This document shows, one piece after another, positions 1-64,000 of a stretch of DNA of 64,000 nt (positions within the stretch are counted from its first letter, which is position 1; every line of letters begins with the position of its first letter). This DNA comes from Myxococcaceae bacterium JPH2 (GTDB lineage: Bacteria; Myxococcota; Myxococcia; Myxococcales; Myxococcaceae). The position numbers and the translations under genes were made by a program. The stretch lies in assembly GCA_016458225.1 (NCBI GenBank), contig JAEMGR010000032.1, positions 1-64,000 on the forward strand. Reading direction: 5' to 3'. A model generated the notes under the pieces. It did no database searches. It saw nothing but the letters and a program-made list of their open reading frames with translations, and had not been told where the DNA came from.

Positions 1-63
1 TTCGCCGTCCGCGAGGGCGGTCGCACTGTTGGCGCCGGCGTTGTCGCGGAGATCATCGCCTAG
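1..63 (+). CDS. tuf: Elongation factor Tu, C-terminal end (partial)
   Basis: The first 20 codons encode the closing strand of EF-Tu domain 3 (FAVREGGRTVGAGVV then AEIIA) and end in TAG. EF-Tu delivers aminoacyl-tRNA to the ribosome. The gene starts outside the window. Its position just ahead of rpmG, tRNA-Trp and secE matches the usual delta-proteobacterial tuf-secE-nusG order. The short segment is diagnostic because the GGRTVGAG(V)V motif near the C-terminus is almost invariant in EF-Tu. Confidence 0.95.
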   Translation, partial: FAVREGGRTVGAGVVAEIIA

Positions 64-153
64 TCGGCTTTGCCGACCAGGCCCCACGGGCACTGAGTGC
101 CGAGGGGAGGGCTACGATGTGGCCTTCCCCTCTCGCATCTGGTGAAATGAACC

Positions 154-318
154 ATGCCGAAGGGTAATCGTTCCATCATCTCGCTCGAGTGCACCACGTG
201 CAAAGAGCGCAACTACACGACCACGAAGAACAAGCGGAAGAGCCAGGACAAGCTCGAGTTGAGCAAGTTCTGTCCTCGGTGCCGCAAGCACACGGACCAC
301 AAAGAAGGTAAGGTCTAG
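154..318 (+). CDS. rpmG: 50S ribosomal protein L33 (zinc-binding form)
   Basis: A 54-residue protein beginning [16 protein letters not shown], a normal length for bL33. Cysteine pairs C13-x2-C16 and C40-x2-C43 give the Cys4 zinc ribbon, so this is the zinc-containing (C+) form. It is basic, with KNKRKSQDK in the middle as in L33. It lies between tuf and tRNA-Trp, its usual place in this phylum. The ATG at 154 follows the purine-rich stretch GGTGAAATGA. The gene is short enough to be missed by length-filtered gene callers. Confidence 0.95.
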
Positions 319-341
319 GTCGGGTAGTTCACCGAAGGTTT

Positions 342-417
342 AGGCCAGTAGCTCCAACGGTAGAGCAGCGGTCTCCAAATCCGCGTGTTGGGGGTTCGAA
401 TCCCTCCTGGCCTGCCA
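342..417 (+). tRNA. trnW: tRNA-Trp (anticodon CCA)
   Basis: A 76-nt cloverleaf. Acceptor arms AGGCCAG (342-348) and CTGGCCT (407-413) pair perfectly, followed by discriminator G414 and an encoded CCA (415-417). The anticodon CCA lies at 375-377 in loop CTCCAAA, and the T arm carries GGTTCGAATCC. The 31-39 position of the anticodon stem is a T-T mismatch, which is unusual but tolerated. Location between rpmG and secE is typical. Confidence 0.96.
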
Positions 418-427
418 GCTTCAGTAC

Positions 428-469
428 GGGGCCCCCGGTGCCAAGAGGTACCGGGGGTCCCTGCCTTTT
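428..469 (+). terminator. Intrinsic terminator between tRNA-Trp and secE
   Basis: A 12-bp stem (428-439 with 450-461, one G-T pair) closes a 10-nt loop. It is followed a few bases later by a T-run (CCTTTTC, 464-470). It would end the tuf-rpmG-trnW transcript or attenuate readthrough into secE. Confidence 0.75.
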
Positions 470-503
470 CGCAGTCCCGCATCCGCAGTCCTCGTGAGGC
501 ACC

Positions 504-947
504 ATGGCGACGGCATCAGAGGCCAGCCAGCAGGCTAACCGCTCGGGCATGGACCCGAAGCGGCTCGTTGTCATTTTCTATCTCGTTGCCGGCATCGTCC
601 TCGCCCTCTTCCTGGAGCATGTCTTCGGGCTGTTGTGGGCTCGGGTTGGCTGGAACGACCGCGAACTCTTTGAGGGATTGGGCTGGCGCGTTTCGTCCTT
701 GGTCGGCTACCTGCTCGCCTTGGCGCTGGTCGTGGGCGCGTACGTCAACCCGAAGAGCCACGCCCTGTCCGTGGACGTCGCCACGGAGTTGATGAAGGTC
801 ACCTGGCCTTCCTGGTCGGAGACCCGGGCGTCGACCCTGGCCGTCGTCGTGGCCTCGGTTGTGGCCGCGGTGCTGCTCTTCTTCATTGATACCGTCGCCT
901 ACAACTTGATGGTGGAGTGGCTGCCAGCTGTCTGGGGGAAGCTGTAA
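504..947 (+). CDS. secE: Preprotein translocase subunit SecE
   Basis: A 147-residue membrane protein with three predicted hydrophobic segments (about residues 21-45, 56-80 and 110-138). This is the longer, E. coli-like SecE layout rather than the single-span Gram-positive form. The conserved amphipathic cytoplasmic helix before the last span is visible as [12 protein letters not shown], which carries the SecE signature. SecE clamps SecY in the Sec translocon. Its TAA stop overlaps the nusG ATG (TAATG), so the two are translationally coupled as in most bacteria. Confidence 0.95.
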
Positions 948-1489
948 TGGCGATGAAATGGTACGTGGTCCACACCTACTCGAACTTCGAGAACCAGGCG
1001 AAGAAGAGCCTGGAGGAGAAGGTTCGACTCGAGGGCCTGCAGGATCAGTTCGGTGAGATCCTGATCCCGATGGAGCAGGTCGTCGAGATGGTGAAGGGCG
1101 AGAAGAAGACGTCTCGCCGCAAGTTCTTCCCGGGCTACATCTTCGTGCAGATGGAGCTGAACGACCGCACGTGGCACCTGGTGAAGAACACGCCGAAGAT
1201 CACCGGCTTCCCTGGCGCGGCGCAGAACCAGCAGCCCACGCCCATCTCGGATGCGGAAGTGACGCGTCTGACGTCGCAGATCTCCGAGGGCACCCTCAAG
1301 CCCAAGCCCAAGGTGCAGTTCGAGGATGGGGACACGGTGCGCGTCATTGACGGCCCGTTCGCCAACTTCAACGGCACGGTGGAAGAGGTCAACGCCGAGA
1401 AGGGCCGCGTGAAGGTGCTCGTGAGCATCTTTGGTCGCGCAACCCCCGTCGAACTGGATTTCATGCAGGTGGAGAAGACCACCGGCTAG
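947..1489 (+). CDS. nusG: Transcription termination/antitermination protein NusG
   Basis: A 180-residue NusG of standard length. It starts [15 protein letters not shown], with the NGN-domain signature WYVVHTYSG-like and the later PGYIFVQM strand. The C-terminal KOW motif is visible as [21 protein letters not shown]. NusG binds RNA polymerase and Rho or ribosomal S10. The ATG at 947 overlaps the secE stop; an in-frame upstream start at 917 would lie inside secE and lacks family similarity. Confidence 0.97.
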
Positions 1490-1498
1490 TCGAAGCTT

Positions 1499-1555
1499 CC
1501 ACGCCTCCTCTGGGCGTGGACCCATGGGTGGGAGGGTTGCCCCGTCTGGCAACCC
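1499..1555 (+). promoter_or_regulatory. Two tandem hairpins in the nusG-rplK leader
   Basis: The 102-nt gap between nusG and rplK contains two perfect stem-loops: 7 bp (1499-1505 with 1513-1519) and 8 bp (1534-1541 with 1548-1555). In many bacteria L1 represses its own operon by binding a structured leader ahead of rplK, so these are candidates for that element. Which hairpin would bind L1 cannot be decided here. Confidence 0.45.
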
Positions 1556-1591
1556 GACTGAACCACCCCCTCGAAAGGCAGCAGTCAGCCG

Positions 1592-2038
1592 ATGAAGAAG
1601 GTTACAGGACAGGTCAAGCTGCAGATTCCCGCCGGTAAGGCGAATCCCGCTCCGCCGATCGGCCCCGCGCTCGGTCAGCAGGGCGTGAACATCATGGAGT
1701 TCTGCAAGCAGTTCAACGCGAAGACCCAGGCGGAGGCCAAGGAAGGTCTGATCATCCCGGTGATCATCACCGTGTATCAGGACCGTTCCTTCACCTTCAT
1801 CCTGAAGACGCCTCCGGCGGCCATCCTCATCAAGAAGGCCGCGGGTCTCCACACGGAGAAGAAGAAGGGGTCGGGCGCGAAGAAGCCGGGCAAGGAGAAG
1901 GTGGGGCAGATCACCCGGGCTCAGCTCCAGGAGATCGCCAAGAAGAAGATCCAGGACACCACCGCCGCGTCGCTTGAGGCCTGCATGAACACCATTGCTG
2001 GCACCGCGCGCTCCATGGGCATCGACGTCGTCGGCTAG
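1592..2038 (+). CDS. rplK: 50S ribosomal protein L11
   Basis: A 148-residue uL11. It begins [19 protein letters not shown], with [19 protein letters not shown], the conserved N-terminal proline-rich segment that contacts elongation factors. The C-terminal RNA-binding region ends [11 protein letters not shown]11 and 23S rRNA form the GTPase-associated centre. It lies immediately ahead of rplA (28-nt gap), forming the classic L11 operon. Confidence 0.97.
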
Positions 2039-2066
2039 TCCGCCCCCACCTACGAGGAATCCTGTC

Positions 2067-2780
2067 ATGGCTCAGAATGGGAAGAAGTTCCGCGCGGCCG
2101 CCGAGCTGGTGGACCGCAACAAGCGCTACCCGATCGCCGAGGGCTTTCAGCTCCTGAAGAAGACGGTCGATTCGCGCGCGACGAAGTACGACCAGACGGT
2201 CGACGTGGCCATCAACCTGGGCGTGGACCCGAAGCACGCGGACCAGATGGTCCGTGGCGCCGTCGTCCTCCCCCACGGCACGGGCGCCACCGTGCGCGTC
2301 GCCGTGTTCGCCAAGGGCGAGCGCGCCACTGAGGCGGCCAACGCGGGCGCGGACGTGGTGGGCGCCGAGGATCTGCAGAAGCGCATCGAGGAGGGTTTCC
2401 TCGATTTCGATACCGTCATCGCCACCCCGGACATGATGGGTGTCGTCGGTCGCCTCGGTAAGGTGCTCGGTCCTCGTGGCCTCATGCCGAACCCGAAGGT
2501 CGGCACGGTGACCATGGACGTCGCCAAGGCCATCCGCGAGTCCAAGGGCGGTAAGGTCGACTTCCGCGCGGAGAAGGCCGGTATCGTCCACGCGAAGATG
2601 GGCAAGGCCTCCTTCACGGCGGACAAGCTCGAGGCCAACCTCAACGCCCTGCTGGATCACGTGATGAAGCTCAAGCCGGCCACGGCGAAGGGCGTCTACC
2701 TGAAGGGCATCGCGATCTCGACCACGATGGGTCCGGGCATCAAGCTCGACACCACCGAGGTCCTGCTCCGTCACCGGTAG
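2067..2780 (+). CDS. rplA: 50S ribosomal protein L1
   Basis: A 237-residue uL1, the usual bacterial length. The ATG at 2067 follows GAGGAA (2054-2059), and the protein starts [16 protein letters not shown]. The conserved segments [26 protein letters not shown] and the C-terminal [17 protein letters not shown] are all present. L1 forms the mobile L1 stalk and represses its own operon mRNA. A longer reading that starts at 1995 overlaps rplK and is rejected. Confidence 0.97.
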
Positions 2781-2883
2781 TCAACCGGCGGGGTAGGGGC
2801 CTGGAAGGCGCACGACTCACTGCAAGAGCGCGCCAGGTCCACTCCCCAACATTCATCACTCAGAAAGTTCTGGATCTTTGCTG

Positions 2884-2911
2884 AAGCCGGGGGTATAGGC
2901 CCCCGGCTTTT
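2884..2911 (+). terminator. Intrinsic terminator after rplKA
   Basis: A perfect 10-bp stem (2884-2893 with 2900-2909), rich in G-C, with a 6-nt loop and a TTTT run (2908-2911). It lies 104 nt after rplA and about 270 nt before rplJ. It should separate the L11 and L10 operons or act as a partial terminator. Confidence 0.85.
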
Positions 2912-3179
2912 GCAATTGGGGCGCCATGTCGCGAGACACGGTGTCCCGACCTGGTCCATGACAGCAGGGACCGGAACGGCGGTAGGGACTCACCCGTTGG
3001 CAACCGGGCAACCGGTCGGGTCGTCTCATCCTCCTCCGGTTCAAACGACCGTAAGGTCAGCCCTGCCGAGACTGGAGGTGCGGTGCGGTGCCTTCTCGGA
3101 GGCTCCTCTCGCTCTCTGCCGCTTTGGCCCAGGCATCACGCCCGCCGACCACGGTGGGCCATAAAGGAGGTGAGTCAAG
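2912..3179 (+). promoter_or_regulatory. Upstream region and probable L10 leader of rplJL
   Basis: About 270 nt without a protein gene between the terminator and rplJ. It is likely to contain the rplJL promoter and an L10-binding leader. The stretch near 3045-3110 has the CCGTAAG... and CCGAGACTGGAGGTGC elements that resemble the conserved ribosomal L10 leader. In that leader the L10(L12)4 complex represses translation. The region ends with a near-perfect Shine-Dalgarno AAAGGAGGTG (3163-3172). The leader call is from memory of the motif, not from a covariance model. Confidence 0.55.
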
Positions 3180-3701
3180 GTGCAGAAGAGCGAGAAGGAA
3201 GAGTTGATCAAGGAACTCCACGAAAAGTTCTCCAAGACGAAGTCGGCCGTGGTGGCCGAGTTCTCGAAGGTGGACGTGGAGACTGTGACCAAGCTGCGCA
3301 AGAAGTTCCGCGAGGGCAAGGTCGAGTACAAGGTCATCAAGAACACGCTGGCGCGCCGGGCTGCTGAAGGCACGTCGGTGTCGGTGATTTCTGCTGACTT
3401 CACCGGTCCCGTGGCGCTGTGCATCAGCTACGACGACATGGTGGCCCCGGCCAAGATTCTCACCGAGTTCATCAAGGACTTGGAGACGATCAAGGTTCGG
3501 AGCGCGGTGGTCGACGGCCGCCGGGTGGACGCCAATGGCGTCAAGGCCCTGGCGAAGCTGCCTGGCCTCACCGAGCTCCGGGGACAGCTGCTCGGCATGC
3601 TCAACCAGCCGGCAACCAAGCTGGTGCGGACCATCGCCGCTCCTGGGTCCCAGCTGGCACGGGTCGTTCAGGCCCATGCAGACAAGGCGCAGGGACAGTA
3701 A
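3180..3701 (+). CDS. rplJ: 50S ribosomal protein L10
   Basis: A 173-residue uL10 starting with GTG at 3180, 8 nt after the strong Shine-Dalgarno AAAGGAGGTG. It has the expected N-terminal RNA-binding segment (KEELIKELHEKFSKTKSAVVAEF) and KVIKNTLARRA. The C-terminal helix that carries L7/L12 dimers follows LAKLPGLTELRGQLLGMLN. L10 anchors the stalk to 23S rRNA. It is followed by rplL after a 93-nt gap. Confidence 0.96.
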   Translation: MQKSEKEELIKELHEKFSKTKSAVVAEFSKVDVETVTKLRKKFREGKVEYKVIKNTLARRAAEGTSVSVISADFTGPVALCISYDDMVAPAKILTEFIKDLETIKVRSAVVDGRRVDANGVKALAKLPGLTELRGQLLGMLNQPATKLVRTIAAPGSQLARVVQAHADKAQGQ

Positions 3702-3794
3702 TCGTTCCGAGAAGTTTTTCTACCGCAACCTTTTCGGCCGGTTCTGCCCCTCGGGGTGGCTGGCCGTTAGTCGAACAGAGAAGGACACAGTTCC

Positions 3795-4166
3795 ATGGCA
3801 GATCTGAACGCGATTGTTGAGCAGCTCTCCTCCCTGACCATCCTGGAGGCCGCTGACCTGGTGAAGCAGCTCGAGGCCAAGTGGGGCGTCTCCGCCGCCG
3901 CCGCTGTTGCCGTGGCCGCCGGCCCGGCCGCCGCCGCTGCTCCTGTTGAGGAGAAGACGGAGTTCACGGTGGTTCTCGCGAACGCGGGCGCCAACAAGAT
4001 CAACGTCATCAAGGAGATCCGCGCGATCACCGGCCTGGGCCTGAAGGAGGCCAAGGACCTGGTCGAGGGCGCGCCCAAGACCGTCAAGGAGGGCGTCAAC
4101 AAGGACGACGCCAAGAAGATCAAGGAGCAGCTGGTCGCTGCTGGCGCCACCGTCGAGGTCAAGTAG
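3795..4166 (+). CDS. rplL: 50S ribosomal protein L7/L12
   Basis: A 123-residue bL12. The N-terminal dimerisation helices begin [20 protein letters not shown] flexible Ala-rich hinge follows (about residues 35-53, [17 protein letters not shown]). The C-terminal globular domain contains [18 protein letters not shown] and [16 protein letters not shown]. It recruits translational GTPases to the ribosome. Its hinge is almost pure Ala/Val/Gly/Pro, normal for the family. Confidence 0.97.
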
Positions 4167-4228
4167 TACCCCGCAGGAGCTGCCTGATTCTCGGGAAATT
4201 CCAGGCAGCTTCCTGACCGGATGAGCAG

Positions 4229-4260
4229 GCCGGCGCTCCCTATGCTGGGGCGCCGGCTTT
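4229..4260 (+). terminator. Attenuator/terminator between rplL and rpoB
   Basis: An 11-bp stem (4229-4239 with 4247-4257, one T-G pair) with a 7-nt loop and a short T-run (4258-4260). An attenuating terminator here is well known in E. coli, where it sets the ratio of ribosomal protein to RNA polymerase synthesis. The short T-run suggests incomplete termination. Confidence 0.7.
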
Positions 4261-4345
4261 GCCCATTTGCCAGTTGACAAATTTCCCGGCGCCGCCGCGC
4301 GTTACTGAAGTTTGCCCCGCCCGAGCAGCCGTCCCCGGAGACCGA

Positions 4346-8572
<4,227 letters not shown>

Positions 8573-8603
8573 AGAAGCCGGTGCGCCCGCCTGACGGGTC
8601 GTT

Positions 8604-8628
8604 CCCGCTCCCTCGTCGAGGGAGCGGG
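8604..8628 (+). promoter_or_regulatory. rpoB-rpoC intergenic hairpin
   Basis: A perfect 11-bp inverted repeat (8604-8614 with 8618-8628) with a 3-nt loop and no T-run. It lies in the 125-nt gap between rpoB and rpoC. Without a T-run it is unlikely to terminate; it may stabilise or process the mRNA. Confidence 0.5.
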
Positions 8629-8697
8629 CGGCCCGTTCTGGGGCGGGGGCCCGAAACATTTGGCGCCTGAGGCGCTCAGAAAGTTTTCGGAGGCAAC

Positions 8698-12912
<4,215 letters not shown>

Positions 12913-12951
12913 GCGCGCTCCGGCTCGCCTGAGCCTCTCAAGCTTGTCCAG

Positions 12952-12990
12952 CCGCCGTCCGGCCTCGCGCCGGGCGGCGGTTTTCTTTTT
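12952..12990 (+). terminator. Intrinsic terminator of the rpoBC operon
   Basis: A 12-bp stem (12952-12963 with 12969-12980, one T-G pair) with a 5-nt loop and the tract TTTTCTTTTT (12981-12990). It is the strongest terminator in the window and sits 39 nt after the rpoC stop. Confidence 0.95.
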
Positions 12991-13091
12991 GTCCTGGGCT
13001 TCCCTGTCCTCGCCTTGACGGCTATGGCGCAGCGCGTTACGTTGACGCGGACTGTTAACCCAATGCCCGCGATGAACGGGGGGAGAGCCAC

Positions 13092-13559
13092 ATGACGACG
13101 AGCGAGAAGACGGTGGAGCAGGCCGAGAAGAATGGCGTTGCCCACAACGTGGAGGGTTTCCTGAAGGAGCAGTTGGCGCAGGCGCAGAAGCGATTCGAGG
13201 GGTTGGAGGGCGAGGCCAGCAAGGTGATGAAGACGCTGGAGTCGCGCGGGCAGGAGGCCGCCAAGGAGGTCCAGCAGCTGTGGACGAAGCTGCAGGCGGG
13301 GGAGCTGCTCGCGGACCCGCGGGTGCAGGAGCTGGGCAAGAAGGTGGACGCGGCGGGCACGGGGCTGCGCAAGCGGCTGGACACGCTGCAGTCCAAGGTC
13401 GTGGAGGCGGTGGGCGTGGCGAGCCAGTCCCAGGTGCAGACCCTCAACCAGGAGCTGTCGAAGCTCTCGAAGAAGCTCGACATGCTCCTCAAGCCGTCGC
13501 GCCGCGTGAATGGGGCGACGAAGGTCACCGGCAACTCCGCGTCCGAACCGCGCGCCTGA
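13092..13559 (+). CDS. Phasin-like coiled-coil protein
   Basis: A 155-residue, highly charged helical protein with no signal peptide or membrane span. Residues 15-125 show amphipathic heptad-like repeats (FLKEQLAQAQKRFEGLEGEA; DTLQSKVVEAVG). The C-terminus has a coiled segment of the form LNQELSKLSKKLDMLL, like the tail of phasin PhaF/PhaI proteins. It precedes a second phasin-like gene by 183 nt. Phasins coat polyhydroxyalkanoate granules, but no PHA synthase is in the window, so a granule role is only inferred. GGGAGAG lies upstream of the ATG at 13092. Confidence 0.6.
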   Translation: MTTSEKTVEQAEKNGVAHNVEGFLKEQLAQAQKRFEGLEGEASKVMKTLESRGQEAAKEVQQLWTKLQAGELLADPRVQELGKKVDAAGTGLRKRLDTLQSKVVEAVGVASQSQVQTLNQELSKLSKKLDMLLKPSRRVNGATKVTGNSASEPRA

Positions 13560-13742
13560 CCGTCCTCGGTAGGACATCTGGGCTCGCAGGCTGCGCAGGT
13601 TTTCCACGAGTGGACGACTGGCGTCCGAGGTAGCGGGCCGTCGTTCCCTTTGCCGCGGGGGTGTGCTTATTTCCGCCCCCTCCCAATTGATCCACCCCCC
13701 CGGGCCCGAGTGGGTCCGAGGCGTACCTCCCGGAGCGACCCC

Positions 13743-14093
13743 ATGGACAACAAGCCCGAGGCCCCCCGAGAGAAGCACCCGGTTGCCGAGACGTTCGAGC
13801 GCATCTGGAGCCAGGCGCTCCTCGCGGTGAACACCGCGGAAGAAGAGGCCTCGCGGGCCGTCCAGCGGGTGGCGTCCGTGGCGGGGTGGAGCCAGGACGA
13901 GGTGAAGCGGCAGGCGCGGGAGTGGACCGAGCGCCTGACGGGGCACCGCAAGGACCTGGAGCACAACGTGGAGGACCGGGTACGCACGGCCCTGTCGCGG
14001 CTGAAGCTGCCCCGGCGCGAGGAACTCCAGGCGTTTGGCAGCCGGTTGGAGCGACTGGCCGCGCGAATCCAGGACCTGGAGCACCGCAAGTGA
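13743..14093 (+). CDS. Phasin family (PhaF/PhaI-like) protein
   Basis: A 116-residue soluble helical protein. The end, LKLPRREELQAFGSRLERLA followed by ARIQDLEHRK, closely resembles the diagnostic PhaF/PhaI pattern (LxVPTRKDIEALSxRVExLT). The ATG at 13743 follows CGGAG (13731-13735). Its stop overlaps the GTG start of the next gene (GTGA), so it is probably co-translated with the lytic transglycosylase. It could be a stress or granule-surface protein; the role is inferred from family only. Confidence 0.6.
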   Translation: MDNKPEAPREKHPVAETFERIWSQALLAVNTAEEEASRAVQRVASVAGWSQDEVKRQAREWTERLTGHRKDLEHNVEDRVRTALSRLKLPRREELQAFGSRLERLAARIQDLEHRK

Positions 14094-14848
14094 CGACCTC
14101 TTCCGCCTCGGGCGGGAGGTCCTTGGGGTCACGGTTTTTCGAGCGACTCCATGCCCTGAGTTCAGGTTGTTCCCGCCTGCCCATGCTGGCGGGTGTGGCG
14201 CTCGTGGTGTCAGCGCGGGTGGTCCCGCTCCTGGAGGACCCGTCGGCGCAGCCGATGGTCCCTGAGGCGGTGGTGGCCGAGTCGGTGTCTCCCGAGGGGG
14301 CGCTCATCGACGTCGTCCTCGCCAAGCGGGCGCCGGACCTGGGGCTCACCCTGCGCCGTCGGCTCGGGCAGGCCATTGACGAGGAGTCTCGTCGCACGGG
14401 GTATGATCCGCTGCTGGTGCTCGCGCTCATCGACGTCGAGTCCGACTTCGAGGAGGAAGCCCTCTCCGAGAAGGGAGCGCGCGGGCTGATGCAGATCAAG
14501 CCCAGCACGCTGCACTTCCTGGCGGAGAAGGAGGGGCTGCGACTGTCCCGCGAGGAGGTGATGTCCGATCCGGCGCTGTGCCTCCGGTTGGGCATTCGCT
14601 ACCTGAGGACGCTGCAGGACCGCTTCGGCGGAGACCTGGACCTGGCGCTCATGGCCTACAACGCGGGCCCTACCCGAATCCGCGATGCCATGAAGGCCGG
14701 GGACCTGGACCGGTTCCGGCGCTATCCCCGCGCTGTTCGGCGTGACTTCCGGCGGTTCCGCGAGGGCCATGGCCTGGGCGGCGACTGGGCGCTGGCCCAG
14801 CGAGAGCTGCCCACGACGGGGGAGCCCGAGCCCACCACGGCCCCCTGA
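14090..14848 (+). CDS. Membrane-anchored lytic transglycosylase (SLT domain)
   Basis: A 252-residue protein with GTG at 14090 overlapping the upstream stop by 4 nt; an ATG at 14183 is the alternative. One hydrophobic N-terminal segment (about residues 30-48) gives a signal anchor. The SLT/goose-lysozyme fold begins near residue 93. The catalytic glutamate is E117 in LALIDVESDF, followed by SEKGARGLMQIKPST and LMAYNAGPTRI, all family hallmarks. It cleaves peptidoglycan glycan strands to 1,6-anhydromuramyl ends in the periplasm. The RRYPRAVRRDFRRFRE tail is basic. Confidence 0.88.
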   Translation: MTTSSASGGRSLGSRFFERLHALSSGCSRLPMLAGVALVVSARVVPLLEDPSAQPMVPEAVVAESVSPEGALIDVVLAKRAPDLGLTLRRRLGQAIDEESRRTGYDPLLVLALIDVESDFEEEALSEKGARGLMQIKPSTLHFLAEKEGLRLSREEVMSDPALCLRLGIRYLRTLQDRFGGDLDLALMAYNAGPTRIRDAMKAGDLDRFRRYPRAVRRDFRRFREGHGLGGDWALAQRELPTTGEPEPTTAP

Positions 14849-14981
14849 GCTTGGGATGAGATGAATCTCCGAGGTGTTCGTGCGCTCCATGCGAGCACAC
14901 GCGCGCCTTGTCCCGTCCCGCAGGGTGCGATAAGTCGTTGCAAGTCCCCGGGACTGTTGAAGATTCCCAGGAGGCTCGACC

Positions 14982-15728
14982 ATGCCCCGCACGTTTCCTC
15001 GCGCCGTTCTCGCCGCCGCCGTCCTCGCGGCCCCCGCTGTGGCGCTCGCCGGCTCTGTCTATCTCAACGGCATCAAGATCGACGGTGTGACGAACCAGCG
15101 GTTCGAGAAGGCCACCGTCCGCATCGACGAGCAGGGAAACATCTACATCGAGGCGCAGGGATACGCGGCGCGGGTGATGTCGGTGCCGGCCCCGGCCGCT
15201 CCCGTCGCAACGACGCCCACGCCGACTCCCCCGACGACTCCCGCCCCTGTCGCGGTACCCGCCGCGGCGACGAAAGAGCCCGCGCCCCAGGCAGTCCCGG
15301 CCGCGGGAACGCCTCCCGTCGCCTCGCCCGCGACTGTGACACCGACCGCCGCCGTGACGGGGCCGGCGCGCCTCACCCAGCGCTACTGGTTGGTGACGGA
15401 GCAGAGCGTGCCGGGGATGACGGAGTACGACATCGACCTGTACGTGAACTCGCGGTGGGTGCGGAAGCTGCGCAACAACGAGGAGCAGGTGGTGATGGAC
15501 GTCACCAAGAACCTGCTGCCCGGCGACAACACGGTGACGCTGATCGCCCACAAGTCGGCGTCAGGGAGCCGGCGCAGCACGTCTCCGCAGCACGTGTTCC
15601 GGGTCATCATGGGGGAGGGGAACGAGGGTGGCGGCAACGTGATGATCGACAACCCGCTCATCCGCTTCCAGACGACCGCGGCGGATACCCAGGACGTCAC
15701 GAAGGAGTTCACCCTCACCACGCGCTGA
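14982..15728 (+). CDS. Exported protein with Pro/Thr/Ala-rich linker, function unknown
   Basis: A 248-residue protein with a clear Sec signal peptide (MPRTFPRAVLAAAVLAAPAV, cleavage probably after ALA-G). A short N-terminal domain (YLNGIKIDGVTNQRFEKATV) is followed by a long Pro/Ala/Thr linker (about residues 68-125). A C-terminal beta-rich domain follows, with YWLVTEQSVPGMTEYDIDLY and a strand set ending TKEFTLTTR. I do not recognise the family. The adjacent gene starts 27 nt downstream, so they are probably co-transcribed. It is likely periplasmic or surface-associated. Confidence 0.7.
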   Translation: MPRTFPRAVLAAAVLAAPAVALAGSVYLNGIKIDGVTNQRFEKATVRIDEQGNIYIEAQGYAARVMSVPAPAAPVATTPTPTPPTTPAPVAVPAAATKEPAPQAVPAAGTPPVASPATVTPTAAVTGPARLTQRYWLVTEQSVPGMTEYDIDLYVNSRWVRKLRNNEEQVVMDVTKNLLPGDNTVTLIAHKSASGSRRSTSPQHVFRVIMGEGNEGGGNVMIDNPLIRFQTTAADTQDVTKEFTLTTR

Positions 15729-15755
15729 GGCGCCGTGAGGGGAACGGAGACCCAC

Positions 15756-16220
15756 GTGTTCACCATCGACGAGCGCTACCGAGGACTGCCCGCCAGCCGC
15801 GAGCAGGTCCTCGCCCTGCACACCCCGCTCAACACGCCGCATGTGGCCATCCCCGGCAAGCAGGCTGGGGCCGCCCAGGCCTTCGTGGTGGGGCTGCGCG
15901 GAGGGCAGGGCGCGGGCGTGTTCATCTACCTGTACCTGGCGGATGCCGAGGACTGCGCCGTCTACGTGTCGGGCCGGCGCATCCAGAACGCAGAGGAGTT
16001 CCGCGAGGACGAGAGCGATGCGCTCGCGTTCCTGGAGTCGCTGGGCTTCATGATGGACAACGCCAACTGGCGCGCGATGGCGACGGCGCAGCAGGACGAG
16101 TTGCTGCGGACGCTCCCGGTGTTCTTCAAGGATCCGAAGCACGTGCCCGCGGTCAAGGCGCGCGCCGAGGAGAAGCGCAACGTGGCCACCACCTTGGGTC
16201 GTTTCCTGGCGGCCTTCTGA
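15756..16220 (+). CDS. Conserved hypothetical protein upstream of a Tgl/PilF-like gene
   Basis: A 154-residue soluble protein. GTG at 15756 is chosen because GGAGA lies at the ideal distance (15746-15750); an in-frame GTG at 15735 would add seven residues. The N-terminal half has VFTIDERYRGLPASREQ and alternating strands (AFVVGLRGGQGAGVFIYLYL). The C-terminal half is helical and charged. I recognise no catalytic motif. It is followed 23 nt later by the TPR lipoprotein, which suggests a shared envelope or motility role, but this is context only. Confidence 0.65.
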   Translation: MFTIDERYRGLPASREQVLALHTPLNTPHVAIPGKQAGAAQAFVVGLRGGQGAGVFIYLYLADAEDCAVYVSGRRIQNAEEFREDESDALAFLESLGFMMDNANWRAMATAQQDELLRTLPVFFKDPKHVPAVKARAEEKRNVATTLGRFLAAF

Positions 16221-16243
16221 CCTCGTACCCCGGATTCCAGCAC

Positions 16244-17002
16244 ATGCCTCGCATCTTCCTCGCCTGTTCTCTCGCTGTGGCGGTCGCGCTCGCTGGTTGC
16301 GTGCATGTCCCCACCGAGAAGGAACGCAACAGCTCGCAGATCCACTTCGATCTGGGCGTGCAGCAGCAGCAGAACGGCGACGTTCAGGACGCGCTGCGCG
16401 AGTTCCAGAAGGCGCTCGAGTACGACCCCGAGAACGCGGAGGCGCACAACGCGATGGGCGTCCTTCTGCACCTCGCCTTCCGGCGGCCGGCGGAGGCCAA
16501 GGAGCAGTACGAAGAGGCGCTCAAGCTGCGGCCGACGTTCTCGGAGGCGCGCACGAACCTGGCCAACGTCGAGCTGGATCAGGGCCGGTATGATCAGGCC
16601 ATCAAGCTCTACGAAGAGGTCCTCAACGACATGCTCTACGCGACGCCGTTCATCGCGCAGGGCAACCTGGGGTGGGCCCAGTACAAGAAGGGCGAGACGG
16701 AGAAGGCCCTGCAGAGCATCAAGTCGGCCGTGACGCTCAACCCGAACTTCTGCCTGGGCTACAAGAACCTCGGCCTCATCTACGACGAGACGGGGCGCAC
16801 CGAGGACGCGTGCCGGCAGTTCGGCCGATACCGGGAGAACTGCCCGGAGGTCGCGGACGCGTACCTGCGCGAGGGCGTCTGCCAGGCGAAGTTGGGGCAG
16901 GTGGATGCCGCGAAGCAGGCCTTCTCGCAGTGCGAGGCCAAGGCCAAGGCCAGCGAGCAGGGGCTGAAGGACGATTGCCACCGCCTGCTGGGTCACCTCT
17001 AG
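16244..17002 (+). CDS. TPR lipoprotein of Tgl/PilF (PilW) type, candidate secretin pilotin
   Basis: A 252-residue lipoprotein with lipobox LAGC at Cys19. About six TPR units follow from residue 30, for example HFDLGVQQQQNGDVQDALRE, YEEALKLRPTFSEARTNLAN and NLGLIYDETGRTEDACRQF. This size and layout match M. xanthus Tgl and PilF/PilW pilotins. These outer-membrane lipoproteins assemble the PilQ secretin and, for Tgl, are exchanged between cells. The tract YEEVLNDMLYATPF, like the PilW EDPLYP region, supports the family. A Tgl paralogue with another client, for example the secretin at 30285, is possible, so no symbol is given. Confidence 0.72.
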   Translation: MPRIFLACSLAVAVALAGCVHVPTEKERNSSQIHFDLGVQQQQNGDVQDALREFQKALEYDPENAEAHNAMGVLLHLAFRRPAEAKEQYEEALKLRPTFSEARTNLANVELDQGRYDQAIKLYEEVLNDMLYATPFIAQGNLGWAQYKKGETEKALQSIKSAVTLNPNFCLGYKNLGLIYDETGRTEDACRQFGRYRENCPEVADAYLREGVCQAKLGQVDAAKQAFSQCEAKAKASEQGLKDDCHRLLGHL

Positions 17003-17021
17003 TCCGTTTCCCAGAGAGCCT

Positions 17022-17408
17022 GTGGACCACGTCGACTTTGGCAAGTACCTGAGCCAGCAGCGCGAGCTGCGGGGGTTGTCGCGCGAGGAGGTCTCGCGTG
17101 CGACGAAGATTCCCCCGAGCCTGGTCGCGGCGTTGGAAGCAGGGCAGGTGGAGCGCCTGCCCGCGCGCGTGTTCGTGCTGAACTACATCCGGGCGTATGC
17201 GCAGGTCATCGGTTTGTCTCCCGAGGAGGCCGTGCTGCGCTACGAGGAGGTGGACAAGGCCGTGCCCGCGCCCGCTCCGGCTCAGCTCGAACGCGAGCGG
17301 CGCAAGCGGGCCTACGTGAGCCTGGCCGCGCTCGTGGTGCTCGTCCTCGCGGGCGTGTACCTGTTCCTCGTGTTGACCGGGAAGCTTCCCTCGCCACTGA
17401 GGCGTTGA
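17022..17408 (+). CDS. RodZ-like HTH membrane protein
   Basis: A 128-residue protein starting with GTG at 17022. Residues 6-75 are the HTH_25/RodZ cytoplasmic domain (GKYLSQQRELRGLSREEVSR; LPARVFVLNYIRAYAQVIGL). A single transmembrane helix follows at about residues 97-119 (YVSLAALVVLVLAGVYLFLVL). It stops just after the span, so it lacks the periplasmic domain of full RodZ. RodZ links MreB to the cell wall machinery. The stop overlaps the presumed recO start region, indicating an operon. Confidence 0.75.
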   Translation: MDHVDFGKYLSQQRELRGLSREEVSRATKIPPSLVAALEAGQVERLPARVFVLNYIRAYAQVIGLSPEEAVLRYEEVDKAVPAPAPAQLERERRKRAYVSLAALVVLVLAGVYLFLVLTGKLPSPLRR

Positions 17409-17416
17409 ACGGGGCC

Positions 17417-18151
17417 ATGGAGCGCTACGTCGACGAAGCACTGGTCCTGTCCACGACGGACTATGGAGACTCGGATCGGCTGGTGACCGTGCTGACGCGC
17501 GAGCACGGGAAGCTGACCGCGTTCGCCGCGGGGGCACGCAAGAGCAAGCGACGGTTCGCGGGCGCGCTCGAGCCGTTCATGCGCCTTCGCATCCATGTCG
17601 TGGAGACGCGAGGGACGACGGTCCGGCTGGACGCGGCGGACATCGTCGCGGGGTACTACGCGGCCCGTGACGACCTGTCCCTCATCGCGCGCGCTCTCTA
17701 CGCGGTGGAGCTGTGCCGCGAGCTGACCCGAGAGCACGAACCGCAGGCTGAACTCTTCACGCTGCTGGAGGAGTACCTGGTCCGGCTGAACGCGAAGGAG
17801 GCGGGCCCCACCTCGCTGCTGGCGTTCGAGCTGTCGGTCCTGGCGCATGCGGGGCTGATGCCTCGGTTCGATTCCTGCTCGCTGTGCGGGGGGATTCCGG
17901 GCGAGCGTCCTCGGTTTGATCAAGAGCACGGCGGCGCCGTCTGCGAGCCGTGTGGTGGTCGGGCTCGCGAGTCCGTGGCGGTCCCCGTGGCGCTGCTGTC
18001 TGGGCTGCGTGCCTTGCAAGAGGGCCAGCGCACGCCGCTGCCCGCGGACCTTCGGGCCCGAGCGCGAGGACTGCTCAACGTCTTCATCTCCCATCACCTG
18101 GGCCGGCGCTTGAAGAGCGTGGACTTCATGGCGCAGGTGGGGCTCGACTAG
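17417..18151 (+). CDS. recO: DNA repair protein RecO
   Basis: A 244-residue RecO. The N-terminal OB-fold reads EALVLSTTDYGDSDRLVTVLT. The following segment GARKSKRRFAGALEPFMRL is typical. A zinc-finger is formed by CSLCG and CEPCG (about residues 155-180). RecO loads RecA onto SSB-coated DNA with RecR in the RecFOR pathway. The ATG at 17417 is preferred to an in-frame TTG at 17405. The carboxyl terminus RRLKSVDFMAQVGLD is normal. It is followed by a sugar kinase 11 nt downstream. Confidence 0.93.
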   Translation: MERYVDEALVLSTTDYGDSDRLVTVLTREHGKLTAFAAGARKSKRRFAGALEPFMRLRIHVVETRGTTVRLDAADIVAGYYAARDDLSLIARALYAVELCRELTREHEPQAELFTLLEEYLVRLNAKEAGPTSLLAFELSVLAHAGLMPRFDSCSLCGGIPGERPRFDQEHGGAVCEPCGGRARESVAVPVALLSGLRALQEGQRTPLPADLRARARGLLNVFISHHLGRRLKSVDFMAQVGLD

Positions 18152-18162
18152 GACAGCGCGAC

Positions 18163-19164
18163 ATGAGCGACGCGGGGCCGCTGGACGTGGTGTGCGTGGG
18201 GGAGACCCTGGTGGACTTCCTCCCCGCGGCGGCGGGGCGCGCGGTGCGGGACGTGGAGTCCTGGCACCCGTGCTCCGGAGGCTCTCCCGCCAACGTCGCG
18301 GTGGGGCTCGCGAGGCTCGGACTTCGCTCGGCGATGGTAGGCGTGGTGGGCGCGGATGAGTTCGGGCACTTCCTTCGGGAGCGGCTGGCCGCGGAGGGCG
18401 TGGACATCAGTCACCTGCGACAGGTGACCGAGGCGCGCACGGGGCTGGTGTTCATCTCCCTGGATGCGAAGGGGGAGCGCACCTTCACGTTCTTCCGGAC
18501 GCGCTCCGCGGAGTTCCTGCTCGGACGCGCGGATGTAGACCCCACGTTCCTCTCTCGTGGGAGGGTGGTTCACTGTGGCTCGAACTCGCTGCTGTTGCCC
18601 GAGGCGCGCGAGGCCATGGTCACCATCCTCGAGACGGCGCGGGCCGCGGGCCGCATCGTGAGCTGCGATCCCAACCTGCGCCTGCATGCGTGGGAGGATC
18701 CGAGCGAACTGAAGGCGCTGCTCGGAAAGCTGTTGCCGCTGTGCTCGGTGGTGAAGCTGTCCGAGGAGGAGATCTCCTTCTGCACCGGCGCGGCGACGCC
18801 CGAGGACGCGCTGGCGGCGCTGTCCGCCATGGGCGTGCGACTGCCCGTGGTGACGCTGGGCGAGCGCGGCGTCGTCTTCCTCTGGAACGGGGAGCAGGTT
18901 CATGTCCCGGCCCCGCGCGTGGACGTGGTGGACACCACGGGCGCGGGCGATGGCTTCGTGGCGGGGCTCCTGCACGGACTGGTGCGTTGGTACGGAACGC
19001 CTGGAGCGCTCGCGCAGGCGACGCGCGCGGAGCTGGAGTCGCTCTGCACGTTCGCGTGCGCGGTGGGCGCTCAGGTGGTGACCCGCCTGGGCGCCGTGGC
19101 CGCGCTCCCTCGCGTCAGCGAAGTGGCGGCGTGGCTGACTCGCCGTCCGCCTCCCGCTGGGTAA
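18163..19164 (+). CDS. PfkB-family carbohydrate kinase (fructokinase-like)
   Basis: A 333-residue ribokinase-fold kinase. The N-terminal signature is GGSPANVAVGLARLG and the C-terminal PfkB signature is DTTGAGDGFVAGLL, whose Asp is the catalytic base. VVCVGETLVDFLP at the N-terminus and RTGLVFISLDAKGERTFTFF are typical of fructokinases or 2-keto-3-deoxygluconate kinases; the substrate is not decidable. The N-terminal region encoded upstream of 18163 is out of family and rejected. It is the last gene before a strong terminator. Confidence 0.9.
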   Translation: MSDAGPLDVVCVGETLVDFLPAAAGRAVRDVESWHPCSGGSPANVAVGLARLGLRSAMVGVVGADEFGHFLRERLAAEGVDISHLRQVTEARTGLVFISLDAKGERTFTFFRTRSAEFLLGRADVDPTFLSRGRVVHCGSNSLLLPEAREAMVTILETARAAGRIVSCDPNLRLHAWEDPSELKALLGKLLPLCSVVKLSEEEISFCTGAATPEDALAALSAMGVRLPVVTLGERGVVFLWNGEQVHVPAPRVDVVDTTGAGDGFVAGLLHGLVRWYGTPGALAQATRAELESLCTFACAVGAQVVTRLGAVAALPRVSEVAAWLTRRPPPAG

Positions 19165-19198
19165 GGTGGGGCGCTGCCCTGTCGGCCTGATGCGTCAA

Positions 19199-19231
19199 GG
19201 CGCGTTGCGGGAGCGCCCGCGCGCCCTTTTT
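19199..19231 (+). terminator. Intrinsic terminator after the PfkB kinase
   Basis: A stem of 6 bp (19199-19204 with 19220-19225) with a nested GGG/CCC pairing (19209-19211 with 19216-19218), followed by TTTTT (19227-19231). It closes the recO-kinase transcript before the Ser/Thr kinase gene. Confidence 0.75.
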
Positions 19232-19337
19232 CGCGTCGCGGATCCGCTGCTCGCACGAGCGGAGGGGCGGACCTGGGGTCTTTTCGACGCGTTGTCAATC
19301 GACGGTGAGGTCGCGGCCGGGTAACATGCTGCGGCAC

Positions 19338-21632
19338 ATGAGTACGCAGGGAGGCGCCGGAGCTGATCCCGATCGGGGGCGGCGCATTGGAAAATACGAG
19401 ATTCTCACCCGCCTCTCGATGGGGGGAATGGCGGAGCTGTTCCTGGCCTTCACCTCGGGGCCCGGCGGCTTCCGCAAGTTCGTCGCGGTGAAGCAGATCC
19501 TCCCGGACATCAAGAAGGACGACCAGTTCGTCAAGATGTTCCTGGATGAGGCGCGCATCACCGCGGCGTTCTCCCACGCCAACATCGGACAGGTTTTCGA
19601 TCTGGGCGAGGAGGACGGCGAGCTGTACCTCGCCATGGAGTTCCTGCCCGGCCAGAACCTCGAGCAGGTGGTGAAGGCGGCCGCTCGCAAGGGCCAGCCG
19701 CTCCCTGTCGGGTTCTCGGCGCGCGTGCTGCGCGACTCGTGCCTGGGGCTGCATTACGCGCACCACTTCACGGATCCCGCCGGCAAGCCCGTGGCGGTGG
19801 TGCACCGCGACGTCTCGCCGAAGAACGTGATGATCACCTACGACGGTGTCGTGAAGGTGATCGACTTCGGTATCGCGAAGGCACGCGGGAAGCTCGGTCG
19901 CACGCAGGTGGGGACGGTGAAGGGGACCAGCGGCTACATGTCCCCGGAGCAGGTTCGCAACCAGGCGTTGGACGGCCGCAGCGATCTGTTCTCCGCGGGC
20001 GTGATGCTGCATGAGCTGCTGACGGGCCAGCGTCTCTTCAACGGGCCTCACGAAGCCGCGGTGATGATGCAGATCGTGAGCGACGAGATTCCCTCGCCTC
20101 GCTCGGTCAATCCCGGGGTGCCCGAGGCGCTGGACGCGGTGGTGATGCGCGCGCTCGCGCGGGATTCCTCCAAGCGCTTCGCCACGTGCCGCGAGATGGC
20201 GCGCGCCATCGATGCCGCGCTGGGCTCGGAGCTGTTCGACGAAGACGGCATGGTGGCCGTCATGGGCGAACTCTTCGAGGAGAAGCGCCAGAAGACGCGC
20301 ACGCTCCTGGAACTGGCCAGCCGGGCCGAGGATGCCCGCGTCAGCGAGGCCGCCGGCGCGCTTCAGCAGGACGATGGCACGGACGGCGCCGCGTCGGCGA
20401 AGGCCCCGCCACGCCCACGGCTCACGCCGGATGTCCCCTCGGACTCCAACACGCCGACGCGCAGCCTGCCCGCGCGTCGCCCCGAGCCTGCCCACGCGCC
20501 TCGAACGGGGCGCACGGTCGATACGTCCCCAGGCACGCGGACGCCTCGCCCGGCAGGCGCGGATGCCGCGGCGCCCGCGCGCGCGCCTCGGGGGGACAGT
20601 ACTCCCGAGGGGGCCCCGTCACGGACTCCGCGCCCACGGCTCGTCGCGAAGCCCGAGGCAGACGAGACCTCCGCGCAGACGGGTGTCGAGGAAGCCCTCA
20701 ACGAGCCGAGCGACCTGCAGACGCAGCGCTTCAAGTCTCGGCCACCGCGGCCCGGTGCGACGCCCGCGCGGTCGGGGCGCTCTGCTGGCGCGCGCAGCGA
20801 CACGCCACGAGAGACGCCGGCGAGTGGCAAGCAGGGCTCGGGTTGGCTTGGAAAGATTGTCTGGCTGGGCATCATCGCGGGCTTGGGCGTGCTCGTGTCG
20901 CGCGAGCCCGTGCGCAAGATGTTCGTGCCCGCCTATGAGTCCGCGAAGAAGTGGGTGAAGGACGAGCTGGATCCGCCCGCGCCTCAGGACCCCACGGCGG
21001 ACGCGAAGTGGCCGCCAGCACCCCGCAGCGGTCCTCCCGCCACCTTCGTCCAGCACGAGGCCCCGGCCGCCGAGCCGACGCCGCCACCTCCCGCCCCGGC
21101 CGAGCCGCCCGCCAAGGTCGAGGAGCCCGTCGTCGAGGAGAAGAAGGACACCAAGGCCGCCACCGCGAGCAAGGGGACGCGCGCAACCAAGGAGAGCGCC
21201 AGCCCCGCGCATCGTCCGGGGACGCCGGAGGACGCGGTCGCGGCCAAGGGCAAGCGAGGTCGCCCGGCGACTCCCGAGGCGCCCGCGCCTCAGCGCACGC
21301 CCGCGGAGGAGCCCGTCACCACCGTGACGCAGAACCCCGATGGCATGGCTCAGGTGCTCGACACGCGCACGTCGAAGGGCGCGGCGAAGGCGGGCCTGGG
21401 TTGGCTGACACTGTCGACGCTGCCGCTGCACGCGGCGGTGTTCGACGGCTCCACGCAGTTGGGGACCACTCCGCTGCAGAAGTTCCCGCTTCCGGTGGGG
21501 ACCTACCGCTTGCGCGTGGTGGACCCGGCCAGCTCCGAAGGCGCGAGCAAGCTGTTGTCCGCTCCCATCCGTCCGGGCGAAGTGACGAAGCTCCAGATTC
21601 GACTGGCCGACCTCCCGAACTACGCGGACTGA
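19338..21632 (+). CDS. Transmembrane Ser/Thr protein kinase with PEGA-like C-terminus
   Basis: A 764-residue protein (ATG at 19338; ATG at 19326 is also possible). The kinase domain (about 17-300) has glycine loop LSMGGMAELFLA, Lys52 in VAVKQIL, catalytic loop HRDVSPKN with Asp158 and DFG at 176-178, so it looks active. A long Pro/Ala/Arg-rich linker follows. One transmembrane helix (around nt 20850-20900) leads to an extracytoplasmic Lys/Pro/Ala region. The final 75 residues form a PEGA-like domain (WLTLSTLPLHAAVFDG; TTPLQKFPLPVGTYRLRV). Myxobacterial kinases of this type phosphorylate Thr residues read by FHA proteins, which are abundant downstream. Confidence 0.9.
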   Translation: MSTQGGAGADPDRGRRIGKYEILTRLSMGGMAELFLAFTSGPGGFRKFVAVKQILPDIKKDDQFVKMFLDEARITAAFSHANIGQVFDLGEEDGELYLAMEFLPGQNLEQVVKAAARKGQPLPVGFSARVLRDSCLGLHYAHHFTDPAGKPVAVVHRDVSPKNVMITYDGVVKVIDFGIAKARGKLGRTQVGTVKGTSGYMSPEQVRNQALDGRSDLFSAGVMLHELLTGQRLFNGPHEAAVMMQIVSDEIPSPRSVNPGVPEALDAVVMRALARDSSKRFATCREMARAIDAALGSELFDEDGMVAVMGELFEEKRQKTRTLLELASRAEDARVSEAAGALQQDDGTDGAASAKAPPRPRLTPDVPSDSNTPTRSLPARRPEPAHAPRTGRTVDTSPGTRTPRPAGADAAAPARAPRGDSTPEGAPSRTPRPRLVAKPEADETSAQTGVEEALNEPSDLQTQRFKSRPPRPGATPARSGRSAGARSDTPRETPASGKQGSGWLGKIVWLGIIAGLGVLVSREPVRKMFVPAYESAKKWVKDELDPPAPQDPTADAKWPPAPRSGPPATFVQHEAPAAEPTPPPPAPAEPPAKVEEPVVEEKKDTKAATASKGTRATKESASPAHRPGTPEDAVAAKGKRGRPATPEAPAPQRTPAEEPVTTVTQNPDGMAQVLDTRTSKGAAKAGLGWLTLSTLPLHAAVFDGSTQLGTTPLQKFPLPVGTYRLRVVDPASSEGASKLLSAPIRPGEVTKLQIRLADLPNYAD

Positions 21633-21715
21633 CGGCCGTTCTTGACGCTCCCGGACCCCCTCACTAGGGTCCGCGCGTCTTTCCTTCGACGCACTGCGAG
21701 AAGGACTCGCCAGCT

Positions 21716-22697
<982 letters not shown>

Positions 22698-22708
<11 letters not shown>

Positions 22709-24812
22709 TCTTCTCCTGGAGGTGGGCGCCGAGGAGATTCCGGCGTCGTTCATCGTCCCCGCGCTGGAGGACCTGAAGCGCGTGCTCACCGAGCGGATGG
22801 CCGAGGCGCGCCTGAAGCACGGCGAGGTGCGCACCCTGGGAACGCCGCGCCGCCTGGCCGTGCTCGTGCGCGACATCGCTGACTCGGGCGACGACGTGGT
22901 GAAGGAGGTCCTCGGGCCCAGCGCCAAGGCCGCCTTCGATGCCCAGGGCAAGGCCACCAAGGCGGCGGAGAAGTTCGCCGAGAGCCTCAAGCTGGACGTG
23001 TCCGCGCTCGGGCGGACGCAGACCGCCAAGGGCGAGTACGTGTCCGCGCGAGTCGAGGAGAAGGGCCGCCCGGCCGCCGCGGTGCTCCAGGACGCGCTGC
23101 ACGCGGCGGTGCACGGCGTGAACTTCCGCAAGTCCATGCGCTGGGGCGACGTGGACGTGGCCTTTGCTCGACCGGTGCAGTGGCTGATCGCGCTGTTGGG
23201 CGGGGAGGTGTTGCCGGTGGTGTTCGGCGACGTGAAGAGTGGCCGCACCACCTACGGTCACCGCTTCCTGGCCCCGGGCGCCATCGAGGTGGCGGCGCCG
23301 AAGGACTACGAGCCCGCGCTGGAGAAGGCGCACGTCATTCCGGATCTCGCCAAGCGCCGCGCGCTCCTCGTGGAGCGGGTGCGGGCCGCGGCGCAGTCCG
23401 CGGGCGGCGCGGTGCTAGAGGACGAGGGGCTGATGGATCAGGTCACCAACCTGGTCGAGCTGCCGAATCCGGTGGTGGGCACGTTCGAGGCGCGTCACCT
23501 CGACCTGCCGCCCGAGGTGCTGGTGCAGGAGATGAAGAGCCACCAGCGCTATTTCTCGCTGGTGGACGGGCAGGGGAAGCTGCTGCCCAAGTTCATCGCG
23601 GTGTCCAACACGCCCGTGCGCGACCCGCAGCTCAGCCTGCGCGGCTACGAGCGCGTGCTGCGCTCGCGCCTGGCGGACGGACGCTTCTTCTTCGACGAGG
23701 ATCGCAAGACGCCGCTGGCCGACCGCGTGGAGAAGCTGGGCCGCGTGGTGTGGCAGAACCAGCTCGGCACCTACCTGGACAAGGTGGAGCGGTTTCGCTC
23801 GCTGGCCGTCTGGCTGGCGGAGCGCTCCGGCAAGGCGAGCGAGGCGGCCACCATCGAGCGCGCCGCCACGCTTTCCAAGGCGGACCTCGTCACGGGCATG
23901 GTGGGCGAGTTCCCCGAGCTGCAAGGCGTGATGGGCCGCGAGTACGCGCGCGTTGGGGGCGAGCCGGAGGCGGTGGCGGTCGCCATCTTCGAGCACTACC
24001 TGCCGCGTGGCGCCGAGGATGCGCTGCCGTCGCAGGACGGCGGGGCCTTTGTCGGCATCGCGGACCGGCTCGATTCGCTGTGCGGCATCTTCGCCATTGG
24101 CAAGGCGCCGTCGGGCGCGGCGGATCCGTTCGCGCTGCGTCGCGCCTGCCTGGCCATCATTCGCATCGTGCTGGGGCGGGGCTATCGCTTCAGCCTGTCG
24201 GGCGCGGTGGACGAGGCGCTGCGCTTGCTCGCGCCGAAGATCGCCAACGTGAAGCGAAAGCCGGGCGAGGCCCCGCCGCGCGAGCAGGTGCTGGAGTTCT
24301 TCCGCGGCCGCCTCAAGGCGCTGTGGGGGGAGCAGCACCGCACGGACGTGGTGGAGGCCGTGCTGTCCGCGGGGTTCGATGACCTGGTGGCGGCGCACAA
24401 GCGGGTGGAGGCGCTGAGCCTGCTCGTGGGGCGCGCGGACTTCCAGCCGCTCGCGGTGGCGTTCAAGCGCGTGGCGAACATCGTCGAGAAGCAGGGCAAG
24501 GACGTCGCGGAGGGGCAGACGAATCCGCAGAAGTTCACGGACGAGCCCGAGCGCAACCTGCACGCGGCCTTCACCCAGGCTCGCTCCAAGGTGGGCACCC
24601 TGGTGGGCACGGATGACTTCGCCGGCGCGCTGCGCGAGATCACCAGCCTGAAGCCCGCCGTGGATGTCTTCTTCGACAAGGTGATGGTGATGGCGGAGGA
24701 CAAGGACCTCCGCGAGAACCGCATCCGGTTCCTCACGGAGATTGGCGCCCTGTTCAATCAGGTGGCCGACTTCTCGAAGATCCAGGCCGAGACGCCCGCG
24801 TCCGCGGCCTGA
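22698..24812 (+). CDS. glyS: Glycyl-tRNA synthetase beta subunit
   Basis: A 704-residue GlyS starting with GTG at 22698 ([19 protein letters not shown]). It has the beta-subunit signatures [10 protein letters not shown] and [20 protein letters not shown], and the tRNA-binding C-terminal half including [19 protein letters not shown] and [16 protein letters not shown]. Its start overlaps glyQ by 11 nt in a different frame. GlyS binds tRNA-Gly and completes the GlyRS heterotetramer. Confidence 0.96.
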
Positions 24813-24965
24813 GCCCCTCTGGAAGGGGACTGGCACCGGGATTCCCGGGGTGGCTGCTTGCCTCCCCGGGGGTCCGGAGCCGTTGGGTGGCGGGCGTCCG
24901 GGAATACGGCGAGCCCTTTGCAGTTGCCCGCGACGGGGCCCGTTCCTACACTCCGCCCCCCTCTG

Positions 24966-26507
24966 ATGCGCCCCTCCTTCCTGACCTCCGCGCTCCTGCT
25001 GCTCGCGTCGTGCTCGGCCACCACCGAGTCACACCCGCCTCCCTCGACCCGCTTCGTGTACCCAAGCGGACTCGAGTTCTGGCGACCCGCGGGCAGCCTT
25101 TCGCCGTCCACCAACGGCTACCTCTTCGTCGCGAGCGCCAACTTCGACAGCTGCTTCGACAGCGGCGCGGTCATGGCGGTCAACCTGGATGCGATTGGAA
25201 AGGGAGAAGGCAAGCCGCTGCCCACCCTGGACCCCGCGCATCCCTTCAGCGGCTCACCGCTGGAGATCACCGAGCTGAACGTGCCCTCCGAGGCGTACGT
25301 CCAGATCGACAGCTTCGCGGGGGAGATGGCCTCGTGGAGCAACCCCGGCAACGGTGGGTTGCCGCGCCTCTTCGTGCCGTCTCGCGCGAAGAACAACTTC
25401 CTGCACGCCATCGACTTCAAGCTGGATGGCAGCACGGGCTCCCTCGCGTGCGCGCAGAGCGGCGCCGGGCGTGACTGCTCTCAGAACGCGCTGTCGCTCT
25501 CGAGCGACATTCCGCACTCGGAGGCGGACCTCCCAAGGGCGCCTTCGCCCATTGGCGTCACCGTGGATCCGGCCTCGGGTGCCGTGTACGTGACGCACTC
25601 GGAAGCGGCGGACTCTCCGGCGCGCACGAGCAAGAACTTCGCGAGCTACCTGGTCTCGGTGCCGGCGGACAAGCCCGTCCGAGACAGCTTGGAGTTCATC
25701 CTGCTGTCGCGTGACGGCCTGACGTACGGCGGCACGGACGCGACGGCGGTGGGGGACGGGTACCTCTACGTCACCGGGCGCAACTACGTGCAGGGCTCGT
25801 CGGGCACGGTGGGCGCCAGCTTCATCCTCCGGCTGGTCGACAAGTACGACCACGCGCACGTCATCGAGCCGAACGTCTTCTCGCAGGTCCGCATCAGCGA
25901 GGCGCGTGGGGCGCAGGTGGTGCGCGCTCCGGTGGACCCCGCCGCGCCCCTGGTGCGCAAGGAGCGGCTCTACATGCTGGCCCGCGGGCCAGACACGCTG
26001 CTCGTCTTCGACTTCGAGTACAAGCTGCCGGATCCAGCCCTCGGCGAGCAGCGCCCGAGCACGCCCACGTTCCGCATCGTCTCGACCGTGCCGTTGCCGG
26101 GTGGAACGAGCGAGCTGCGGCTGGTGCGCCGCTCGAAGGACTCGGTGGGGGACAACATCATCGCGGTGACGAGCACGACGGATGGCGCCCTGTCCCTCTA
26201 TGACGAGAAGCTGGGGCAGGTCGTCGCGCAGGTGGCGCTCGGCACGGGCTTGAACCAGAACACGAACCCCACGCAGTCCTTCGGTCTGGCGGTCGACAAC
26301 CCGGACGGAGAGCTGGCCGCAGGGGCTGCGGGACGGCTGAACGCGGCCCGGATTTTCGTGACGAACTTCGGCGCGGGCCAGGTCACAGTGGTCGACATTC
26401 CCGAACTCAATCGTCCCCAAGATGCACGCCTCGTCGCGCGCATCGGCACGCGCCAGGAGCGCGATCTGCGCCAGGGCACCAGCGTGTGTGAGGAGAACAA
26501 CCCGTGA
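24966..26507 (+). CDS. Probable beta-propeller-like lipoprotein at the head of the Kil/Tad locus
   Basis: A 513-residue lipoprotein with lipobox LASC at Cys16 in a typical N-terminus (MRPSFLTSALLLLASC). The mature chain has repeated strand-turn units (for example VTVDPASGAVYVTHSEAAD, TAVGDGYLYVTGRNYVQGSS, IIAVTSTTDGALSLYDEKLG), as in YncE/SMP-30-type propellers. This is a pattern reading, not a fold assignment. Its TGA overlaps the GTG of the next gene by 4 nt, so the two lipoproteins are co-translated. No enzyme motif is visible; a surface or binding role for the Tad-like machine is inferred from context. Confidence 0.75.
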   Translation: MRPSFLTSALLLLASCSATTESHPPPSTRFVYPSGLEFWRPAGSLSPSTNGYLFVASANFDSCFDSGAVMAVNLDAIGKGEGKPLPTLDPAHPFSGSPLEITELNVPSEAYVQIDSFAGEMASWSNPGNGGLPRLFVPSRAKNNFLHAIDFKLDGSTGSLACAQSGAGRDCSQNALSLSSDIPHSEADLPRAPSPIGVTVDPASGAVYVTHSEAADSPARTSKNFASYLVSVPADKPVRDSLEFILLSRDGLTYGGTDATAVGDGYLYVTGRNYVQGSSGTVGASFILRLVDKYDHAHVIEPNVFSQVRISEARGAQVVRAPVDPAAPLVRKERLYMLARGPDTLLVFDFEYKLPDPALGEQRPSTPTFRIVSTVPLPGGTSELRLVRRSKDSVGDNIIAVTSTTDGALSLYDEKLGQVVAQVALGTGLNQNTNPTQSFGLAVDNPDGELAAGAAGRLNAARIFVTNFGAGQVTVVDIPELNRPQDARLVARIGTRQERDLRQGTSVCEENNP

Positions 26508-28666
26508 AGCGCAGCACCCTTGCCGCCCTGATGCTGGGCGCCGCCGGCTTGACCGGGGCGTGCTCGGATACGACGACGACCGCTGGCGCCGCGGGCCTGT
26601 CGGGCACGTATGACGTTGCGCTCGTGGACCCGCTCGTCTTCGTGACGTCGCAGGACCAGAACGAGCTGCGCGTGCTGGACCTGGACAGCTCGCCGCGCCA
26701 GTTCATGCCCGCCCCCAACCCGCTCCAGCCCTTGGCCATCCCAGTCCTGGAGCGGCCGGACGCGCTCACGCGAGACACGGGCTACGACGCCGCGGGCTTC
26801 GATGTGCGGGGGCCCTATGTGTACGCCCGCAGCTCTGGAGGTCAGCGCATCTCCGTGGTGGCCGCGGATCGCTCACGGCTCGTCGAGGTGCAGCGCCTGG
26901 ACGTGGGCGCGCTGCTGACGGCGTTCGCGGCGCGGTCTCCCGCGGCCGACGGCGCGCCCAGCGTGCTCTACTACGCCCTGCAGACCCAGCCGGCCGGCAT
27001 GGATGCGACGGCGTGCCCCGCGGGAGTGGGCGTCATCATGCGGCAGGAGCTGCCAGGGCCGGACGCGCTCGCGAGCGCCTCGTTGCCCGCGCCCACGCCG
27101 GTCTTCTGCATGGATCCGCAGGAGTCCGCGCTGTCCCTGGTGGTGTTGCCGAAGGTCGATGCCTCTGGGACGTCGGCAGGGGAGCCCGAGCCGCTGGCGG
27201 TGGCGCTGCGCAACGTCAATCGTTCCTCGGCCAATCCTGGCGCGACCCTCAGCCGGACCATCCGCATCCGGGGCGAGGTCACCGCCGCCGGTCCGAAGCA
27301 GACTCCGCTGGTCACCTACACGCGGCCCGAGCAGGGCGCGGGGACCGGAACGGCCATCGCCGCGCGGCTGCTGGCCACGCATTCCATCGTCCAGTCGGAG
27401 GTCGTCGACGGCGATGGCAAAGTGGTCACGGACGAGAATGGCAACATCGTCTTCACGCCTGTTCCGGGGATGGGCGCCGGGCGATTCATCTACGCGGTGC
27501 TCGATGAGTTGACCTGCACGGGCGCCAGCTGCGTGGGCGTCATCGCGATCGACTCGGAGACGGGCCAGTTGGCCAAGGACGTCACGGGCGCGGACATGCT
27601 CACGCTCCTGCCTCCCGCGGGCCTGCCCACGGGGCTGACCCTGCACCGGGGCCTGAACATCAACAACCGCAGCGACAGTGGGACTGCCAAGGCCTTCTAT
27701 CCGCTGCTGGGGATCATGCCGTCCTCGGATGGCACCATCACGCTGTTCCGTGCCGACACGCGCCGCGCGCTCAACCTGTCGACGTCCGTGCCGACCAAGA
27801 AGGTCGAGCTGCGGGACGCGCTGGAAGTGGCGCGGTCCCCTCAGCCAGACAACCCGGTCCAGGTGGTCCAGGGCTACCGGGACCCGAATGATCCGCTCAA
27901 CGTCATTCCGGTGTGCACGGACACGAACAGCCTGTGTGGAGGCTCGCTCCCGAGCATCACCTGGCGCATCGTCGCCAACGGAGTCCTGCCGGGGCTCTCC
28001 GCGGTGGCCCGGGACGTCAACAGCCCCGTGCTGACCGTGGACGCAGCCCAGGGCAGCCTCATCCAGGACAACGACCTCATCTCGCTCCAGACGGATACGG
28101 TGGCGTGCAGCACGAACCTGCGGGTCAAGAAGGTCACGCTGGGCGACGGACGGGTGCAGATCCTCGACACCGCCGTGACGCCGCTGCCGACCGACTGCGC
28201 CGCGTACGGGCGGTTCTCGGTGCTCGCGGACGGGGCGGAGAAGTTCGTCCTCTACTCGGGCACGGAGACCAGCGACAACTACGTCCGCCGGCTCGCGGGG
28301 GCGACGTACTACGAGATCCTGCAGCCCTCGTCGTACTACTACCACCCGGACAACTTCGGTAAGCCCGGGTTCCCGGCCACGCCGCCCTCTGCGTTCCTGT
28401 ACATCAGCTACACCACGGTGCAGGCGGGAGACCGCTACGTGGTGGGCCTGTCTTCGGGATACCGCCCGTACGTGTTCTCCGTGGACAACTCGAGCACGTC
28501 GGGGCTGAGCGCGTTCCGCCTGCCGGGACCCGTGGTCGCGGCCGAGGTCAACTCGAATACCGAGGCCTATATCGCCTACCCGTCAGCGGACGGCATCCTC
28601 CAGGTCACGCTCCAGGTCGTGGTGGACAACGAGGCCAACCTCCAGGCTGTGCGCTCGTTCCAGTAA
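26504..28666 (+). CDS. Second large lipoprotein, Kil/Tad locus (propeller-like)
   Basis: A 720-residue lipoprotein starting with GTG at 26504, overlapping the preceding stop. The signal sequence MKRSTLAALMLGAAGLTGAC gives a lipid-anchored Cys20. It contains repeated short strand motifs, such as VFVTSQDQNELRVLDLDSSP and AVLDELTCTGASCVGVIAID. Several Cys residues in CTGASC and CTDTNSLCGG could form disulfides. No recognised family was assigned by eye. Its coupling with the preceding gene suggests a two-protein outer-surface complex feeding the secretin below. Confidence 0.7.
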   Translation: MKRSTLAALMLGAAGLTGACSDTTTTAGAAGLSGTYDVALVDPLVFVTSQDQNELRVLDLDSSPRQFMPAPNPLQPLAIPVLERPDALTRDTGYDAAGFDVRGPYVYARSSGGQRISVVAADRSRLVEVQRLDVGALLTAFAARSPAADGAPSVLYYALQTQPAGMDATACPAGVGVIMRQELPGPDALASASLPAPTPVFCMDPQESALSLVVLPKVDASGTSAGEPEPLAVALRNVNRSSANPGATLSRTIRIRGEVTAAGPKQTPLVTYTRPEQGAGTGTAIAARLLATHSIVQSEVVDGDGKVVTDENGNIVFTPVPGMGAGRFIYAVLDELTCTGASCVGVIAIDSETGQLAKDVTGADMLTLLPPAGLPTGLTLHRGLNINNRSDSGTAKAFYPLLGIMPSSDGTITLFRADTRRALNLSTSVPTKKVELRDALEVARSPQPDNPVQVVQGYRDPNDPLNVIPVCTDTNSLCGGSLPSITWRIVANGVLPGLSAVARDVNSPVLTVDAAQGSLIQDNDLISLQTDTVACSTNLRVKKVTLGDGRVQILDTAVTPLPTDCAAYGRFSVLADGAEKFVLYSGTETSDNYVRRLAGATYYEILQPSSYYYHPDNFGKPGFPATPPSAFLYISYTTVQAGDRYVVGLSSGYRPYVFSVDNSSTSGLSAFRLPGPVVAAEVNSNTEAYIAYPSADGILQVTLQVVVDNEANLQAVRSFQ

Positions 28667-28729
28667 ACTGGGCGGGCCGAGAGCGGTCTGCTATCGTCCG
28701 AAGCGTCCAGTTTCGCCGAGTCAAGACCG

Positions 28730-29608
28730 ATGATCGATCAGAACTCCCGCCCTGCCCGCAAGGTCGGCATCGCCGACCACCTGTGGGAGACGTACGAAGA
28801 CATGGCCCAGCAGATGGGCTCCGATCGTGACGCGCTCATCAATCAGGCGCTGTTCATGTTCGCCCGGCTGAATGGGTTCATCGAGGCGAGAGGCCGGGGA
28901 GAGGCCTCCGCCGCCGTGGCTCCCGCGCCGGCTGCTTCGCGTCCCGCCGCCGCCCCCCCGCCGTCCCGCCCCGCGTCTCCGCCGGTGCTCGCGCCCGCGC
29001 CGGCGCCCCGCCTGGAGCCGACCCCGCAGCCTGCCCCTGCCGCACGCCCTCCGCCGCGCCTCGCCGAGGAGCGCGCCTCCGCCAACAACGGGCTCGACAA
29101 CGACCCGGCGCGTCGCGAGGTCGCGGAGCGCGTGTTGGAGACGGCCGCGGAGCTGGAGCGGCTCATCAAGGGGAAGAACGAGCCGCCTCCTCCCAACGAC
29201 GACATGGTCGAGGACGAGGAGCCCCTGCCGGACAACGAGGACCCGGGCATGGAGGATATGCCCGACGAGCCCGCGGAGCCCGAGCCGGAGGAAGAGGAGA
29301 GCGCCGACGAACTCGCCGAGGAGGAGGGCGCGGCCCTCTACCTGGTGACCGAGTCCGGGGACGAGGAGCAGATCGTCAAGGAGCGCTTCGTCATCGGCCG
29401 CGGCAAGCACTGCGACTTCGTCATCAACTCGGGCAAGGTGTCGCGCGAGCACGCTGTCATCACGAATGACGGCGGCGAGTTCTTCATCGAGGACCTGGGT
29501 TCGTCCAACGGCACGTGGTTCAACAAGAACCGCATCAAGCGCCGGAAGATTGAAGACGGGGACGAGTACTTCATCTGCAGTGAGAAGATTCGCCTCCTGG
29601 TCCGGTGA
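28730..29608 (+). CDS. FHA-domain protein with ribbon-helix-helix-like N-terminus
   Basis: A 292-residue soluble protein. Residues 12-55 (GIADHLWETYEDMAQQMGSD then RDALINQALFMFARLNGF) look like a ribbon-helix-helix or short helical module. A Pro/Ala-rich and then strongly acidic linker follows (about 65-205). The C-terminal FHA domain (about 212-292) has phosphothreonine-binding signatures GR, SREHAVI and LGSSNGTWFNK. FHA domains bind pThr peptides. It lies between the two lipoproteins and the Tad-like genes, so it probably senses kinase signalling for the machine. Confidence 0.85.
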   Translation: MIDQNSRPARKVGIADHLWETYEDMAQQMGSDRDALINQALFMFARLNGFIEARGRGEASAAVAPAPAASRPAAAPPPSRPASPPVLAPAPAPRLEPTPQPAPAARPPPRLAEERASANNGLDNDPARREVAERVLETAAELERLIKGKNEPPPPNDDMVEDEEPLPDNEDPGMEDMPDEPAEPEPEEEESADELAEEEGAALYLVTESGDEEQIVKERFVIGRGKHCDFVINSGKVSREHAVITNDGGEFFIEDLGSSNGTWFNKNRIKRRKIEDGDEYFICSEKIRLLVR

Positions 29609-29659
29609 GCGTCAGCCCCGACCCGAGGGCTTCCCGCTGTTCGCCAATTGACGGGATCC

Positions 29660-29706
29660 AGGCGTCCCTGGTTTGATACCGGACGCCTGTCCGCGAAGGG
29701 GACAGG
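29660..29706 (+). promoter_or_regulatory. Overlapping mutually exclusive hairpins ahead of the prepilin peptidase gene
   Basis: Hairpin A: 29660-29667 with 29681-29688 (8 bp, 13-nt loop). Hairpin B: 29686-29692 with 29700-29706 (7 bp, 7-nt loop). The two share 29686-29688 and cannot both form. Hairpin B would pair part of the purine-rich AAGGGGACAGG that precedes the ATG at 29713. Translational control is an inference; no structure prediction was run. Confidence 0.4.
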
Positions 29707-29712
29707 TGCCGG

Positions 29713-30249
29713 ATGACACCTGCTCAGCTCGCGCTGTGGACGATCCTCGGAGTGGCACTGGTGATCTCGGTGGTGACGGATGTCCTGCGCCGCCGGATCC
29801 TGGATGTCGTCACCTACCCGCTCGTGGTGGTGGCGCTGGGCACGCGTCTGGCCACCGAGGGGTGGGGCGGTCTGGAGCAGGGGTTGGTGAGCGGGGCAGT
29901 GTCGGGACTGGGGCTGTCGTTGGTGCTCCTGCCCGGCGCGTTACGGGGGCGGATGGGGTGGGGTGACGTGAAGCTGATGGCCGGCGTGGGCGCGGTGCTG
30001 GGGTTCCCGGCGGTGCTCGCGGCGGCGGCCTTCATCTCGCTGGTGGGCGCGCTGCAGGCAACGGTGACGTTGCTGTGGCATGGCGCCGTGTGGGACACGC
30101 TGGCGGCGGTGGGGCGGCGGTGGGCGGTGCGGGCGCGGTTGTTGCGCGAGGACGCGGACATCGGGCCGCGGCACAGCATTCCCTACGGGGTGGCCATCGC
30201 GCTTGGCACCTTCTGGGCCATGTGGTGGCAGCACAAGAGTTTGGGTTAG
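29713..30249 (+). CDS. kilA: Prepilin peptidase, CpaA/TadV type (KilA-like)
   Basis: A 178-residue membrane protein of the minimal A24 family, with no methyltransferase domain. Aspartates D23 (in SVVTDVLRRR) and D85 (in MGWGDVKLMAGVG) are the conserved catalytic pair of type 4 prepilin peptidases. About five hydrophobic segments are visible. The Tad-type peptidase cleaves Flp pilin and pseudopilin leaders. It lies directly before a CpaC-type secretin. The name follows my memory of the M. xanthus Kil nomenclature, where letters follow Cpa names. Confidence 0.85.
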   Translation: MTPAQLALWTILGVALVISVVTDVLRRRILDVVTYPLVVVALGTRLATEGWGGLEQGLVSGAVSGLGLSLVLLPGALRGRMGWGDVKLMAGVGAVLGFPAVLAAAAFISLVGALQATVTLLWHGAVWDTLAAVGRRWAVRARLLREDADIGPRHSIPYGVAIALGTFWAMWWQHKSLG

Positions 30250-30284
30250 CTCGGATTCGGAACGCGGAAGAGGGGTCTCGTACG

Positions 30285-31733
30285 ATGTACACACGCTTCA
30301 CGCACGCTGCGGCACTTGGCGCTCTCGTCGCTCTCGTGGCCAGTGCTCCGGCGCTGGCCCAGGAGGGCAGCACCGTCAGCCTGGGAGTGGGCACCCAGAA
30401 GGTGGTCAGCATCCCCGGCCTGAGCCGAGTCGCCCTTGGCGACCCGTCCGTCGCGGATGTGAGCACGCTGGGCACCAGCCAGCTGCTCATCACCGGTAAG
30501 CAGGAAGGCAAGACGACGCTGCTCGTCTGGAAGACGTCAGGCCAGCGCGTCAGCTACAACGTCACCGTCCGCAAGCAGGACCCCAACGAGGTCATCTCGG
30601 AGATCAAGCGACTCCTGGGAGAGATCGAGGGCGTCTCGGTGCGCATGGTGGGTGACCGCATCTACCTGGACGGTCAGGCCTACACGACGCAGGACGCGGA
30701 CCGCATCGAGCAGGTGGTGAGCCTCTATCCGAACGTGAAGTCGTTCGTGAAGATCGCCCCCAACGCCAAGAAGCTGGTCGCGCAGAACCTCAACGCGGCC
30801 TTCCAGAAGGCCGGGCTGCGCAACGTGCAGGCCAACGTGGTGGGCGCCACCATCTTCCTGGAGGGCTCCGTGGAGAGCCAGCAGGACCTGCAGAAGGCCG
30901 AGCTCATCACCAAGGCCATCGGCGAGAAGGTGGAGAACCTGCTGGTGGTCGGCATCAAGCGGATGATCCTCACCGAGGTCCAGTTCGTCGAAATCCGCCG
31001 CGACAGCCGCGACCGGTACGGCATCAAGTACCCGACGGACATCACGGGCACGGCGAGCATCGCGGCCAACATCACCCAGGAGCTGTTCCCGGGCACGTTC
31101 GGGCAGGGCGCCTCGCAGATCGGCATCGGCGCGGGCTCGGCGTTCACGGTGGGCTTCCAGAGCAACGACGGCTACGGCCGCCTGCTCGCCCAGCCGAAGC
31201 TGGTGTGCGCCAGCGGTGAGAAGGCGGAGTTCCTGGCGGGCGGCGAGGTTCCCATCCCGCTCATCACGAACACGCAGGCCACGGTCGAGTTCAAGCCCTA
31301 CGGCGTCATCCTGAACATCCGGCCCACGGCGGACCGCAACGGCAACATCCAGACCGAGGTCGAGGCCGAGGCGTCGGAGATCGACACGTCAGTGGCCGTC
31401 TCCTTCGGTGGTTCGTCCGCCATCCCCGGCTTCCGGACCCGCAAGGTGAAGACGAACGTCACCGTGCGCCACGGAGAGACCATCGTGCTGTCGGGTGTCT
31501 TCAGCCACGACGAGCAGAAGGCCGTCTCGAAGATTCCGGGCCTGGGCAACATCCCCATCGTGGGCGAGCTGTTCAAGAACCGCGCGTTCGACACGACCAA
31601 GCGCGAGCTGGTCATCTTCGTCACGCCGCGCATCGTGAACCCGGATTCCGACAAGGTCCGGACCATCATCGAGGACGTGAAGAGCCGCTACAAGCAGGCG
31701 CGCTCCGAGGTGAACTTCAACATCTTCGACTGA
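30285..31733 (+). CDS. kilC: Tad/Kil secretin, CpaC type
   Basis: A 482-residue protein with signal peptide ending ALAQ-EG. The N-terminal part is a Pil-N/BON-like domain (VSLGVGTQKVVSIPGLSRV; GDRIYLDGQAYTTQDADR), followed by a second BON-like repeat (VVGATIFLEGSVESQQDLQK). The secretin domain proper starts with MILTEVQFVEIRRDS and includes GYGRLLAQPKLVCASGEKAE and PLITNTQATVEFKPYG. The C-terminus ends RELVIFVTPRIVNP, the usual secretin end. It should form the outer-membrane channel. It lies just before the FHA-ATPase. Confidence 0.92.
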   Translation: MYTRFTHAAALGALVALVASAPALAQEGSTVSLGVGTQKVVSIPGLSRVALGDPSVADVSTLGTSQLLITGKQEGKTTLLVWKTSGQRVSYNVTVRKQDPNEVISEIKRLLGEIEGVSVRMVGDRIYLDGQAYTTQDADRIEQVVSLYPNVKSFVKIAPNAKKLVAQNLNAAFQKAGLRNVQANVVGATIFLEGSVESQQDLQKAELITKAIGEKVENLLVVGIKRMILTEVQFVEIRRDSRDRYGIKYPTDITGTASIAANITQELFPGTFGQGASQIGIGAGSAFTVGFQSNDGYGRLLAQPKLVCASGEKAEFLAGGEVPIPLITNTQATVEFKPYGVILNIRPTADRNGNIQTEVEAEASEIDTSVAVSFGGSSAIPGFRTRKVKTNVTVRHGETIVLSGVFSHDEQKAVSKIPGLGNIPIVGELFKNRAFDTTKRELVIFVTPRIVNPDSDKVRTIIEDVKSRYKQARSEVNFNIFD

Positions 31734-31768
31734 GCGAGGGGCCCCTCGGGGGCCACCATCGCGGTGAC

Positions 31769-31817
31769 GGGCCGGGCTCGCCTCTCTTCCAGAGGCGGGT
31801 GCCGGCCCGGTTTCTTT
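31769..31817 (+). terminator. Terminator or attenuator between secretin and FHA-ATPase genes
   Basis: An outer 7-bp stem (31769-31775 with 31802-31808) and an inner 6-bp stem (31780-31785 with 31791-31796, 5-nt loop), followed by GGTTTCTTTC. It sits in the 153-nt gap after the secretin stop. It could separate transcription of the ATPase and the membrane FHA protein from the upstream genes. Confidence 0.6.
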
Positions 31818-31886
31818 CAGGCATCACGCGCGGGAGACGAGCAGCGCCCTTTGAGGTGGCGTGGGTGCTTGGTAGGATCCGCCCCC

Positions 31887-33662
31887 ATGTTTCTGATCAC
31901 CCTCGCGGAAAAGGGCGGCGGAACCGAGCAGCGTGAGTTCGACAAGAACGAGATCACGATCGGCCGTCTTGCAGGAAACGACATCGTCCTCGCGAAGGGC
32001 AACGTCTCCAAATACCACTCCCGCATCGTCGCGAAGGACGGCAAGTGCATCATCGTGGACATGAAGTCCACGAACGGCACCTTCGTGAACGGCAAGAAGA
32101 TCGGCGCGCCGCAGGTGCTCAAGCCGTCCGATCAGATCTACATCGGCGACTACATCATCAACGCGGAGATCCTCGATGAGGAGGCGCCCGCGATGACGCG
32201 CACCGCCGCTCCCGAGGAGGAGTACTACGACGAGGGCGGCGAGGAGGCCTACGAGCAGGAGGAAGAGGAGGCCTACGAAGAAGAGGCGCCCGAAGAGGCA
32301 CCTGCCCCGGCGGCTCCCGCGAAGAACATGCCTGCGTCGCTCGCCGCGGCGATGGCGAAGAACAAGAAGAAGGTGGACCCCCGGCTGGAGCGCTACTCGC
32401 GCTTGCAGAAGGAGATCCACGATCGGCTCATCGAGTACCTCGACCTGCGTCGCATGGACATGGACCGGCTCGGTGACGAGGAACTCTGGCGCCGCACCGA
32501 GAAGGCCATCCGCGACATCATCGACCAGATGGACGCGGACGGTGAGTTGCCCGAGGACGTGGACCGCGAGGAGCTGCTCACCGACGTCATCAACGAGGCG
32601 CTGGGCCTGGGGCCCCTCGAAGCGTTCCTCGCGTCGGATGAGATCAGCGAGATCATGGTGAACCACGCCAACCAGATCTACATCGAGCGCAAGGGCAAGC
32701 TGACGCTGTCGGAGAAGACGTTCTCGTCGAACCAGGCGGTGCTGGGCGTCATCGAGCGCATCGTGGCGCCCATCGGACGCCGCATCGACGAGTCGAGCCC
32801 GCTGGTGGACGCGCGCCTCAAGGACGGCAGCCGCGTGAACGCCATCATCCCGCCGCTGGCGCTCAAGGGCCCCTGCATCACCATCCGCAAGTTCAAGAAG
32901 GACTCGCTGAAGATCCAGGACCTGGTGAAGTACAAGACGCTCACCGCGCAGATGGCCGAGTTCCTGGAGATGTGCGTGAAGGCCCGGCGCAACATCGTCA
33001 TCTCGGGCGGCACGGGCTCGGGGAAGACGACGACGCTGAACATCATCAGCTCGTTCATCCCCGACAGTGAGCGCATCGTCACGGTGGAGGACGCCGCGGA
33101 GCTCCAGCTGCCGCAGGACCACTGGGTGCAGCTGGAGAGCCGCCCGCCCAACCTGGAAGGCAAGGGCGCCATCACCATCCGCGACCTGGTGAAGAACTGC
33201 CTGCGCATGCGGCCGGACCGCATCGTCGTGGGTGAGTGCCGCTCGGGCGAGACGCTGGACATGCTCCAGGCCATGAACACCGGCCACGACGGTTCGCTCA
33301 CCACGCTGCACGCGAACACGCCGCGAGACGCCATCGCTCGGCTGGAGACGATGGTGCTCATGTCCGGCATGGAGCTGCCGGTGAAGGCCATCCGCGAGCA
33401 GATCGCCAGCGCGGTGCACATGATCGTGCAGCAGACGCGCTTCTCCGACGGTACGCGGAAGATCTGCTACGTCACCGAGGTGTCGGGCATGGAGGTCGAC
33501 ATCGTGACCCTCCAGGACATCTTCTACTTCAAGCAGGACGGGTTCACGGAGGACCACAAGGTGCGTGGCCGCTTCGTGGCGTCGGGCTTCGTGCCGAAGT
33601 TCTACGACGAGCTTCAGCGCAAGGGCATTCCCGTGAACATGAGCATCTTCCGCGAGGACTGA
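31887..33662 (+). CDS. kilF: CpaF-type Tad ATPase fused to an N-terminal FHA domain (KilF-like)
   Basis: A 591-residue protein. An N-terminal FHA domain (about 24-95) has GR27, S41-x2-H44 and STNGTF from 61. An acidic Glu/Tyr/Ala linker (about 100-135) follows. The rest is the secretion ATPase of the TadA/CpaF/VirB11 type. Walker A is GGTGSGKTT at 374-382 (Lys380), and the Asp-box/Walker B segment is MRPDRIVVGECRSGE. The C-terminal H-box reads LTTLHANTPRDA. It powers assembly of the Tad-type machine in the cytoplasm. Fusion of FHA to CpaF implies direct phosphothreonine control. The gene starts 153 nt after the secretin and is followed 7 nt later by another FHA gene. Confidence 0.93.
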   Translation: MFLITLAEKGGGTEQREFDKNEITIGRLAGNDIVLAKGNVSKYHSRIVAKDGKCIIVDMKSTNGTFVNGKKIGAPQVLKPSDQIYIGDYIINAEILDEEAPAMTRTAAPEEEYYDEGGEEAYEQEEEEAYEEEAPEEAPAPAAPAKNMPASLAAAMAKNKKKVDPRLERYSRLQKEIHDRLIEYLDLRRMDMDRLGDEELWRRTEKAIRDIIDQMDADGELPEDVDREELLTDVINEALGLGPLEAFLASDEISEIMVNHANQIYIERKGKLTLSEKTFSSNQAVLGVIERIVAPIGRRIDESSPLVDARLKDGSRVNAIIPPLALKGPCITIRKFKKDSLKIQDLVKYKTLTAQMAEFLEMCVKARRNIVISGGTGSGKTTTLNIISSFIPDSERIVTVEDAAELQLPQDHWVQLESRPPNLEGKGAITIRDLVKNCLRMRPDRIVVGECRSGETLDMLQAMNTGHDGSLTTLHANTPRDAIARLETMVLMSGMELPVKAIREQIASAVHMIVQQTRFSDGTRKICYVTEVSGMEVDIVTLQDIFYFKQDGFTEDHKVRGRFVASGFVPKFYDELQRKGIPVNMSIFRED

Positions 33663-33669
33663 CGCGCCC

Positions 33670-35895
33670 ATGGCTACCCTGGTCGTCCGTCACCCTGATG
33701 GCAGCGAGACTGAACATGCCCTCACTGGCGAGCTGAAGATTGGCCGCCAGGAAGGCAATGACCTGCTCCTCACCGAGGGCGGCGTGTCGCGCAATCACGC
33801 GCGCGTCTTCGAGGACGGGGGCAGCGTCTTCATCGAAGACCTCAAGAGCGCCAACGGCACCTACGTTGATGGGGAGCGCATCGAGGAGGCCACGCCGCTC
33901 TCGCCGCAGTCGAAGGTGGTGCTGGGCGACTACGAGCTTCAGCTCAAGGCCGCGGCCCGAGGCACGTCGGGGGCGCGCAAGGCGGTGAAGCCGACGTCCT
34001 CGCCCGGCGGGGTGCCGCTGGGGACGGGTGAAGCCCGTGCCACGCGCGCCATGCCGAGCCTGCAGCAGAAGAAGGCCGCGGGGCCCGCGCCTGGCGCGGC
34101 GATCGCCAAGCGTCCCGCGCGTCCCGCCGCTGGCAGCGGAGCCGGGGCCCCCACCGCGGCCACGGGCCCCATGTTGCGCGGCATGACGGGGCCGTGGGCG
34201 GGCAAGACTTTCAACATCGGCGCCAAGCTGCTCGTCGGGCGGCAGCCTCCCGCGGGCGTCGTCCTCGAGGACGACTCGGTGAGCCGGCGCCACGCGGAGC
34301 TGGAGCGCGCGGGCCCCGTGGTGCGCGTGCGCGACCTGGGCAGCGCCAACGGCACGCTCCTCAACGGCGAGGTGCTGGGCACCGAGCCCATCGAGCTGCA
34401 GGCCGGGGACGTCCTCCAGTTCGGCGTGGTGGAGATGACGTTCGAGGCCCCGGAGGCGCTCGATGCGCCCGTGCGTCGCGCGGGCGCCACGCCCTCGCGC
34501 TCGGGGCGCGGAGCCCCCGAGGAGGCTTCCCCGGGGCGGGGCAAGCTCATCATGGCCGTGATGGGCGTGGTGGGCCTGCTCGTGGTGGGCGCGGTGGCCA
34601 AGGCGGCGCTCAGCGCCTCGAACGGCGAGACGCCCATCGAGCGCAAGGGGCCGTCGGCGCCGACGGATCCCGCCGCTCAGCTTCAAGACCTGCTCAGCGA
34701 GTGCCGCTCCTTCGCATCCGCCGAGCAGGGCGCGCCGAACTGGGTGCGCGCCGAAGAGACGTGCACCAAGGCCCTGGACCTGGACCCCATCAACCCCGAG
34801 GGCAACACGCTCATCCGCCGCATCAAGCTGGAGCGCGAGGCCTCGGACAACTTCGCGGCGGGCGTGAAGGCGCTGGAGCGTCTGAAGGAGAAGGACGCGA
34901 TCGACGCCTTCAAGAAGATTCCGAAGGAGAGCGAGTACTTCCGCCGCGCCAAGTCCAAGGCCAAGGACGCCTCGGAGCAGTACTCCAAGCGCTCCCTGGA
35001 CGACTGCAAGCGCTACCTCAACAACTCCCAGTGGGAAGTGGCCGTGCCCCGGTGCGACGAGTACCTCCAGCTCTGGTGCTCGGCGCAGAACCAGGAGGAC
35101 CTGACGCCGCCCTTGGGCTTCACGTTGAGGTTGGAGGGCAAGCTGCGCCGCAACGAGTGGCGGCCGAAGGATGCGCTCCTCGTGCGCTTCCTGGTCGCGC
35201 GCGCCAAGGTGAGTCCGAAGGCGGAGCCCTGGAAGTGCAGCAAGGACATCATCTTCACGGATGACGACCGGGCGCCGGATCCCGCCGCGGAAGTGCGGCA
35301 GTGGATCAACAAGAAGTACGTCAACAAGTTCATGCAGGCCGCGATGGTGGACTACTGGTACGGCCGCGGGAGCGAGGCGCTCGCGACGCTCCAGAAGCTG
35401 CGGTCGAACTTCGAGGCTTCCCAGTTCCACGCCGAGACGGATCTGCTGCTCAAGGACATGGGCAACGTGGATCAGCTCTTCAAGGTGGGCGAGAGCGCGT
35501 TGACGGCCGAGGACCCGGAGAAGGCCGCGGGCTTCTTCCGCGAGGCGCTGGAGACGGACACGCGCCTCATGGCCAACATGGCGGAGAGCCACCCGTCGTT
35601 CTACCGGAAGAACATCCTCCAGGACATGGCCACCAAGGCGTACGCCCGTGGCAAGCACTGGGCGGATCGCGAGGACAAGCGCAAGGCCTGCCGCATCTGG
35701 AAGCTCGGCTTCGAGTTCTACCGAGGCAGCACCGACCTCAACAAGGCGGTGGCCTTCTGCTCGGGGCAGGCGTCGCAGGCGCTCTCCGGAGCGGGGGGAT
35801 GCTCGGACCTCGCGGTGGTGGAGGACTACGCGGTGCCGGGAGACGGTGTCGCGGAGCAGCTGGCGGGGAAGAAGCAGGAGTGGAAGTGCCACTAG
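33670..35895 (+). CDS. Double-FHA, single-span membrane protein with helical C-terminus
   Basis: A 741-residue protein. FHA1 (about 20-95) has GRQEGND, VSRNHARVF and LKSANGTYVDG. FHA2 (about 170-260) has GRQPPAG, VSRRHAELE and LGSANGTLLNG. A single transmembrane helix is at about 293-314. A long helical periplasmic region with TPR-like repeats follows (DYWYGRGSEALATLQKLRSN; AAGFFREALETDTRLMANM). It probably scaffolds the Tad-like machine in the inner membrane. Pairing of cytoplasmic FHA domains with periplasmic repeats resembles signal-transducing scaffold proteins of secretion systems. Function is inferred from context. Confidence 0.85.
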   Translation: MATLVVRHPDGSETEHALTGELKIGRQEGNDLLLTEGGVSRNHARVFEDGGSVFIEDLKSANGTYVDGERIEEATPLSPQSKVVLGDYELQLKAAARGTSGARKAVKPTSSPGGVPLGTGEARATRAMPSLQQKKAAGPAPGAAIAKRPARPAAGSGAGAPTAATGPMLRGMTGPWAGKTFNIGAKLLVGRQPPAGVVLEDDSVSRRHAELERAGPVVRVRDLGSANGTLLNGEVLGTEPIELQAGDVLQFGVVEMTFEAPEALDAPVRRAGATPSRSGRGAPEEASPGRGKLIMAVMGVVGLLVVGAVAKAALSASNGETPIERKGPSAPTDPAAQLQDLLSECRSFASAEQGAPNWVRAEETCTKALDLDPINPEGNTLIRRIKLEREASDNFAAGVKALERLKEKDAIDAFKKIPKESEYFRRAKSKAKDASEQYSKRSLDDCKRYLNNSQWEVAVPRCDEYLQLWCSAQNQEDLTPPLGFTLRLEGKLRRNEWRPKDALLVRFLVARAKVSPKAEPWKCSKDIIFTDDDRAPDPAAEVRQWINKKYVNKFMQAAMVDYWYGRGSEALATLQKLRSNFEASQFHAETDLLLKDMGNVDQLFKVGESALTAEDPEKAAGFFREALETDTRLMANMAESHPSFYRKNILQDMATKAYARGKHWADREDKRKACRIWKLGFEFYRGSTDLNKAVAFCSGQASQALSGAGGCSDLAVVEDYAVPGDGVAEQLAGKKQEWKCH

Positions 35896-35940
35896 CAGGC
35901 AACGTGGACAGGGCCTGACAGGCGCGCTAGGCACGGGGGC

Positions 35941-38637
35941 ATGGCCGACACCAGCCCCCAGCGTCCCGCGCGCACCCTGGTCCTCATCGATGCCTCCGGC
36001 TTCATCTTCCGCGCGTACCACGCGATCCCCCCGCTCTCGACGAGCAAGGGGGTGCCGACCAACGCGGTGCTCGGCTTCACGCGCATGCTGCTCAAGGCGC
36101 TGCGCGAGCTGCCGCACTCGCACGTGGCCATCGCTTTCGACAAAGACAGCCGCGTCGAGCGCCAGAAGATAGACCCGACGTACAAGGCCAACCGCGAGGC
36201 CACGCCGCCGGACCTGCTGCCCCAGTTCGAGCACATCCGCCGCGTGGTGGACGTGCTCAATCTGCGCGTGGTGGAGGCCTCCGGGTGGGAGGCGGACGAC
36301 GTCATCGGGACGCTCGCGCGCCGAGGCCGCGAGGCGGGCTTCGACATCAAGGTCGTCACCGGTGACAAGGACTTCGTCCAGATTGTCCAGGACGGGGTCC
36401 GCCTGTTCGATCCGATGAACGACCGGACCACGGACACCGCCGCGGTGAAGGAGCGCCTGGGCATCGAGCCGCGCCAGATGCGCGACTATCTGGCCCTCAT
36501 TGGCGACGCGGTGGACAACGTGGCCAAGGTGCCCGGGATTGGGCCCAAGACTGCAACGGAGTTGCTGACGCAATTCGGTGACGTGGAGACGCTGCTCTCC
36601 CGGCTGGACGAGGTGAAGAAGCCGAAGATTCGCGAGGCCCTCGCTTCGCACCGCGAGAGCCTCTTGCGGGCTCGGCAGCTCGTCACGTTCAACACGGAGC
36701 TGGCGCTGGACGTGGCGCTGGAGGACCTCGTCTGGCGCGAGCCGGATGCCAAGCGCGCGCGGGACTTGTTCACCGAGCTGGAGTTCTTCGCGCTGCTGCG
36801 CGACCTGCCGCAAGAGGAGGCCCCGGAGGTGGCGCCGCTCGTCACGACGACCACCTTCGTCACCACGGAGGACGAGGTGAAGGCGCTCGCGGACGCGGTT
36901 CGCGCGGCGGGTGACGTCACGCTGGTGCCGGCCTTCGAGGGCATGCCCTTCGCGGCCTCGCTGGTGGGCCTGGGCGTGGCGCTGCCGGAGGGGCCGACCC
37001 GGTATGTTCCGCTGCGCCACCAGCAGCTTGGCGTGGCACAGTTGCGGCCCGAGGCCTTCGTCTCCGCGATGAAGCCCGTGCTGGAGGACGCGGCCATCAA
37101 GAAGGGGGGGCATGACCTGAAGGCGCTGACGCTCCTGCTCGCCTCCGAGGGCATCGCGCTGAGCGGCGGACAGGACGATGTGGAGCTGCTCAGCTACCTG
37201 CTCAATCCCTCGCGGCGCGAGCACGCGCTGGCGGACCTGGCTCGTGAGCGGCTGCGCGCGGAGTTGCCCGCGCTGCCCGCGGTGACGGAGGGCCGCAAGG
37301 GCAGGGCGTTGGCGGACCACGCACCGGAAGAGGTGGGCGCGGCCTATGCGGTGCGCGCGGATGCGGCACGTCGGCTGGCTCCTGAACTCTGGCGTGAGTT
37401 GGAGGCCGCGAACCTCGCGTCGCTGGCGCGCACGATGGAGCTGCCGCTCCTGCCCATCCTCGCGAAGATGGAGCGCCGGGGCGTGAGGCTGGATGTGCCC
37501 GAGCTGTCCCTCATCTCCACGCGCGTGGACGCCGAGGTGACGGCGCGCGAGAAGGCCTGCCACGTGGCGGCGGGCCATGAGTTCAACGTGGGCTCCAATC
37601 CGCAGCTCGCGCAGGTGCTGTACGAGGAGAAGAAGCTCCCCATCCTCAAGCGCGGCAAGACGGGCCCGTCCACGGATCAGGAAGTGCTGGAGAAGCTGGC
37701 GGACGAGCACGGCAGCGAGCTGGCTCGCGCCATCATCGAGTACCGCTCCTTGTCCAAGCTCAAGAGCACCTACCTGGACACGCTGCCGTCGCTGGTGGCG
37801 CGCGACGGGCGCATCCACACGACCTACCACCAGGCCGCCACCGCCACCGGGCGCCTGTCCTCGTCGGATCCCAACCTGCAGAACATCCCCGTGCGCACGG
37901 AGGTGGGCCGCGAGATTCGCCGCGCCTTCGTGGCGGAGCCGGGGCATCAGCTCGTCAGCGCGGACTACAGCCAGGTGGAGCTGCGGCTGCTGGCTCACAT
38001 CGCTGAGGACCCGGTCCTCATCGAGGCGTTCCTCCACGACGAGGACATCCACAGTCGCACGGCGGCCGAGGTCTTCGGCGTGACGCCCGCGCAGGTGGAC
38101 CGCGAGCAGCGGCGCGTGGCGAAGATGGTGAACTTCGGCATCGCGTACGGACTGTCCCCGCATGGCCTGTCCACGCGACTGGGCATCTCCCAGGAGTCCG
38201 CGCGCGACGTCATCGAGCGCTACTTCACGCGCTACGCGGGCATCCGGCGCTACCTGCTGGAGACCGTGGAGAAGGCCCGCAAGGTGGGCTACGTGGAGAC
38301 GCTCTACGGTCGCCGCCGGCTCATGGGCGACCTGCACTCGAAGAACCGAGGCGTGGCCCAGGCCGCCGAGCGCGCCGCCATCAACATGCCCATCCAGGGC
38401 ACGGCCGCGGACTTGATGAAGATGGCCATGCTCGCGGTGGAGGATGCGCTCCGCAAGGAAGGCCTGCGCACCACGCTGCTGCTCCAGGTGCACGACGAAC
38501 TGCTGTTCGAGGCGCCGGATGCGGAAGTGGAAGCGGTGAAGGCGCTCGCTGCCCGGTGCATGTCCTCGGTGGCGCAGCTCAAGGTTCCGCTCAAGGTGGA
38601 CGTGGGCGCGGGGCGAAGCTGGGCGGATGCGCACTGA
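35941..38637 (+). CDS. polA: DNA polymerase I
   Basis: An 898-residue PolA. The 5' nuclease domain (about 1-300) includes AFDKDSRVERQKIDPTYKAN, DDVIGTLARR and GDAVDNVAKVPGIGPKTA. The polymerase domain has motif A with Asp675 (VSADYSQVELRLLAH), motif B (RRVAKMVNFGIAYGLSPHG) and motif C Asp852 (LQVHDELLFEA). The middle 3'-5' exonuclease-like domain seems to lack its metal ligands: the DTET motif is AFEG at 331-334, and Asp424 of E. coli is Ala395. It may therefore not proofread, as in Taq-type enzymes. Its stop lies inside a hairpin. Confidence 0.95.
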   Translation: MADTSPQRPARTLVLIDASGFIFRAYHAIPPLSTSKGVPTNAVLGFTRMLLKALRELPHSHVAIAFDKDSRVERQKIDPTYKANREATPPDLLPQFEHIRRVVDVLNLRVVEASGWEADDVIGTLARRGREAGFDIKVVTGDKDFVQIVQDGVRLFDPMNDRTTDTAAVKERLGIEPRQMRDYLALIGDAVDNVAKVPGIGPKTATELLTQFGDVETLLSRLDEVKKPKIREALASHRESLLRARQLVTFNTELALDVALEDLVWREPDAKRARDLFTELEFFALLRDLPQEEAPEVAPLVTTTTFVTTEDEVKALADAVRAAGDVTLVPAFEGMPFAASLVGLGVALPEGPTRYVPLRHQQLGVAQLRPEAFVSAMKPVLEDAAIKKGGHDLKALTLLLASEGIALSGGQDDVELLSYLLNPSRREHALADLARERLRAELPALPAVTEGRKGRALADHAPEEVGAAYAVRADAARRLAPELWRELEAANLASLARTMELPLLPILAKMERRGVRLDVPELSLISTRVDAEVTAREKACHVAAGHEFNVGSNPQLAQVLYEEKKLPILKRGKTGPSTDQEVLEKLADEHGSELARAIIEYRSLSKLKSTYLDTLPSLVARDGRIHTTYHQAATATGRLSSSDPNLQNIPVRTEVGREIRRAFVAEPGHQLVSADYSQVELRLLAHIAEDPVLIEAFLHDEDIHSRTAAEVFGVTPAQVDREQRRVAKMVNFGIAYGLSPHGLSTRLGISQESARDVIERYFTRYAGIRRYLLETVEKARKVGYVETLYGRRRLMGDLHSKNRGVAQAAERAAINMPIQGTAADLMKMAMLAVEDALRKEGLRTTLLLQVHDELLFEAPDAEVEAVKALAARCMSSVAQLKVPLKVDVGAGRSWADAH

Positions 38638-38664
38638 GCGCGAGGCGTGACTGGCCTCGCGCTC
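38636..38664 (+). terminator. Hairpin at the end of polA
   Basis: An 11-bp stem (38636-38646 with 38654-38664) with a 7-nt loop. It overlaps the polA stop codon by two bases and has no T-run. It lies in the gap between polA and the convergent gene at 38899; the remainder of that gap (to 38898) shows no gene. It may reduce readthrough. Confidence 0.45.
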
Positions 38665-38898
38665 GTGCCCTCTGCCTGAAAAACACGCCGACCCGTCCGA
38701 CCGGCGAGGCGCGCGGACCCCCATCCACGCGTCCCGGCGGTTCACATGTGTGCGCGCTCACCGCTCCCCCGAGCGGGAGCACGCCCCCCAAGGCGTGCCA
38801 CGGGCCCCCACCCATGACACACACCCTCCCGCCAGCCCTCGGACGCTCCCCCATGGAGGAGTGTCAAGCCGGACGGGTCGGCAATCCCAACCCACCCC

Positions 38899-39438
38899 TC
38901 AGTGCACCGCCGAGCGTGTGTCGCGCGCGGTGGGCGGAGCCCGTTTCCCGCGCGTCGGTCGCTCGAAGTATTCGACCACCAGGCCGCCGAAGGGCACCCG
39001 AGGGCCCTCTGCCTTGGCGTCCGTCAGCCGCTGCAGCAGCGCCACCGCCGAGTCCACCGCTTCGTCGAGCGCGCGGTTGATGGCGCGACGCTCCGAGTCG
39101 CCTCCGCCCAACACGTCCACGGTGTCCACCAGGCAGCGGCGCAGGGCCGCGAACTCGTCGTAGAGCGCACGGGCGCCCCGCGTGGGAGACAGCCTCAGCA
39201 CGGCGCGCGTGCGGCTCCAGGGGCTCGTGTCCTCGCCTTCCAGCGTCCGACCCAGCTCCCGGATGAAGGTCTCGACCAGGCCATCCAGCAGGCTCGGCTC
39301 CAGTGACCCTGGGCCCTCCACGGAGGCCAGCCGAGCGCGGCGCCACAGGGCCGCGATGCGATCGGGCTGGCGCGAGAACACCCGGGCCACTCCCGCGGCC
39401 TTGCGTCCTCGCTCCGTCATGTCCGGTGTCTTCCTCAT
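38899..39438 (-). CDS. Conserved helical hypothetical protein
   Basis: A 179-residue soluble protein, mostly helical, with patterns (VARVFSRQPDRIAALWRRAR; LVETFIRELGRTLEGED; LYDEFAALRRCLVDTVDVLG) that faintly recall N-terminal RsbRD/sensor-kinase helical domains. No enzyme motif is visible. The ATG at 39438 is listed; an in-frame ATG at 39420 has GAGGAAG upstream and is an alternative start. The last 25 residues are basic and disordered. It converges with polA. Confidence 0.55.
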   Translation of the reverse strand: MRKTPDMTERGRKAAGVARVFSRQPDRIAALWRRARLASVEGPGSLEPSLLDGLVETFIRELGRTLEGEDTSPWSRTRAVLRLSPTRGARALYDEFAALRRCLVDTVDVLGGGDSERRAINRALDEAVDSAVALLQRLTDAKAEGPRVPFGGLVVEYFERPTRGKRAPPTARDTRSAVH

Positions 39439-39588
39439 CGTGCCCAGCCCCAGAGCAAACGCCCTGCCAGCGGACTGAGCCCGGCATTCACTGGAAAATC
39501 AGGCGCTTGGGCGAACTTCCGGGACGACCGAGGGGGAGCTGAGACGTAAAACCTACGGGCATCGCCCTGAAAGGCGCGGCCCGGAGCG

Positions 39589-40833
39589 TCAATGCAGGGT
39601 GGGCTTGGACGGCCGGGACGGGGTGTCGTCGTCCCCACCACCGGAGTCCGCGTCACCGGAGTCCGCGTCGCTGGAGGTGTCTCGGTCCATGCTGCCCTCC
39701 CGGGCCTCGGCGCCGTCGTCGCGGGCCTCGGGCTGGCTGGCGGGCGGGGTGTTGGCCGAGTGCCACTCGGGCCACGGGTGTTGCGCTTCCGACGGGGGCG
39801 CGGCGTTGGGCGCGGCCTGTGCGGCGGCCAGCAGGCGCAGCGCGGCGTCCTCGGCGGCGTCCTCGGCCGCCAGCTCCGCCATCTTCGCGGCCTTCTGATG
39901 GCGCCGGCGCAGGAAGGCCGCCACGCACAGGCCCGACGCCACCAGCCACAAGAGCGCCGAGCTGGTGGTCAGCGGCAGCCAGCCGTAGCGCGCCGACAAG
40001 CCGCGGCGCCAGTCCTTCTCCTCCACCTCGAGGGAGCTGTGGAAGGCCTTGCCGAAGGCGAGCTCGAAGGGCTCCTGCGCCCGCACGCCGTCCACCAGCT
40101 GGCCCATGGCATCCGGGCCGTGGCGGCTGATGAGGAAGCCCACGAACGCGGCGCTCTGGGCGTAGGCGATCTCCACGTCCGAGGGCACGTCGGGCCAGTG
40201 GTTGGCCAGGTCCTCGAAGTGGAAGACGCGCTCCTGCGTCACGGCGCGGAAGAGCGCGGCGTAGTGGGTGACGGAGTAGCGCTCCTCGGTGAGGTTCTGC
40301 GCCACGCCTTCCTGGAACCAGTGCGGCCAGGAGGGCGCGAGCTGGCCCAGGGCCACGTGCGCCAGCTCATGGCGCAGGGTGGTGGGCCCATCCGGCGCGT
40401 TCAGGCTCAGCGCGTCCAGGAGGATGATCTGGTGGGCGGGGTAGGCGAGCGCCACGGCCCAGCCCGGAGGCTTGCCACCCGGGAGCGCGAGGGCATCGAA
40501 CTCCTCGCGGCCCACGCCAATGCGAATCTCGGTGGTCCCCGGCCAGTCGCGACCGAGCATCTGCCCGAAGGAATCGCGGATGTCCTCGATCTGCGCCGCC
40601 AGCCGACGGGCCGCCCCCGTGGCGCGCGTGGTGTACAGGATGCGAAAGCGCCGGGTACCCAACTCTCCGGTCACCAGCGCTGGCCGCGTGTGGGGCACGA
40701 GGGCGGTGTCGCGGACCACGGCCTCCTGGTCGTGGATTCCGTGGGGGCCCCCCACGTCCTCCTGGGCCATCGCTCGGGGCGGGACGAGCCAGAGCAGGAG
40801 CAGGACGAACAGGGAGCGGATGAAGGGCCTCAC
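39589..40833 (-). CDS. Membrane-anchored zinc metallopeptidase (peptidase MA-like)
   Basis: A 414-residue protein starting with GTG at 40833. A signal peptide (to about residue 23, ending AMA) is followed by a gluzincin domain with H155-E-L-A-H159 and a further Glu in WFQEGVAQ (E175). A transmembrane helix (about residues 289-307, [18 protein letters not shown]) and an acidic Ser/Asp-rich C-terminal tail follow. This resembles peptidase-MA-like proteins; no substrate is known. Its start overlaps the DUF167 gene stop by 4 nt, so it is in the DivIVA-DUF167 operon. Confidence 0.82.
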
Positions 40834-41129
40834 GGTTTCCCAGAGATAACAGCCTCGGCCCGCGCCGCATCAATCCCTTGCACGACGACGCGTTTGCGGC
40901 GCGATGCGTCGCCAGCGGTCAGGGTGACCTGCCGGCGGGGGACGCCCAGTTGCTTGGCGAGGAACTCGACCAGGGCGGCATTGGCCTCGCCGTCCACGGG
41001 GGGCGCCGCGAGCTGAATCTTGAGCTGCCCGTCGTGCTCGCCCACCACCCGGGTGCGCGAGGCTCGGGGCTGGACGAGCACGGTGAGTTCAATGCCGTCC
41101 GGAACGACTCGGAGCCAGGGGGGCGCCAC
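40830..41129 (-). CDS. DUF167 (YggU) family protein
   Basis: A 99-residue protein with the DUF167 pattern [40 protein letters not shown] and [11 protein letters not shown]. The fold is known from E. coli YggU; its function is not established. It starts 3 nt after the stop of the DivIVA-like gene and overlaps the downstream peptidase gene. In many bacteria YggU neighbours YggT and cell-division genes, consistent with the DivIVA partner here. Confidence 0.9.
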
Positions 41130-41132
41130 GGG

Positions 41133-41660
41133 CTACTCGGCGCCGTGGGCCTTCTTCTGGGTCAGGAAGGCGACGTTGTCCTCGACGCGCGCGTGGTCCC
41201 GGTCCGCGAAGGAGGGGCCCGCGAAGGTCTCCAGGAGCTTGCGATGGGCCTCCACCACCGAGCGGACCTGGGACTCGAACTGGGTGCGCTGGCGCTTCAG
41301 CTCGTTGATGTCCTCGACCACCTGGACGAGCCGCTGGTGGGCGCCGTGGACGATCTTCTCCGCCTGGTGCTCGGCGTCCGCGATGATGATCTCCGCCTCC
41401 TTCTTGGCGGCGTCCTTGAGGTCCTCGCTGATGCGCTGCGCGGTGACCATCGTCTCCTGGAGGGTGCGCTCGCGCTCCTGGTGCTGCTCGAGCTTGAGCT
41501 GCGTGCGCTTCAGCTCCTCCTTCTGGGCGATGTTCTCCTTCACCACCTCCTCGAACTCGCCGGCGATGAGTTCCAGGTAGGCCTCCACCTCTCGGCGCGA
41601 GAAGCCACGCAGGGCCGTCTCGAAGCGCTTCTGCCGGATGTCGAGCGGGGTGATTTTCAT
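41133..41660 (-). CDS. DivIVA domain-containing protein
   Basis: A 175-residue protein. The N-terminal DivIVA motif is MKITPLDIRQKRFETALRGF then SRREVEAYLELIAGEFEEV. A continuous coiled coil fills the rest (about 45-150), such as KRTQLKLEQHQERERTLQE. In Gram-positive bacteria DivIVA senses negative membrane curvature and organises poles and septa. In delta-proteobacteria the role is less clear. It is the first gene of a three-gene set with DUF167 and the peptidase. Confidence 0.9.
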   Translation of the reverse strand: MKITPLDIRQKRFETALRGFSRREVEAYLELIAGEFEEVVKENIAQKEELKRTQLKLEQHQERERTLQETMVTAQRISEDLKDAAKKEAEIIIADAEHQAEKIVHGAHQRLVQVVEDINELKRQRTQFESQVRSVVEAHRKLLETFAGPSFADRDHARVEDNVAFLTQKKAHGAE

Positions 41661-41772
41661 GGCCCCGAAGTCTAGCGCAGGGGCATGACTTCTCCAGGAA
41701 ACGGCCCGGGAGGGCAGGCCCCGCGTCCACCGTCCATCGCTTCGCCGTGGCGTGTGAGCGAGCGGGCGAGCG

Positions 41773-42375
41773 CTAGCGTGGCGGCGCCGGCGCGGCGTCC
41801 CACTGGGCCGCCACGGTGCGCGCGGCGTTCTGCACGGCCCAGCCCATGCGGCTGTCGGCCGCTACGTCCTGGACAGTGCGGCGCGCGCTGGCGGTGCGCT
41901 GGAAGATGAGCCCGCTGAGGGCCTGAATCTTGAGCGCGTCGGGGAGCTTCGTATGGCGCACCACGTTGCCGAGGATCTCCTCCGCCCTTCGATGCTGGAA
42001 CAGCGCCACCGCGCGCAGAGCCGCCTGCTGGATGCGCGGGTTGGGGTCCCAGATGAGCGCGGCCAGCGGGTCCAAGGCGCGGGCGTCGCCCAGCAGGGCC
42101 AGGTCCTCGATGGCGATGGCGCGAATCTCCTCCGGGGCGGGCTCGGCCGCCGCGAGCAGTCCGCGCAGGAGCGCACCCTCGGCGGGAGTCGCCGGCAGGT
42201 CGGGTGCGGTGATGGGCGGCGAGGCGGGCGCGGCCGGGGCCGGAGCGGGCTTGGCGGGCGCGGGACGCGGTGGGGCCTTGGTGGCGGCCGTCGAGGCCGG
42301 GGCGGGGGCCGGGGGGGCCTGCTGGGCGCGGGCGAAGGTGGCGACGAGCAACGCGGCGGCGACGAGCGGACGCAT
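41773..42375 (-). CDS. Exported HEAT-repeat-like protein
   Basis: A 200-residue protein with start ATG at 42375 (an upstream extension would lie in the divergent promoter). A signal peptide (MRPLVAAALLVATFARAQQ) is followed by a Pro/Ala/Lys linker (about 21-60). The C-terminal part has HEAT-type helical repeats (IEDLALLGDARALDPLAALI; PRIQQAALRAVALFQHRRA). It should lie in the periplasm. No specific function is known. It is divergent from the J-domain gene. Confidence 0.75.
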   Translation of the reverse strand: MRPLVAAALLVATFARAQQAPPAPAPASTAATKAPPRPAPAKPAPAPAAPASPPITAPDLPATPAEGALLRGLLAAAEPAPEEIRAIAIEDLALLGDARALDPLAALIWDPNPRIQQAALRAVALFQHRRAEEILGNVVRHTKLPDALKIQALSGLIFQRTASARRTVQDVAADSRMGWAVQNAARTVAAQWDAAPAPPR

Positions 42376-42514
42376 GGGCCTCGTTCTACCCCGAAAACCC
42401 AGGGCGAAGGGGCACCCCCCCAGGGGTCGCCGCGGACATTTTCTTGACGCGATCGGCAAACGTGGGAGGGTGTCGGTGCTACAGGCGTGTTGCGAACGGG
42501 AGAGCGAAGGCACG

Positions 42515-43033
42515 ATGAGCGCCGCGGTCGCGAGCTGGAACTGGCAGACGTTGGACAACGTCGAGGTGGAGTGCACCCACTGCAGCGTCCGCATGACGCT
42601 CCAGGCGGGTCACCGGGTGAAGTACTTCCGGTGCTCCTCCTGCCATCGCTGGGTGTCCAGCACCTACACGGACGTGTTGCGCGCGGACGCGAAGATTCGC
42701 ACGCACCCCGTGAAGGACACGGCGGAGGCGGACGCGCGCTTCATGGAAGTGAAGGGGCGTCTGGACCGCTGGCTGACGGCGCTGGAGGACCAGGACCCGT
42801 ACCACGTGCTGGGCGTGTCGCCGCTGGACTCCCCGGACGTCGTCCGTGCGCGCTACCGCGAGCTGGCGATGGAGCGGCACCCGGACCGGGGCGGCTCGGC
42901 CGAGAAGATGCGCGAGCTGAACGCCGCCTATGAGCGCATCCTGAAGCACCGCCAGCGCAAGCGTCACGAGGCGCTGTCGGCGGGCACGGCCTCGGTGGCC
43001 ACCGCCGCCGTCCTGCCCGTGCGCAGCAGGTAG
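42515..43033 (+). CDS. J-domain protein with N-terminal Cys4 (zinc-ribbon-like) motif
   Basis: A 172-residue protein. Residues 20-45 contain CTHC and CSSC, a candidate zinc ribbon. The J-domain (about 91-150) begins QDPYHVLGVSPLDSPDVVRA and has the HPD motif at 122-124 (ERHPDRGG). It is a co-chaperone that should stimulate a DnaK/Hsp70. No DnaK or GrpE is next to it. The last 70 nt overlap antisense with the end of the SpoIIM-like gene (42964-43033). The tail (SAGTASVATAAVLPVRSR) follows the J-domain and may be artefactual if the true stop is different. Confidence 0.85.
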   Translation: MSAAVASWNWQTLDNVEVECTHCSVRMTLQAGHRVKYFRCSSCHRWVSSTYTDVLRADAKIRTHPVKDTAEADARFMEVKGRLDRWLTALEDQDPYHVLGVSPLDSPDVVRARYRELAMERHPDRGGSAEKMRELNAAYERILKHRQRKRHEALSAGTASVATAAVLPVRSR

Positions 43034-43959
43034 CTCCAGAGCAGCGCCCCCAGGGACAGGCCCAGCGCGGCCTTGGCCCAGGTGGGGAAGAGCGAGCCGG
43101 GCGACACGAAGCCCTCCACGCAGCCGATGAAGGCGAGGAAGGGCGCGCAGCCCAGCACCAGCTTGACGGCCTCGCGCCCTCGCTGGGCCAGCGCTTGTCC
43201 CCGGGGAAGCTCCCCTGGGTCGATGAGCGCCTGGCCCACCATCAAGCCCGCGCCTCCCGCGATGACGATGATGGACAGTTCGACGGGCCCGTGCGCGCTG
43301 ATGAAGTCGAAGAAGCCGTGGGCCAGCCCGTCGCGAAGGCACAGCGCGCCGATGGCGCCAATCTGCACGCCGTTGTTGATGAGCGTGTAGAGCGTGCCCA
43401 GGCCCAGCAGCAGCCCCGACGCGAAGGCGAAGAGCGTCACGGACAGGTTGTTGGTGGCGATGCGCGAGGCCACGGTGTGCGGCGGCGTGACGGACAGCAG
43501 GTCATCCGTCCACATGCGGCCCGCCGAGATGGAGGCACGCACGCGCTCGGGGACGAGCAGCTCCGCGCCGCGCGGCTCCAGGAGCACCACGAGCGCGCCC
43601 AGGAGGATCCCCAGGCCGAGCAGCGCCGCGCTCACGCCCACGAAGCGCAGCTCGCGTCGCAGCGTGGCGGGGAAGTCTCGCCGATAGAAGTCTCGCACGG
43701 CGGCCCAGCGCTCGCGGGGCGGCTGGTAGATGGCGGAATACGCCTGGCCACAGAGCTGGTTGAGGAAGCGGTGCGCGTCGGTGCCAGGAAAGAACGTCTG
43801 GGCATGCGCGAGGTCCGCGGCCGCGCGGCGGTACAGCGCGTCCAACGTGCGCAACTCCTCCAAGCGCAGCGTGCCGGAGCGCTGCCGCGTGAGGAGTCCG
43901 GCCAGCGCATCCCAGTCCGGACGGCGCCGCGAGACGAAGCCCGGGAGGCTGGGGGCCAT
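42964..43959 (-). CDS. Stage II sporulation protein M-like membrane protein (DUF95)
   Basis: A 331-residue membrane protein. The N-terminal cytoplasmic part (about 1-110) is helical (RYRRAAADLAHAQTFF-like). It is followed by about five hydrophobic spans (for example VGVSAALLGLGILLGALVV and LFAFASGLLLGLGTLYTLI). The segment NNGVQIGAIGALCLRDGLA is typical of the DUF95 family. The start ATG overlaps the stop of the RDD gene (TGATG). RDD-SpoIIM pairs occur in many bacteria and are probably membrane-remodelling or transport genes. Confidence 0.85.
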   Translation of the reverse strand: MAPSLPGFVSRRRPDWDALAGLLTRQRSGTLRLEELRTLDALYRRAAADLAHAQTFFPGTDAHRFLNQLCGQAYSAIYQPPRERWAAVRDFYRRDFPATLRRELRFVGVSAALLGLGILLGALVVLLEPRGAELLVPERVRASISAGRMWTDDLLSVTPPHTVASRIATNNLSVTLFAFASGLLLGLGTLYTLINNGVQIGAIGALCLRDGLAHGFFDFISAHGPVELSIIVIAGGAGLMVGQALIDPGELPRGQALAQRGREAVKLVLGCAPFLAFIGCVEGFVSPGSLFPTWAKAALGLSLGALLWSYLLRTGRTAAVATEAVPADSAS

Positions 43960-44723
43960 CAGTGGCCCGCCCGCGCTCGGACGCGCAGGAAGGTCTCGGT
44001 GGCATCGGCGGAGCGGAGGACCGCGTCGCGCTCCGCGTCGCTCAGGTGCGCGCCCACACGGTCCACCAGCCGCGTCCCCAAGCGCTTGCGCACCCCGGGC
44101 TCCAGGTTGCGGGCGCGCGAGAGGAAGGCCAGCACCAGCTCGACCTCCTCGGTGCTCAGCGGGCGCTCGGCGGCGCTCGGGGCAGGGCGCTCGGCGGCGG
44201 GCGTGGTGTACGCGTCCAGGTTGATGGCCTCCTCGCGCACGAGCACCGTGCCGGCCAGCAGATCTCCCAGCCGGCGGTGCTGACGGGTGAGGAGCATGGT
44301 GATGCAGCCCGTGGCGTAGAGCACGGGCAGGAAGTCGAGCACGCGGCAGATGTTGCGCACGGCGCTCTCGAAGACGCCCACGGGCGAGCCGTCCATGCGC
44401 ACCACGCGGATGCCGAGCACGCGCTTGCCGACGGTCTGCCCGTGGAAGAAGACCTCGGCCAGGGTCCAGTACAGCCACTGGGTGGCGAAGAGGCCCAAGG
44501 CCAGCAGCGTCTGTCCCACGCCGGACAGTGCCTGGAGCGCGCCGAGCACATCCGTGAGCAACAGCGTGACGATGAAGTAGAGCGCCACCCAGACGGCGAA
44601 GAGGAGGCTCGCATCCACCAGCCACGCGAGGCAGCGGTAGCCGATGCCCGCCACGGGCAGGGTGAGCGCCACGCGCTCAGGCGTGGCGACGTCGAGATGG
44701 GGGGCAGGGGCGGAGGTGCTCAT
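43959..44723 (-). CDS. RDD family membrane protein
   Basis: A 254-residue protein with ATG at 44723. The RDD signature is GIGYRCLAWLVDASLLFAVW, with GQTVGKRVLGIRVVRMDG and RLGDLLAGTVLV. About three to four membrane spans are visible, followed by a cytoplasmic helical tail. The RDD family is proposed to act in ion transport, with no firm assignment here. Its stop overlaps the ATG of the SpoIIM-like gene, so the two are co-translated. Confidence 0.88.
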   Translation of the reverse strand: MSTSAPAPHLDVATPERVALTLPVAGIGYRCLAWLVDASLLFAVWVALYFIVTLLLTDVLGALQALSGVGQTLLALGLFATQWLYWTLAEVFFHGQTVGKRVLGIRVVRMDGSPVGVFESAVRNICRVLDFLPVLYATGCITMLLTRQHRRLGDLLAGTVLVREEAINLDAYTTPAAERPAPSAAERPLSTEEVELVLAFLSRARNLEPGVRKRLGTRLVDRVGAHLSDAERDAVLRSADATETFLRVRARAGH

Positions 44724-44780
44724 GCGCGGTCGAGCGCGCAGCATATGCCGCCCCCATCCCCTCCTGGCGAGTCGGGGGGC

Positions 44781-45275
44781 TCAGGCCTTCGCCTTGCCCT
44801 CGCCGCTTCCCAGCTTGATTTTCTTGGGCTGGACCTCCGGGCGCTTGGGCAGGGTGAGCCGCAGCACGCCATCCTTGAGCTGGGCGTCCACTTGCTCCGC
44901 GTTCACCCCTTCGGGCAGGGTGAACGAGCGGCTGAACGAGCCGAAGCTGCGCTCATACGTGTAGAAGCGATCCGAGCTGTCCTGCTGCTCCACCTCGCGC
45001 TTGCCGCTCACCGTGAGGCGATCCCCCGTGAGCGTCACGTCGACGTCCTTCTCGTCCACGCCGGGCAGGTCCGCCTTGAAGATGTAGGCGTCCTTCGTCT
45101 CCTTCACGTCGAACGCGGGCGCGAAGCCGCCCGTGTCCGAGCGCCCGGTCAGCAAGCGGCTGAGCTCCTCCACCGGGTCCGCACTGATCAGCTCTCGCAT
45201 GCGGTGGAAGGGGTCCCACTCCCGCCGAGCAGTCAGCCGCTCGCCCCCTCCGCGCCGTACAGGAAGGTCTGCCAT
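44781..45275 (-). CDS. Small heat shock protein (Hsp20 / alpha-crystallin family)
   Basis: A 164-residue protein. The alpha-crystallin domain (about residues 50-145) has FDVKETKDAYIFKADLPGVD, the strand VTLTGDRLTVSGKREVEQQ, and the C-terminal LKDGVLRLTLPKRPEVQPKK with the family G-x-L signature. It is a holdase chaperone. The N-terminus carries the arginine-rich WDPFHRMRELI. It is divergent from fruA; the 501-nt interval should hold promoters for both. Confidence 0.92.
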   Translation of the reverse strand: MADLPVRRGGGERLTARREWDPFHRMRELISADPVEELSRLLTGRSDTGGFAPAFDVKETKDAYIFKADLPGVDEKDVDVTLTGDRLTVSGKREVEQQDSSDRFYTYERSFGSFSRSFTLPEGVNAEQVDAQLKDGVLRLTLPKRPEVQPKKIKLGSGEGKAKA

Positions 45276-45776
45276 GACGATGTCCCTCCATTGCTGGATG
45301 CCGCGCGGCCGCGCTCATCGCGGCCCGTCGCGTCTAGCGTAAGGCGTGCGACCTCCCCCGCGGATGGACGAGCCGGGCGACGTGCCCTGGTGCGTGCGTC
45401 CTCCTTCAGGGCCACCGCGCGAGGGCTGGTCGCAGGTGACTGCGGGACCCTCGCTGGCTCCCGATGGCGTGAAAGCATCACCCACTCGACGCAACGGCAT
45501 GTTCGTCAAAGGACAGCGCTCACGAACTGACGGACGAAAGTCTGGATTCCGATCCGATTCATGCACAATTGACACTCCCGCGAGCGCTGGTTCGCACGGG
45601 CGATGAGCAGGTGTTAGGGTCTTGCCTGGCAGGAATTGCAGGAGTCGCAGAGGAGGTGTGGCCCAAAAGAATGTGGTCTGCAGTTGGAGTCTGCCGTGCG
45701 TTGGCGGTCTCCAGGGCTGGCAGTTGTTAACAAGCAGTCACTGTTGTTTTCGCCATGACGGCTGGGGGGCCTTCGC
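45276..45776 (+). promoter_or_regulatory. hsp20-fruA divergent intergenic region
   Basis: 501 nt between divergent genes with no convincing reading frame. It is the likely site of the fruA promoter, which in M. xanthus is activated by MrpC, and of the hsp20 promoter. A TTGACA element at 45569-45574 is a possible -35 box but has no well-spaced -10. I could not match MrpC sites by eye. There is a short AT-rich stretch near 45728-45747. Confidence 0.45.
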
Positions 45777-46466
45777 ATGGCAACGAATCAAGCATCACTC
45801 CGTGTATCCATTCTCGAAGGACCGTGGGCCGCGTGGCAGGGACTGGCTGACGGGCTCCGTGGGGAAGGACTGCACATCACCTCGTTGACGAGGGACGTGC
45901 GCCTCTTCCTGGACGGGCTCGGCACAGATCCGCCCCAGGTGGCCATCCTCGATGTCGAGGGCGATGGCGAAGCGGCCATTGGCTGTTCCGTGACCGAGGG
46001 CATCAACCTGCTGCGCGAGGCACGCAAGCGCCGGCTGGAGGTGCGCATGCTGCTGCTGTCGGCGGTGAGCACCCCGGAGATCATCTCGCAGTGCTTCGAC
46101 GAAGGGGCCTCGGGCTATCTCTTCCGCGCCGGGCTGGGCGTCAACGCCGTGTCGTCGGCGATCCAGTCCCTGGTGCGAGGCGAGCGCCTGTTCCCGGTGC
46201 AGCTGTTGCGCAATGACTTCGAGCACCCGCCCGTCACGTCACCCACCGCGAGCGTGCTGTTGGCGCTCACGCAGCGCGAGCGCGAGGTGCTGGCCTACGT
46301 GGCAGGAGGCGCGGACAACTTGAAGATCGCCGCGCACCTGCAGATCGCCGAGCGCACGGTGAAGTCCCACGTCACGCAGCTCTACCGGAAGTTGGGCGCC
46401 GAGAACCGCACGCAGCTGGCCTTGCGCGCGTGCCACCTGGGCGTCCGGCCGCCCCCGGACCTCTGA
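45777..46466 (+). CDS. fruA: Developmental transcription regulator FruA (atypical response regulator)
   Basis: A 229-residue protein, matching M. xanthus FruA in length and start (MATNQASLRVSILEGPW, MATNQA-type). The receiver-like domain has Asp59 in VAILDVEG but not the usual DD pair (ILEGP at 12-16) nor the usual beta5 Lys (YLFRAG). The C-terminal LuxR-type HTH is LTQREREVLAYVAGGADNLK and IAERTVKSHVTQLYRKLGA. FruA controls C-signal-dependent development with MrpC. A hairpin (46524-46548) follows it. The sequence recalls the M. xanthus protein; a BLAST would confirm identity. Confidence 0.93.
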   Translation: MATNQASLRVSILEGPWAAWQGLADGLRGEGLHITSLTRDVRLFLDGLGTDPPQVAILDVEGDGEAAIGCSVTEGINLLREARKRRLEVRMLLLSAVSTPEIISQCFDEGASGYLFRAGLGVNAVSSAIQSLVRGERLFPVQLLRNDFEHPPVTSPTASVLLALTQREREVLAYVAGGADNLKIAAHLQIAERTVKSHVTQLYRKLGAENRTQLALRACHLGVRPPPDL

Positions 46467-46523
46467 GTCCTCGCGCGCGGGTTCACGCTCGCGCGCGCTG
46501 ACAGCCCAGCGCGGCGCGAATCA

Positions 46524-46548
46524 CCGCCACCCGGTTGCGGGGTGGCGG
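46524..46548. terminator. Convergent hairpin between fruA and mbtH
   Basis: A 9-bp stem (46524-46532 with 46540-46548) with a 7-nt loop in the 105-nt gap between convergent genes. There is no T-run on either side, so it may be a weak bidirectional terminator. Confidence 0.45.
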
Positions 46549-46571
46549 ATGGACACGCTCGCGCGTTGGAC

Positions 46572-46796
46572 TCAGTTCTTCTTGCTGGCCATCTCTTCCA
46601 TCTTCTTGCGGAGGCTCAGCGGACGCATGTCCGTCCAGACCTCCTTGATGTACGCGAGGCACTCGGCCTTCAGGCCCTGCTTGCCCGCGTCCTTCCAGCC
46701 GAGGGCGTTCTCGCGATCCGCCGGCCAGATGGAGTACTGCTCCTCGTGGTTCACGACAACCTTGTACACCGTGGTGTCTTCGCGCTCGTCCGACAT
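46572..46796 (-). CDS. mbtH: Stand-alone MbtH-family protein
   Basis: A 74-residue MbtH-like protein (ATG at 46796; a longer frame starting at 46829 is out of family). It has the core [22 protein letters not shown]-type signature, with [10 protein letters not shown] and the later [10 protein letters not shown]. MbtH proteins bind and stimulate NRPS adenylation domains. No NRPS is adjacent. An orphan MbtH with multiple NRPS partners is known from M. xanthus, as I recall MXAN_3118, just after fruA. That matches this location. Confidence 0.93.
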
Positions 46797-46992
46797 GGCT
46801 GACTCCTGGAAGGAGCACCTTCGTCGCACATCCCGGGAAAATCGGTCAAGGCCGTGGCAGGTGGGATGTCGTCATCTGTTGCCCCGATTTCACCGGGGGC
46901 ATGGGCCCTGGAGGGATGGGCTGAGGGCTCGGTCCTGGGCGGGTCCGCCGCGCCCGTGTGCGAGAGCGCGGCGGTGATCCGCGAGGGGACGA

Positions 46993-47862
46993 CTACTTCT
47001 TGTCCTGACGCGACATCTTCACGAGCGAGGCGACGGACGCCTGGCCGAGGCCGCGGTTCATGTTGCTCGGGTCCTTGGGGTCCTCGGCCCAGAAGCGGAA
47101 GATGACGGTGCGCGGATCATCCGCCTTGAGTTCGACGGGGAAGGGCGCCTGGAAGAAGCCCGGCGCGTCCTCGGAGCCGGGAGGCAGGGTGCCGCCCTGG
47201 GCCACTGGCTGCCACTCCAGCTCCTTGTCGAGGGTCGACCACATCAGCTTGTCCAGGGCGATGGGCTTGTCCACGAGGGCGAAGTCCACCTGGCGCACGT
47301 GGATGACGGTGCCCGTGGTGTTGCTGAGCACCACGCCTGGATCGACGGCGACGAGGTCGTCCCGGAAGTTGGCCCACTGGTGCCCCACGGCGATCACGTC
47401 GCCGATGAAGATGCGCTGCTTGGTCCAGTAGAACGGGGGCAGGTTGCCCGCGTTGTGGCCCTTGGTCATCCCCGCCACGGGCGAGTTGGTGCAGAAGCCG
47501 ATGTGCGCGATCTCACCCGGCTGCACCCACGCGGTGTTCGACTGGAAGTGCAGATCCGTGACGTTGCCCGAGTGCACCTCGCGCGGCGTACCGAACGGGT
47601 TCAGGCTGCCCAGGTAGTGGGTGCAGATCTTCGTCGGACCCGTCAGCGTGACGTGCAGATCGTTGGCGGCGTTCGGCGTGTTGTTGGTGATGTCCACGTT
47701 GTAGCAGAACTCGGTGCACTCGGTGGAGCCGGGGGGCATGGGGGGCGGCGGCCAGCTCGGGATGTAGCTGCTGAGCGCGGAGGCGCTGACGCCCGTGGTG
47801 ACGACCGCGGCTGCGGCCAGGAGGAGGGCGCGCTTGGCGCCGAAGCGGGGGAGGAAGCTCAC
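46993..47862 (-). CDS. Exported hypothetical protein
   Basis: A 289-residue protein with GTG at 47862 and signal peptide (FLPRFGAKRALLLAAAAVV, cleavage near SASA). The mature part starts LSSYIPSWPPPPMPPG and contains Cys residues (CTEFCYNVDITN; KICTHYL; GFCTNSP) that may form disulfides. Asp/Asn-rich strands suggest a beta-rich domain. I recognise no family. It is likely periplasmic or secreted. Upstream (47863-48173) is a 311-nt divergent interval with no gene, presumably a promoter region. Confidence 0.7.
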   Translation of the reverse strand: MSFLPRFGAKRALLLAAAAVVTTGVSASALSSYIPSWPPPPMPPGSTECTEFCYNVDITNNTPNAANDLHVTLTGPTKICTHYLGSLNPFGTPREVHSGNVTDLHFQSNTAWVQPGEIAHIGFCTNSPVAGMTKGHNAGNLPPFYWTKQRIFIGDVIAVGHQWANFRDDLVAVDPGVVLSNTTGTVIHVRQVDFALVDKPIALDKLMWSTLDKELEWQPVAQGGTLPPGSEDAPGFFQAPFPVELKADDPRTVIFRFWAEDPKDPSNMNRGLGQASVASLVKMSRQDKK

Positions 47863-48173
47863 GTGTCCGAGACCTCTGCCCCGAGCTGGGGCGGCTGGTG
47901 GGAGCCCGCTCTCTGAGCGTGAACTGAGCCATGCTCCGCGTGTGTCAGCGGCCTGGCTGCATGGGGCGCGGGGAGTAGCGCGCGAGGTCACGAATCGCGC
48001 GCCGCTGTGACCTGTCCAGCCACTGGCGCGCCGAGGACTGGGGCGCCTGGCGCTGCCCTTTGGGGAAGGCGCCGATGGGGGGGCGTCAATGGCAGACAGG
48101 AGCACGTGACTGTCCTTGCGGCGCTTGGGTTGTCTGGCGCGACTCAGGCTCCGCCGCCTACAGTGCGGCCGGC

Positions 48174-49169
48174 ATGAGTGGATTCCTCGATGTGGTGGTT
48201 GAAGTGGGAGACGTGACGGACATCCGCGCTGACGCGGTCCTGCTCAAGTTCGCGCAGGGCTTCCATGGCGCGGATGGCGCGGTGTCACGCCGCTTGTCGG
48301 CGGTGGGCATCTCGCCCACCTTGCTGCAGCTGAAGCCCGGCGAGCACCGCTTCATCGACACGCAAGGGGGATTGGGGGCACCGCTCGCGCTGTTTCTGGG
48401 CACGGCGCGGCTGCGGGAGTTCGACTATCACCGCATCCGTGAGTTCGCCGGCCAGGCGCTCCAGGTGCTGGAGTCTCGGCCCGAGGTGAAGCACCTCGCG
48501 GGGCCCGTGCATGGGCCCAACTACGGACTCGACGAGGACGAGGCCGTGCTCGCGTTGGTGGGCGGGATGGTGGATGCCTTTCAGCAGGGGGTGGGGCCTC
48601 GGGAGCTCGCGCGCATCACCGTGGTGGAGATCCAACCCAAGCGCGTGACGCGAATGCGCAAGGCATTGGAGCTGGGCCTCACCGGCGCGCCCGGAGTCGA
48701 GCCGCTGCCGGGTGGCGTGGGCTTCCGCATCCAGCGCATGCGGCGGTTCATCGCTCAGCCGCCCATGGTGAGCGCGGGTGCGCCCGCCCAGGAGAAGCCG
48801 CACGCCTTCGTCGCGATGCCCTTCGCGCCCGAACTGGAGGACACCTTCCATTACGGTATCCAGGGGCCCGTCAAGGCGGCCGGACTCCTGTGTGAGCGCG
48901 TGGATCAGGCCGTGTTCGATGGGCCCATCATCCAGCGCATCCGCGACCGCATCGACACGGCGAAGGTGGTCATCGCGGACCTGTCCTTGGCCAATCCCAA
49001 TGTCTATCTGGAAGTCGGCTACGCCTGGGGACGTGGCAAGCCCACCATCCTCCTCGTGCGCGACTTGCGTGAGCTGCGCTTCGACGTCGCCAGCTACCGA
49101 TGTCTGGAATATCGAAGCATCCGGAACCTGGAGGAGCTGCTGACGCGCGAGCTGCAACGGCTCGGGTGA
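48174..49169 (+). CDS. Macro/M17-N-like plus NDT/TIR-like fusion protein
   Basis: A 331-residue protein with no signal sequence. Residues 8-170 look like a macro or leucyl-aminopeptidase-N (M17_N) domain: VGDVTDIRADAVLLKFAQGF, GAVSRRL, LGTARLREFDYHRIREFAGQ. Residues 205-300 match a nucleoside-deoxyribosyltransferase/TIR-like fold: FVAMPFAPELEDTFHYGIQG, RIDTAKVVIADLSLANPNVY and EVGYAWGRGKPTILLVRD. Glu280 aligns with the possible catalytic Glu. Such domains hydrolyse nucleosides or NAD. The gene ends 4 nt before the convergent PLP gene. Fusion of an ADP-ribose-type domain to this domain is striking; function unknown. Confidence 0.6.
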   Translation: MSGFLDVVVEVGDVTDIRADAVLLKFAQGFHGADGAVSRRLSAVGISPTLLQLKPGEHRFIDTQGGLGAPLALFLGTARLREFDYHRIREFAGQALQVLESRPEVKHLAGPVHGPNYGLDEDEAVLALVGGMVDAFQQGVGPRELARITVVEIQPKRVTRMRKALELGLTGAPGVEPLPGGVGFRIQRMRRFIAQPPMVSAGAPAQEKPHAFVAMPFAPELEDTFHYGIQGPVKAAGLLCERVDQAVFDGPIIQRIRDRIDTAKVVIADLSLANPNVYLEVGYAWGRGKPTILLVRDLRELRFDVASYRCLEYRSIRNLEELLTRELQRLG

Positions 49170-49173
49170 GGTT

Positions 49174-50259
49174 TCACCAACCGCGCGCGGCCACGTCCCA
49201 GGTCGCCACCGGCTGACCGCCTTCCAGCACGTGCAGGCGCGCGTGCAGGTTCACCGAGGCGCAGACGTGGTTGGGAATCACCCGCACGCGCTCGCCCACG
49301 CGGGGGCGCCATGGGGTGGCGGACAGGTCCAGCAGCCCGTGCTCTTCGGACAGGCTGCGCACCCCCACCTCGGGGTGCTCGCGCACCACGCCGTAGCCGG
49401 GCGCGGGGCCTTCCTCCTTGGCGAGCGCCTTCGAGCCCGCGTCGATGACCGCCTGTCCCGGCACGGCCGTGCTCACCACCGTGGCCAGGACCGAGTAGGC
49501 GCACTCGGACAGGTCGCACGCGCCCACGCTCGCGCTGTTGCGGTCGTTGAAGATGTTGATGCCGGGGCGGATCTCCGTGAGTCCCGCCACTTCATGCGAG
49601 CGCCACAACGTCGGTGTCGAGCCGCCGCTCACCACCTCGGGCGCCAGGCCTTGAGCGCGCAAGGCCTCGATGAACGCGCTCAGGCGGATGGACTGCTCGC
49701 GCAGCAAGGGGCGCAGCTCGTCCTGCGGGGCGCGCAGGTGTCCTGGGTAGAAGATGAGGCCGCGCAACGTGACGCCCGGCGCCTCGCGGACCGCCTGGGC
49801 CAGCGACACGGCCTCCTCGGGCGAGGCCACGCCGACGCGGCGCATGCCCATGTCCAGCTCGACGAGCACGCTCACCGGACGGCCCGAGGCGCGCGCGGCG
49901 CGAGACAGCCCCGCCAGCACCTCGCGCGAGTCGAGCGCCACGGAGAGGCGGACCTCGGGCGGCAGCGCCATGAGCCGCGCGAGCGTGGCCTCTCCGACGG
50001 GGGGATAGGCCAGCAGCACATCTCGGGCGACGGTGGACATCACCTCGGCCTCCCGCACGGTGGCCACGGTGATGCCGTCAGCGCCGGCCTCGAGTTGGAG
50101 CGCGGTGAGCTGGGGCGTCTTGTGCGTCTTGGTGTGAGGACGCCAGCGCAACCCGTGCTCGCGCGTATATGCGGCCACGCGCTGGAGGTTGGCCTTCACG
50201 AGGTCCAGGTCCACCACGGCGGCGGGCGTGTCGAGCTCGGCGAGCGAGGGCGTGGGCAT
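49174..50259 (-). CDS. DSD1-type PLP enzyme (D-serine dehydratase/D-threonine aldolase-like)
   Basis: A 361-residue alanine-racemase-fold type III PLP enzyme. The PLP lysine is in WRPHTKTHK (K44 likely). ELDTPAAVVDLDLVKANLQR is typical of the D-threonine aldolase/DSD1 family. The C-terminal domain has the metal-binding PNHVCASVN, the zinc-binding feature of eukaryotic D-serine dehydratase. It should degrade a D-amino acid; the exact substrate is unknown. It ends 4 nt from the convergent fusion gene. Upstream, 39 nt away, is another minus-strand hypothetical gene. Confidence 0.88.
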   Translation of the reverse strand: MPTPSLAELDTPAAVVDLDLVKANLQRVAAYTREHGLRWRPHTKTHKTPQLTALQLEAGADGITVATVREAEVMSTVARDVLLAYPPVGEATLARLMALPPEVRLSVALDSREVLAGLSRAARASGRPVSVLVELDMGMRRVGVASPEEAVSLAQAVREAPGVTLRGLIFYPGHLRAPQDELRPLLREQSIRLSAFIEALRAQGLAPEVVSGGSTPTLWRSHEVAGLTEIRPGINIFNDRNSASVGACDLSECAYSVLATVVSTAVPGQAVIDAGSKALAKEEGPAPGYGVVREHPEVGVRSLSEEHGLLDLSATPWRPRVGERVRVIPNHVCASVNLHARLHVLEGGQPVATWDVAARGW

Positions 50260-50298
50260 CCCGCCATGTTGGCACCCTCGCTCGGAGGGCTCCAGGGC

Positions 50299-50736
50299 TC
50301 AGGCGTCGAGCGGGGGGGACTCTGGCTCGAAGTCGATGTTCGGGCGCTGCCACCGCCAGCCGCCACGCGTGAGGCTCGCCATCACCTCCGCGTCGAGCGT
50401 GCGCAGCGCGGAGAGCACCGCGGGCGGCGGGCGGGGCGCGCCCGGAGCGCTCTCCACGACGAAGCGCGGGGGAATCGAGCGCGCATCCACGCCGCCCATC
50501 ACCACGCGCACGCGGCAGTGGTGCGGTGACAGCTCGGTGTCTCCCGACCAGCTCACCTCGCGGACCTGGAGGTCCACGGTGCCCGTGGGCTTGTGCCCGC
50601 GCAGCCCGGACACCATTCCATCCAACGCGGCGCGCGCGCGTTGATCGCGCTTCGTGCCGATGCGGTTCAACACCCACCAGCAGGTCCCTCCCGCGACGAT
50701 GGGCGAGAGGACGAAGAACGGAATCAAGGGGCTCAT
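50299..50736 (-). CDS. Hypothetical membrane-anchored protein
   Basis: A 145-residue protein with one N-terminal hydrophobic span (MSPLIPFFVLSPIVAGGTCW) and a soluble domain. The latter has strands VDLQVREVSW and HCRVRVVMGGVDARSIPP. No known family was recognised. It lies between the PLP enzyme and the prolyl oligopeptidase on the same strand, with short gaps, so transcription is probably shared. Confidence 0.6.
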   Translation of the reverse strand: MSPLIPFFVLSPIVAGGTCWWVLNRIGTKRDQRARAALDGMVSGLRGHKPTGTVDLQVREVSWSGDTELSPHHCRVRVVMGGVDARSIPPRFVVESAPGAPRPPPAVLSALRTLDAEVMASLTRGGWRWQRPNIDFEPESPPLDA

Positions 50737-50792
50737 GGAGGTTCCCGTGCGCGAGGCCCGCCCCGGGTATCCAGGGCGGGCGGTGCTTCATG

Positions 50793-52970
50793 CTACTTCG
50801 GCGCGGGCGCCGCCAGCTTCTTCGACGCGTTGGGCAGGTACGTCATGCCCAGCTCGTTGAAGAGGAAGGAGTAGACGTCCACCTCCTGCTCGACGCGGGC
50901 GGACAGCGGCGTGCCGGCGCCGTGGCCCGTCTCCGCGTTGGCGCGCAGGAGGATGGGGAACTTGGAGGCGGTGGCCGCCTGCATCCGCGCCACCATCTTG
51001 CGCGAGTGGAACGGGTCCACGCGCGGATCATTCGCGCCCGAGGTGAAGAGGACGGAGGGGTACTTCGTGCCGTCCACGACGTGGTGATAGGGCGAGTACC
51101 CGTACAGGGCCTTGAACTGCTCGGGGTCCTTCACCGAGCCGTACTCCGTCACGTTGAACTGACCGTTGGAGGTCTGCTCGGAGCGGAGCATGTCGTAGAG
51201 GCCCACGCGGGCGACGACGACGCGGTACAGCTCCGGGTGTTGGGTGACGGCCGCGCCCATCAGCAGGCCGCCGTTGCTGCCGCCCTGGATGGCCAGCTTC
51301 TTGGGCGACGTGTACTTCTGGTCCACCATCAGCTTGGCGCAGGCGTAGAAGTCATCGAAGACGTTCTGCTTGTGGGTGAGCGAGCCGCCCGTGTGCCACG
51401 CCTCGCCGAACTCGGAGCCGCCGCGCAGGTTGGTCTGCACGAAGACGCCGCCTTGCTCCAGCCACATGGCGACCAGCGGGCTGTAGCCAGGGGTGCTCGA
51501 GATGTTGAAGCCGCCGTAGCCCGTGATGAGCGTGGGGTTCTTGCCGTCGAGCTTCGTGCCCTTCTTGCGCAGGATGGTGAGCGGAACGTCCGTGCCGTCC
51601 TTGGACTTGGCGGTGGTGCGGATGACCTCCACGCCGCTGATGTCGATGGGCGCCGTCTTGGCCATGGCCGTCTTCGCCATCGCGCCATCCTTGGCGGAGT
51701 AGCGGTACCAGGCCGGCGGCGTCACGAAGCTGCTGACCGCGACGAGCACGTCATCGCCCGACTGGCGCACCACCGCGTTGACGCTCGACACGGCCGGCGT
51801 GGGCACCAGGCCGAGCGACTGGCCCTTCAGGTCCACCGCGCGCAGCTGCGACGGCCCGCCGAGCTGCTCGAGGATGTACAGCCGGCTCGCGGTGGCGCTG
51901 AAGCCCTGGATGGTCGCCTCACCCTCGGGCACGAGCACCGTGGCCTTGTCGAGCGTGGGCGTGGCCAAGGGCAGGCGCAGCACCTTGCCGCGCGGCGCGT
52001 CCTTGCGGCTGAGCAGATACACGGCGCCGTCATTGCCGAAGCTGAGCCCCACCACCTTGTCCTCGTACTTCGACACCTGCGCCCACGCGCCGGTGGGGCC
52101 GCGCAGGTACAGCGCGAACTCGCCGCCGTCGCCGTTGGCCGCGATCGCGGAGGTGAACTTGCCGTCCGGCGACACGTCCAGCTTGGTCATCGCGATGCGC
52201 GGGAAGTCCTTGCCCAGCGCATACGCGTCCTGCTCGGTGGGCGTGCCCAGCTTGTGGAAGTACACCTGCTGGAAGAAGTTGCGGTCGGCCAGCGCGCGCT
52301 CCTCGCCGCGCGGATAGCGCGTGTAGAAGAAGCCCGTGCCGTCCCCGTTCCACGCGAGGTCGCCACCCGCCGTGCCGCCGTTGACGCGAGGCACGACTTC
52401 ATTGGCCACGGCCTGTCCCGTCACCACGTCATAGACGCTGACGTCGCCGCTCTCGGTGCCGCCCTTCGACATCGACACGGCGACCTTCTTGCCGTCCAGC
52501 GTGGGGCGCACGAAGTCGATGATGGTGTGCCCGGTGGGATCCACCACGGTGGGGTCAAGAAGCACGCGCTCCTTGGACGTGTCCTCCAGCGAGGGGAGCA
52601 CCACCAGCACCGGCTGCTGCTTGGGGGGCTCGGACTTCAGCGCGAACAGCGTGCCGCCCGCTTCCTCCAGCCCGAAGTAGGCCGCGGACTTCCACTCCAG
52701 GATTTCAGTGATGCGGCGGCGCAGCGGCTCGCGACCGGGCAGCTTGTCCAGCACGGAGCGGGTGAAGGCGTTCTGTCCATCGTTCCACTGCTGCACCTTC
52801 GGGTCCGCCGACGGCTCCATCCATCGGTACGGATCCGCCACGGTGGTGTCGTGGTACGTGTCCTCGACGGGCACTTTCTCCGCCACGGGCGGCTTGATGG
52901 GGGCCTTGCCCGCGGCGCTGGAGGCCAGCGGCAGCAGCAGGGCGGACAGGACAGCGGTCTTCACGGTCAC
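50793..52970 (-). CDS. Prolyl oligopeptidase (S9A)
   Basis: A 725-residue secreted or periplasmic enzyme starting with GTG at 52970 (GAGGTG upstream). A signal peptide (KTAVLSALLLPLASSAAG) precedes the S9A N-terminus DPYRWMEP. A seven-bladed propeller fills about 70-420. The alpha/beta-hydrolase domain has the nucleophile motif QGGSNGGLLMGA, Asp in GANDPRVDPFHSRK and His in AETGHGAG. It cleaves short peptides after proline. It is a common myxobacterial secreted peptidase. Confidence 0.95.
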   Translation of the reverse strand: MTVKTAVLSALLLPLASSAAGKAPIKPPVAEKVPVEDTYHDTTVADPYRWMEPSADPKVQQWNDGQNAFTRSVLDKLPGREPLRRRITEILEWKSAAYFGLEEAGGTLFALKSEPPKQQPVLVVLPSLEDTSKERVLLDPTVVDPTGHTIIDFVRPTLDGKKVAVSMSKGGTESGDVSVYDVVTGQAVANEVVPRVNGGTAGGDLAWNGDGTGFFYTRYPRGEERALADRNFFQQVYFHKLGTPTEQDAYALGKDFPRIAMTKLDVSPDGKFTSAIAANGDGGEFALYLRGPTGAWAQVSKYEDKVVGLSFGNDGAVYLLSRKDAPRGKVLRLPLATPTLDKATVLVPEGEATIQGFSATASRLYILEQLGGPSQLRAVDLKGQSLGLVPTPAVSSVNAVVRQSGDDVLVAVSSFVTPPAWYRYSAKDGAMAKTAMAKTAPIDISGVEVIRTTAKSKDGTDVPLTILRKKGTKLDGKNPTLITGYGGFNISSTPGYSPLVAMWLEQGGVFVQTNLRGGSEFGEAWHTGGSLTHKQNVFDDFYACAKLMVDQKYTSPKKLAIQGGSNGGLLMGAAVTQHPELYRVVVARVGLYDMLRSEQTSNGQFNVTEYGSVKDPEQFKALYGYSPYHHVVDGTKYPSVLFTSGANDPRVDPFHSRKMVARMQAATASKFPILLRANAETGHGAGTPLSARVEQEVDVYSFLFNELGMTYLPNASKKLAAPAPK

Positions 52971-53097
52971 GGGACACCTCGGTGAGGAGGGCGGGGGGAA
53001 TGGAGGGCGGAGCCTGCCATGCCCCCGGAGCCCGCGCGTACCCGCAATGCGTCAAGGAATGCCTGGGCTGTCCAGGTGTTGGGCGGCGCGCTCGCGC

Positions 53098-54594
53098 TCA
53101 GCGCAGCGGCAGCTCGACCAGCGCGGCAGAGAAGCGATCGAACGCCTCTGTCGCGGGCAGCGCCGTGCTCTCATCCATGTTGCCGAGCATCAGCGCGAAG
53201 ACGACGCGGGGATGCTCGGGGTCCGTCGGTCGCTCGGCCACCCCCACGAAGCACTTCTGTCCGGACAGCGTGCCCGTCTTCGCGCGAATGCGGCCAGCCG
53301 TGCGAGCGGTGGTGGGGCGGCCCGCCAGGGTCCCATCCACGCCGGACACCGGGAGGCTGTCGAGGAAGGCGTTCGCGTACGGCTCGTTCAGGCTGGTGAG
53401 CACCACGCGCGCGAGTCCCCGCGCGGTCGCGAGGTTGTAGCGAGACAGGCCGCTGCCATCCACGGGGCGCAAGTCGCGCGCGGCGATGCCTCGGCGCGTC
53501 AGCTCCTGCATCAGCGCCGTGCGCAGCGCGCCGAAGCCCTCCTGTCCCGTGCGCTCGCGCGCGAAGCGCATGCCCAGCCGCTCCGCGTAGAGGTTGAGCG
53601 ATTCCTTGTTGGTGGCGCGCACCAGGTCCGCCAGGGGCGGGCTCGCCAGCTCCACGAGCGGCACGGGGACGGGCGGCATCGGGCCCGTGGGCGCCTCCAG
53701 CGTGAGGGGCAGGCGCGTGACGCCGAGCTTCGTCAACGAGGCATCCACGCACGCGGCGAACAGCGCCTGCGGCTCATCCACGGCCAGGCGCACGGTCGCG
53801 GCGCGCGGGCACGGCCCTCCCGCGGGTGAGCGCCAGGTGCAGTGCACGCCCGGTCCGCCCCGCTGTCGCGTGCACGCGAGGCTGGCGCGGTCCGCGTTCG
53901 CATCCACGTTCACGCGGGTGGGGAAGGTGGCGAAGGTGGGCGTGAGCTGCGTGCTGGGCGCGTCCGCGCAGGTGGCGCCCGGTGCGCGAGCGAGCGCGAG
54001 GTCCACCACGTTCTCTCGAAATACGAAGGCGGTGGGCGCGGCGCTGTAGGCATACGCGGCATCGTCCCAGGCCCAGCCCGGACCGAGGGGCAGCTCTCCG
54101 TCGTCCGTGCCTCGCACGCGCACGGAGCCGCGCCATTGCTGGATGCCTCGGTCCCGCATGGCCTCCGCGATGAGGTCGCACGCGGCCGCCGTCTCCGGGA
54201 AGCGCCACGAGCCCAGCGAAGGGTCGCCCGAGGCCTGCGCCACCACGTCGCCCAGGAAGAGGCCCCCCAGCTGCGTGCCCTCCAGCGTCACCGGGGTGCG
54301 GAAGCGGAAGTCTGCGCCCAACGCGGACAGGGCCGCCGAGGTGGAGACCACCTTCATCGTCGAGGCCGGCAGCAGCCGGACCTGCTCCCGGTGCGTGTAC
54401 AGGGGCTGACCGGTGCGCGCGTCCACCACATACGCGGACGCGAGCGCGCCTTCGTCCTCCAAGGTGGCGAAGACCGCGTCGGCCACCCCGGGCAGCGTCG
54501 CGTGGTCGGGCTGGTCCGGCTTGCGCTCGTGGACGCACCCCGGAGAGGAGAGGACGGCAGTCAACAAGGAAGCGACGAAGAGGGCGCGGCGCAT
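53098..54594 (-). CDS. D-alanyl-D-alanine carboxypeptidase/endopeptidase (PBP4/DacB type), lipoprotein
   Basis: A 498-residue lipoprotein (ATG at 54594, lipobox ending PGC, Cys20). Penicillin-binding motifs are SxxK at 78-81 (ASTMK), SxN in ATNKESLNLYAE and KTG in IRAKTGTLSGQKCF. The order and DGSGLSRYNLAT match DacB/PBP4, which trims peptidoglycan cross-links. The lipid anchor is unusual but found in several delta-proteobacteria. A longer reading upstream to 55473 overlaps the RdgC-like genes and is rejected. Confidence 0.93.
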   Translation of the reverse strand: MRRALFVASLLTAVLSSPGCVHERKPDQPDHATLPGVADAVFATLEDEGALASAYVVDARTGQPLYTHREQVRLLPASTMKVVSTSAALSALGADFRFRTPVTLEGTQLGGLFLGDVVAQASGDPSLGSWRFPETAAACDLIAEAMRDRGIQQWRGSVRVRGTDDGELPLGPGWAWDDAAYAYSAAPTAFVFRENVVDLALARAPGATCADAPSTQLTPTFATFPTRVNVDANADRASLACTRQRGGPGVHCTWRSPAGGPCPRAATVRLAVDEPQALFAACVDASLTKLGVTRLPLTLEAPTGPMPPVPVPLVELASPPLADLVRATNKESLNLYAERLGMRFARERTGQEGFGALRTALMQELTRRGIAARDLRPVDGSGLSRYNLATARGLARVVLTSLNEPYANAFLDSLPVSGVDGTLAGRPTTARTAGRIRAKTGTLSGQKCFVGVAERPTDPEHPRVVFALMLGNMDESTALPATEAFDRFSAALVELPLR

Positions 54595-54717
54595 GGAGGG
54601 CCGACACGCTAATGCCCCGCTGGCATGGCTGCCACGGGCCCGCGAGCCAGGGCTCGCCCTGTCGACACCACGAGTGCCTTGACGCCGTGGCGTGGGACCA
54701 CCATCCTGCCGCGCCCC

Positions 54718-55374
54718 ATGCCTGTCCTTCGTGGTGCTGTCACCTTCTCGCGCTTCCGGGCGGAGCCGTCCAAAGATGCCTCGGCTGAAGCCAAGCGCTG
54801 GCTGTCCAAGGGCCTGAAGTCCCATGCCTTCGAGGCCATCGATCGCCGCTCTGAAGACGAGCGCGCGGCGGGTTTCGTCGAGCTGGAGAACACCGAGGCC
54901 TCCGACTTCTCCGTCTCCAATCTCTTCCATGGCGAGTACGCGCTGTTCGCGTTCCGCATCGACACGCTCAAGGTCCCGGCCTCGCTGATGAAGGCCGAGC
55001 TGGACAAGTGGACCGCGGCGTTCACGAAAGAGAACGACCGTCCCCCGGCGCGCGCGGAGAAGAACCGCCAGCGCGCCGAGCTGAAGCAGCTCCTGCGCCA
55101 GCGCGCCGTGCCTCGCACCGCCGTGCTGGACGTGAGCTGGAACTTGAAGACGCAGCAGCTTCAAATCTGGGCCGCGTCGCGCAAGACGGTGGAGGAGATC
55201 CTCGTCGCGCTGGAGAACGCGTTGCCGGTGAAGCTGACCAGCCTGACCCCGGCGGAGCTGGCGCTCAAGGCGGGCATCGATGAGAAGTCCCTGGGGCCCA
55301 CCCCGGAGCTGCTGGGCGTGGACTTGCCCGCCTTGACGGCGGCGGTGGAGGAGGTGGCGCATGGCGCGGCGTGA
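54718..55374 (+). CDS. RdgC-like protein, N-terminal part
   Basis: A 218-residue protein beginning MPVLRGAVTFSRFRAEP. It has the RdgC-type segment FSVSNLFHGEYALFAFRIDT then LKVPASLMKAELDKWTAAF, RAEKNRQRAELKQLLRQRAV and LDVSWNLKTQQLQIWAAS. RdgC binds DNA as a ring-shaped dimer and limits RecA function. It corresponds to the N-terminal half of RdgC. It overlaps the next gene by 14 nt in another frame, and both together give the full family length. Upstream it is divergent from the PBP4 gene. Confidence 0.78.
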   Translation: MPVLRGAVTFSRFRAEPSKDASAEAKRWLSKGLKSHAFEAIDRRSEDERAAGFVELENTEASDFSVSNLFHGEYALFAFRIDTLKVPASLMKAELDKWTAAFTKENDRPPARAEKNRQRAELKQLLRQRAVPRTAVLDVSWNLKTQQLQIWAASRKTVEEILVALENALPVKLTSLTPAELALKAGIDEKSLGPTPELLGVDLPALTAAVEEVAHGAA

Positions 55375-56050
55375 GCAGGCTCGGGAAGAGGCGGCGTTCA
55401 ACCGCGGTGATGTCGGCGTCGATGGCGCGGCCACCGAGGAGGAGAAGGACGAAGCCGAAGTCGAAAAGGGCAAAGCCCGCGAGCAGCTGCTGCGCGGCCG
55501 GGCCTATCTCGGTCGAGAGTTCCTCACCTGGCTCTTGTGGCGCTCGGAGACGGGCGACGCGCTGGTGGAGCACGACGGCACGGGCGTGGTCGTCCTGTTC
55601 CTCGGCAAGGTGGTGCTGAGGGGCGTGGCGGGTGACGTCACCGAGCTGAGCGCGCGCGGCACGCTGGCGCCGTACTCGGAGCAGGTGCGCCACTCGCTGG
55701 ACCGCGGGCTGCTCATCGCGCAGGGCCGCCTGCGCCTGGCCCACGGCGAGCGCGAGTACGAAGTCACGCTCGACGCCGAGTTCCTCGACATCCGCGCCGC
55801 GAAGCTGCCCGCGCTGATGACCGAGGAAGAGGACGATCAGCTCTCCGAGCGCTTGGACCTGAGCGAGCAGCTCTCCGCCATGGTGGACGCGCTGGTGCAG
55901 GCGTTCCTGGTGGTGCGCGCGGGCAAGACGTGGAGCAAGCAGGTGGTGCCCGCGATGAAGGAGTGGATGCGCGGCGAGGAGAAGGGCGCGGACGCGCTCG
56001 CCAAGGCCTCGCGTGCGCGCGGACGGGACGCGCGCTCCGCTCGCGGCTGA
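55361..56050 (+). CDS. RdgC-like protein, C-terminal partner
   Basis: A 229-residue protein starting with ATG at 55361, with GGAGGAGGTG just upstream. The segment RAYLGREFLTWLLWRSETGD resembles the central RdgC motif (EFLTWLWWRSE), followed by strands and a coiled C-terminus. Residues 1-40 are charged and disordered. It probably works with the upstream protein. The good Shine-Dalgarno argues for two real genes rather than a sequencing frameshift. Confidence 0.75.
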   Translation: MARREQAREEAAFNRGDVGVDGAATEEEKDEAEVEKGKAREQLLRGRAYLGREFLTWLLWRSETGDALVEHDGTGVVVLFLGKVVLRGVAGDVTELSARGTLAPYSEQVRHSLDRGLLIAQGRLRLAHGEREYEVTLDAEFLDIRAAKLPALMTEEEDDQLSERLDLSEQLSAMVDALVQAFLVVRAGKTWSKQVVPAMKEWMRGEEKGADALAKASRARGRDARSARG

Positions 56051-56123
56051 GTCCGGCCGGCCGGGGGGCATTCCAGCGCATGCGGGCGGACGGGCGTCCC
56101 GGACCGGGATACGCTCGGCCCCC

Positions 56124-58844
56124 ATGCGCTGGCACCTCCCTCTCCTCCTGTCTGTCGTATCGATTGGCTGTGCCCACGCGCCGGAGCCAGCGGCACCGAC
56201 TCCCGCGCCCGTCACGGCCGCCGTGCAGTGGCCCGAGCCCCATCCGCCCGACCTGCGGCTGTCCGACTCGGTCCGTCCCCTGCACTATGAGCTGGACCTG
56301 AAGCTCATTCCGTCCGACCCGACGTACTCGGGCAGCGTGACGGTGGACCTGGAGGTCCGCGAGCCCGTGCGCCAGTTCTGGCTGCACGCCCAGGACCTGA
56401 CCATCGGGCAGGCCCAGGTGCAGGTGGGCGAGCGCACGCTGGAGGCGAAGGCCGTCACGGAGACGGACGGCCGCCTCGGCGTGCTCCTGCCCGAGGCGCT
56501 CCCCGCCGGCCACGCGCGCCTCACGGTGACGTTCTCCGGCCACGCGGACCGCGAGCGCAGCCAGGGCCTCTACGCGGTGGAGGAGGGCGGCGAGTCGTAC
56601 CTGTACACGTTCTTCGAGCCCATCGACGCGCGGCGGGCCTTCCCGTGCTTCGACGAGCCGACCTTCAAGGTGCCGTGGCGTCTGCGCTTCACGGTGAAGC
56701 AGGGCCACGTGGCGCTGGCCAACCACCCGGTCGTCTCGCGCGAGCCGCTGGCGGACGGCCTGGAGCGCGTCACGTTCGCGGAGAGCCGGCCCATGCCGAG
56801 CTACCTGGTCGCCTTCATGGTGGGCCCCTTCGACGTGGTGGAGGCGGGCACGGTGGGCCGTCAGCCCGTGCCGCTGCGCTTCATCGTGCCCAAGGGCCGC
56901 GGCCCGGAGACGCGCTACGCGGCCAGCGTCACGCCGCGCATCGTGAAGACGCTGGAGGACTTCTTCGATCAGCCGTACCCCTACGAGAAGCTCGATGTGG
57001 CGGTGGTGCCGCGCTACTGGGGCACCATGGAGCACCCGGGCATCGTCGCGCTGGGGCAGCCGATCACCCTCATCCGCCCGGACGAGGAGACGCTGCGGCG
57101 CCGCAAGTTCTACGTGAACATCGCGGGGCACGAGCTGGGCCACTACTGGTTCGGCGACATCGTCACGTGCAAGTGGTGGGACGACATCTGGCTCAACGAG
57201 TCGTTCACCTCGTGGTTGGACCGCCACACGATGGATGGCGTGGAGCCGAAGTGGAACTACGCGCAGCAGCAGACGTTGGGCTCCATGTCGTTCGCGCTGG
57301 AGTCGGACGCGCTGGATGCGGTGCCCACCGTGCGCAAGTCGGTGAGCTCCACGGGGGACATCATCGGCTCGTTCGACAACGGCACCACGTACGCCAAGGG
57401 CTCGGCCATCATCGGCATGTTCGAGGCGTGGCTGGGGCCGGACCGCCTGCGCGACGTGCTGCGCGCGTACACCCGCAAGCACGCGTGGGGCGTGGTGGAT
57501 GCAGGGGACTTCCTCGCCTCGCTGTCCGAGGCGGTGGGGCCCGAGGCCGCGCTCGCGTGGCGGGGCTTCGTGGAACAGCCCGGCGCGCCGCGCATCGCCG
57601 CGGAGCTGGAGTGCAAGGCCGGGGCGCCCGCGAAGCTGAAGCTGTCCCAGGAGCGCTATCTGCCCGTGGGCTCGTCGGCGGATCGCGCGCGCACCTGGGA
57701 TGTACCGGTGTGCGTGCGCGCTGGAACGGGCGCCAAGGCCACGCGCACCTGCAAGCTGCTGACAGAGGCCACGGGCGAGATGGAGCTGCCCGGCAAGAGC
57801 TGCCCCAAGTGGGTGCTGCTCAACGCGGGCGGCACGGGCTACTACCGCTCCGGCTACACGCGCGAGCAACTGGCCCGGCTGCTCGCGGTGCCGAGCGGCA
57901 CGCTCTCCGTGACGGAGCAGGGCGCGCTGATGGCGGACCTGGACGCCGCGGTGGGCCGGGGTGACATCCCGCTGGGCGAGGCGCTGAAGGCGGTGCCCGC
58001 GACGGCCCTCAACCCCAGCCGGCTCGTGCGCGAGAGCGGCGCCGAGCTGCTGGGGCGGGTGCGCCTGGATCACCTCACGCCCGCGGAGCGCACGAGCTTC
58101 CAGGGCTGGGTGCGCTCGCTCTACGGCCCGCAGGCCCGGGCCCTTGGCTGGCTGCCCAAGGCGGGTGAGGAAGACGAGACGCGCGAGGCGCGCACGTCGC
58201 TGGTGTGGCAGGCGGCGAACCTGGGGGATGACCCGGCGCTCAACCAGGAGGCGCGGCGGCTCGCGAACGCGTGGCTTGCGCGCCATGACTCGGTGGACGC
58301 GGACACCGTGCCGTCCGCGCTGATGACGGCGGCGCGGCATGGCGACGCGGCGTTGTTCGATGCGCTGCTCGCCGAGGCGAAGAAGGAGACGGACCGCAAC
58401 GCGCGTCTGCGTCTGCTCGGCGCGCTGGGTCGGTTCCGCGAGCCCGCGTTGGCCCACCGCGCCCTGGAGCTGCTGCTGTCGCCGGACTTCGACGCGCGCG
58501 ATACCCACATCATCCTCATCGGCCAGTTGCAGGACACGGAGACGATGCGGGATGCCTGGGCGTACCTGCGCGACCACTACGACGCCATCATGGGGCCCAT
58601 GCGCTCGGATGATGCGGGCGGGGTGCTCAAGCTGCTCGGCAACCTGTGCGACGACGCCACGCGCTCCGAGGTCGAGGCCTTCCTCACCCCGCGCGTCGCC
58701 AAGGTGGAAGGTGGAGCCCGTGAGCTGTCACGGGCCCTGGAGTCCATCCACCTGTGCCTCGAGTCCCAGCACATCCATCAGCAGAGCGTGCGCGACTTCT
58801 TGCGCGCGCCGGCGGCCGTGCCGTCCGCGGCGAAGCGGCGCTGA
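56124..58844 (+). CDS. M1-family aminopeptidase lipoprotein
   Basis: A 906-residue lipoprotein (ATG at 56124; lipobox SIGC, Cys16). The M1 domain has zinc motif H336-E337-L-G-H340 with third ligand Glu359 (WLNESF) 18 residues later. The exopeptidase motif that is normally GAMEN is GTMEHPG. The C-terminal ERAP1-like helical domain (about 500-906) is complete. It should remove N-terminal residues from peptides at the cell envelope. Its end converges with the phosphate transporter gene. Confidence 0.94.
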   Translation: MRWHLPLLLSVVSIGCAHAPEPAAPTPAPVTAAVQWPEPHPPDLRLSDSVRPLHYELDLKLIPSDPTYSGSVTVDLEVREPVRQFWLHAQDLTIGQAQVQVGERTLEAKAVTETDGRLGVLLPEALPAGHARLTVTFSGHADRERSQGLYAVEEGGESYLYTFFEPIDARRAFPCFDEPTFKVPWRLRFTVKQGHVALANHPVVSREPLADGLERVTFAESRPMPSYLVAFMVGPFDVVEAGTVGRQPVPLRFIVPKGRGPETRYAASVTPRIVKTLEDFFDQPYPYEKLDVAVVPRYWGTMEHPGIVALGQPITLIRPDEETLRRRKFYVNIAGHELGHYWFGDIVTCKWWDDIWLNESFTSWLDRHTMDGVEPKWNYAQQQTLGSMSFALESDALDAVPTVRKSVSSTGDIIGSFDNGTTYAKGSAIIGMFEAWLGPDRLRDVLRAYTRKHAWGVVDAGDFLASLSEAVGPEAALAWRGFVEQPGAPRIAAELECKAGAPAKLKLSQERYLPVGSSADRARTWDVPVCVRAGTGAKATRTCKLLTEATGEMELPGKSCPKWVLLNAGGTGYYRSGYTREQLARLLAVPSGTLSVTEQGALMADLDAAVGRGDIPLGEALKAVPATALNPSRLVRESGAELLGRVRLDHLTPAERTSFQGWVRSLYGPQARALGWLPKAGEEDETREARTSLVWQAANLGDDPALNQEARRLANAWLARHDSVDADTVPSALMTAARHGDAALFDALLAEAKKETDRNARLRLLGALGRFREPALAHRALELLLSPDFDARDTHIILIGQLQDTETMRDAWAYLRDHYDAIMGPMRSDDAGGVLKLLGNLCDDATRSEVEAFLTPRVAKVEGGARELSRALESIHLCLESQHIHQQSVRDFLRAPAAVPSAAKRR

Positions 58845-58853
58845 AAAGCACGC

Positions 58854-58887
58854 GGGCGGCCGGCTCCATCGCTGGAGCGGGCCGCCC
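58854..58887 (-). terminator. Convergent terminator between M1 peptidase and Pit genes
   Basis: An outer 8-bp stem (58854-58861 with 58880-58887) and inner 5-bp stem (58863-58867 with 58874-58878, 6-nt loop) form a long hairpin. On the minus strand it is followed by TGCTTTTCA, a T-run, so it best terminates the Pit operon. It may also stop readthrough from the peptidase gene. Confidence 0.75.
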
Positions 58888-58918
58888 GGTAGGGACGACG
58901 TGAGGGCTGGCGTGAGCC

Positions 58919-59944
58919 TCAGCCCACCAACTGCATGATTCCCCACGTCAGCCCGTAGACGCACACCGCGGTGAGCGCGGCGGCGGGGATGGTGAAGACC
59001 CAGGCCCAGATGATGCGGCCGGCCACGCCCCACTTCACGGCGCGCCAGCCCTTGGTGGAGCCCACGCCGACGATGGCGCCGGTGATGGTGTGCGTGGTGG
59101 AGACGGGGATGCCCAGCTCGGCCAGGGCGATGATGGTGACTCCGCCGCCGGTCTCCGCGCAGAAGCCGCCGATGGGCGCCAGCTTGGTGAGGCTGTGTCC
59201 CATGGTGCGGACGATGCGCCAGCCGCCGAAGAAGGTGCCCATCGCGATGGCCGCGTGGCAGGAGATGATCATCCACCAGTCGATGTGGAACGGCCGGTCC
59301 TTCCAGATGGTGCCGAACAGCACCACGGCGATGATGCCCATGACCTTCTGCGCGTCATTGGTGCCGTGGCTGTAGGAGAAGATTCCCGACGAGACGAGCT
59401 GCAGGCGCCGGAACCACGAGTCCACCTTCAGCGGCGTCTGCTTGTGCACCACCCAGGTGCTGATGAGCATCATCGTCGTGCCGAGAATCATGCCGATGAG
59501 CGGCGACAGCACGATGAAGGCGGCGATCTTCGCGATGCCCGCGCCCACCAGGCCCTTCACGCCGAGCACCGGCAGGGTGGCGCCAATCATCCCGCCCGCC
59601 AGCGCGTGAGACGACGATGAGGGCAGGCCCCACCACCAGGTCAGCAGGTTCCAGGTGATGGCGCCCATCAACGCCGAGAAGATGACCATCAAGACAGCCG
59701 AGGGCCCCTGGGCTCGGAGCATGTCGAAGTTGATGATGCCCTTGCCCATGGTGTTGGCCACATGGACGCCCCCGCTGAACGCGGCGATGAAGTTGAAGAA
59801 GGCCGCCCAGGCGACGGCCAGGTTGGGGGACAGGACGCGCGTGGACACCACGGTGGCGATGGAGTTCGCCGCGTCGTGGAAGCCATTGATGAAATCGAAG
59901 ATGAGCGCGACCGCGACGATGGTGATGACAGCGGCGAGCAGCAT
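58919..59944 (-). CDS. pit: Inorganic phosphate transporter, Pit family
   Basis: A 341-residue membrane protein. It has the Pit duplicated signature INGFHDAANSIATVVSTR and SHGTNDAQKVMGIIAV. About ten hydrophobic spans are visible, with one central loop. It is a low-affinity metal-phosphate symporter. Its ATG lies 1 nt after the stop of the DUF47 gene, forming the common pit-pitA-accessory pair. The protein is shorter than E. coli PitA (499) but normal for the compact branch. Confidence 0.93.
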   Translation of the reverse strand: MLLAAVITIVAVALIFDFINGFHDAANSIATVVSTRVLSPNLAVAWAAFFNFIAAFSGGVHVANTMGKGIINFDMLRAQGPSAVLMVIFSALMGAITWNLLTWWWGLPSSSSHALAGGMIGATLPVLGVKGLVGAGIAKIAAFIVLSPLIGMILGTTMMLISTWVVHKQTPLKVDSWFRRLQLVSSGIFSYSHGTNDAQKVMGIIAVVLFGTIWKDRPFHIDWWMIISCHAAIAMGTFFGGWRIVRTMGHSLTKLAPIGGFCAETGGGVTIIALAELGIPVSTTHTITGAIVGVGSTKGWRAVKWGVAGRIIWAWVFTIPAAALTAVCVYGLTWGIMQLVG

Positions 59945-59945
59945 C

Positions 59946-60572
59946 TCAGGAGTGCTCCAGGACCACGCCCTCGATGACGTTCGCGACGTCGTTGCACTTG
60001 TCGGTCGCGGTCTCGATGAGGTCGTAGATTTCCTTCCACTTGATGATGGTGAGCGTGTCCATGCCGCTCTTGAAGAGCCGTCCCATCCCCGAGCGCAGGG
60101 CCTCGTCCGCCTGCGTCTCCAGCCGCTTGATTTCCTTGCAGCCCGCGAGGATCTGCGCCGGCTTCTTGATGAGCCGCAGCGCCGCGACGACCTCCTGGAC
60201 CTTCTCGGTGCAGAGCACCAGCACGCGCGCCAGCTCCGTGGCGTCCGGCAGGCTCTCGGTAATCTCGTAGTAGTGGAGCCGCGCCGCCGCCGCGTTGGTG
60301 AAGTCCAGCACGTCGTCGATGCGGGAGAGCAGGGCGTGAATCTGCGTCCGGTCGAACGGGGTGATGAACTGCTTGTGCAGACGGTTGAAGGCCTGGTGCG
60401 TCACCTCGTCACCGCGATGCTCAATGGCCTTGAGCTTCTGCACGCGCTCCGCCACGTCGCGGTAGTCGCTCAGCAGCGCGTGGAGCGTCCGCGCGCCTTC
60501 TACGGTGACCGCACACTGAGCATCGAAGTCGTCGAAGAACTCGTCCGACTTGGGCATCAGCTTCTCGAGCAT
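59946..60572 (-). CDS. DUF47 (PhoU-like) phosphate transport accessory protein
   Basis: A 208-residue, helical, soluble protein with the DUF47 signature KAIEHRGDEVTHQAFNRLHK and FITPFDRTQIHALLSRIDDV. Such proteins form PhoU-like bundles that bind metal and modulate Pit transporters. It is followed by pit with a 1-nt gap. The downstream region 60573-60728 shows no other gene. Confidence 0.92.
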   Translation of the reverse strand: MLEKLMPKSDEFFDDFDAQCAVTVEGARTLHALLSDYRDVAERVQKLKAIEHRGDEVTHQAFNRLHKQFITPFDRTQIHALLSRIDDVLDFTNAAAARLHYYEITESLPDATELARVLVLCTEKVQEVVAALRLIKKPAQILAGCKEIKRLETQADEALRSGMGRLFKSGMDTLTIIKWKEIYDLIETATDKCNDVANVIEGVVLEHS

Positions 60573-60728
60573 CGTCTCTCCCAGAGGCGCCTGCGCGCAC
60601 AGGCATGGAACGCCACGGTGGCCGTGACTTGGCCGTGACCCCTCCGTGGCGCGCCCGTGACTACCCTACTGGGGGAGAATCGCCAGCGTTCCGTGAAATC
60701 CCCCTCGAATTTCGCGGGCTTGCGGCGT

Positions 60729-61391
60729 TCAGACGACCCGGTTGCGCAGCTCCTCGAAGAAGCCCACCCAGAGCTGCCACATCTCCTCGGCGCCCTTGAC
60801 GATGGTGGCCATCTCCGCGTCCGTGTAGCTCAGCCCGACCGTCTGCCCGGCGGTCTGCACATGGTCCGGCTCCTGCTTCACGTGGATGTCCACCCACGGC
60901 AGGGACTTGAGGCCGGTGGTGCGCCGCACCAGCTTGCCCAGCTTGGCCACCATGGTGAGGTCCGCCACCTCGGTGCCGTACAGGAAGCCCAGGCCCGTGA
61001 GGTAGTTGTCCGTGGAGCGGGCATAGCCGTCCAGCAGTCGCTGGGTCGCCGGCGTCATCTTCGCCTCCGACACCGCCGCGCGCGCCATGCCCGCGTCGGT
61101 CATCGTCTGGATGAAGAAGCGCTCGTGCGCTCGCTCGACGTCTCCCTCGCCCACCTCCTGGTTGAGGATGTGGGTGACCGCCGTCTTCATTTCGAGGTTG
61201 GGACAGACGGCGATGAGGCGGCTGAGGAACGTGGGGAAGTAGTGCAGGGGATGCCACCACTGACCCAACACCAACTCCGCCTGCTCCACGGAGAAGGTCT
61301 TCTCGTCCACCACCTCGAAGAAGCGGTGCTTGATCAGCTGCTCCCGACTGGAGTTCTTCGCTAGCGCCGCCTCGATGGAATGGTTTCGCAT
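60729..61391 (-). CDS. Iron-containing redox/heme-oxygenase-fold protein
   Basis: A 220-residue soluble helical protein with ATG at 61391 (a GTG at 61394 directly precedes it). It has the HO/TenA-PqqC-like pattern IKHRFFEVVDEKTFSVEQAE, QWWHPLHYFPTFLSRLIAV, NQEVGEGDVERAHERFF and VDIHVKQEPDHVQTAGQTV. Histidines and glutamates at these places fit a diiron ligand set (HDO family). Substrate unknown. It is divergent from the flavin monooxygenase-like gene, with the AT-richer 230-nt interval in between. Confidence 0.75.
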   Translation of the reverse strand: MRNHSIEAALAKNSSREQLIKHRFFEVVDEKTFSVEQAELVLGQWWHPLHYFPTFLSRLIAVCPNLEMKTAVTHILNQEVGEGDVERAHERFFIQTMTDAGMARAAVSEAKMTPATQRLLDGYARSTDNYLTGLGFLYGTEVADLTMVAKLGKLVRRTTGLKSLPWVDIHVKQEPDHVQTAGQTVGLSYTDAEMATIVKGAEEMWQLWVGFFEELRNRVV

Positions 61392-61561
61392 CACAGCTCC
61401 CGTGCTTGAGGTCCGCAGGCTCGAGGAGAGCGGGAATCAGGACTCAGATTGTTGGACGATTCCCCCACCCACTCGTCAACACCATATCCCAATGATGTTC
61501 TAGGAAACAGAGAATACCAAGTTAGAGCTGTATTGCATGAGTGTGGTGTTGGTGTAGGAAT

Positions 61562-61577
61562 CACCTGCGTGCAGGTG
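61562..61577. promoter_or_regulatory. Palindromic candidate operator in divergent region
   Basis: A perfect 7-bp inverted repeat with 2-nt spacer (CACCTGC-GT-GCAGGTG) in the interval 61392-61620, which is markedly AT-richer than the rest. It may bind a dimeric regulator that controls both flanking genes. No regulator gene is adjacent. Confidence 0.5.
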
Positions 61578-61620
61578 TGTGTATGTTCATTTCCTGACAT
61601 GAAGGCCCGACTTCGGTCGG

Positions 61621-63102
61621 ATGCCCCGGGTGGGCGACGCGCCGCGACGATGGGGAATGCGCGTCCTGTCACCGAGCCCCGAGGAGACGCCGGCCATCGG
61701 GCTGGCGGCGCTGGAGTTGGCGCTCCAGGCGGATCTGGAGCGCCTGGCTTATCCGGGGCGCTCCTGGGTGCCGCCGCGGCAGACGCGCGCCGGGCTGCCC
61801 GTCCTGGACGTGCTAGTCATTGGCGGGGGGCAGAGCGGACTCACCGCCGCGTTCGGACTGATGCGAGAGCGGGTGACGAACCTGCTCGTGGTGGATGACG
61901 GAGCGCCAGACCGGGCGGGGCCGTGGAAGACCTTCGCCCGCATGCGGACGCTGCGCACGCCCAAGCACCTCACGGGGCCGGACCATGGGCTGCCCCATCT
62001 TCTGTTCCAGTCCTGGTTCGAGGCCCAATACGGCGCGGAGGCCTGGACGTCGCTGGGGCGAATCCCCAAGGAGCTGTGGGCGGACTATCTGGGCTGGTAC
62101 CGCCGGGTGCTGGGCATCCCCGTGCGCAGCCAGACGCGCGCGGGCCCGCTGGAGTGGCGCGCCGACGAGGGCTGCTTCCGCGTTCCCTTGGCGGACTCGG
62201 GGGGCGCCTCCGCGGCCGTGGTGCATGCCCGCAAGGTGGTGCTGGCCACGGGCATCGATGGCTCGGGGCGGTGGGAGGTGCCCGCAGAGCTGGCGAGCGT
62301 GCCTCGGGCGCTCTACGTGCACACGTGTGAGCCCATCGACTTCGAGTCCATGCGGGGCCGGAGCGTGGGCGTGCTGGGGGCGGGGGCCTCGGCGTTCGAC
62401 AATGCCTCCCTCGCGCTGGAGCACGGCGCCTCGGAGGTGCGGCTGTTCTTTCGTCGCCGTGAGTTGCCCACCGTCAATGCCTATCGTTGGGCGGAGTTCG
62501 TCGGCTTTCTCAAACACCATGCGGAGCTGCCGGACGTGGACCGCTGGCGCTTCATCCGTCGCATCCTGGAGATGGGACAGCTGCCTCCCGCGGACACCTA
62601 TCGACGCGCGGTCGGGTTCTCGCATTTCCACCTGCACCCGGGGTCGCCCTGGCTCTCCGTGGCGGCGGTGGAGGGGCGGGCGCGTGTCACCACGCCGCAA
62701 GGTGTCTATCTATTCGATCGGCTCATTCTCGGCAGCGGCACGGTGACGGACCTGTCGCTGCGACCCGAGCTGGCGTTGCTCTACCCAGACATCGCGCTGT
62801 GGCGAGACCGTTTCCAGCCGCCGCCCGAGCTGGCGCACGCGGACCTCTCGCGGCATCCCTACCTGAGCGCCCATTTCGAGTTTCAGGAGAAGGTGCCGGG
62901 CCGGGCGCCGCACGTCGCGGCGGTCTTCAATTATACCTTTGGCTGTCTGCTTTCCCTGGGGCTGGGTGGGGCGAGCATCTCGGGCATGAAGTACAGCTTG
63001 CCTCGGCTGGTCGCGGGGGTGACGCGACAGCTCTATCTGGATGACAGGGATGCCTTCTATCGGTCCCTGGAGTGCTATGCGGAGAGGGAATTCGAGCCAT
63101 GA
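61621..63102 (+). CDS. FAD-dependent monooxygenase-like protein
   Basis: A 493-residue protein (ATG at 61621; ATG at 61657 is a likely alternative start, MRVLSPSPEET). FAD motif VLVIGGGQSGLTAAFGL and NADPH-type motif GVLGAGASAFDNASLAL are present. Conserved segments GPWKTFARMRTLRTPKHLTG, FEAQYGAEAWTSLGRIPKEL and LFFRRRELPTVN place it in the FMO-like family. Substrate unknown. Its stop overlaps the allantoinase start by 4 nt (ATGA), so they are co-translated. Confidence 0.85.
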   Translation: MPRVGDAPRRWGMRVLSPSPEETPAIGLAALELALQADLERLAYPGRSWVPPRQTRAGLPVLDVLVIGGGQSGLTAAFGLMRERVTNLLVVDDGAPDRAGPWKTFARMRTLRTPKHLTGPDHGLPHLLFQSWFEAQYGAEAWTSLGRIPKELWADYLGWYRRVLGIPVRSQTRAGPLEWRADEGCFRVPLADSGGASAAVVHARKVVLATGIDGSGRWEVPAELASVPRALYVHTCEPIDFESMRGRSVGVLGAGASAFDNASLALEHGASEVRLFFRRRELPTVNAYRWAEFVGFLKHHAELPDVDRWRFIRRILEMGQLPPADTYRRAVGFSHFHLHPGSPWLSVAAVEGRARVTTPQGVYLFDRLILGSGTVTDLSLRPELALLYPDIALWRDRFQPPPELAHADLSRHPYLSAHFEFQEKVPGRAPHVAAVFNYTFGCLLSLGLGGASISGMKYSLPRLVAGVTRQLYLDDRDAFYRSLECYAEREFEP

Positions 63103-64000
63103 GCGCGGGAGACTTCGTGCTGCGCAGCCAGCGCGTCCTCGTGGACGGCGGACTGCGCGCGGCGGCGGTGGTGGTCCAGGCGGGGAGGGTGGCCGCGGTG
63201 TCTGCGTTCTCCGAGGCTCCCTCGGGGTTGCCTGTCACGGACGTGGGCGAGCTGGTGGTGATGCCTGGCGTGGTGGACTGCCACGCGCACATCAACGAGC
63301 CCGGGCGAACGGAATGGGAGGGATTCGAGACGGCCACGCGCGCGGCGGCGGCCGGAGGCATCACCACGCTGGTGGACATGCCGCTCAACTCGCTGCCGCC
63401 CACCACCACGTTGGATGCGCTCTTGCTCAAGGCGCGCGCGGCGGAGGGGCGCTGCCACGTGGATCATGGCTTCTGGGGCGGCGTCATCCCGGGCAACGCG
63501 GACGAACTGGAAGGGCTCATCGAGGCGGGAGTGCCCGGGTTCAAGTGCTTCCTGTGCCCATCGGGTGTGGATGAGTTCCCCGCCGCGAATCGCGAGGTGC
63601 TCGCGGAGGCCATGCCGGTGCTGGCGCGCTGGGGGATTCCGCTGCTCGTCCACGCGGAGCTGGAGTCACCCACCGTGCGCGCGGAGGGAGATGTCCGCGC
63701 CTACTCCCGCTATCTGGCGTCTCGGCCCGCGCGCTGGGAGGACGATGCCATCCGGTTGATGGTGTCGCTGGCGCGTCAGCATGGCTGTCGCGTGCACATC
63801 GTCCATCTGTCATCCGCGAGCGCGCTGTCGCTGCTGCGTGAAGCCCGCGGCGCGGGTGTGCCGGTGACGGTGGAGACGTGTCCGCACTACCTGACGTTCG
63901 CGGCGGAGACGATTCCGGATGGCGCCACGTTCCTCAAGTGCGCGCCGCCCATTCGTGAGGCGCGCAACCGGGAGCGGCTGTGGGAGGCGCTTCGCCAGGG
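63099..64000 (+). CDS. allB: Allantoinase-like cyclic amidohydrolase (truncated by window end)
   Basis: At least 300 codons without a stop. The metal motif DCHAHINEPGRTEWEGFETA has the HxH zinc-binding pair. FKCFLCPSGVDEFP contains the carboxylated-lysine site (FKCFL) and is typical of allantoinase (AllB) rather than dihydroorotase. Histidines in LLVHAELE and VHIVHLSSASA and VETCPHYLTF provide further metal ligands. The enzyme opens allantoin to allantoate in purine catabolism. The gene runs off the window. Confidence 0.9.
   Translation, partial: MSAGDFVLRSQRVLVDGGLRAAAVVVQAGRVAAVSAFSEAPSGLPVTDVGELVVMPGVVDCHAHINEPGRTEWEGFETATRAAAAGGITTLVDMPLNSLPPTTTLDALLLKARAAEGRCHVDHGFWGGVIPGNADELEGLIEAGVPGFKCFLCPSGVDEFPAANREVLAEAMPVLARWGIPLLVHAELESPTVRAEGDVRAYSRYLASRPARWEDDAIRLMVSLARQHGCRVHIVHLSSASALSLLREARGAGVPVTVETCPHYLTFAAETIPDGATFLKCAPPIREARNRERLWEALRQ

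Follow-up and report, generated by a model that had tools for sequence, protein, structure and literature searches.

Is a gene pair that heads the Kil locus of a predatory bacterium, its gene cluster for a killing pilus, a part of that pilus, or does it only share the cluster with it? We analysed this question in a window of 64,000 nucleotides, the whole stretch of DNA considered here, from Myxococcaceae bacterium JPH2 (GCA_016458225.1, contig JAEMGR010000032.1, positions 1-64,000 of the forward strand). An earlier note on this DNA had read two large lipoproteins as a possible Tad-specific outer cap or prey-binding element. Its description of the pair stood (two all-beta lipoproteins that head the locus and are no standard Tad parts), whereas the Tad-specific element found no support, since homologues were widely found without Tad genes.

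Two overlapping lipoprotein genes

Open-reading-frame inspection located both frames on the forward strand, exactly where the two lipoproteins had been placed. The lpA frame runs from an ATG at 24966 to a TGA at 26505-26507 and encodes 513 aa (LpA, 24966..26507), and the lpB frame runs from a GTG at 26504 to 28666 and encodes 720 aa (LpB, 26504..28666). The lpA frame is open upstream as far as a TTG at 24858; the ATG at 24966 yields a lipobox and agrees with the starts in relatives. Each protein has the N-terminal signal with lipobox cysteine of bacterial lipoproteins, L13-A14-S15-C16 in LpA (LASC16, 25002..25013, forward strand) and T17-G18-A19-C20 in LpB (TGAC20, 26552..26563, forward strand), and both lipoboxes were modelled in most relatives. 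In a comparison with Citreicoccus inhibens (L101), LpA shows 95% identity and a dN/dS of 0.12, and LpB 88% identity and a dN/dS of 0.36, the highest value among nine compared locus genes. Judged by dN/dS and by relatives across genomes, LpA and LpB are real genes. Sequence kinship between the two was not detectable outside the N-terminus, and a promoter and terminator scan gave no signal exceeding shuffles.

The two frames share the stop/start overlap GTGA (26504..26507, forward strand), as had been claimed, and a Shine-Dalgarno-like hexamer for LpB, GAGGAG, lies within the 3' end of lpA (26490..26495, forward strand). The 4-nt overlap recurs in 24 of the 30 named loci with both starts modellable and, in a wider set of 83 loci that includes some duplicated records, in 45 of the 74 with a modelled LpB start (the other 9 have none). 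Gene overlaps of 4 nt are by themselves frequent in bacteria; it is the conservation of this overlap, rather than its presence, that exceeds chance. We infer that lpA and lpB are translationally coupled.

The pair does head the Kil locus. Upstream lies glyS (22698..24812), a frequent neighbour of the pair outside Myxococcales too, and downstream follows a gene for an FHA protein (28730..29608; FHA E 3e-19) at the position of MXAN_3104. The N-terminus of this protein is possibly a ribbon-helix-helix (profile positions 11-44 versus CopG, a weak match with E 0.16), and it is a frequent third member of the module. Pfam matches and synteny then assign kilA (29713-30249, Peptidase_A24), kilC (about 30282-31733, Secretin), kilF (about 31884-33662, T2SSE and FHA) and kilD (33670-35895, FHA), all on the forward strand like glyS and the FHA gene. 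Families f1, f2, f6, f7 and f9 have the order LpA-LpB-FHA-kilACFD with the genes adjacent or almost adjacent, and in f6 no FHA match lies between the pair and kilACFD. M. xanthus AM003 has the order glyS-LpA-LpB-FHA-kilA-kilC-kilF-kilD-polA, with 48% identity to the window copy for LpA and 40% for LpB. By gene order, LpA and LpB are the positional orthologues of MXAN_3102 and MXAN_3103, which share place and order in kil cluster I and show no difference in kind.

Kil cluster I of M. xanthus has been described as including "two predicted OM lipoproteins", and the genes of clusters 1 and 2 as co-expressed (PMC8460266). MXAN3103 (3 peptides) and the secretin MXAN3106 appear in an outer-membrane proteome list from which MXAN3102 is absent (PMC3222651, Table 4). 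In the main text of open-licence PMC papers we found no experiment or mutant for MXAN_3102/MXAN_3103, nor their fold or function.

Predicted folds and known relatives

The 'repeated beta structures' suggested for the pair resolved, in AlphaFold models and fold comparison, into one predicted seven-bladed beta-propeller in each protein. The AF2 model of LpA (pLDDT 85.3, pTM 0.88) superposes on E. coli YncE (3vgz) with Z 31.9 and rmsd 3.2 over 305 residues at 17% identity, which predicts a YncE-like propeller, and the LpA profile finds the YVTN beta-propeller of a Methanosarcina surface-layer protein (1l0q) at E 7.2e-8. For LpB (pLDDT 76.6, pTM 0.77), propeller chains align at Z 25-27 with about 300 of the 720 residues, spread over 31-720, consistent with a seven-bladed propeller that carries long insertions. 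At thresholds of E≤0.1 for Pfam and E≤1 for NCBIfam, neither protein matched any family; they are therefore not standard Tad parts, as the earlier note had held.

The resemblance to known proteins has limits. No Pfam family, YNCE included, matched the window copy of LpA at E≤0.1, and a distant LpA relative (L134) scores 22.1 against the YNCE cut-off of 27.1. LpA differs from YncE and the YVTN propellers in its lipid anchor, its greater length, the lack of any Pfam hit for the window copy and the tandem gene for a second propeller. A beta-propeller at a pilus locus is also known from PilY1/PilC, the tip adhesins of type IV pili. In contrast to these adhesins, LpA and LpB are lipoproteins, are kept without pilus genes and match at E≤0.1 neither the adhesin domain Neisseria_PilC nor any other Pfam family. 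Tad loci also encode the lipoproteins TadD and RcpB, which are TPR or small proteins, unlike the predicted propellers of LpA and LpB with their lack of Pfam matches.

The pair with and without the kil core

Relatives at E≤0.001 were detected in 50 of 60 related genomes for LpA and in 39 of 60 for LpB. Among 195 Myxococcota genomes, the LpA profile matched at least 178 at E≤1e-5 and KilC was found in 132 at E≤1e-60; 126 genomes had both, 52 LpA alone, 6 KilC alone and 11 neither. The search scored few candidates per genome, and the LpA counts are lower bounds because G086 was missed although its gene is present (L183). The LpA-alone group of 52 contains many weak matches and may include other YVTN propellers. 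Family f5, probably the Anaeromyxobacteraceae, had LpA in 22 of 24 genomes (23 when G086 is added, whose gene was seen on inspection of the locus) and KilC in 0 of 24. The KilC-positive genomes without an LpA match were G010, G014, G055, G167, G169 and G170; contigs stop inside the pair in G010 and G014 (L087, L088) and 2.7 kb past the FHA gene in G055 (L084). For the Corallococcus-like G123 we rejected a natural loss of the entire cluster, because its sequence in this region has been withheld and consists of N; the genome stays among the 195, under 'neither'. Left out as Kil-less examples were G033 (contig ends after LpB), G107 (80% complete) and the fragmentary G013 and G025.

The earlier note had named wide occurrence of homologues without the Tad genes as its refuting result, and this outcome, obtained here, goes against a Tad-specific role. 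In 21 genomes (18 of f5 and the three Myxococcaceae G007, G021 and G027) the pair precedes polA, and kilA, kilC, kilF and kilD are absent between them, so that the block at 29713..35895 is by synteny the part that these relatives lack. glyS precedes the pair wherever the contig reaches, which it does not in G007, and 20 such loci from 19 genomes contained zero N. The FHA gene keeps its position in 14 of these 21 loci (3/3 Myxococcaceae, 11/18 f5) and is not found there in L065, L167, L168, L169, L173, L174 and L175. A KilF search (E≤1e-50) in nine of the 21 genomes found no such ATPase in G007, G021, G027, G039 and G050; G045, G054, G057 and G059 carry another Tad-type ATPase elsewhere and are therefore not Tad-free. 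LpB is intact in the Kil-less lineages, with dN/dS of 0.21-0.49 in 5 comparisons, and is under purifying selection without Kil. In a GlyS tree, the Kil-less Myxococcales loci form two separate groups.

The pair also stands apart from the kil core elsewhere. Kil-positive f3 has LpA-LpB-FHA without kil genes in the fetched stretch (L078, L130, L131, L133) and KilC on another contig, G042 of f8 shows the same separation (L071, L086), G038 of f4 joins FHA to kilACFD and carries its LpA match on a different contig (L081), and pair and core are apart in f10. Outgroup loci read glyQS-PPDK-kinase-LpA-LpB (L138, L141, L150) or kinase-LpA-LpB-mutS (L134), with kil absent, and L186-L192 have kilC-kilF but not the pair. 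A Tad/Kil component should occur only with secretin and ATPase and, where bacteria are Kil-positive, should adjoin the kil core; 52 of the 178 LpA-positive genomes, weak matches included, had no KilC, and f3, f4, f8, f10 and L186-L192 keep pair and core apart. In two distant families (L197, L198, L195) the pair keeps company with genes of this type: it adjoins FHA/TadA-like and KilD-like genes in f17, and a TadA-like gene is near it in f14; a tie to Kil-type proteins may therefore be old.

LpB was followed by profile in a set of 42 sequences. All 13 tested f5 proteins in the LpB slot were linked to LpB (E 1.1e-7 to 9.4e-20); L113, L064 and the window copy are in the profile or identical to its members. 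L138, L141, L142 and L197 scored no better than E 0.001 to 0.8. Homology of the outgroup LpB proteins has partial support only, and aligning the profiles of the two LpB groups (probability 66%, E 5.7e-5, 218 columns) gave no more than a suggestion of kinship. A search for the motif (Y/W)(Q/E)G.LPGL returned something, at times off-register, in 24 of the 42 chosen sequences, though neither in the window copy nor in L062-L064, and carries no weight here.

Relation of the pair to the Kil machine

Because relatives without pilus genes keep the pair, it probably has an older envelope job and is probably more than a mere pilus part. We give slightly better than even chances to a coupled envelope pair of ancient origin whose core job does not depend on Kil and which became the neighbour, perhaps the partner, of Kil. 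LpA and LpB would be co-produced through translational coupling, exported and lipidated, and at least the orthologue of LpB would reach the outer membrane. As two lipid-tethered seven-bladed propellers, they probably form a stoichiometric pair that serves as an outer-membrane scaffold or receptor for binding proteins. This core envelope function would be common in Myxococcota and independent of the Kil machine. The pair would have come to adjoin kilACFD in several Myxococcales families, and Kil may use it as a partner. The possibly old tie to Kil-type proteins in f17 and f14, the other Tad-type ATPase in four of the nine searched Kil-less genomes and the reported co-expression of clusters 1 and 2 (PMC8460266) count against this reading.

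A housekeeping envelope pair without any functional tie to Kil, in a glyS-polA region that gained or lost kilACFD, appears doubtful. The separation of pair and core in f3, f4, f8, f10 and the outgroup loci and the two Kil-less clades that keep the pair speak for it, but the adjacency or near adjacency to kilACFD in f1, f2, f6, f7 and f9, the renewed contact with Kil-like genes in f17 and the reported co-expression (PMC8460266) speak against it. We regard a contact sensor as unlikely. In this reading the two propellers would respond to contact with prey or with an envelope and signal to the FHA proteins (28730-29608 and KilD), which bring the Kil machine together, with the pilus as output only. 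The M. xanthus study describes NG-KilD clusters that still appear upon prey contact in kil mutants and suggests an upstream sensor possibly encoded within the clusters (PMC8460266). Such a sensor is consistent with LpA-LpB-FHA being kept in 14 of the 21 Kil-less loci, with the Ser/Thr kinase gene that precedes the pair in L134, L138, L141 and L150 and with the top dN/dS of LpB. However, no outer membrane-to-cytoplasm link was found, 7 of the 21 loci have no FHA gene in place, and Kil-less bacteria retain the genes with no Kil to trigger.

It is highly improbable that the pair acts as an assembly factor for KilC, piloting or bracing this secretin at the outer membrane. Secretin pilotins are lipoproteins as well, but they are TPR or small proteins of a fold unlike LpA and LpB, and the pair is retained where KilC was not found. 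MXAN3103 and MXAN3106 do occur together in the outer-membrane lists (PMC3222651). We consider the Kil-specific cap or prey-binding element of the earlier note the least probable reading. Propellers often bind proteins, the pair stands at the head of the locus and LpB evolves fast, but the pair is present without the Tad genes of the locus, and an exclusive Kil-cap function was rejected because Kil-less genomes carry it. The Kil pilus tips described in a published report are the minor pilins KilL/M/N (PMC12075869). The pair may have a surface or prey-contact role.

Two uncharacterised genes of kil cluster I thus belong to a widespread coupled lipoprotein pair, conserved together and maintained without the kil core of the locus, which sets 'in the cluster' apart from 'part of the pilus'. 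Beyond the ancient envelope pair that we favour, there is a slim chance that LpA-LpB, with the RHH-FHA protein or the Ser/Thr kinase, is a phylum-wide Myxococcota module for envelope-contact sensing, older than the Kil link, onto which Kil was wired, the pair being the missing upstream sensor that chooses the assembly site of the killing machine. The pair is a concrete candidate for a component that works ahead of Kil when prey is contacted, and family f5 and two Myxococcaceae genera provide natural Kil-less controls.

The lipoprotein pair and its published counterparts

At the head of the Kil/Tad locus, two open frames on the plus strand follow one another in tandem. The first, LpA (24966-26507), starts with ATG and encodes 513 aa, and LpB (26504-28666) starts with GTG and encodes 720 aa. 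The LpA stop and the LpB start overlap in the sequence GTGA (26504-26507, plus strand), and a GAGGAG hexamer (26490-26495, plus strand) can serve LpB. In both proteins a lipobox cysteine (C16 in LpA, C20 in LpB) closes a short signal sequence. Frames, overlap and cysteines bear out the pair of lipoproteins overlapping by 4 nt that the earlier note described. The residue at +2 is serine in both; among predicted inner-membrane lipoproteins of Myxococcus xanthus, it is lysine in 8 of 12 (PMC3222651). Neither protein matched Pfam (E<=0.1) or NCBIfam (E<=1), and a search of their own genome (E<=0.01) returned one match each. Across 83 loci, duplicates included and starts picked by lipobox score, an LpB-type lipoprotein start was modelled near the LpA stop in 74, with a 4-nt overlap in 45 of these and a distance of <=30 nt in 69.

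The gene order in the window is glyQ, glyS, LpA, LpB, FHA protein, kilA (prepilin peptidase), kilC (secretin), kilF (ATPase with FHA domain), kilD (two FHA domains) and polA. The FHA protein (28730-29608) combines a C-terminal FHA domain with a conserved N-terminus whose match to the CopG ribbon-helix-helix repressors is weak (E 0.16). Among named relatives, Citreicoccus inhibens (L101) is nearest, its LpA being 95% identical, and M. xanthus AM003 (L113) has the identical locus order. Published kil cluster I spans MXAN_3102-3108 and includes "two predicted OM lipoproteins" (PMC8460266). Since kilACF are given as MXAN_3105-3107 (PMC12075869) and KilD as MXAN_3108 (PMC8460266), LpA and LpB correspond by position to MXAN_3102 and MXAN_3103, and the FHA protein occupies the MXAN_3104 position. 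The pair is therefore not new as genes, and its lipoprotein nature is likewise in print. A mass-spectrometry list for the outer membrane names 44 lipoproteins, among them MXAN3103 with 3 peptides; its companion list has the secretin MXAN3106 with 10 peptides, and MXAN3102 is absent from both (PMC3222651). Full Myxococcaceae-type kil cluster I also occurs in a probably mislabelled Comamonas sp. KCTC 72670 record (L122), and the cluster is kept in small genomes of the window's own family (genus code g20; L066 and L181, 2.7 and 2.3 Mb).

Predicted folds

AlphaFold2 modelling of LpA on 35 sequences (set A4, the window plus relatives' loci from genome contigs) gave pLDDT 85.3 and pTM 0.88. Among bacterial structures, E. 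coli YncE matched this model best, with Z 31.9 and 17% identity at an rmsd of 3.2 A over 305 residues. The propeller fold is very common, and eukaryotic WD40 propellers accordingly score just as well (top row Z 32.0). The LpA sequence profile found the YVTN propeller 1l0q (E 7.2e-8). The LpB model (AlphaFold2, 20 sequences, set A6; pLDDT 76.6, pTM 0.77) superposed on propellers with Z 25-27 over about 300 of 720 residues; the remainder consists of insertions, and parts of 219-284 are of very low confidence. The repeated beta structure suggested earlier for both proteins is predicted to form seven-bladed beta-propellers, with blade number taken from the superposed structures and not from counting on model coordinates. 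A fold common to LpA, LpB and other proteins does not establish a function.

The pair without kil genes

The earlier note had suggested an outer-surface cap or prey-binding element, and had named homologues widespread without Tad genes as the finding against it. We searched 195 Myxococcota genomes with profiles for LpA (E<=1e-5) and KilC (E<=1e-60), which matched 178 and 132 genomes, respectively: both 126, LpA alone 52, KilC alone 6 and neither 11, the last including G123, whose locus sequence is N, and G086, which does carry LpA at its locus. As many of the 52 LpA-alone matches were weak and distant, gene position was checked. The order (glyS)-LpA-LpB-(FHA)-polA without kilA, kilC, kilF and kilD was found in 21 genomes, which argues against a Tad-specific role. 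Three are Myxococcaceae (G021, G027, G007; loci L062-L064, of which L064 begins inside LpA) and 18 belong to f5, presumably Anaeromyxobacteraceae (L065, L068, L073, L074, L090, L162-L165, L167-L169, L171-L175, L183). The FHA gene is in place at 14 of the 21 loci. No N was present in 20 Kil-less loci from 19 genomes (all of the 21 except those of L167 and L168; L143 and L173 are one contig). KilC at E<=1e-60 was absent from all 24 f5 genomes. A KilF search (E<=1e-50) of nine of the 21 genomes gave no match in G007, G021, G027, G039 and G050; G045, G054, G057 and G059 carry a different Tad-type ATPase elsewhere and are thus not Tad-free. At the same cut-off, 42 of 60 related genomes have two or more KilF matches, some possibly split hits, and the window's genome encodes a second TadA-like ATPase (G000:C3:62533-63549, 46% to KilF). 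Between glyS and LpA, L062 (8632-9156) and L063 (826-1302) each have one additional gene, whose product is predicted to be secreted and is 174 aa long in the former and 158 aa in the latter.

LpB is intact in Kil-less loci and under purifying selection, with dN/dS 0.49 for L063/L064 and 0.22, 0.21, 0.43 and 0.40 in f5 (four comparisons with shared members). When the window is compared with C. inhibens, LpB reaches a dN/dS of 0.36, above each of the eight other genes examined (LpA 0.12, KilD 0.11, KilA 0.11, glyS 0.08, FHA 0.07, glyQ 0.02, KilF 0.01, KilC 0), and its differences are distributed along the whole protein, with fewest in 1-60 and 541-600. Searches of the main text of open-licence PMC papers found neither the propeller assignment nor the upkeep of the pair without Kil.

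A probably older neighbourhood and a proposed function

The outgroup order is glyQ-glyS-PPDK-kinase-LpA-LpB in L138, L141 and L150, followed by mutS in L138 and L141, and L134 reads kinase-LpA-LpB-mutS, the recurring kinase being Ser/Thr; these orders come from tblastn and profiles, and not every member is in every locus. Pfam was applied to the PPDK, kinase and MutS genes beside the pair in L141, to the kinases of L134 and L150, and to the PPDK of L178. L146 and L151 show glyQ-glyS-LpA alone. Family f10, nearest to Myxococcales, has glyS-PPDK-LpA-LpB with kilC elsewhere (L178, L179), and seven distant genomes (L186-L192) have kilC-kilF without an adjoining pair in the fetched stretch. Thus, the pair looks older beside glyS than beside kil. 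Assignment of outgroup LpB to the LpB family is weaker than for LpA, as it relies mostly on position beside LpA and lipoprotein form. In a GlyS tree of 49 loci, Kil-less Myxococcales loci form two separate groups, f5 and G021+G027, and well-supported branches force two changes; in this quick-method tree with long branches, the count cannot separate gain from loss.

The pair adjoins the kil core in f1, f2, f6, f7 and f9; a search for an FHA match between pair and core in f6 gave none. In f3 the fetched stretches hold LpA-LpB-FHA without kil genes (L078, L130, L131, L133), and the KilC match of these genomes sits on a different contig (L130, L131 and L133 being G049, G053 and G044 by matched contig coordinates). 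L133, a sheep colon MAG of gut-derived Myxococcaceae, keeps LpA-LpB-FHA. Pair and core are also apart in f8 G042 (L071, L086) and in f4 G038 (L081), where FHA-kilACFD is present and the fetched stretch contains no pair. The order in f17 (L197, L198) is PPDK-LpA-LpB slot-FHA/TadA-like-KilD-like, and in f14 (L195) one other gene separates the pair from a TadA-like gene; these genomes gave no KilC match at E<=1e-60. Together with the co-expression of cluster 1 and 2 genes stated for M. xanthus (PMC8460266), these neighbourhoods make a functional tie of the pair to Kil-type FHA/ATPase proteins possible, either ancestral or gained more than once.

Coupled translation would supply, at a fixed ratio, two propellers tethered to the outer membrane. 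Propeller folds are often protein-binding platforms, from which we infer that the two together act on this membrane as a scaffold or a receptor. They may do so on either face and serve a general Myxococcota function, with a possible second use in Kil-positive species. In the boldest reading, the pair and the adjoining FHA protein, with its putative CopG-like N-terminus, would form a contact-sensing module, which would fit the description of KilD clusters that still arise when kil mutants touch prey (PMC8460266).

Follow-up and report, generated by a model that had tools for sequence, protein, structure and literature searches.

Fusion of an M17 aminopeptidase-type N-terminal domain to an NDT/TIR-like domain in a Myxococcaceae bacterium and in other bacteria and archaea

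What is the likely role of a small protein whose first half resembles part of a leucyl aminopeptidase and whose second half resembles nucleoside deoxyribosyltransferases (NDT) and TIR domains? The gene that raises this question lies on contig JAEMGR010000032.1 of Myxococcaceae bacterium JPH2 (GenBank GCA_016458225.1), in the 64,000-nucleotide stretch of DNA that was analyzed as a whole and is referred to here as the window. A preliminary description made from the sequence had proposed a macro- or M17-N-like domain of ADP-ribose type joined to an NDT/TIR-like effector. Here we examine both domains, the family to which the gene belongs and its genetic contexts, and we weigh the roles that these could support.

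A conserved two-domain gene

The reading frame is open throughout its 331 codons, from an ATG at 48174 to a TGA at 49167-49169, and close orthologues start at the same ATG. The frame is a real gene, since its dN/dS against orthologues is about 0.04-0.3, and it is under purifying selection. The AlphaFold2 model of the protein contains two confident domains (mean pLDDT 91.8, pTM 0.89). The fusion proposed at this locus is borne out by the gene, by the model and by 64 full-length members. Its features are as follows.

48174-49169, + strand: whole gene, M17-N domain fused to an NDT/TIR-like domain, 331 aa
48174-48689, + strand: N-domain (residues 1-172), divergent M17 leucyl aminopeptidase N-terminal domain without the metallopeptidase domain
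48510-48542, + strand: HG-x-x-x-GLDE-x-E loop (residues 113-123), the most conserved stretch of the N-domain
48690-48779, + strand: variable linker (residues 173-202), modelled with lower confidence
48780-49166, + strand: C-domain (residues 203-331), NDT/DNPH1/TIR-like alpha/beta domain
48807-48824, + strand: FVAMPF motif (residues 212-217)
48993-49028, + strand: NPNVYLEVGYAW motif (residues 274-285), with the predicted catalytic E280 at 49011-49013

Of 96 relatives found by scanning species genomes, we kept the best 80. Most of these best 80 cover the query end to end; those from Myxococcota include Corallococcus, Myxococcus, Pyxidicoccus, Archangium and Hyalangium, while those beyond this phylum share about 36-45% identity and occur in Acidobacteriota, Planctomycetota, Melainabacteria, Cyanobacteria, Chloroflexota, Verrucomicrobiota, Bacteroidota, Chlorobiota, Pseudomonadota, Actinomycetota and methanogens. 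The non-redundant full-length set comprises 64 members from about 14 phyla, archaea included, with identity down to about 33%. Both halves stay joined across the family, and the fusion is intact across phyla. Residues invariant in all 64 members are K25, G76, Y85, G114 and D120 in the first half and F212, A214, C240, G250, I260, N276-E280, G282-W285 and F303 in the second.

Identity of the two domains

By sequence the N-domain is M17-N, and by modelled fold it is macro-like. Profile comparison with hhalign matched it to M17-N (PF02789) over 166 columns (98.8%, E 5.6e-17) but to Macro domains over only 24 columns, with a probability of 43%. In Foldseek, the fold resembled leucyl aminopeptidases as well as macro domains (E about 1e-8 to 1e-5). 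Where Macro domains carry the NAAN loop, the N-domain has KFAQ. An ADP-ribose macro domain was therefore rejected for this half, and the short profile match and the missing NAAN loop place it outside PF01661, a family marked by NAAN/GGG ADP-ribose loops; of the earlier assignment, the M17-N similarity and the macro-like fold stand, whereas the ADP-ribose type does not. Placement in Peptidase_M17_N rests on profile similarity across the domain, and single-sequence Pfam searches missed this family in the window protein and found a weak match in two of the 64 members.

In genomes from the cyanobacterial phylum, the N-domain profile also picks out M17 peptidases by their N-domains (E to 3e-13), and every one of these peptidases carries NTDAEGR. 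Homology to the M17 leucyl aminopeptidases extends over the full length of the N-domain, and the HG..G.D core of the loop, including the invariant D120, is common to the fusion and to M17 N-domains. Unlike these enzymes, the fusion has no metallopeptidase domain, so that it falls outside the M17 leucyl aminopeptidases: the NDT/TIR-like residues 203-331 replace the part that bears NTDAEGR. Because the profile match is to M17-N and not to Macro, and because the HG..G.D core is shared, the N-domain is an aminopeptidase N-domain put to other use. Residues that are conserved in the fusion but not in M17 peptidases are Y85, T111, E121, E123 and R157; K25, invariant in the fusion, is present in nine of 26 M17 peptidases. 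Residue 111 (48504-48506), which adjoins the conserved HG loop, is P in the window protein and T in 63 of the 63 other members; P111 can also be seen in Citreicoccus inhibens.

In five pairs of sequences, the N-domain had a dN/dS about 2-3.5 times as high as the C-domain had, and in the closest pair, where changes are few, 8 times as high; the GC-rich DNA probably makes dS too low in this comparison. This faster evolution might fit a sensor.

The motifs that had suggested an NDT/TIR-like second half are present: AMPF at residues 214-217, IADL at 267-270 and NPNVYLEVGYA at 274-284. We take FVAMPF to occupy the position of the NDT first-strand substrate motif. E280, the conservation of which had been set beforehand as a test of the proposal, is the same in every one of the 64 non-redundant members, and the surrounding NVYLEVGYAW motif is nearly all invariant. 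The C-domain model (pLDDT 89.4) was matched by Foldseek to NDT (8qc0, E 2e-6), to MilB (4ohb, TM 0.79) and to DNPH1, followed by the TIR domains of SPARTA (3.7e-4) and SARM1. In a phmmer alignment E280 is paired with Glu103 of MilB, which is mutated to Ala in 4ohb, the E103A entry. Its fold and the alignment of this predicted catalytic Glu place the C-domain within the NDT/DNPH1/TIR-like superfamily. A Pfam match of the window protein to RNA_pol_A_CTD (E 0.09) was judged to be due to chance.

Within this superfamily the C-domain shares with NDT, DNPH1 and MilB (PF05014, DRHyd) its fold and the position of the Glu, and 61 of the 64 members match PF05014 weakly. It differs from them in having its own FVAMPF and NPNVYLEVGYAW motifs, in the attached M17-N domain and in its score, which at 25.2 bits lies below the PF05014 gathering cut-off of 28.8 and leaves the window C-domain outside Nuc_deoxyrib_tr. 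All 64 members match the PADLOC TIR effector profile PDLC00733 (E down to 7e-16), whereas a classical NDT from a relative, a control consisting of a single protein, does not. We understand this profile to derive from CBASS. As judged from these profiles, the curated NDT family is more distant from the C-half than the effector is. Like TIR-type immune effectors (the PADLOC profile, SPARTA TIR and the DUF4062 of Swarozyc), it has a single conserved catalytic-type Glu; unlike them, the fusion carries a different N-domain, and no CBASS, Argonaute or Swarozyc partner was seen adjoining the window gene. The preliminary description had also considered that both halves might match ordinary housekeeping families, which applies to the N-half, although only through the non-catalytic domain of such a family. 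NAD+ and nucleotides are both possible substrates: the structural model leans towards nucleotides and the profile affinity towards TIR effectors.

Inheritance, neighbours and related architectures

The host genome carries one copy of the fusion gene. It is flanked by a divergent gene (46993-48105, - strand) without a Pfam match, the product of which probably has a signal peptide, and by a convergent D-serine-dehydratase-like gene (49174-50259, - strand) separated from it by 4 bp. Window neighbours identified by Pfam were HSP20, LuxR, MbtH, D-Ser dehydratase-like, prolyl oligopeptidase and RDD proteins; among those examined in this way we found no known defence genes and, at this locus, no nucleotidyltransferase that could be the CD-NTase partner of CBASS. 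The window protein has no NCBIfam match.

Near full-length matches occur in 62 of 195 Myxococcota genomes, at a single place in each. In Corallococcus, Myxococcus and Pyxidicoccus the fusion gene and the D-serine-dehydratase-like gene adjoin or lie no more than about 2.3 kb apart, and because this place is kept, inheritance in these genera is vertical; in Myxococcaceae the fusion is a solitary, single-copy chromosomal gene with conserved synteny. Contig BNCN01000010.1 (L039), titled Comamonas sp. KCTC 72670, shows the Myxococcus gene order around the fusion gene; it is probably mistitled, or else its assembly is that of a myxobacterium. One Myxococcaceae genome (L018, G017:C16) has an extra copy of the N-domain only, with two in-frame TAG codons, which is probably a decayed paralogue.

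Over the whole family, the maximum-likelihood tree requires 23 label changes over 14 phylum groups, for which the minimum is 13, and contains well-supported pairs that cross phyla, for example Gallionellales with Chlorobiaceae. This mixing points to horizontal spread of the fusion gene between phyla, a reading in which metagenome bins can mislead. Carriage on mobile elements was rejected: phage and plasmid collections yielded C-domain-only matches and viral contigs a single partial match, neither including a full-length fusion, and blastn of E. coli genomes, a search that distant relatives can escape, gave no nucleotide match. Matches in PHROGs were likewise to the C-domain only, in families of unknown function.

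Most copies of the fusion gene are solitary, and no partner gene recurs across phyla among the 61 loci clustered; partners are local. In three Planctomycetota bins (L086, L090, L094) the gene sits inside a run conserved between bins, the most complete of which encodes a MoxR-type AAA ATPase, the fusion and then a vWA protein between two unknown proteins. Pairing of MoxR with vWA is the core of described conflict systems (PMC7159879). In an Accumulibacter bin, the fusion gene is followed after about 45 bp by one for a RelA_SpoT-LSDAT(SLOG)-RyR protein (L095:9077-11845).

Both modules can be found in other proteins. The N-domain profile matches a segment within proteins of 1,050-1,160 aa from Myxococcota and Planctomycetota. 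Two Myxococcota examples have, by Pfam, a C-terminal CHAT domain and a front part from alpha/beta-hydrolase or lipase families, and one Myxococcota lipase-CHAT protein passes the Pfam M17-N cut-off (32.5 versus 23.4 bits); two Planctomycetota proteins show the same architecture by eye. This arrangement of lipase-like front, central M17-N and C-terminal CHAT (L130-L134 in Myxococcota; L233:2098-5514 and L234:1802-5008 in Planctomycetota) is possibly an undescribed effector architecture. These proteins share the M17-N module with the fusion and differ from it in their greater length and in their effectors, an alpha/beta hydrolase and a CHAT protease. The aminopeptidase N-domain therefore recurs beside effector-type enzymes. 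Relatives of the C-domain are fused elsewhere to DUF4062, TIR_2 and TPR-S; in two proteins (L187:4333-5835, L192:4342-5628) they are joined to DUF4062 and to a TIR domain, giving two TIR-like domains per chain. According to one report, DUF4062 proteins are NADases that act against phages and are related to TIR and NDT domains (PMC13174449).

A candidate sensor-effector enzyme and its alternatives

The reading that we favour, with a probability of roughly 0.55, is a one-protein sensor-effector N-glycosidase that acts on NAD or nucleotides under the control of its M17-N domain, with a stress or abortive-infection role. The N-half would be a leucyl-aminopeptidase N-domain recruited without its peptidase, probably binding a ligand, driving oligomerisation, or both. 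A trigger sensed by this domain would switch on the C-domain, an NDT/TIR-like N-glycosidase in which E280 would attack NAD+ or a nucleotide at its N-glycosidic bond, and the outcome could be substrate depletion or a signal product that serves a stress or abortive-infection response. Fusion of a sensor or binding domain with an effector, as first suggested, is plausible. A role in conflict is favoured by the affinity of the C-domain to the PADLOC TIR effector and by the partners that it shares, and disfavoured by the solitary place that the gene keeps in Myxococcaceae and by the lack of the fusion in the phage and plasmid collections. Against the sensor-effector reading, most loci lack a conserved partner and no full-length phage, plasmid or viral copy was found; against its NADase side, the C-domain is structurally most similar to nucleoside and nucleotide enzymes. 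Since the gene is single-copy and convergent with the D-serine-dehydratase-like gene across genera, a steady physiological role fits as well as defence does.

An immune-only version, with an abortive-infection NADase dedicated to phage defence and an M17-N domain that detects an infection metabolite or phage component directly, seems to us somewhat unlikely. The TIR-type affinity, the MoxR/vWA and RelA-SLOG-RyR neighbours, the mixing of phyla and the faster N-domain all agree with it, but the window lineage has conserved synteny and no defence-island context, and defence-type neighbours are few overall. Also unlikely, in our judgement, is a housekeeping (deoxy)nucleoside-monophosphate N-glycosidase of nucleotide sanitation, similar to DNPH1 or MilB, in which M17-N would serve for assembly only and no immune role would exist. 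NDT, MilB and DNPH1 are indeed the best structural matches, and strong purifying selection and the solitary, vertical, syntenic gene of Myxococcaceae are as expected of such an enzyme; its patchy distribution, with clades that cross phyla, the effector profile matched by every member and not by a classical NDT, and sister domains that sit with TIR, DUF4062 and CHAT argue against it. A C-domain that serves as a nucleotide receptor without catalysis, as is thought for some SLOG/NDT-like domains, is improbable: related domains of signalling proteins can be receptors (PMC9503650), but here E280 and almost its entire motif are invariant. Least probable is a self-contained counterpart of macro-type Thoeris, in which TIR is paired with an ADPR-binding macro domain (ThsB and ThsA; PMC11204291): the fusion likewise combines a TIR-like enzyme, here proposed to make an ADP-ribose derivative, with a macro-like fold that would bind it, but it is one chain rather than a gene pair with a recurrent partner, and its N-domain is M17-N without the NAAN loop.

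More speculatively, and with a good deal less confidence than we place in the sensor-effector enzyme, M17-N domains may have been detached and reused as a sensor or switch for several chemistries of immune effector, an NDT/TIR-like N-glycosidase in the fusion and a lipase with a CHAT protease in Myxococcota and Planctomycetota, the fusion being a stand-alone, single-gene enzyme of defence or programmed dormancy in bacteria and archaea. The preliminary description had called the fusion undescribed, and we likewise found no description of it or of M17-N with CHAT in the literature searched, which is weak evidence of novelty as subscription journals lay largely outside the search.

The fusion lends itself to direct testing, since the protein is small, its model is confident and a single catalytic residue is predicted. 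If the sensor-effector reading is correct, effectors that cleave NAD or nucleotides would gain an intact, widespread single-gene family, and the aminopeptidase N-domain would be a previously unrecognised regulatory module, common to the fusion and to lipase-CHAT proteins.
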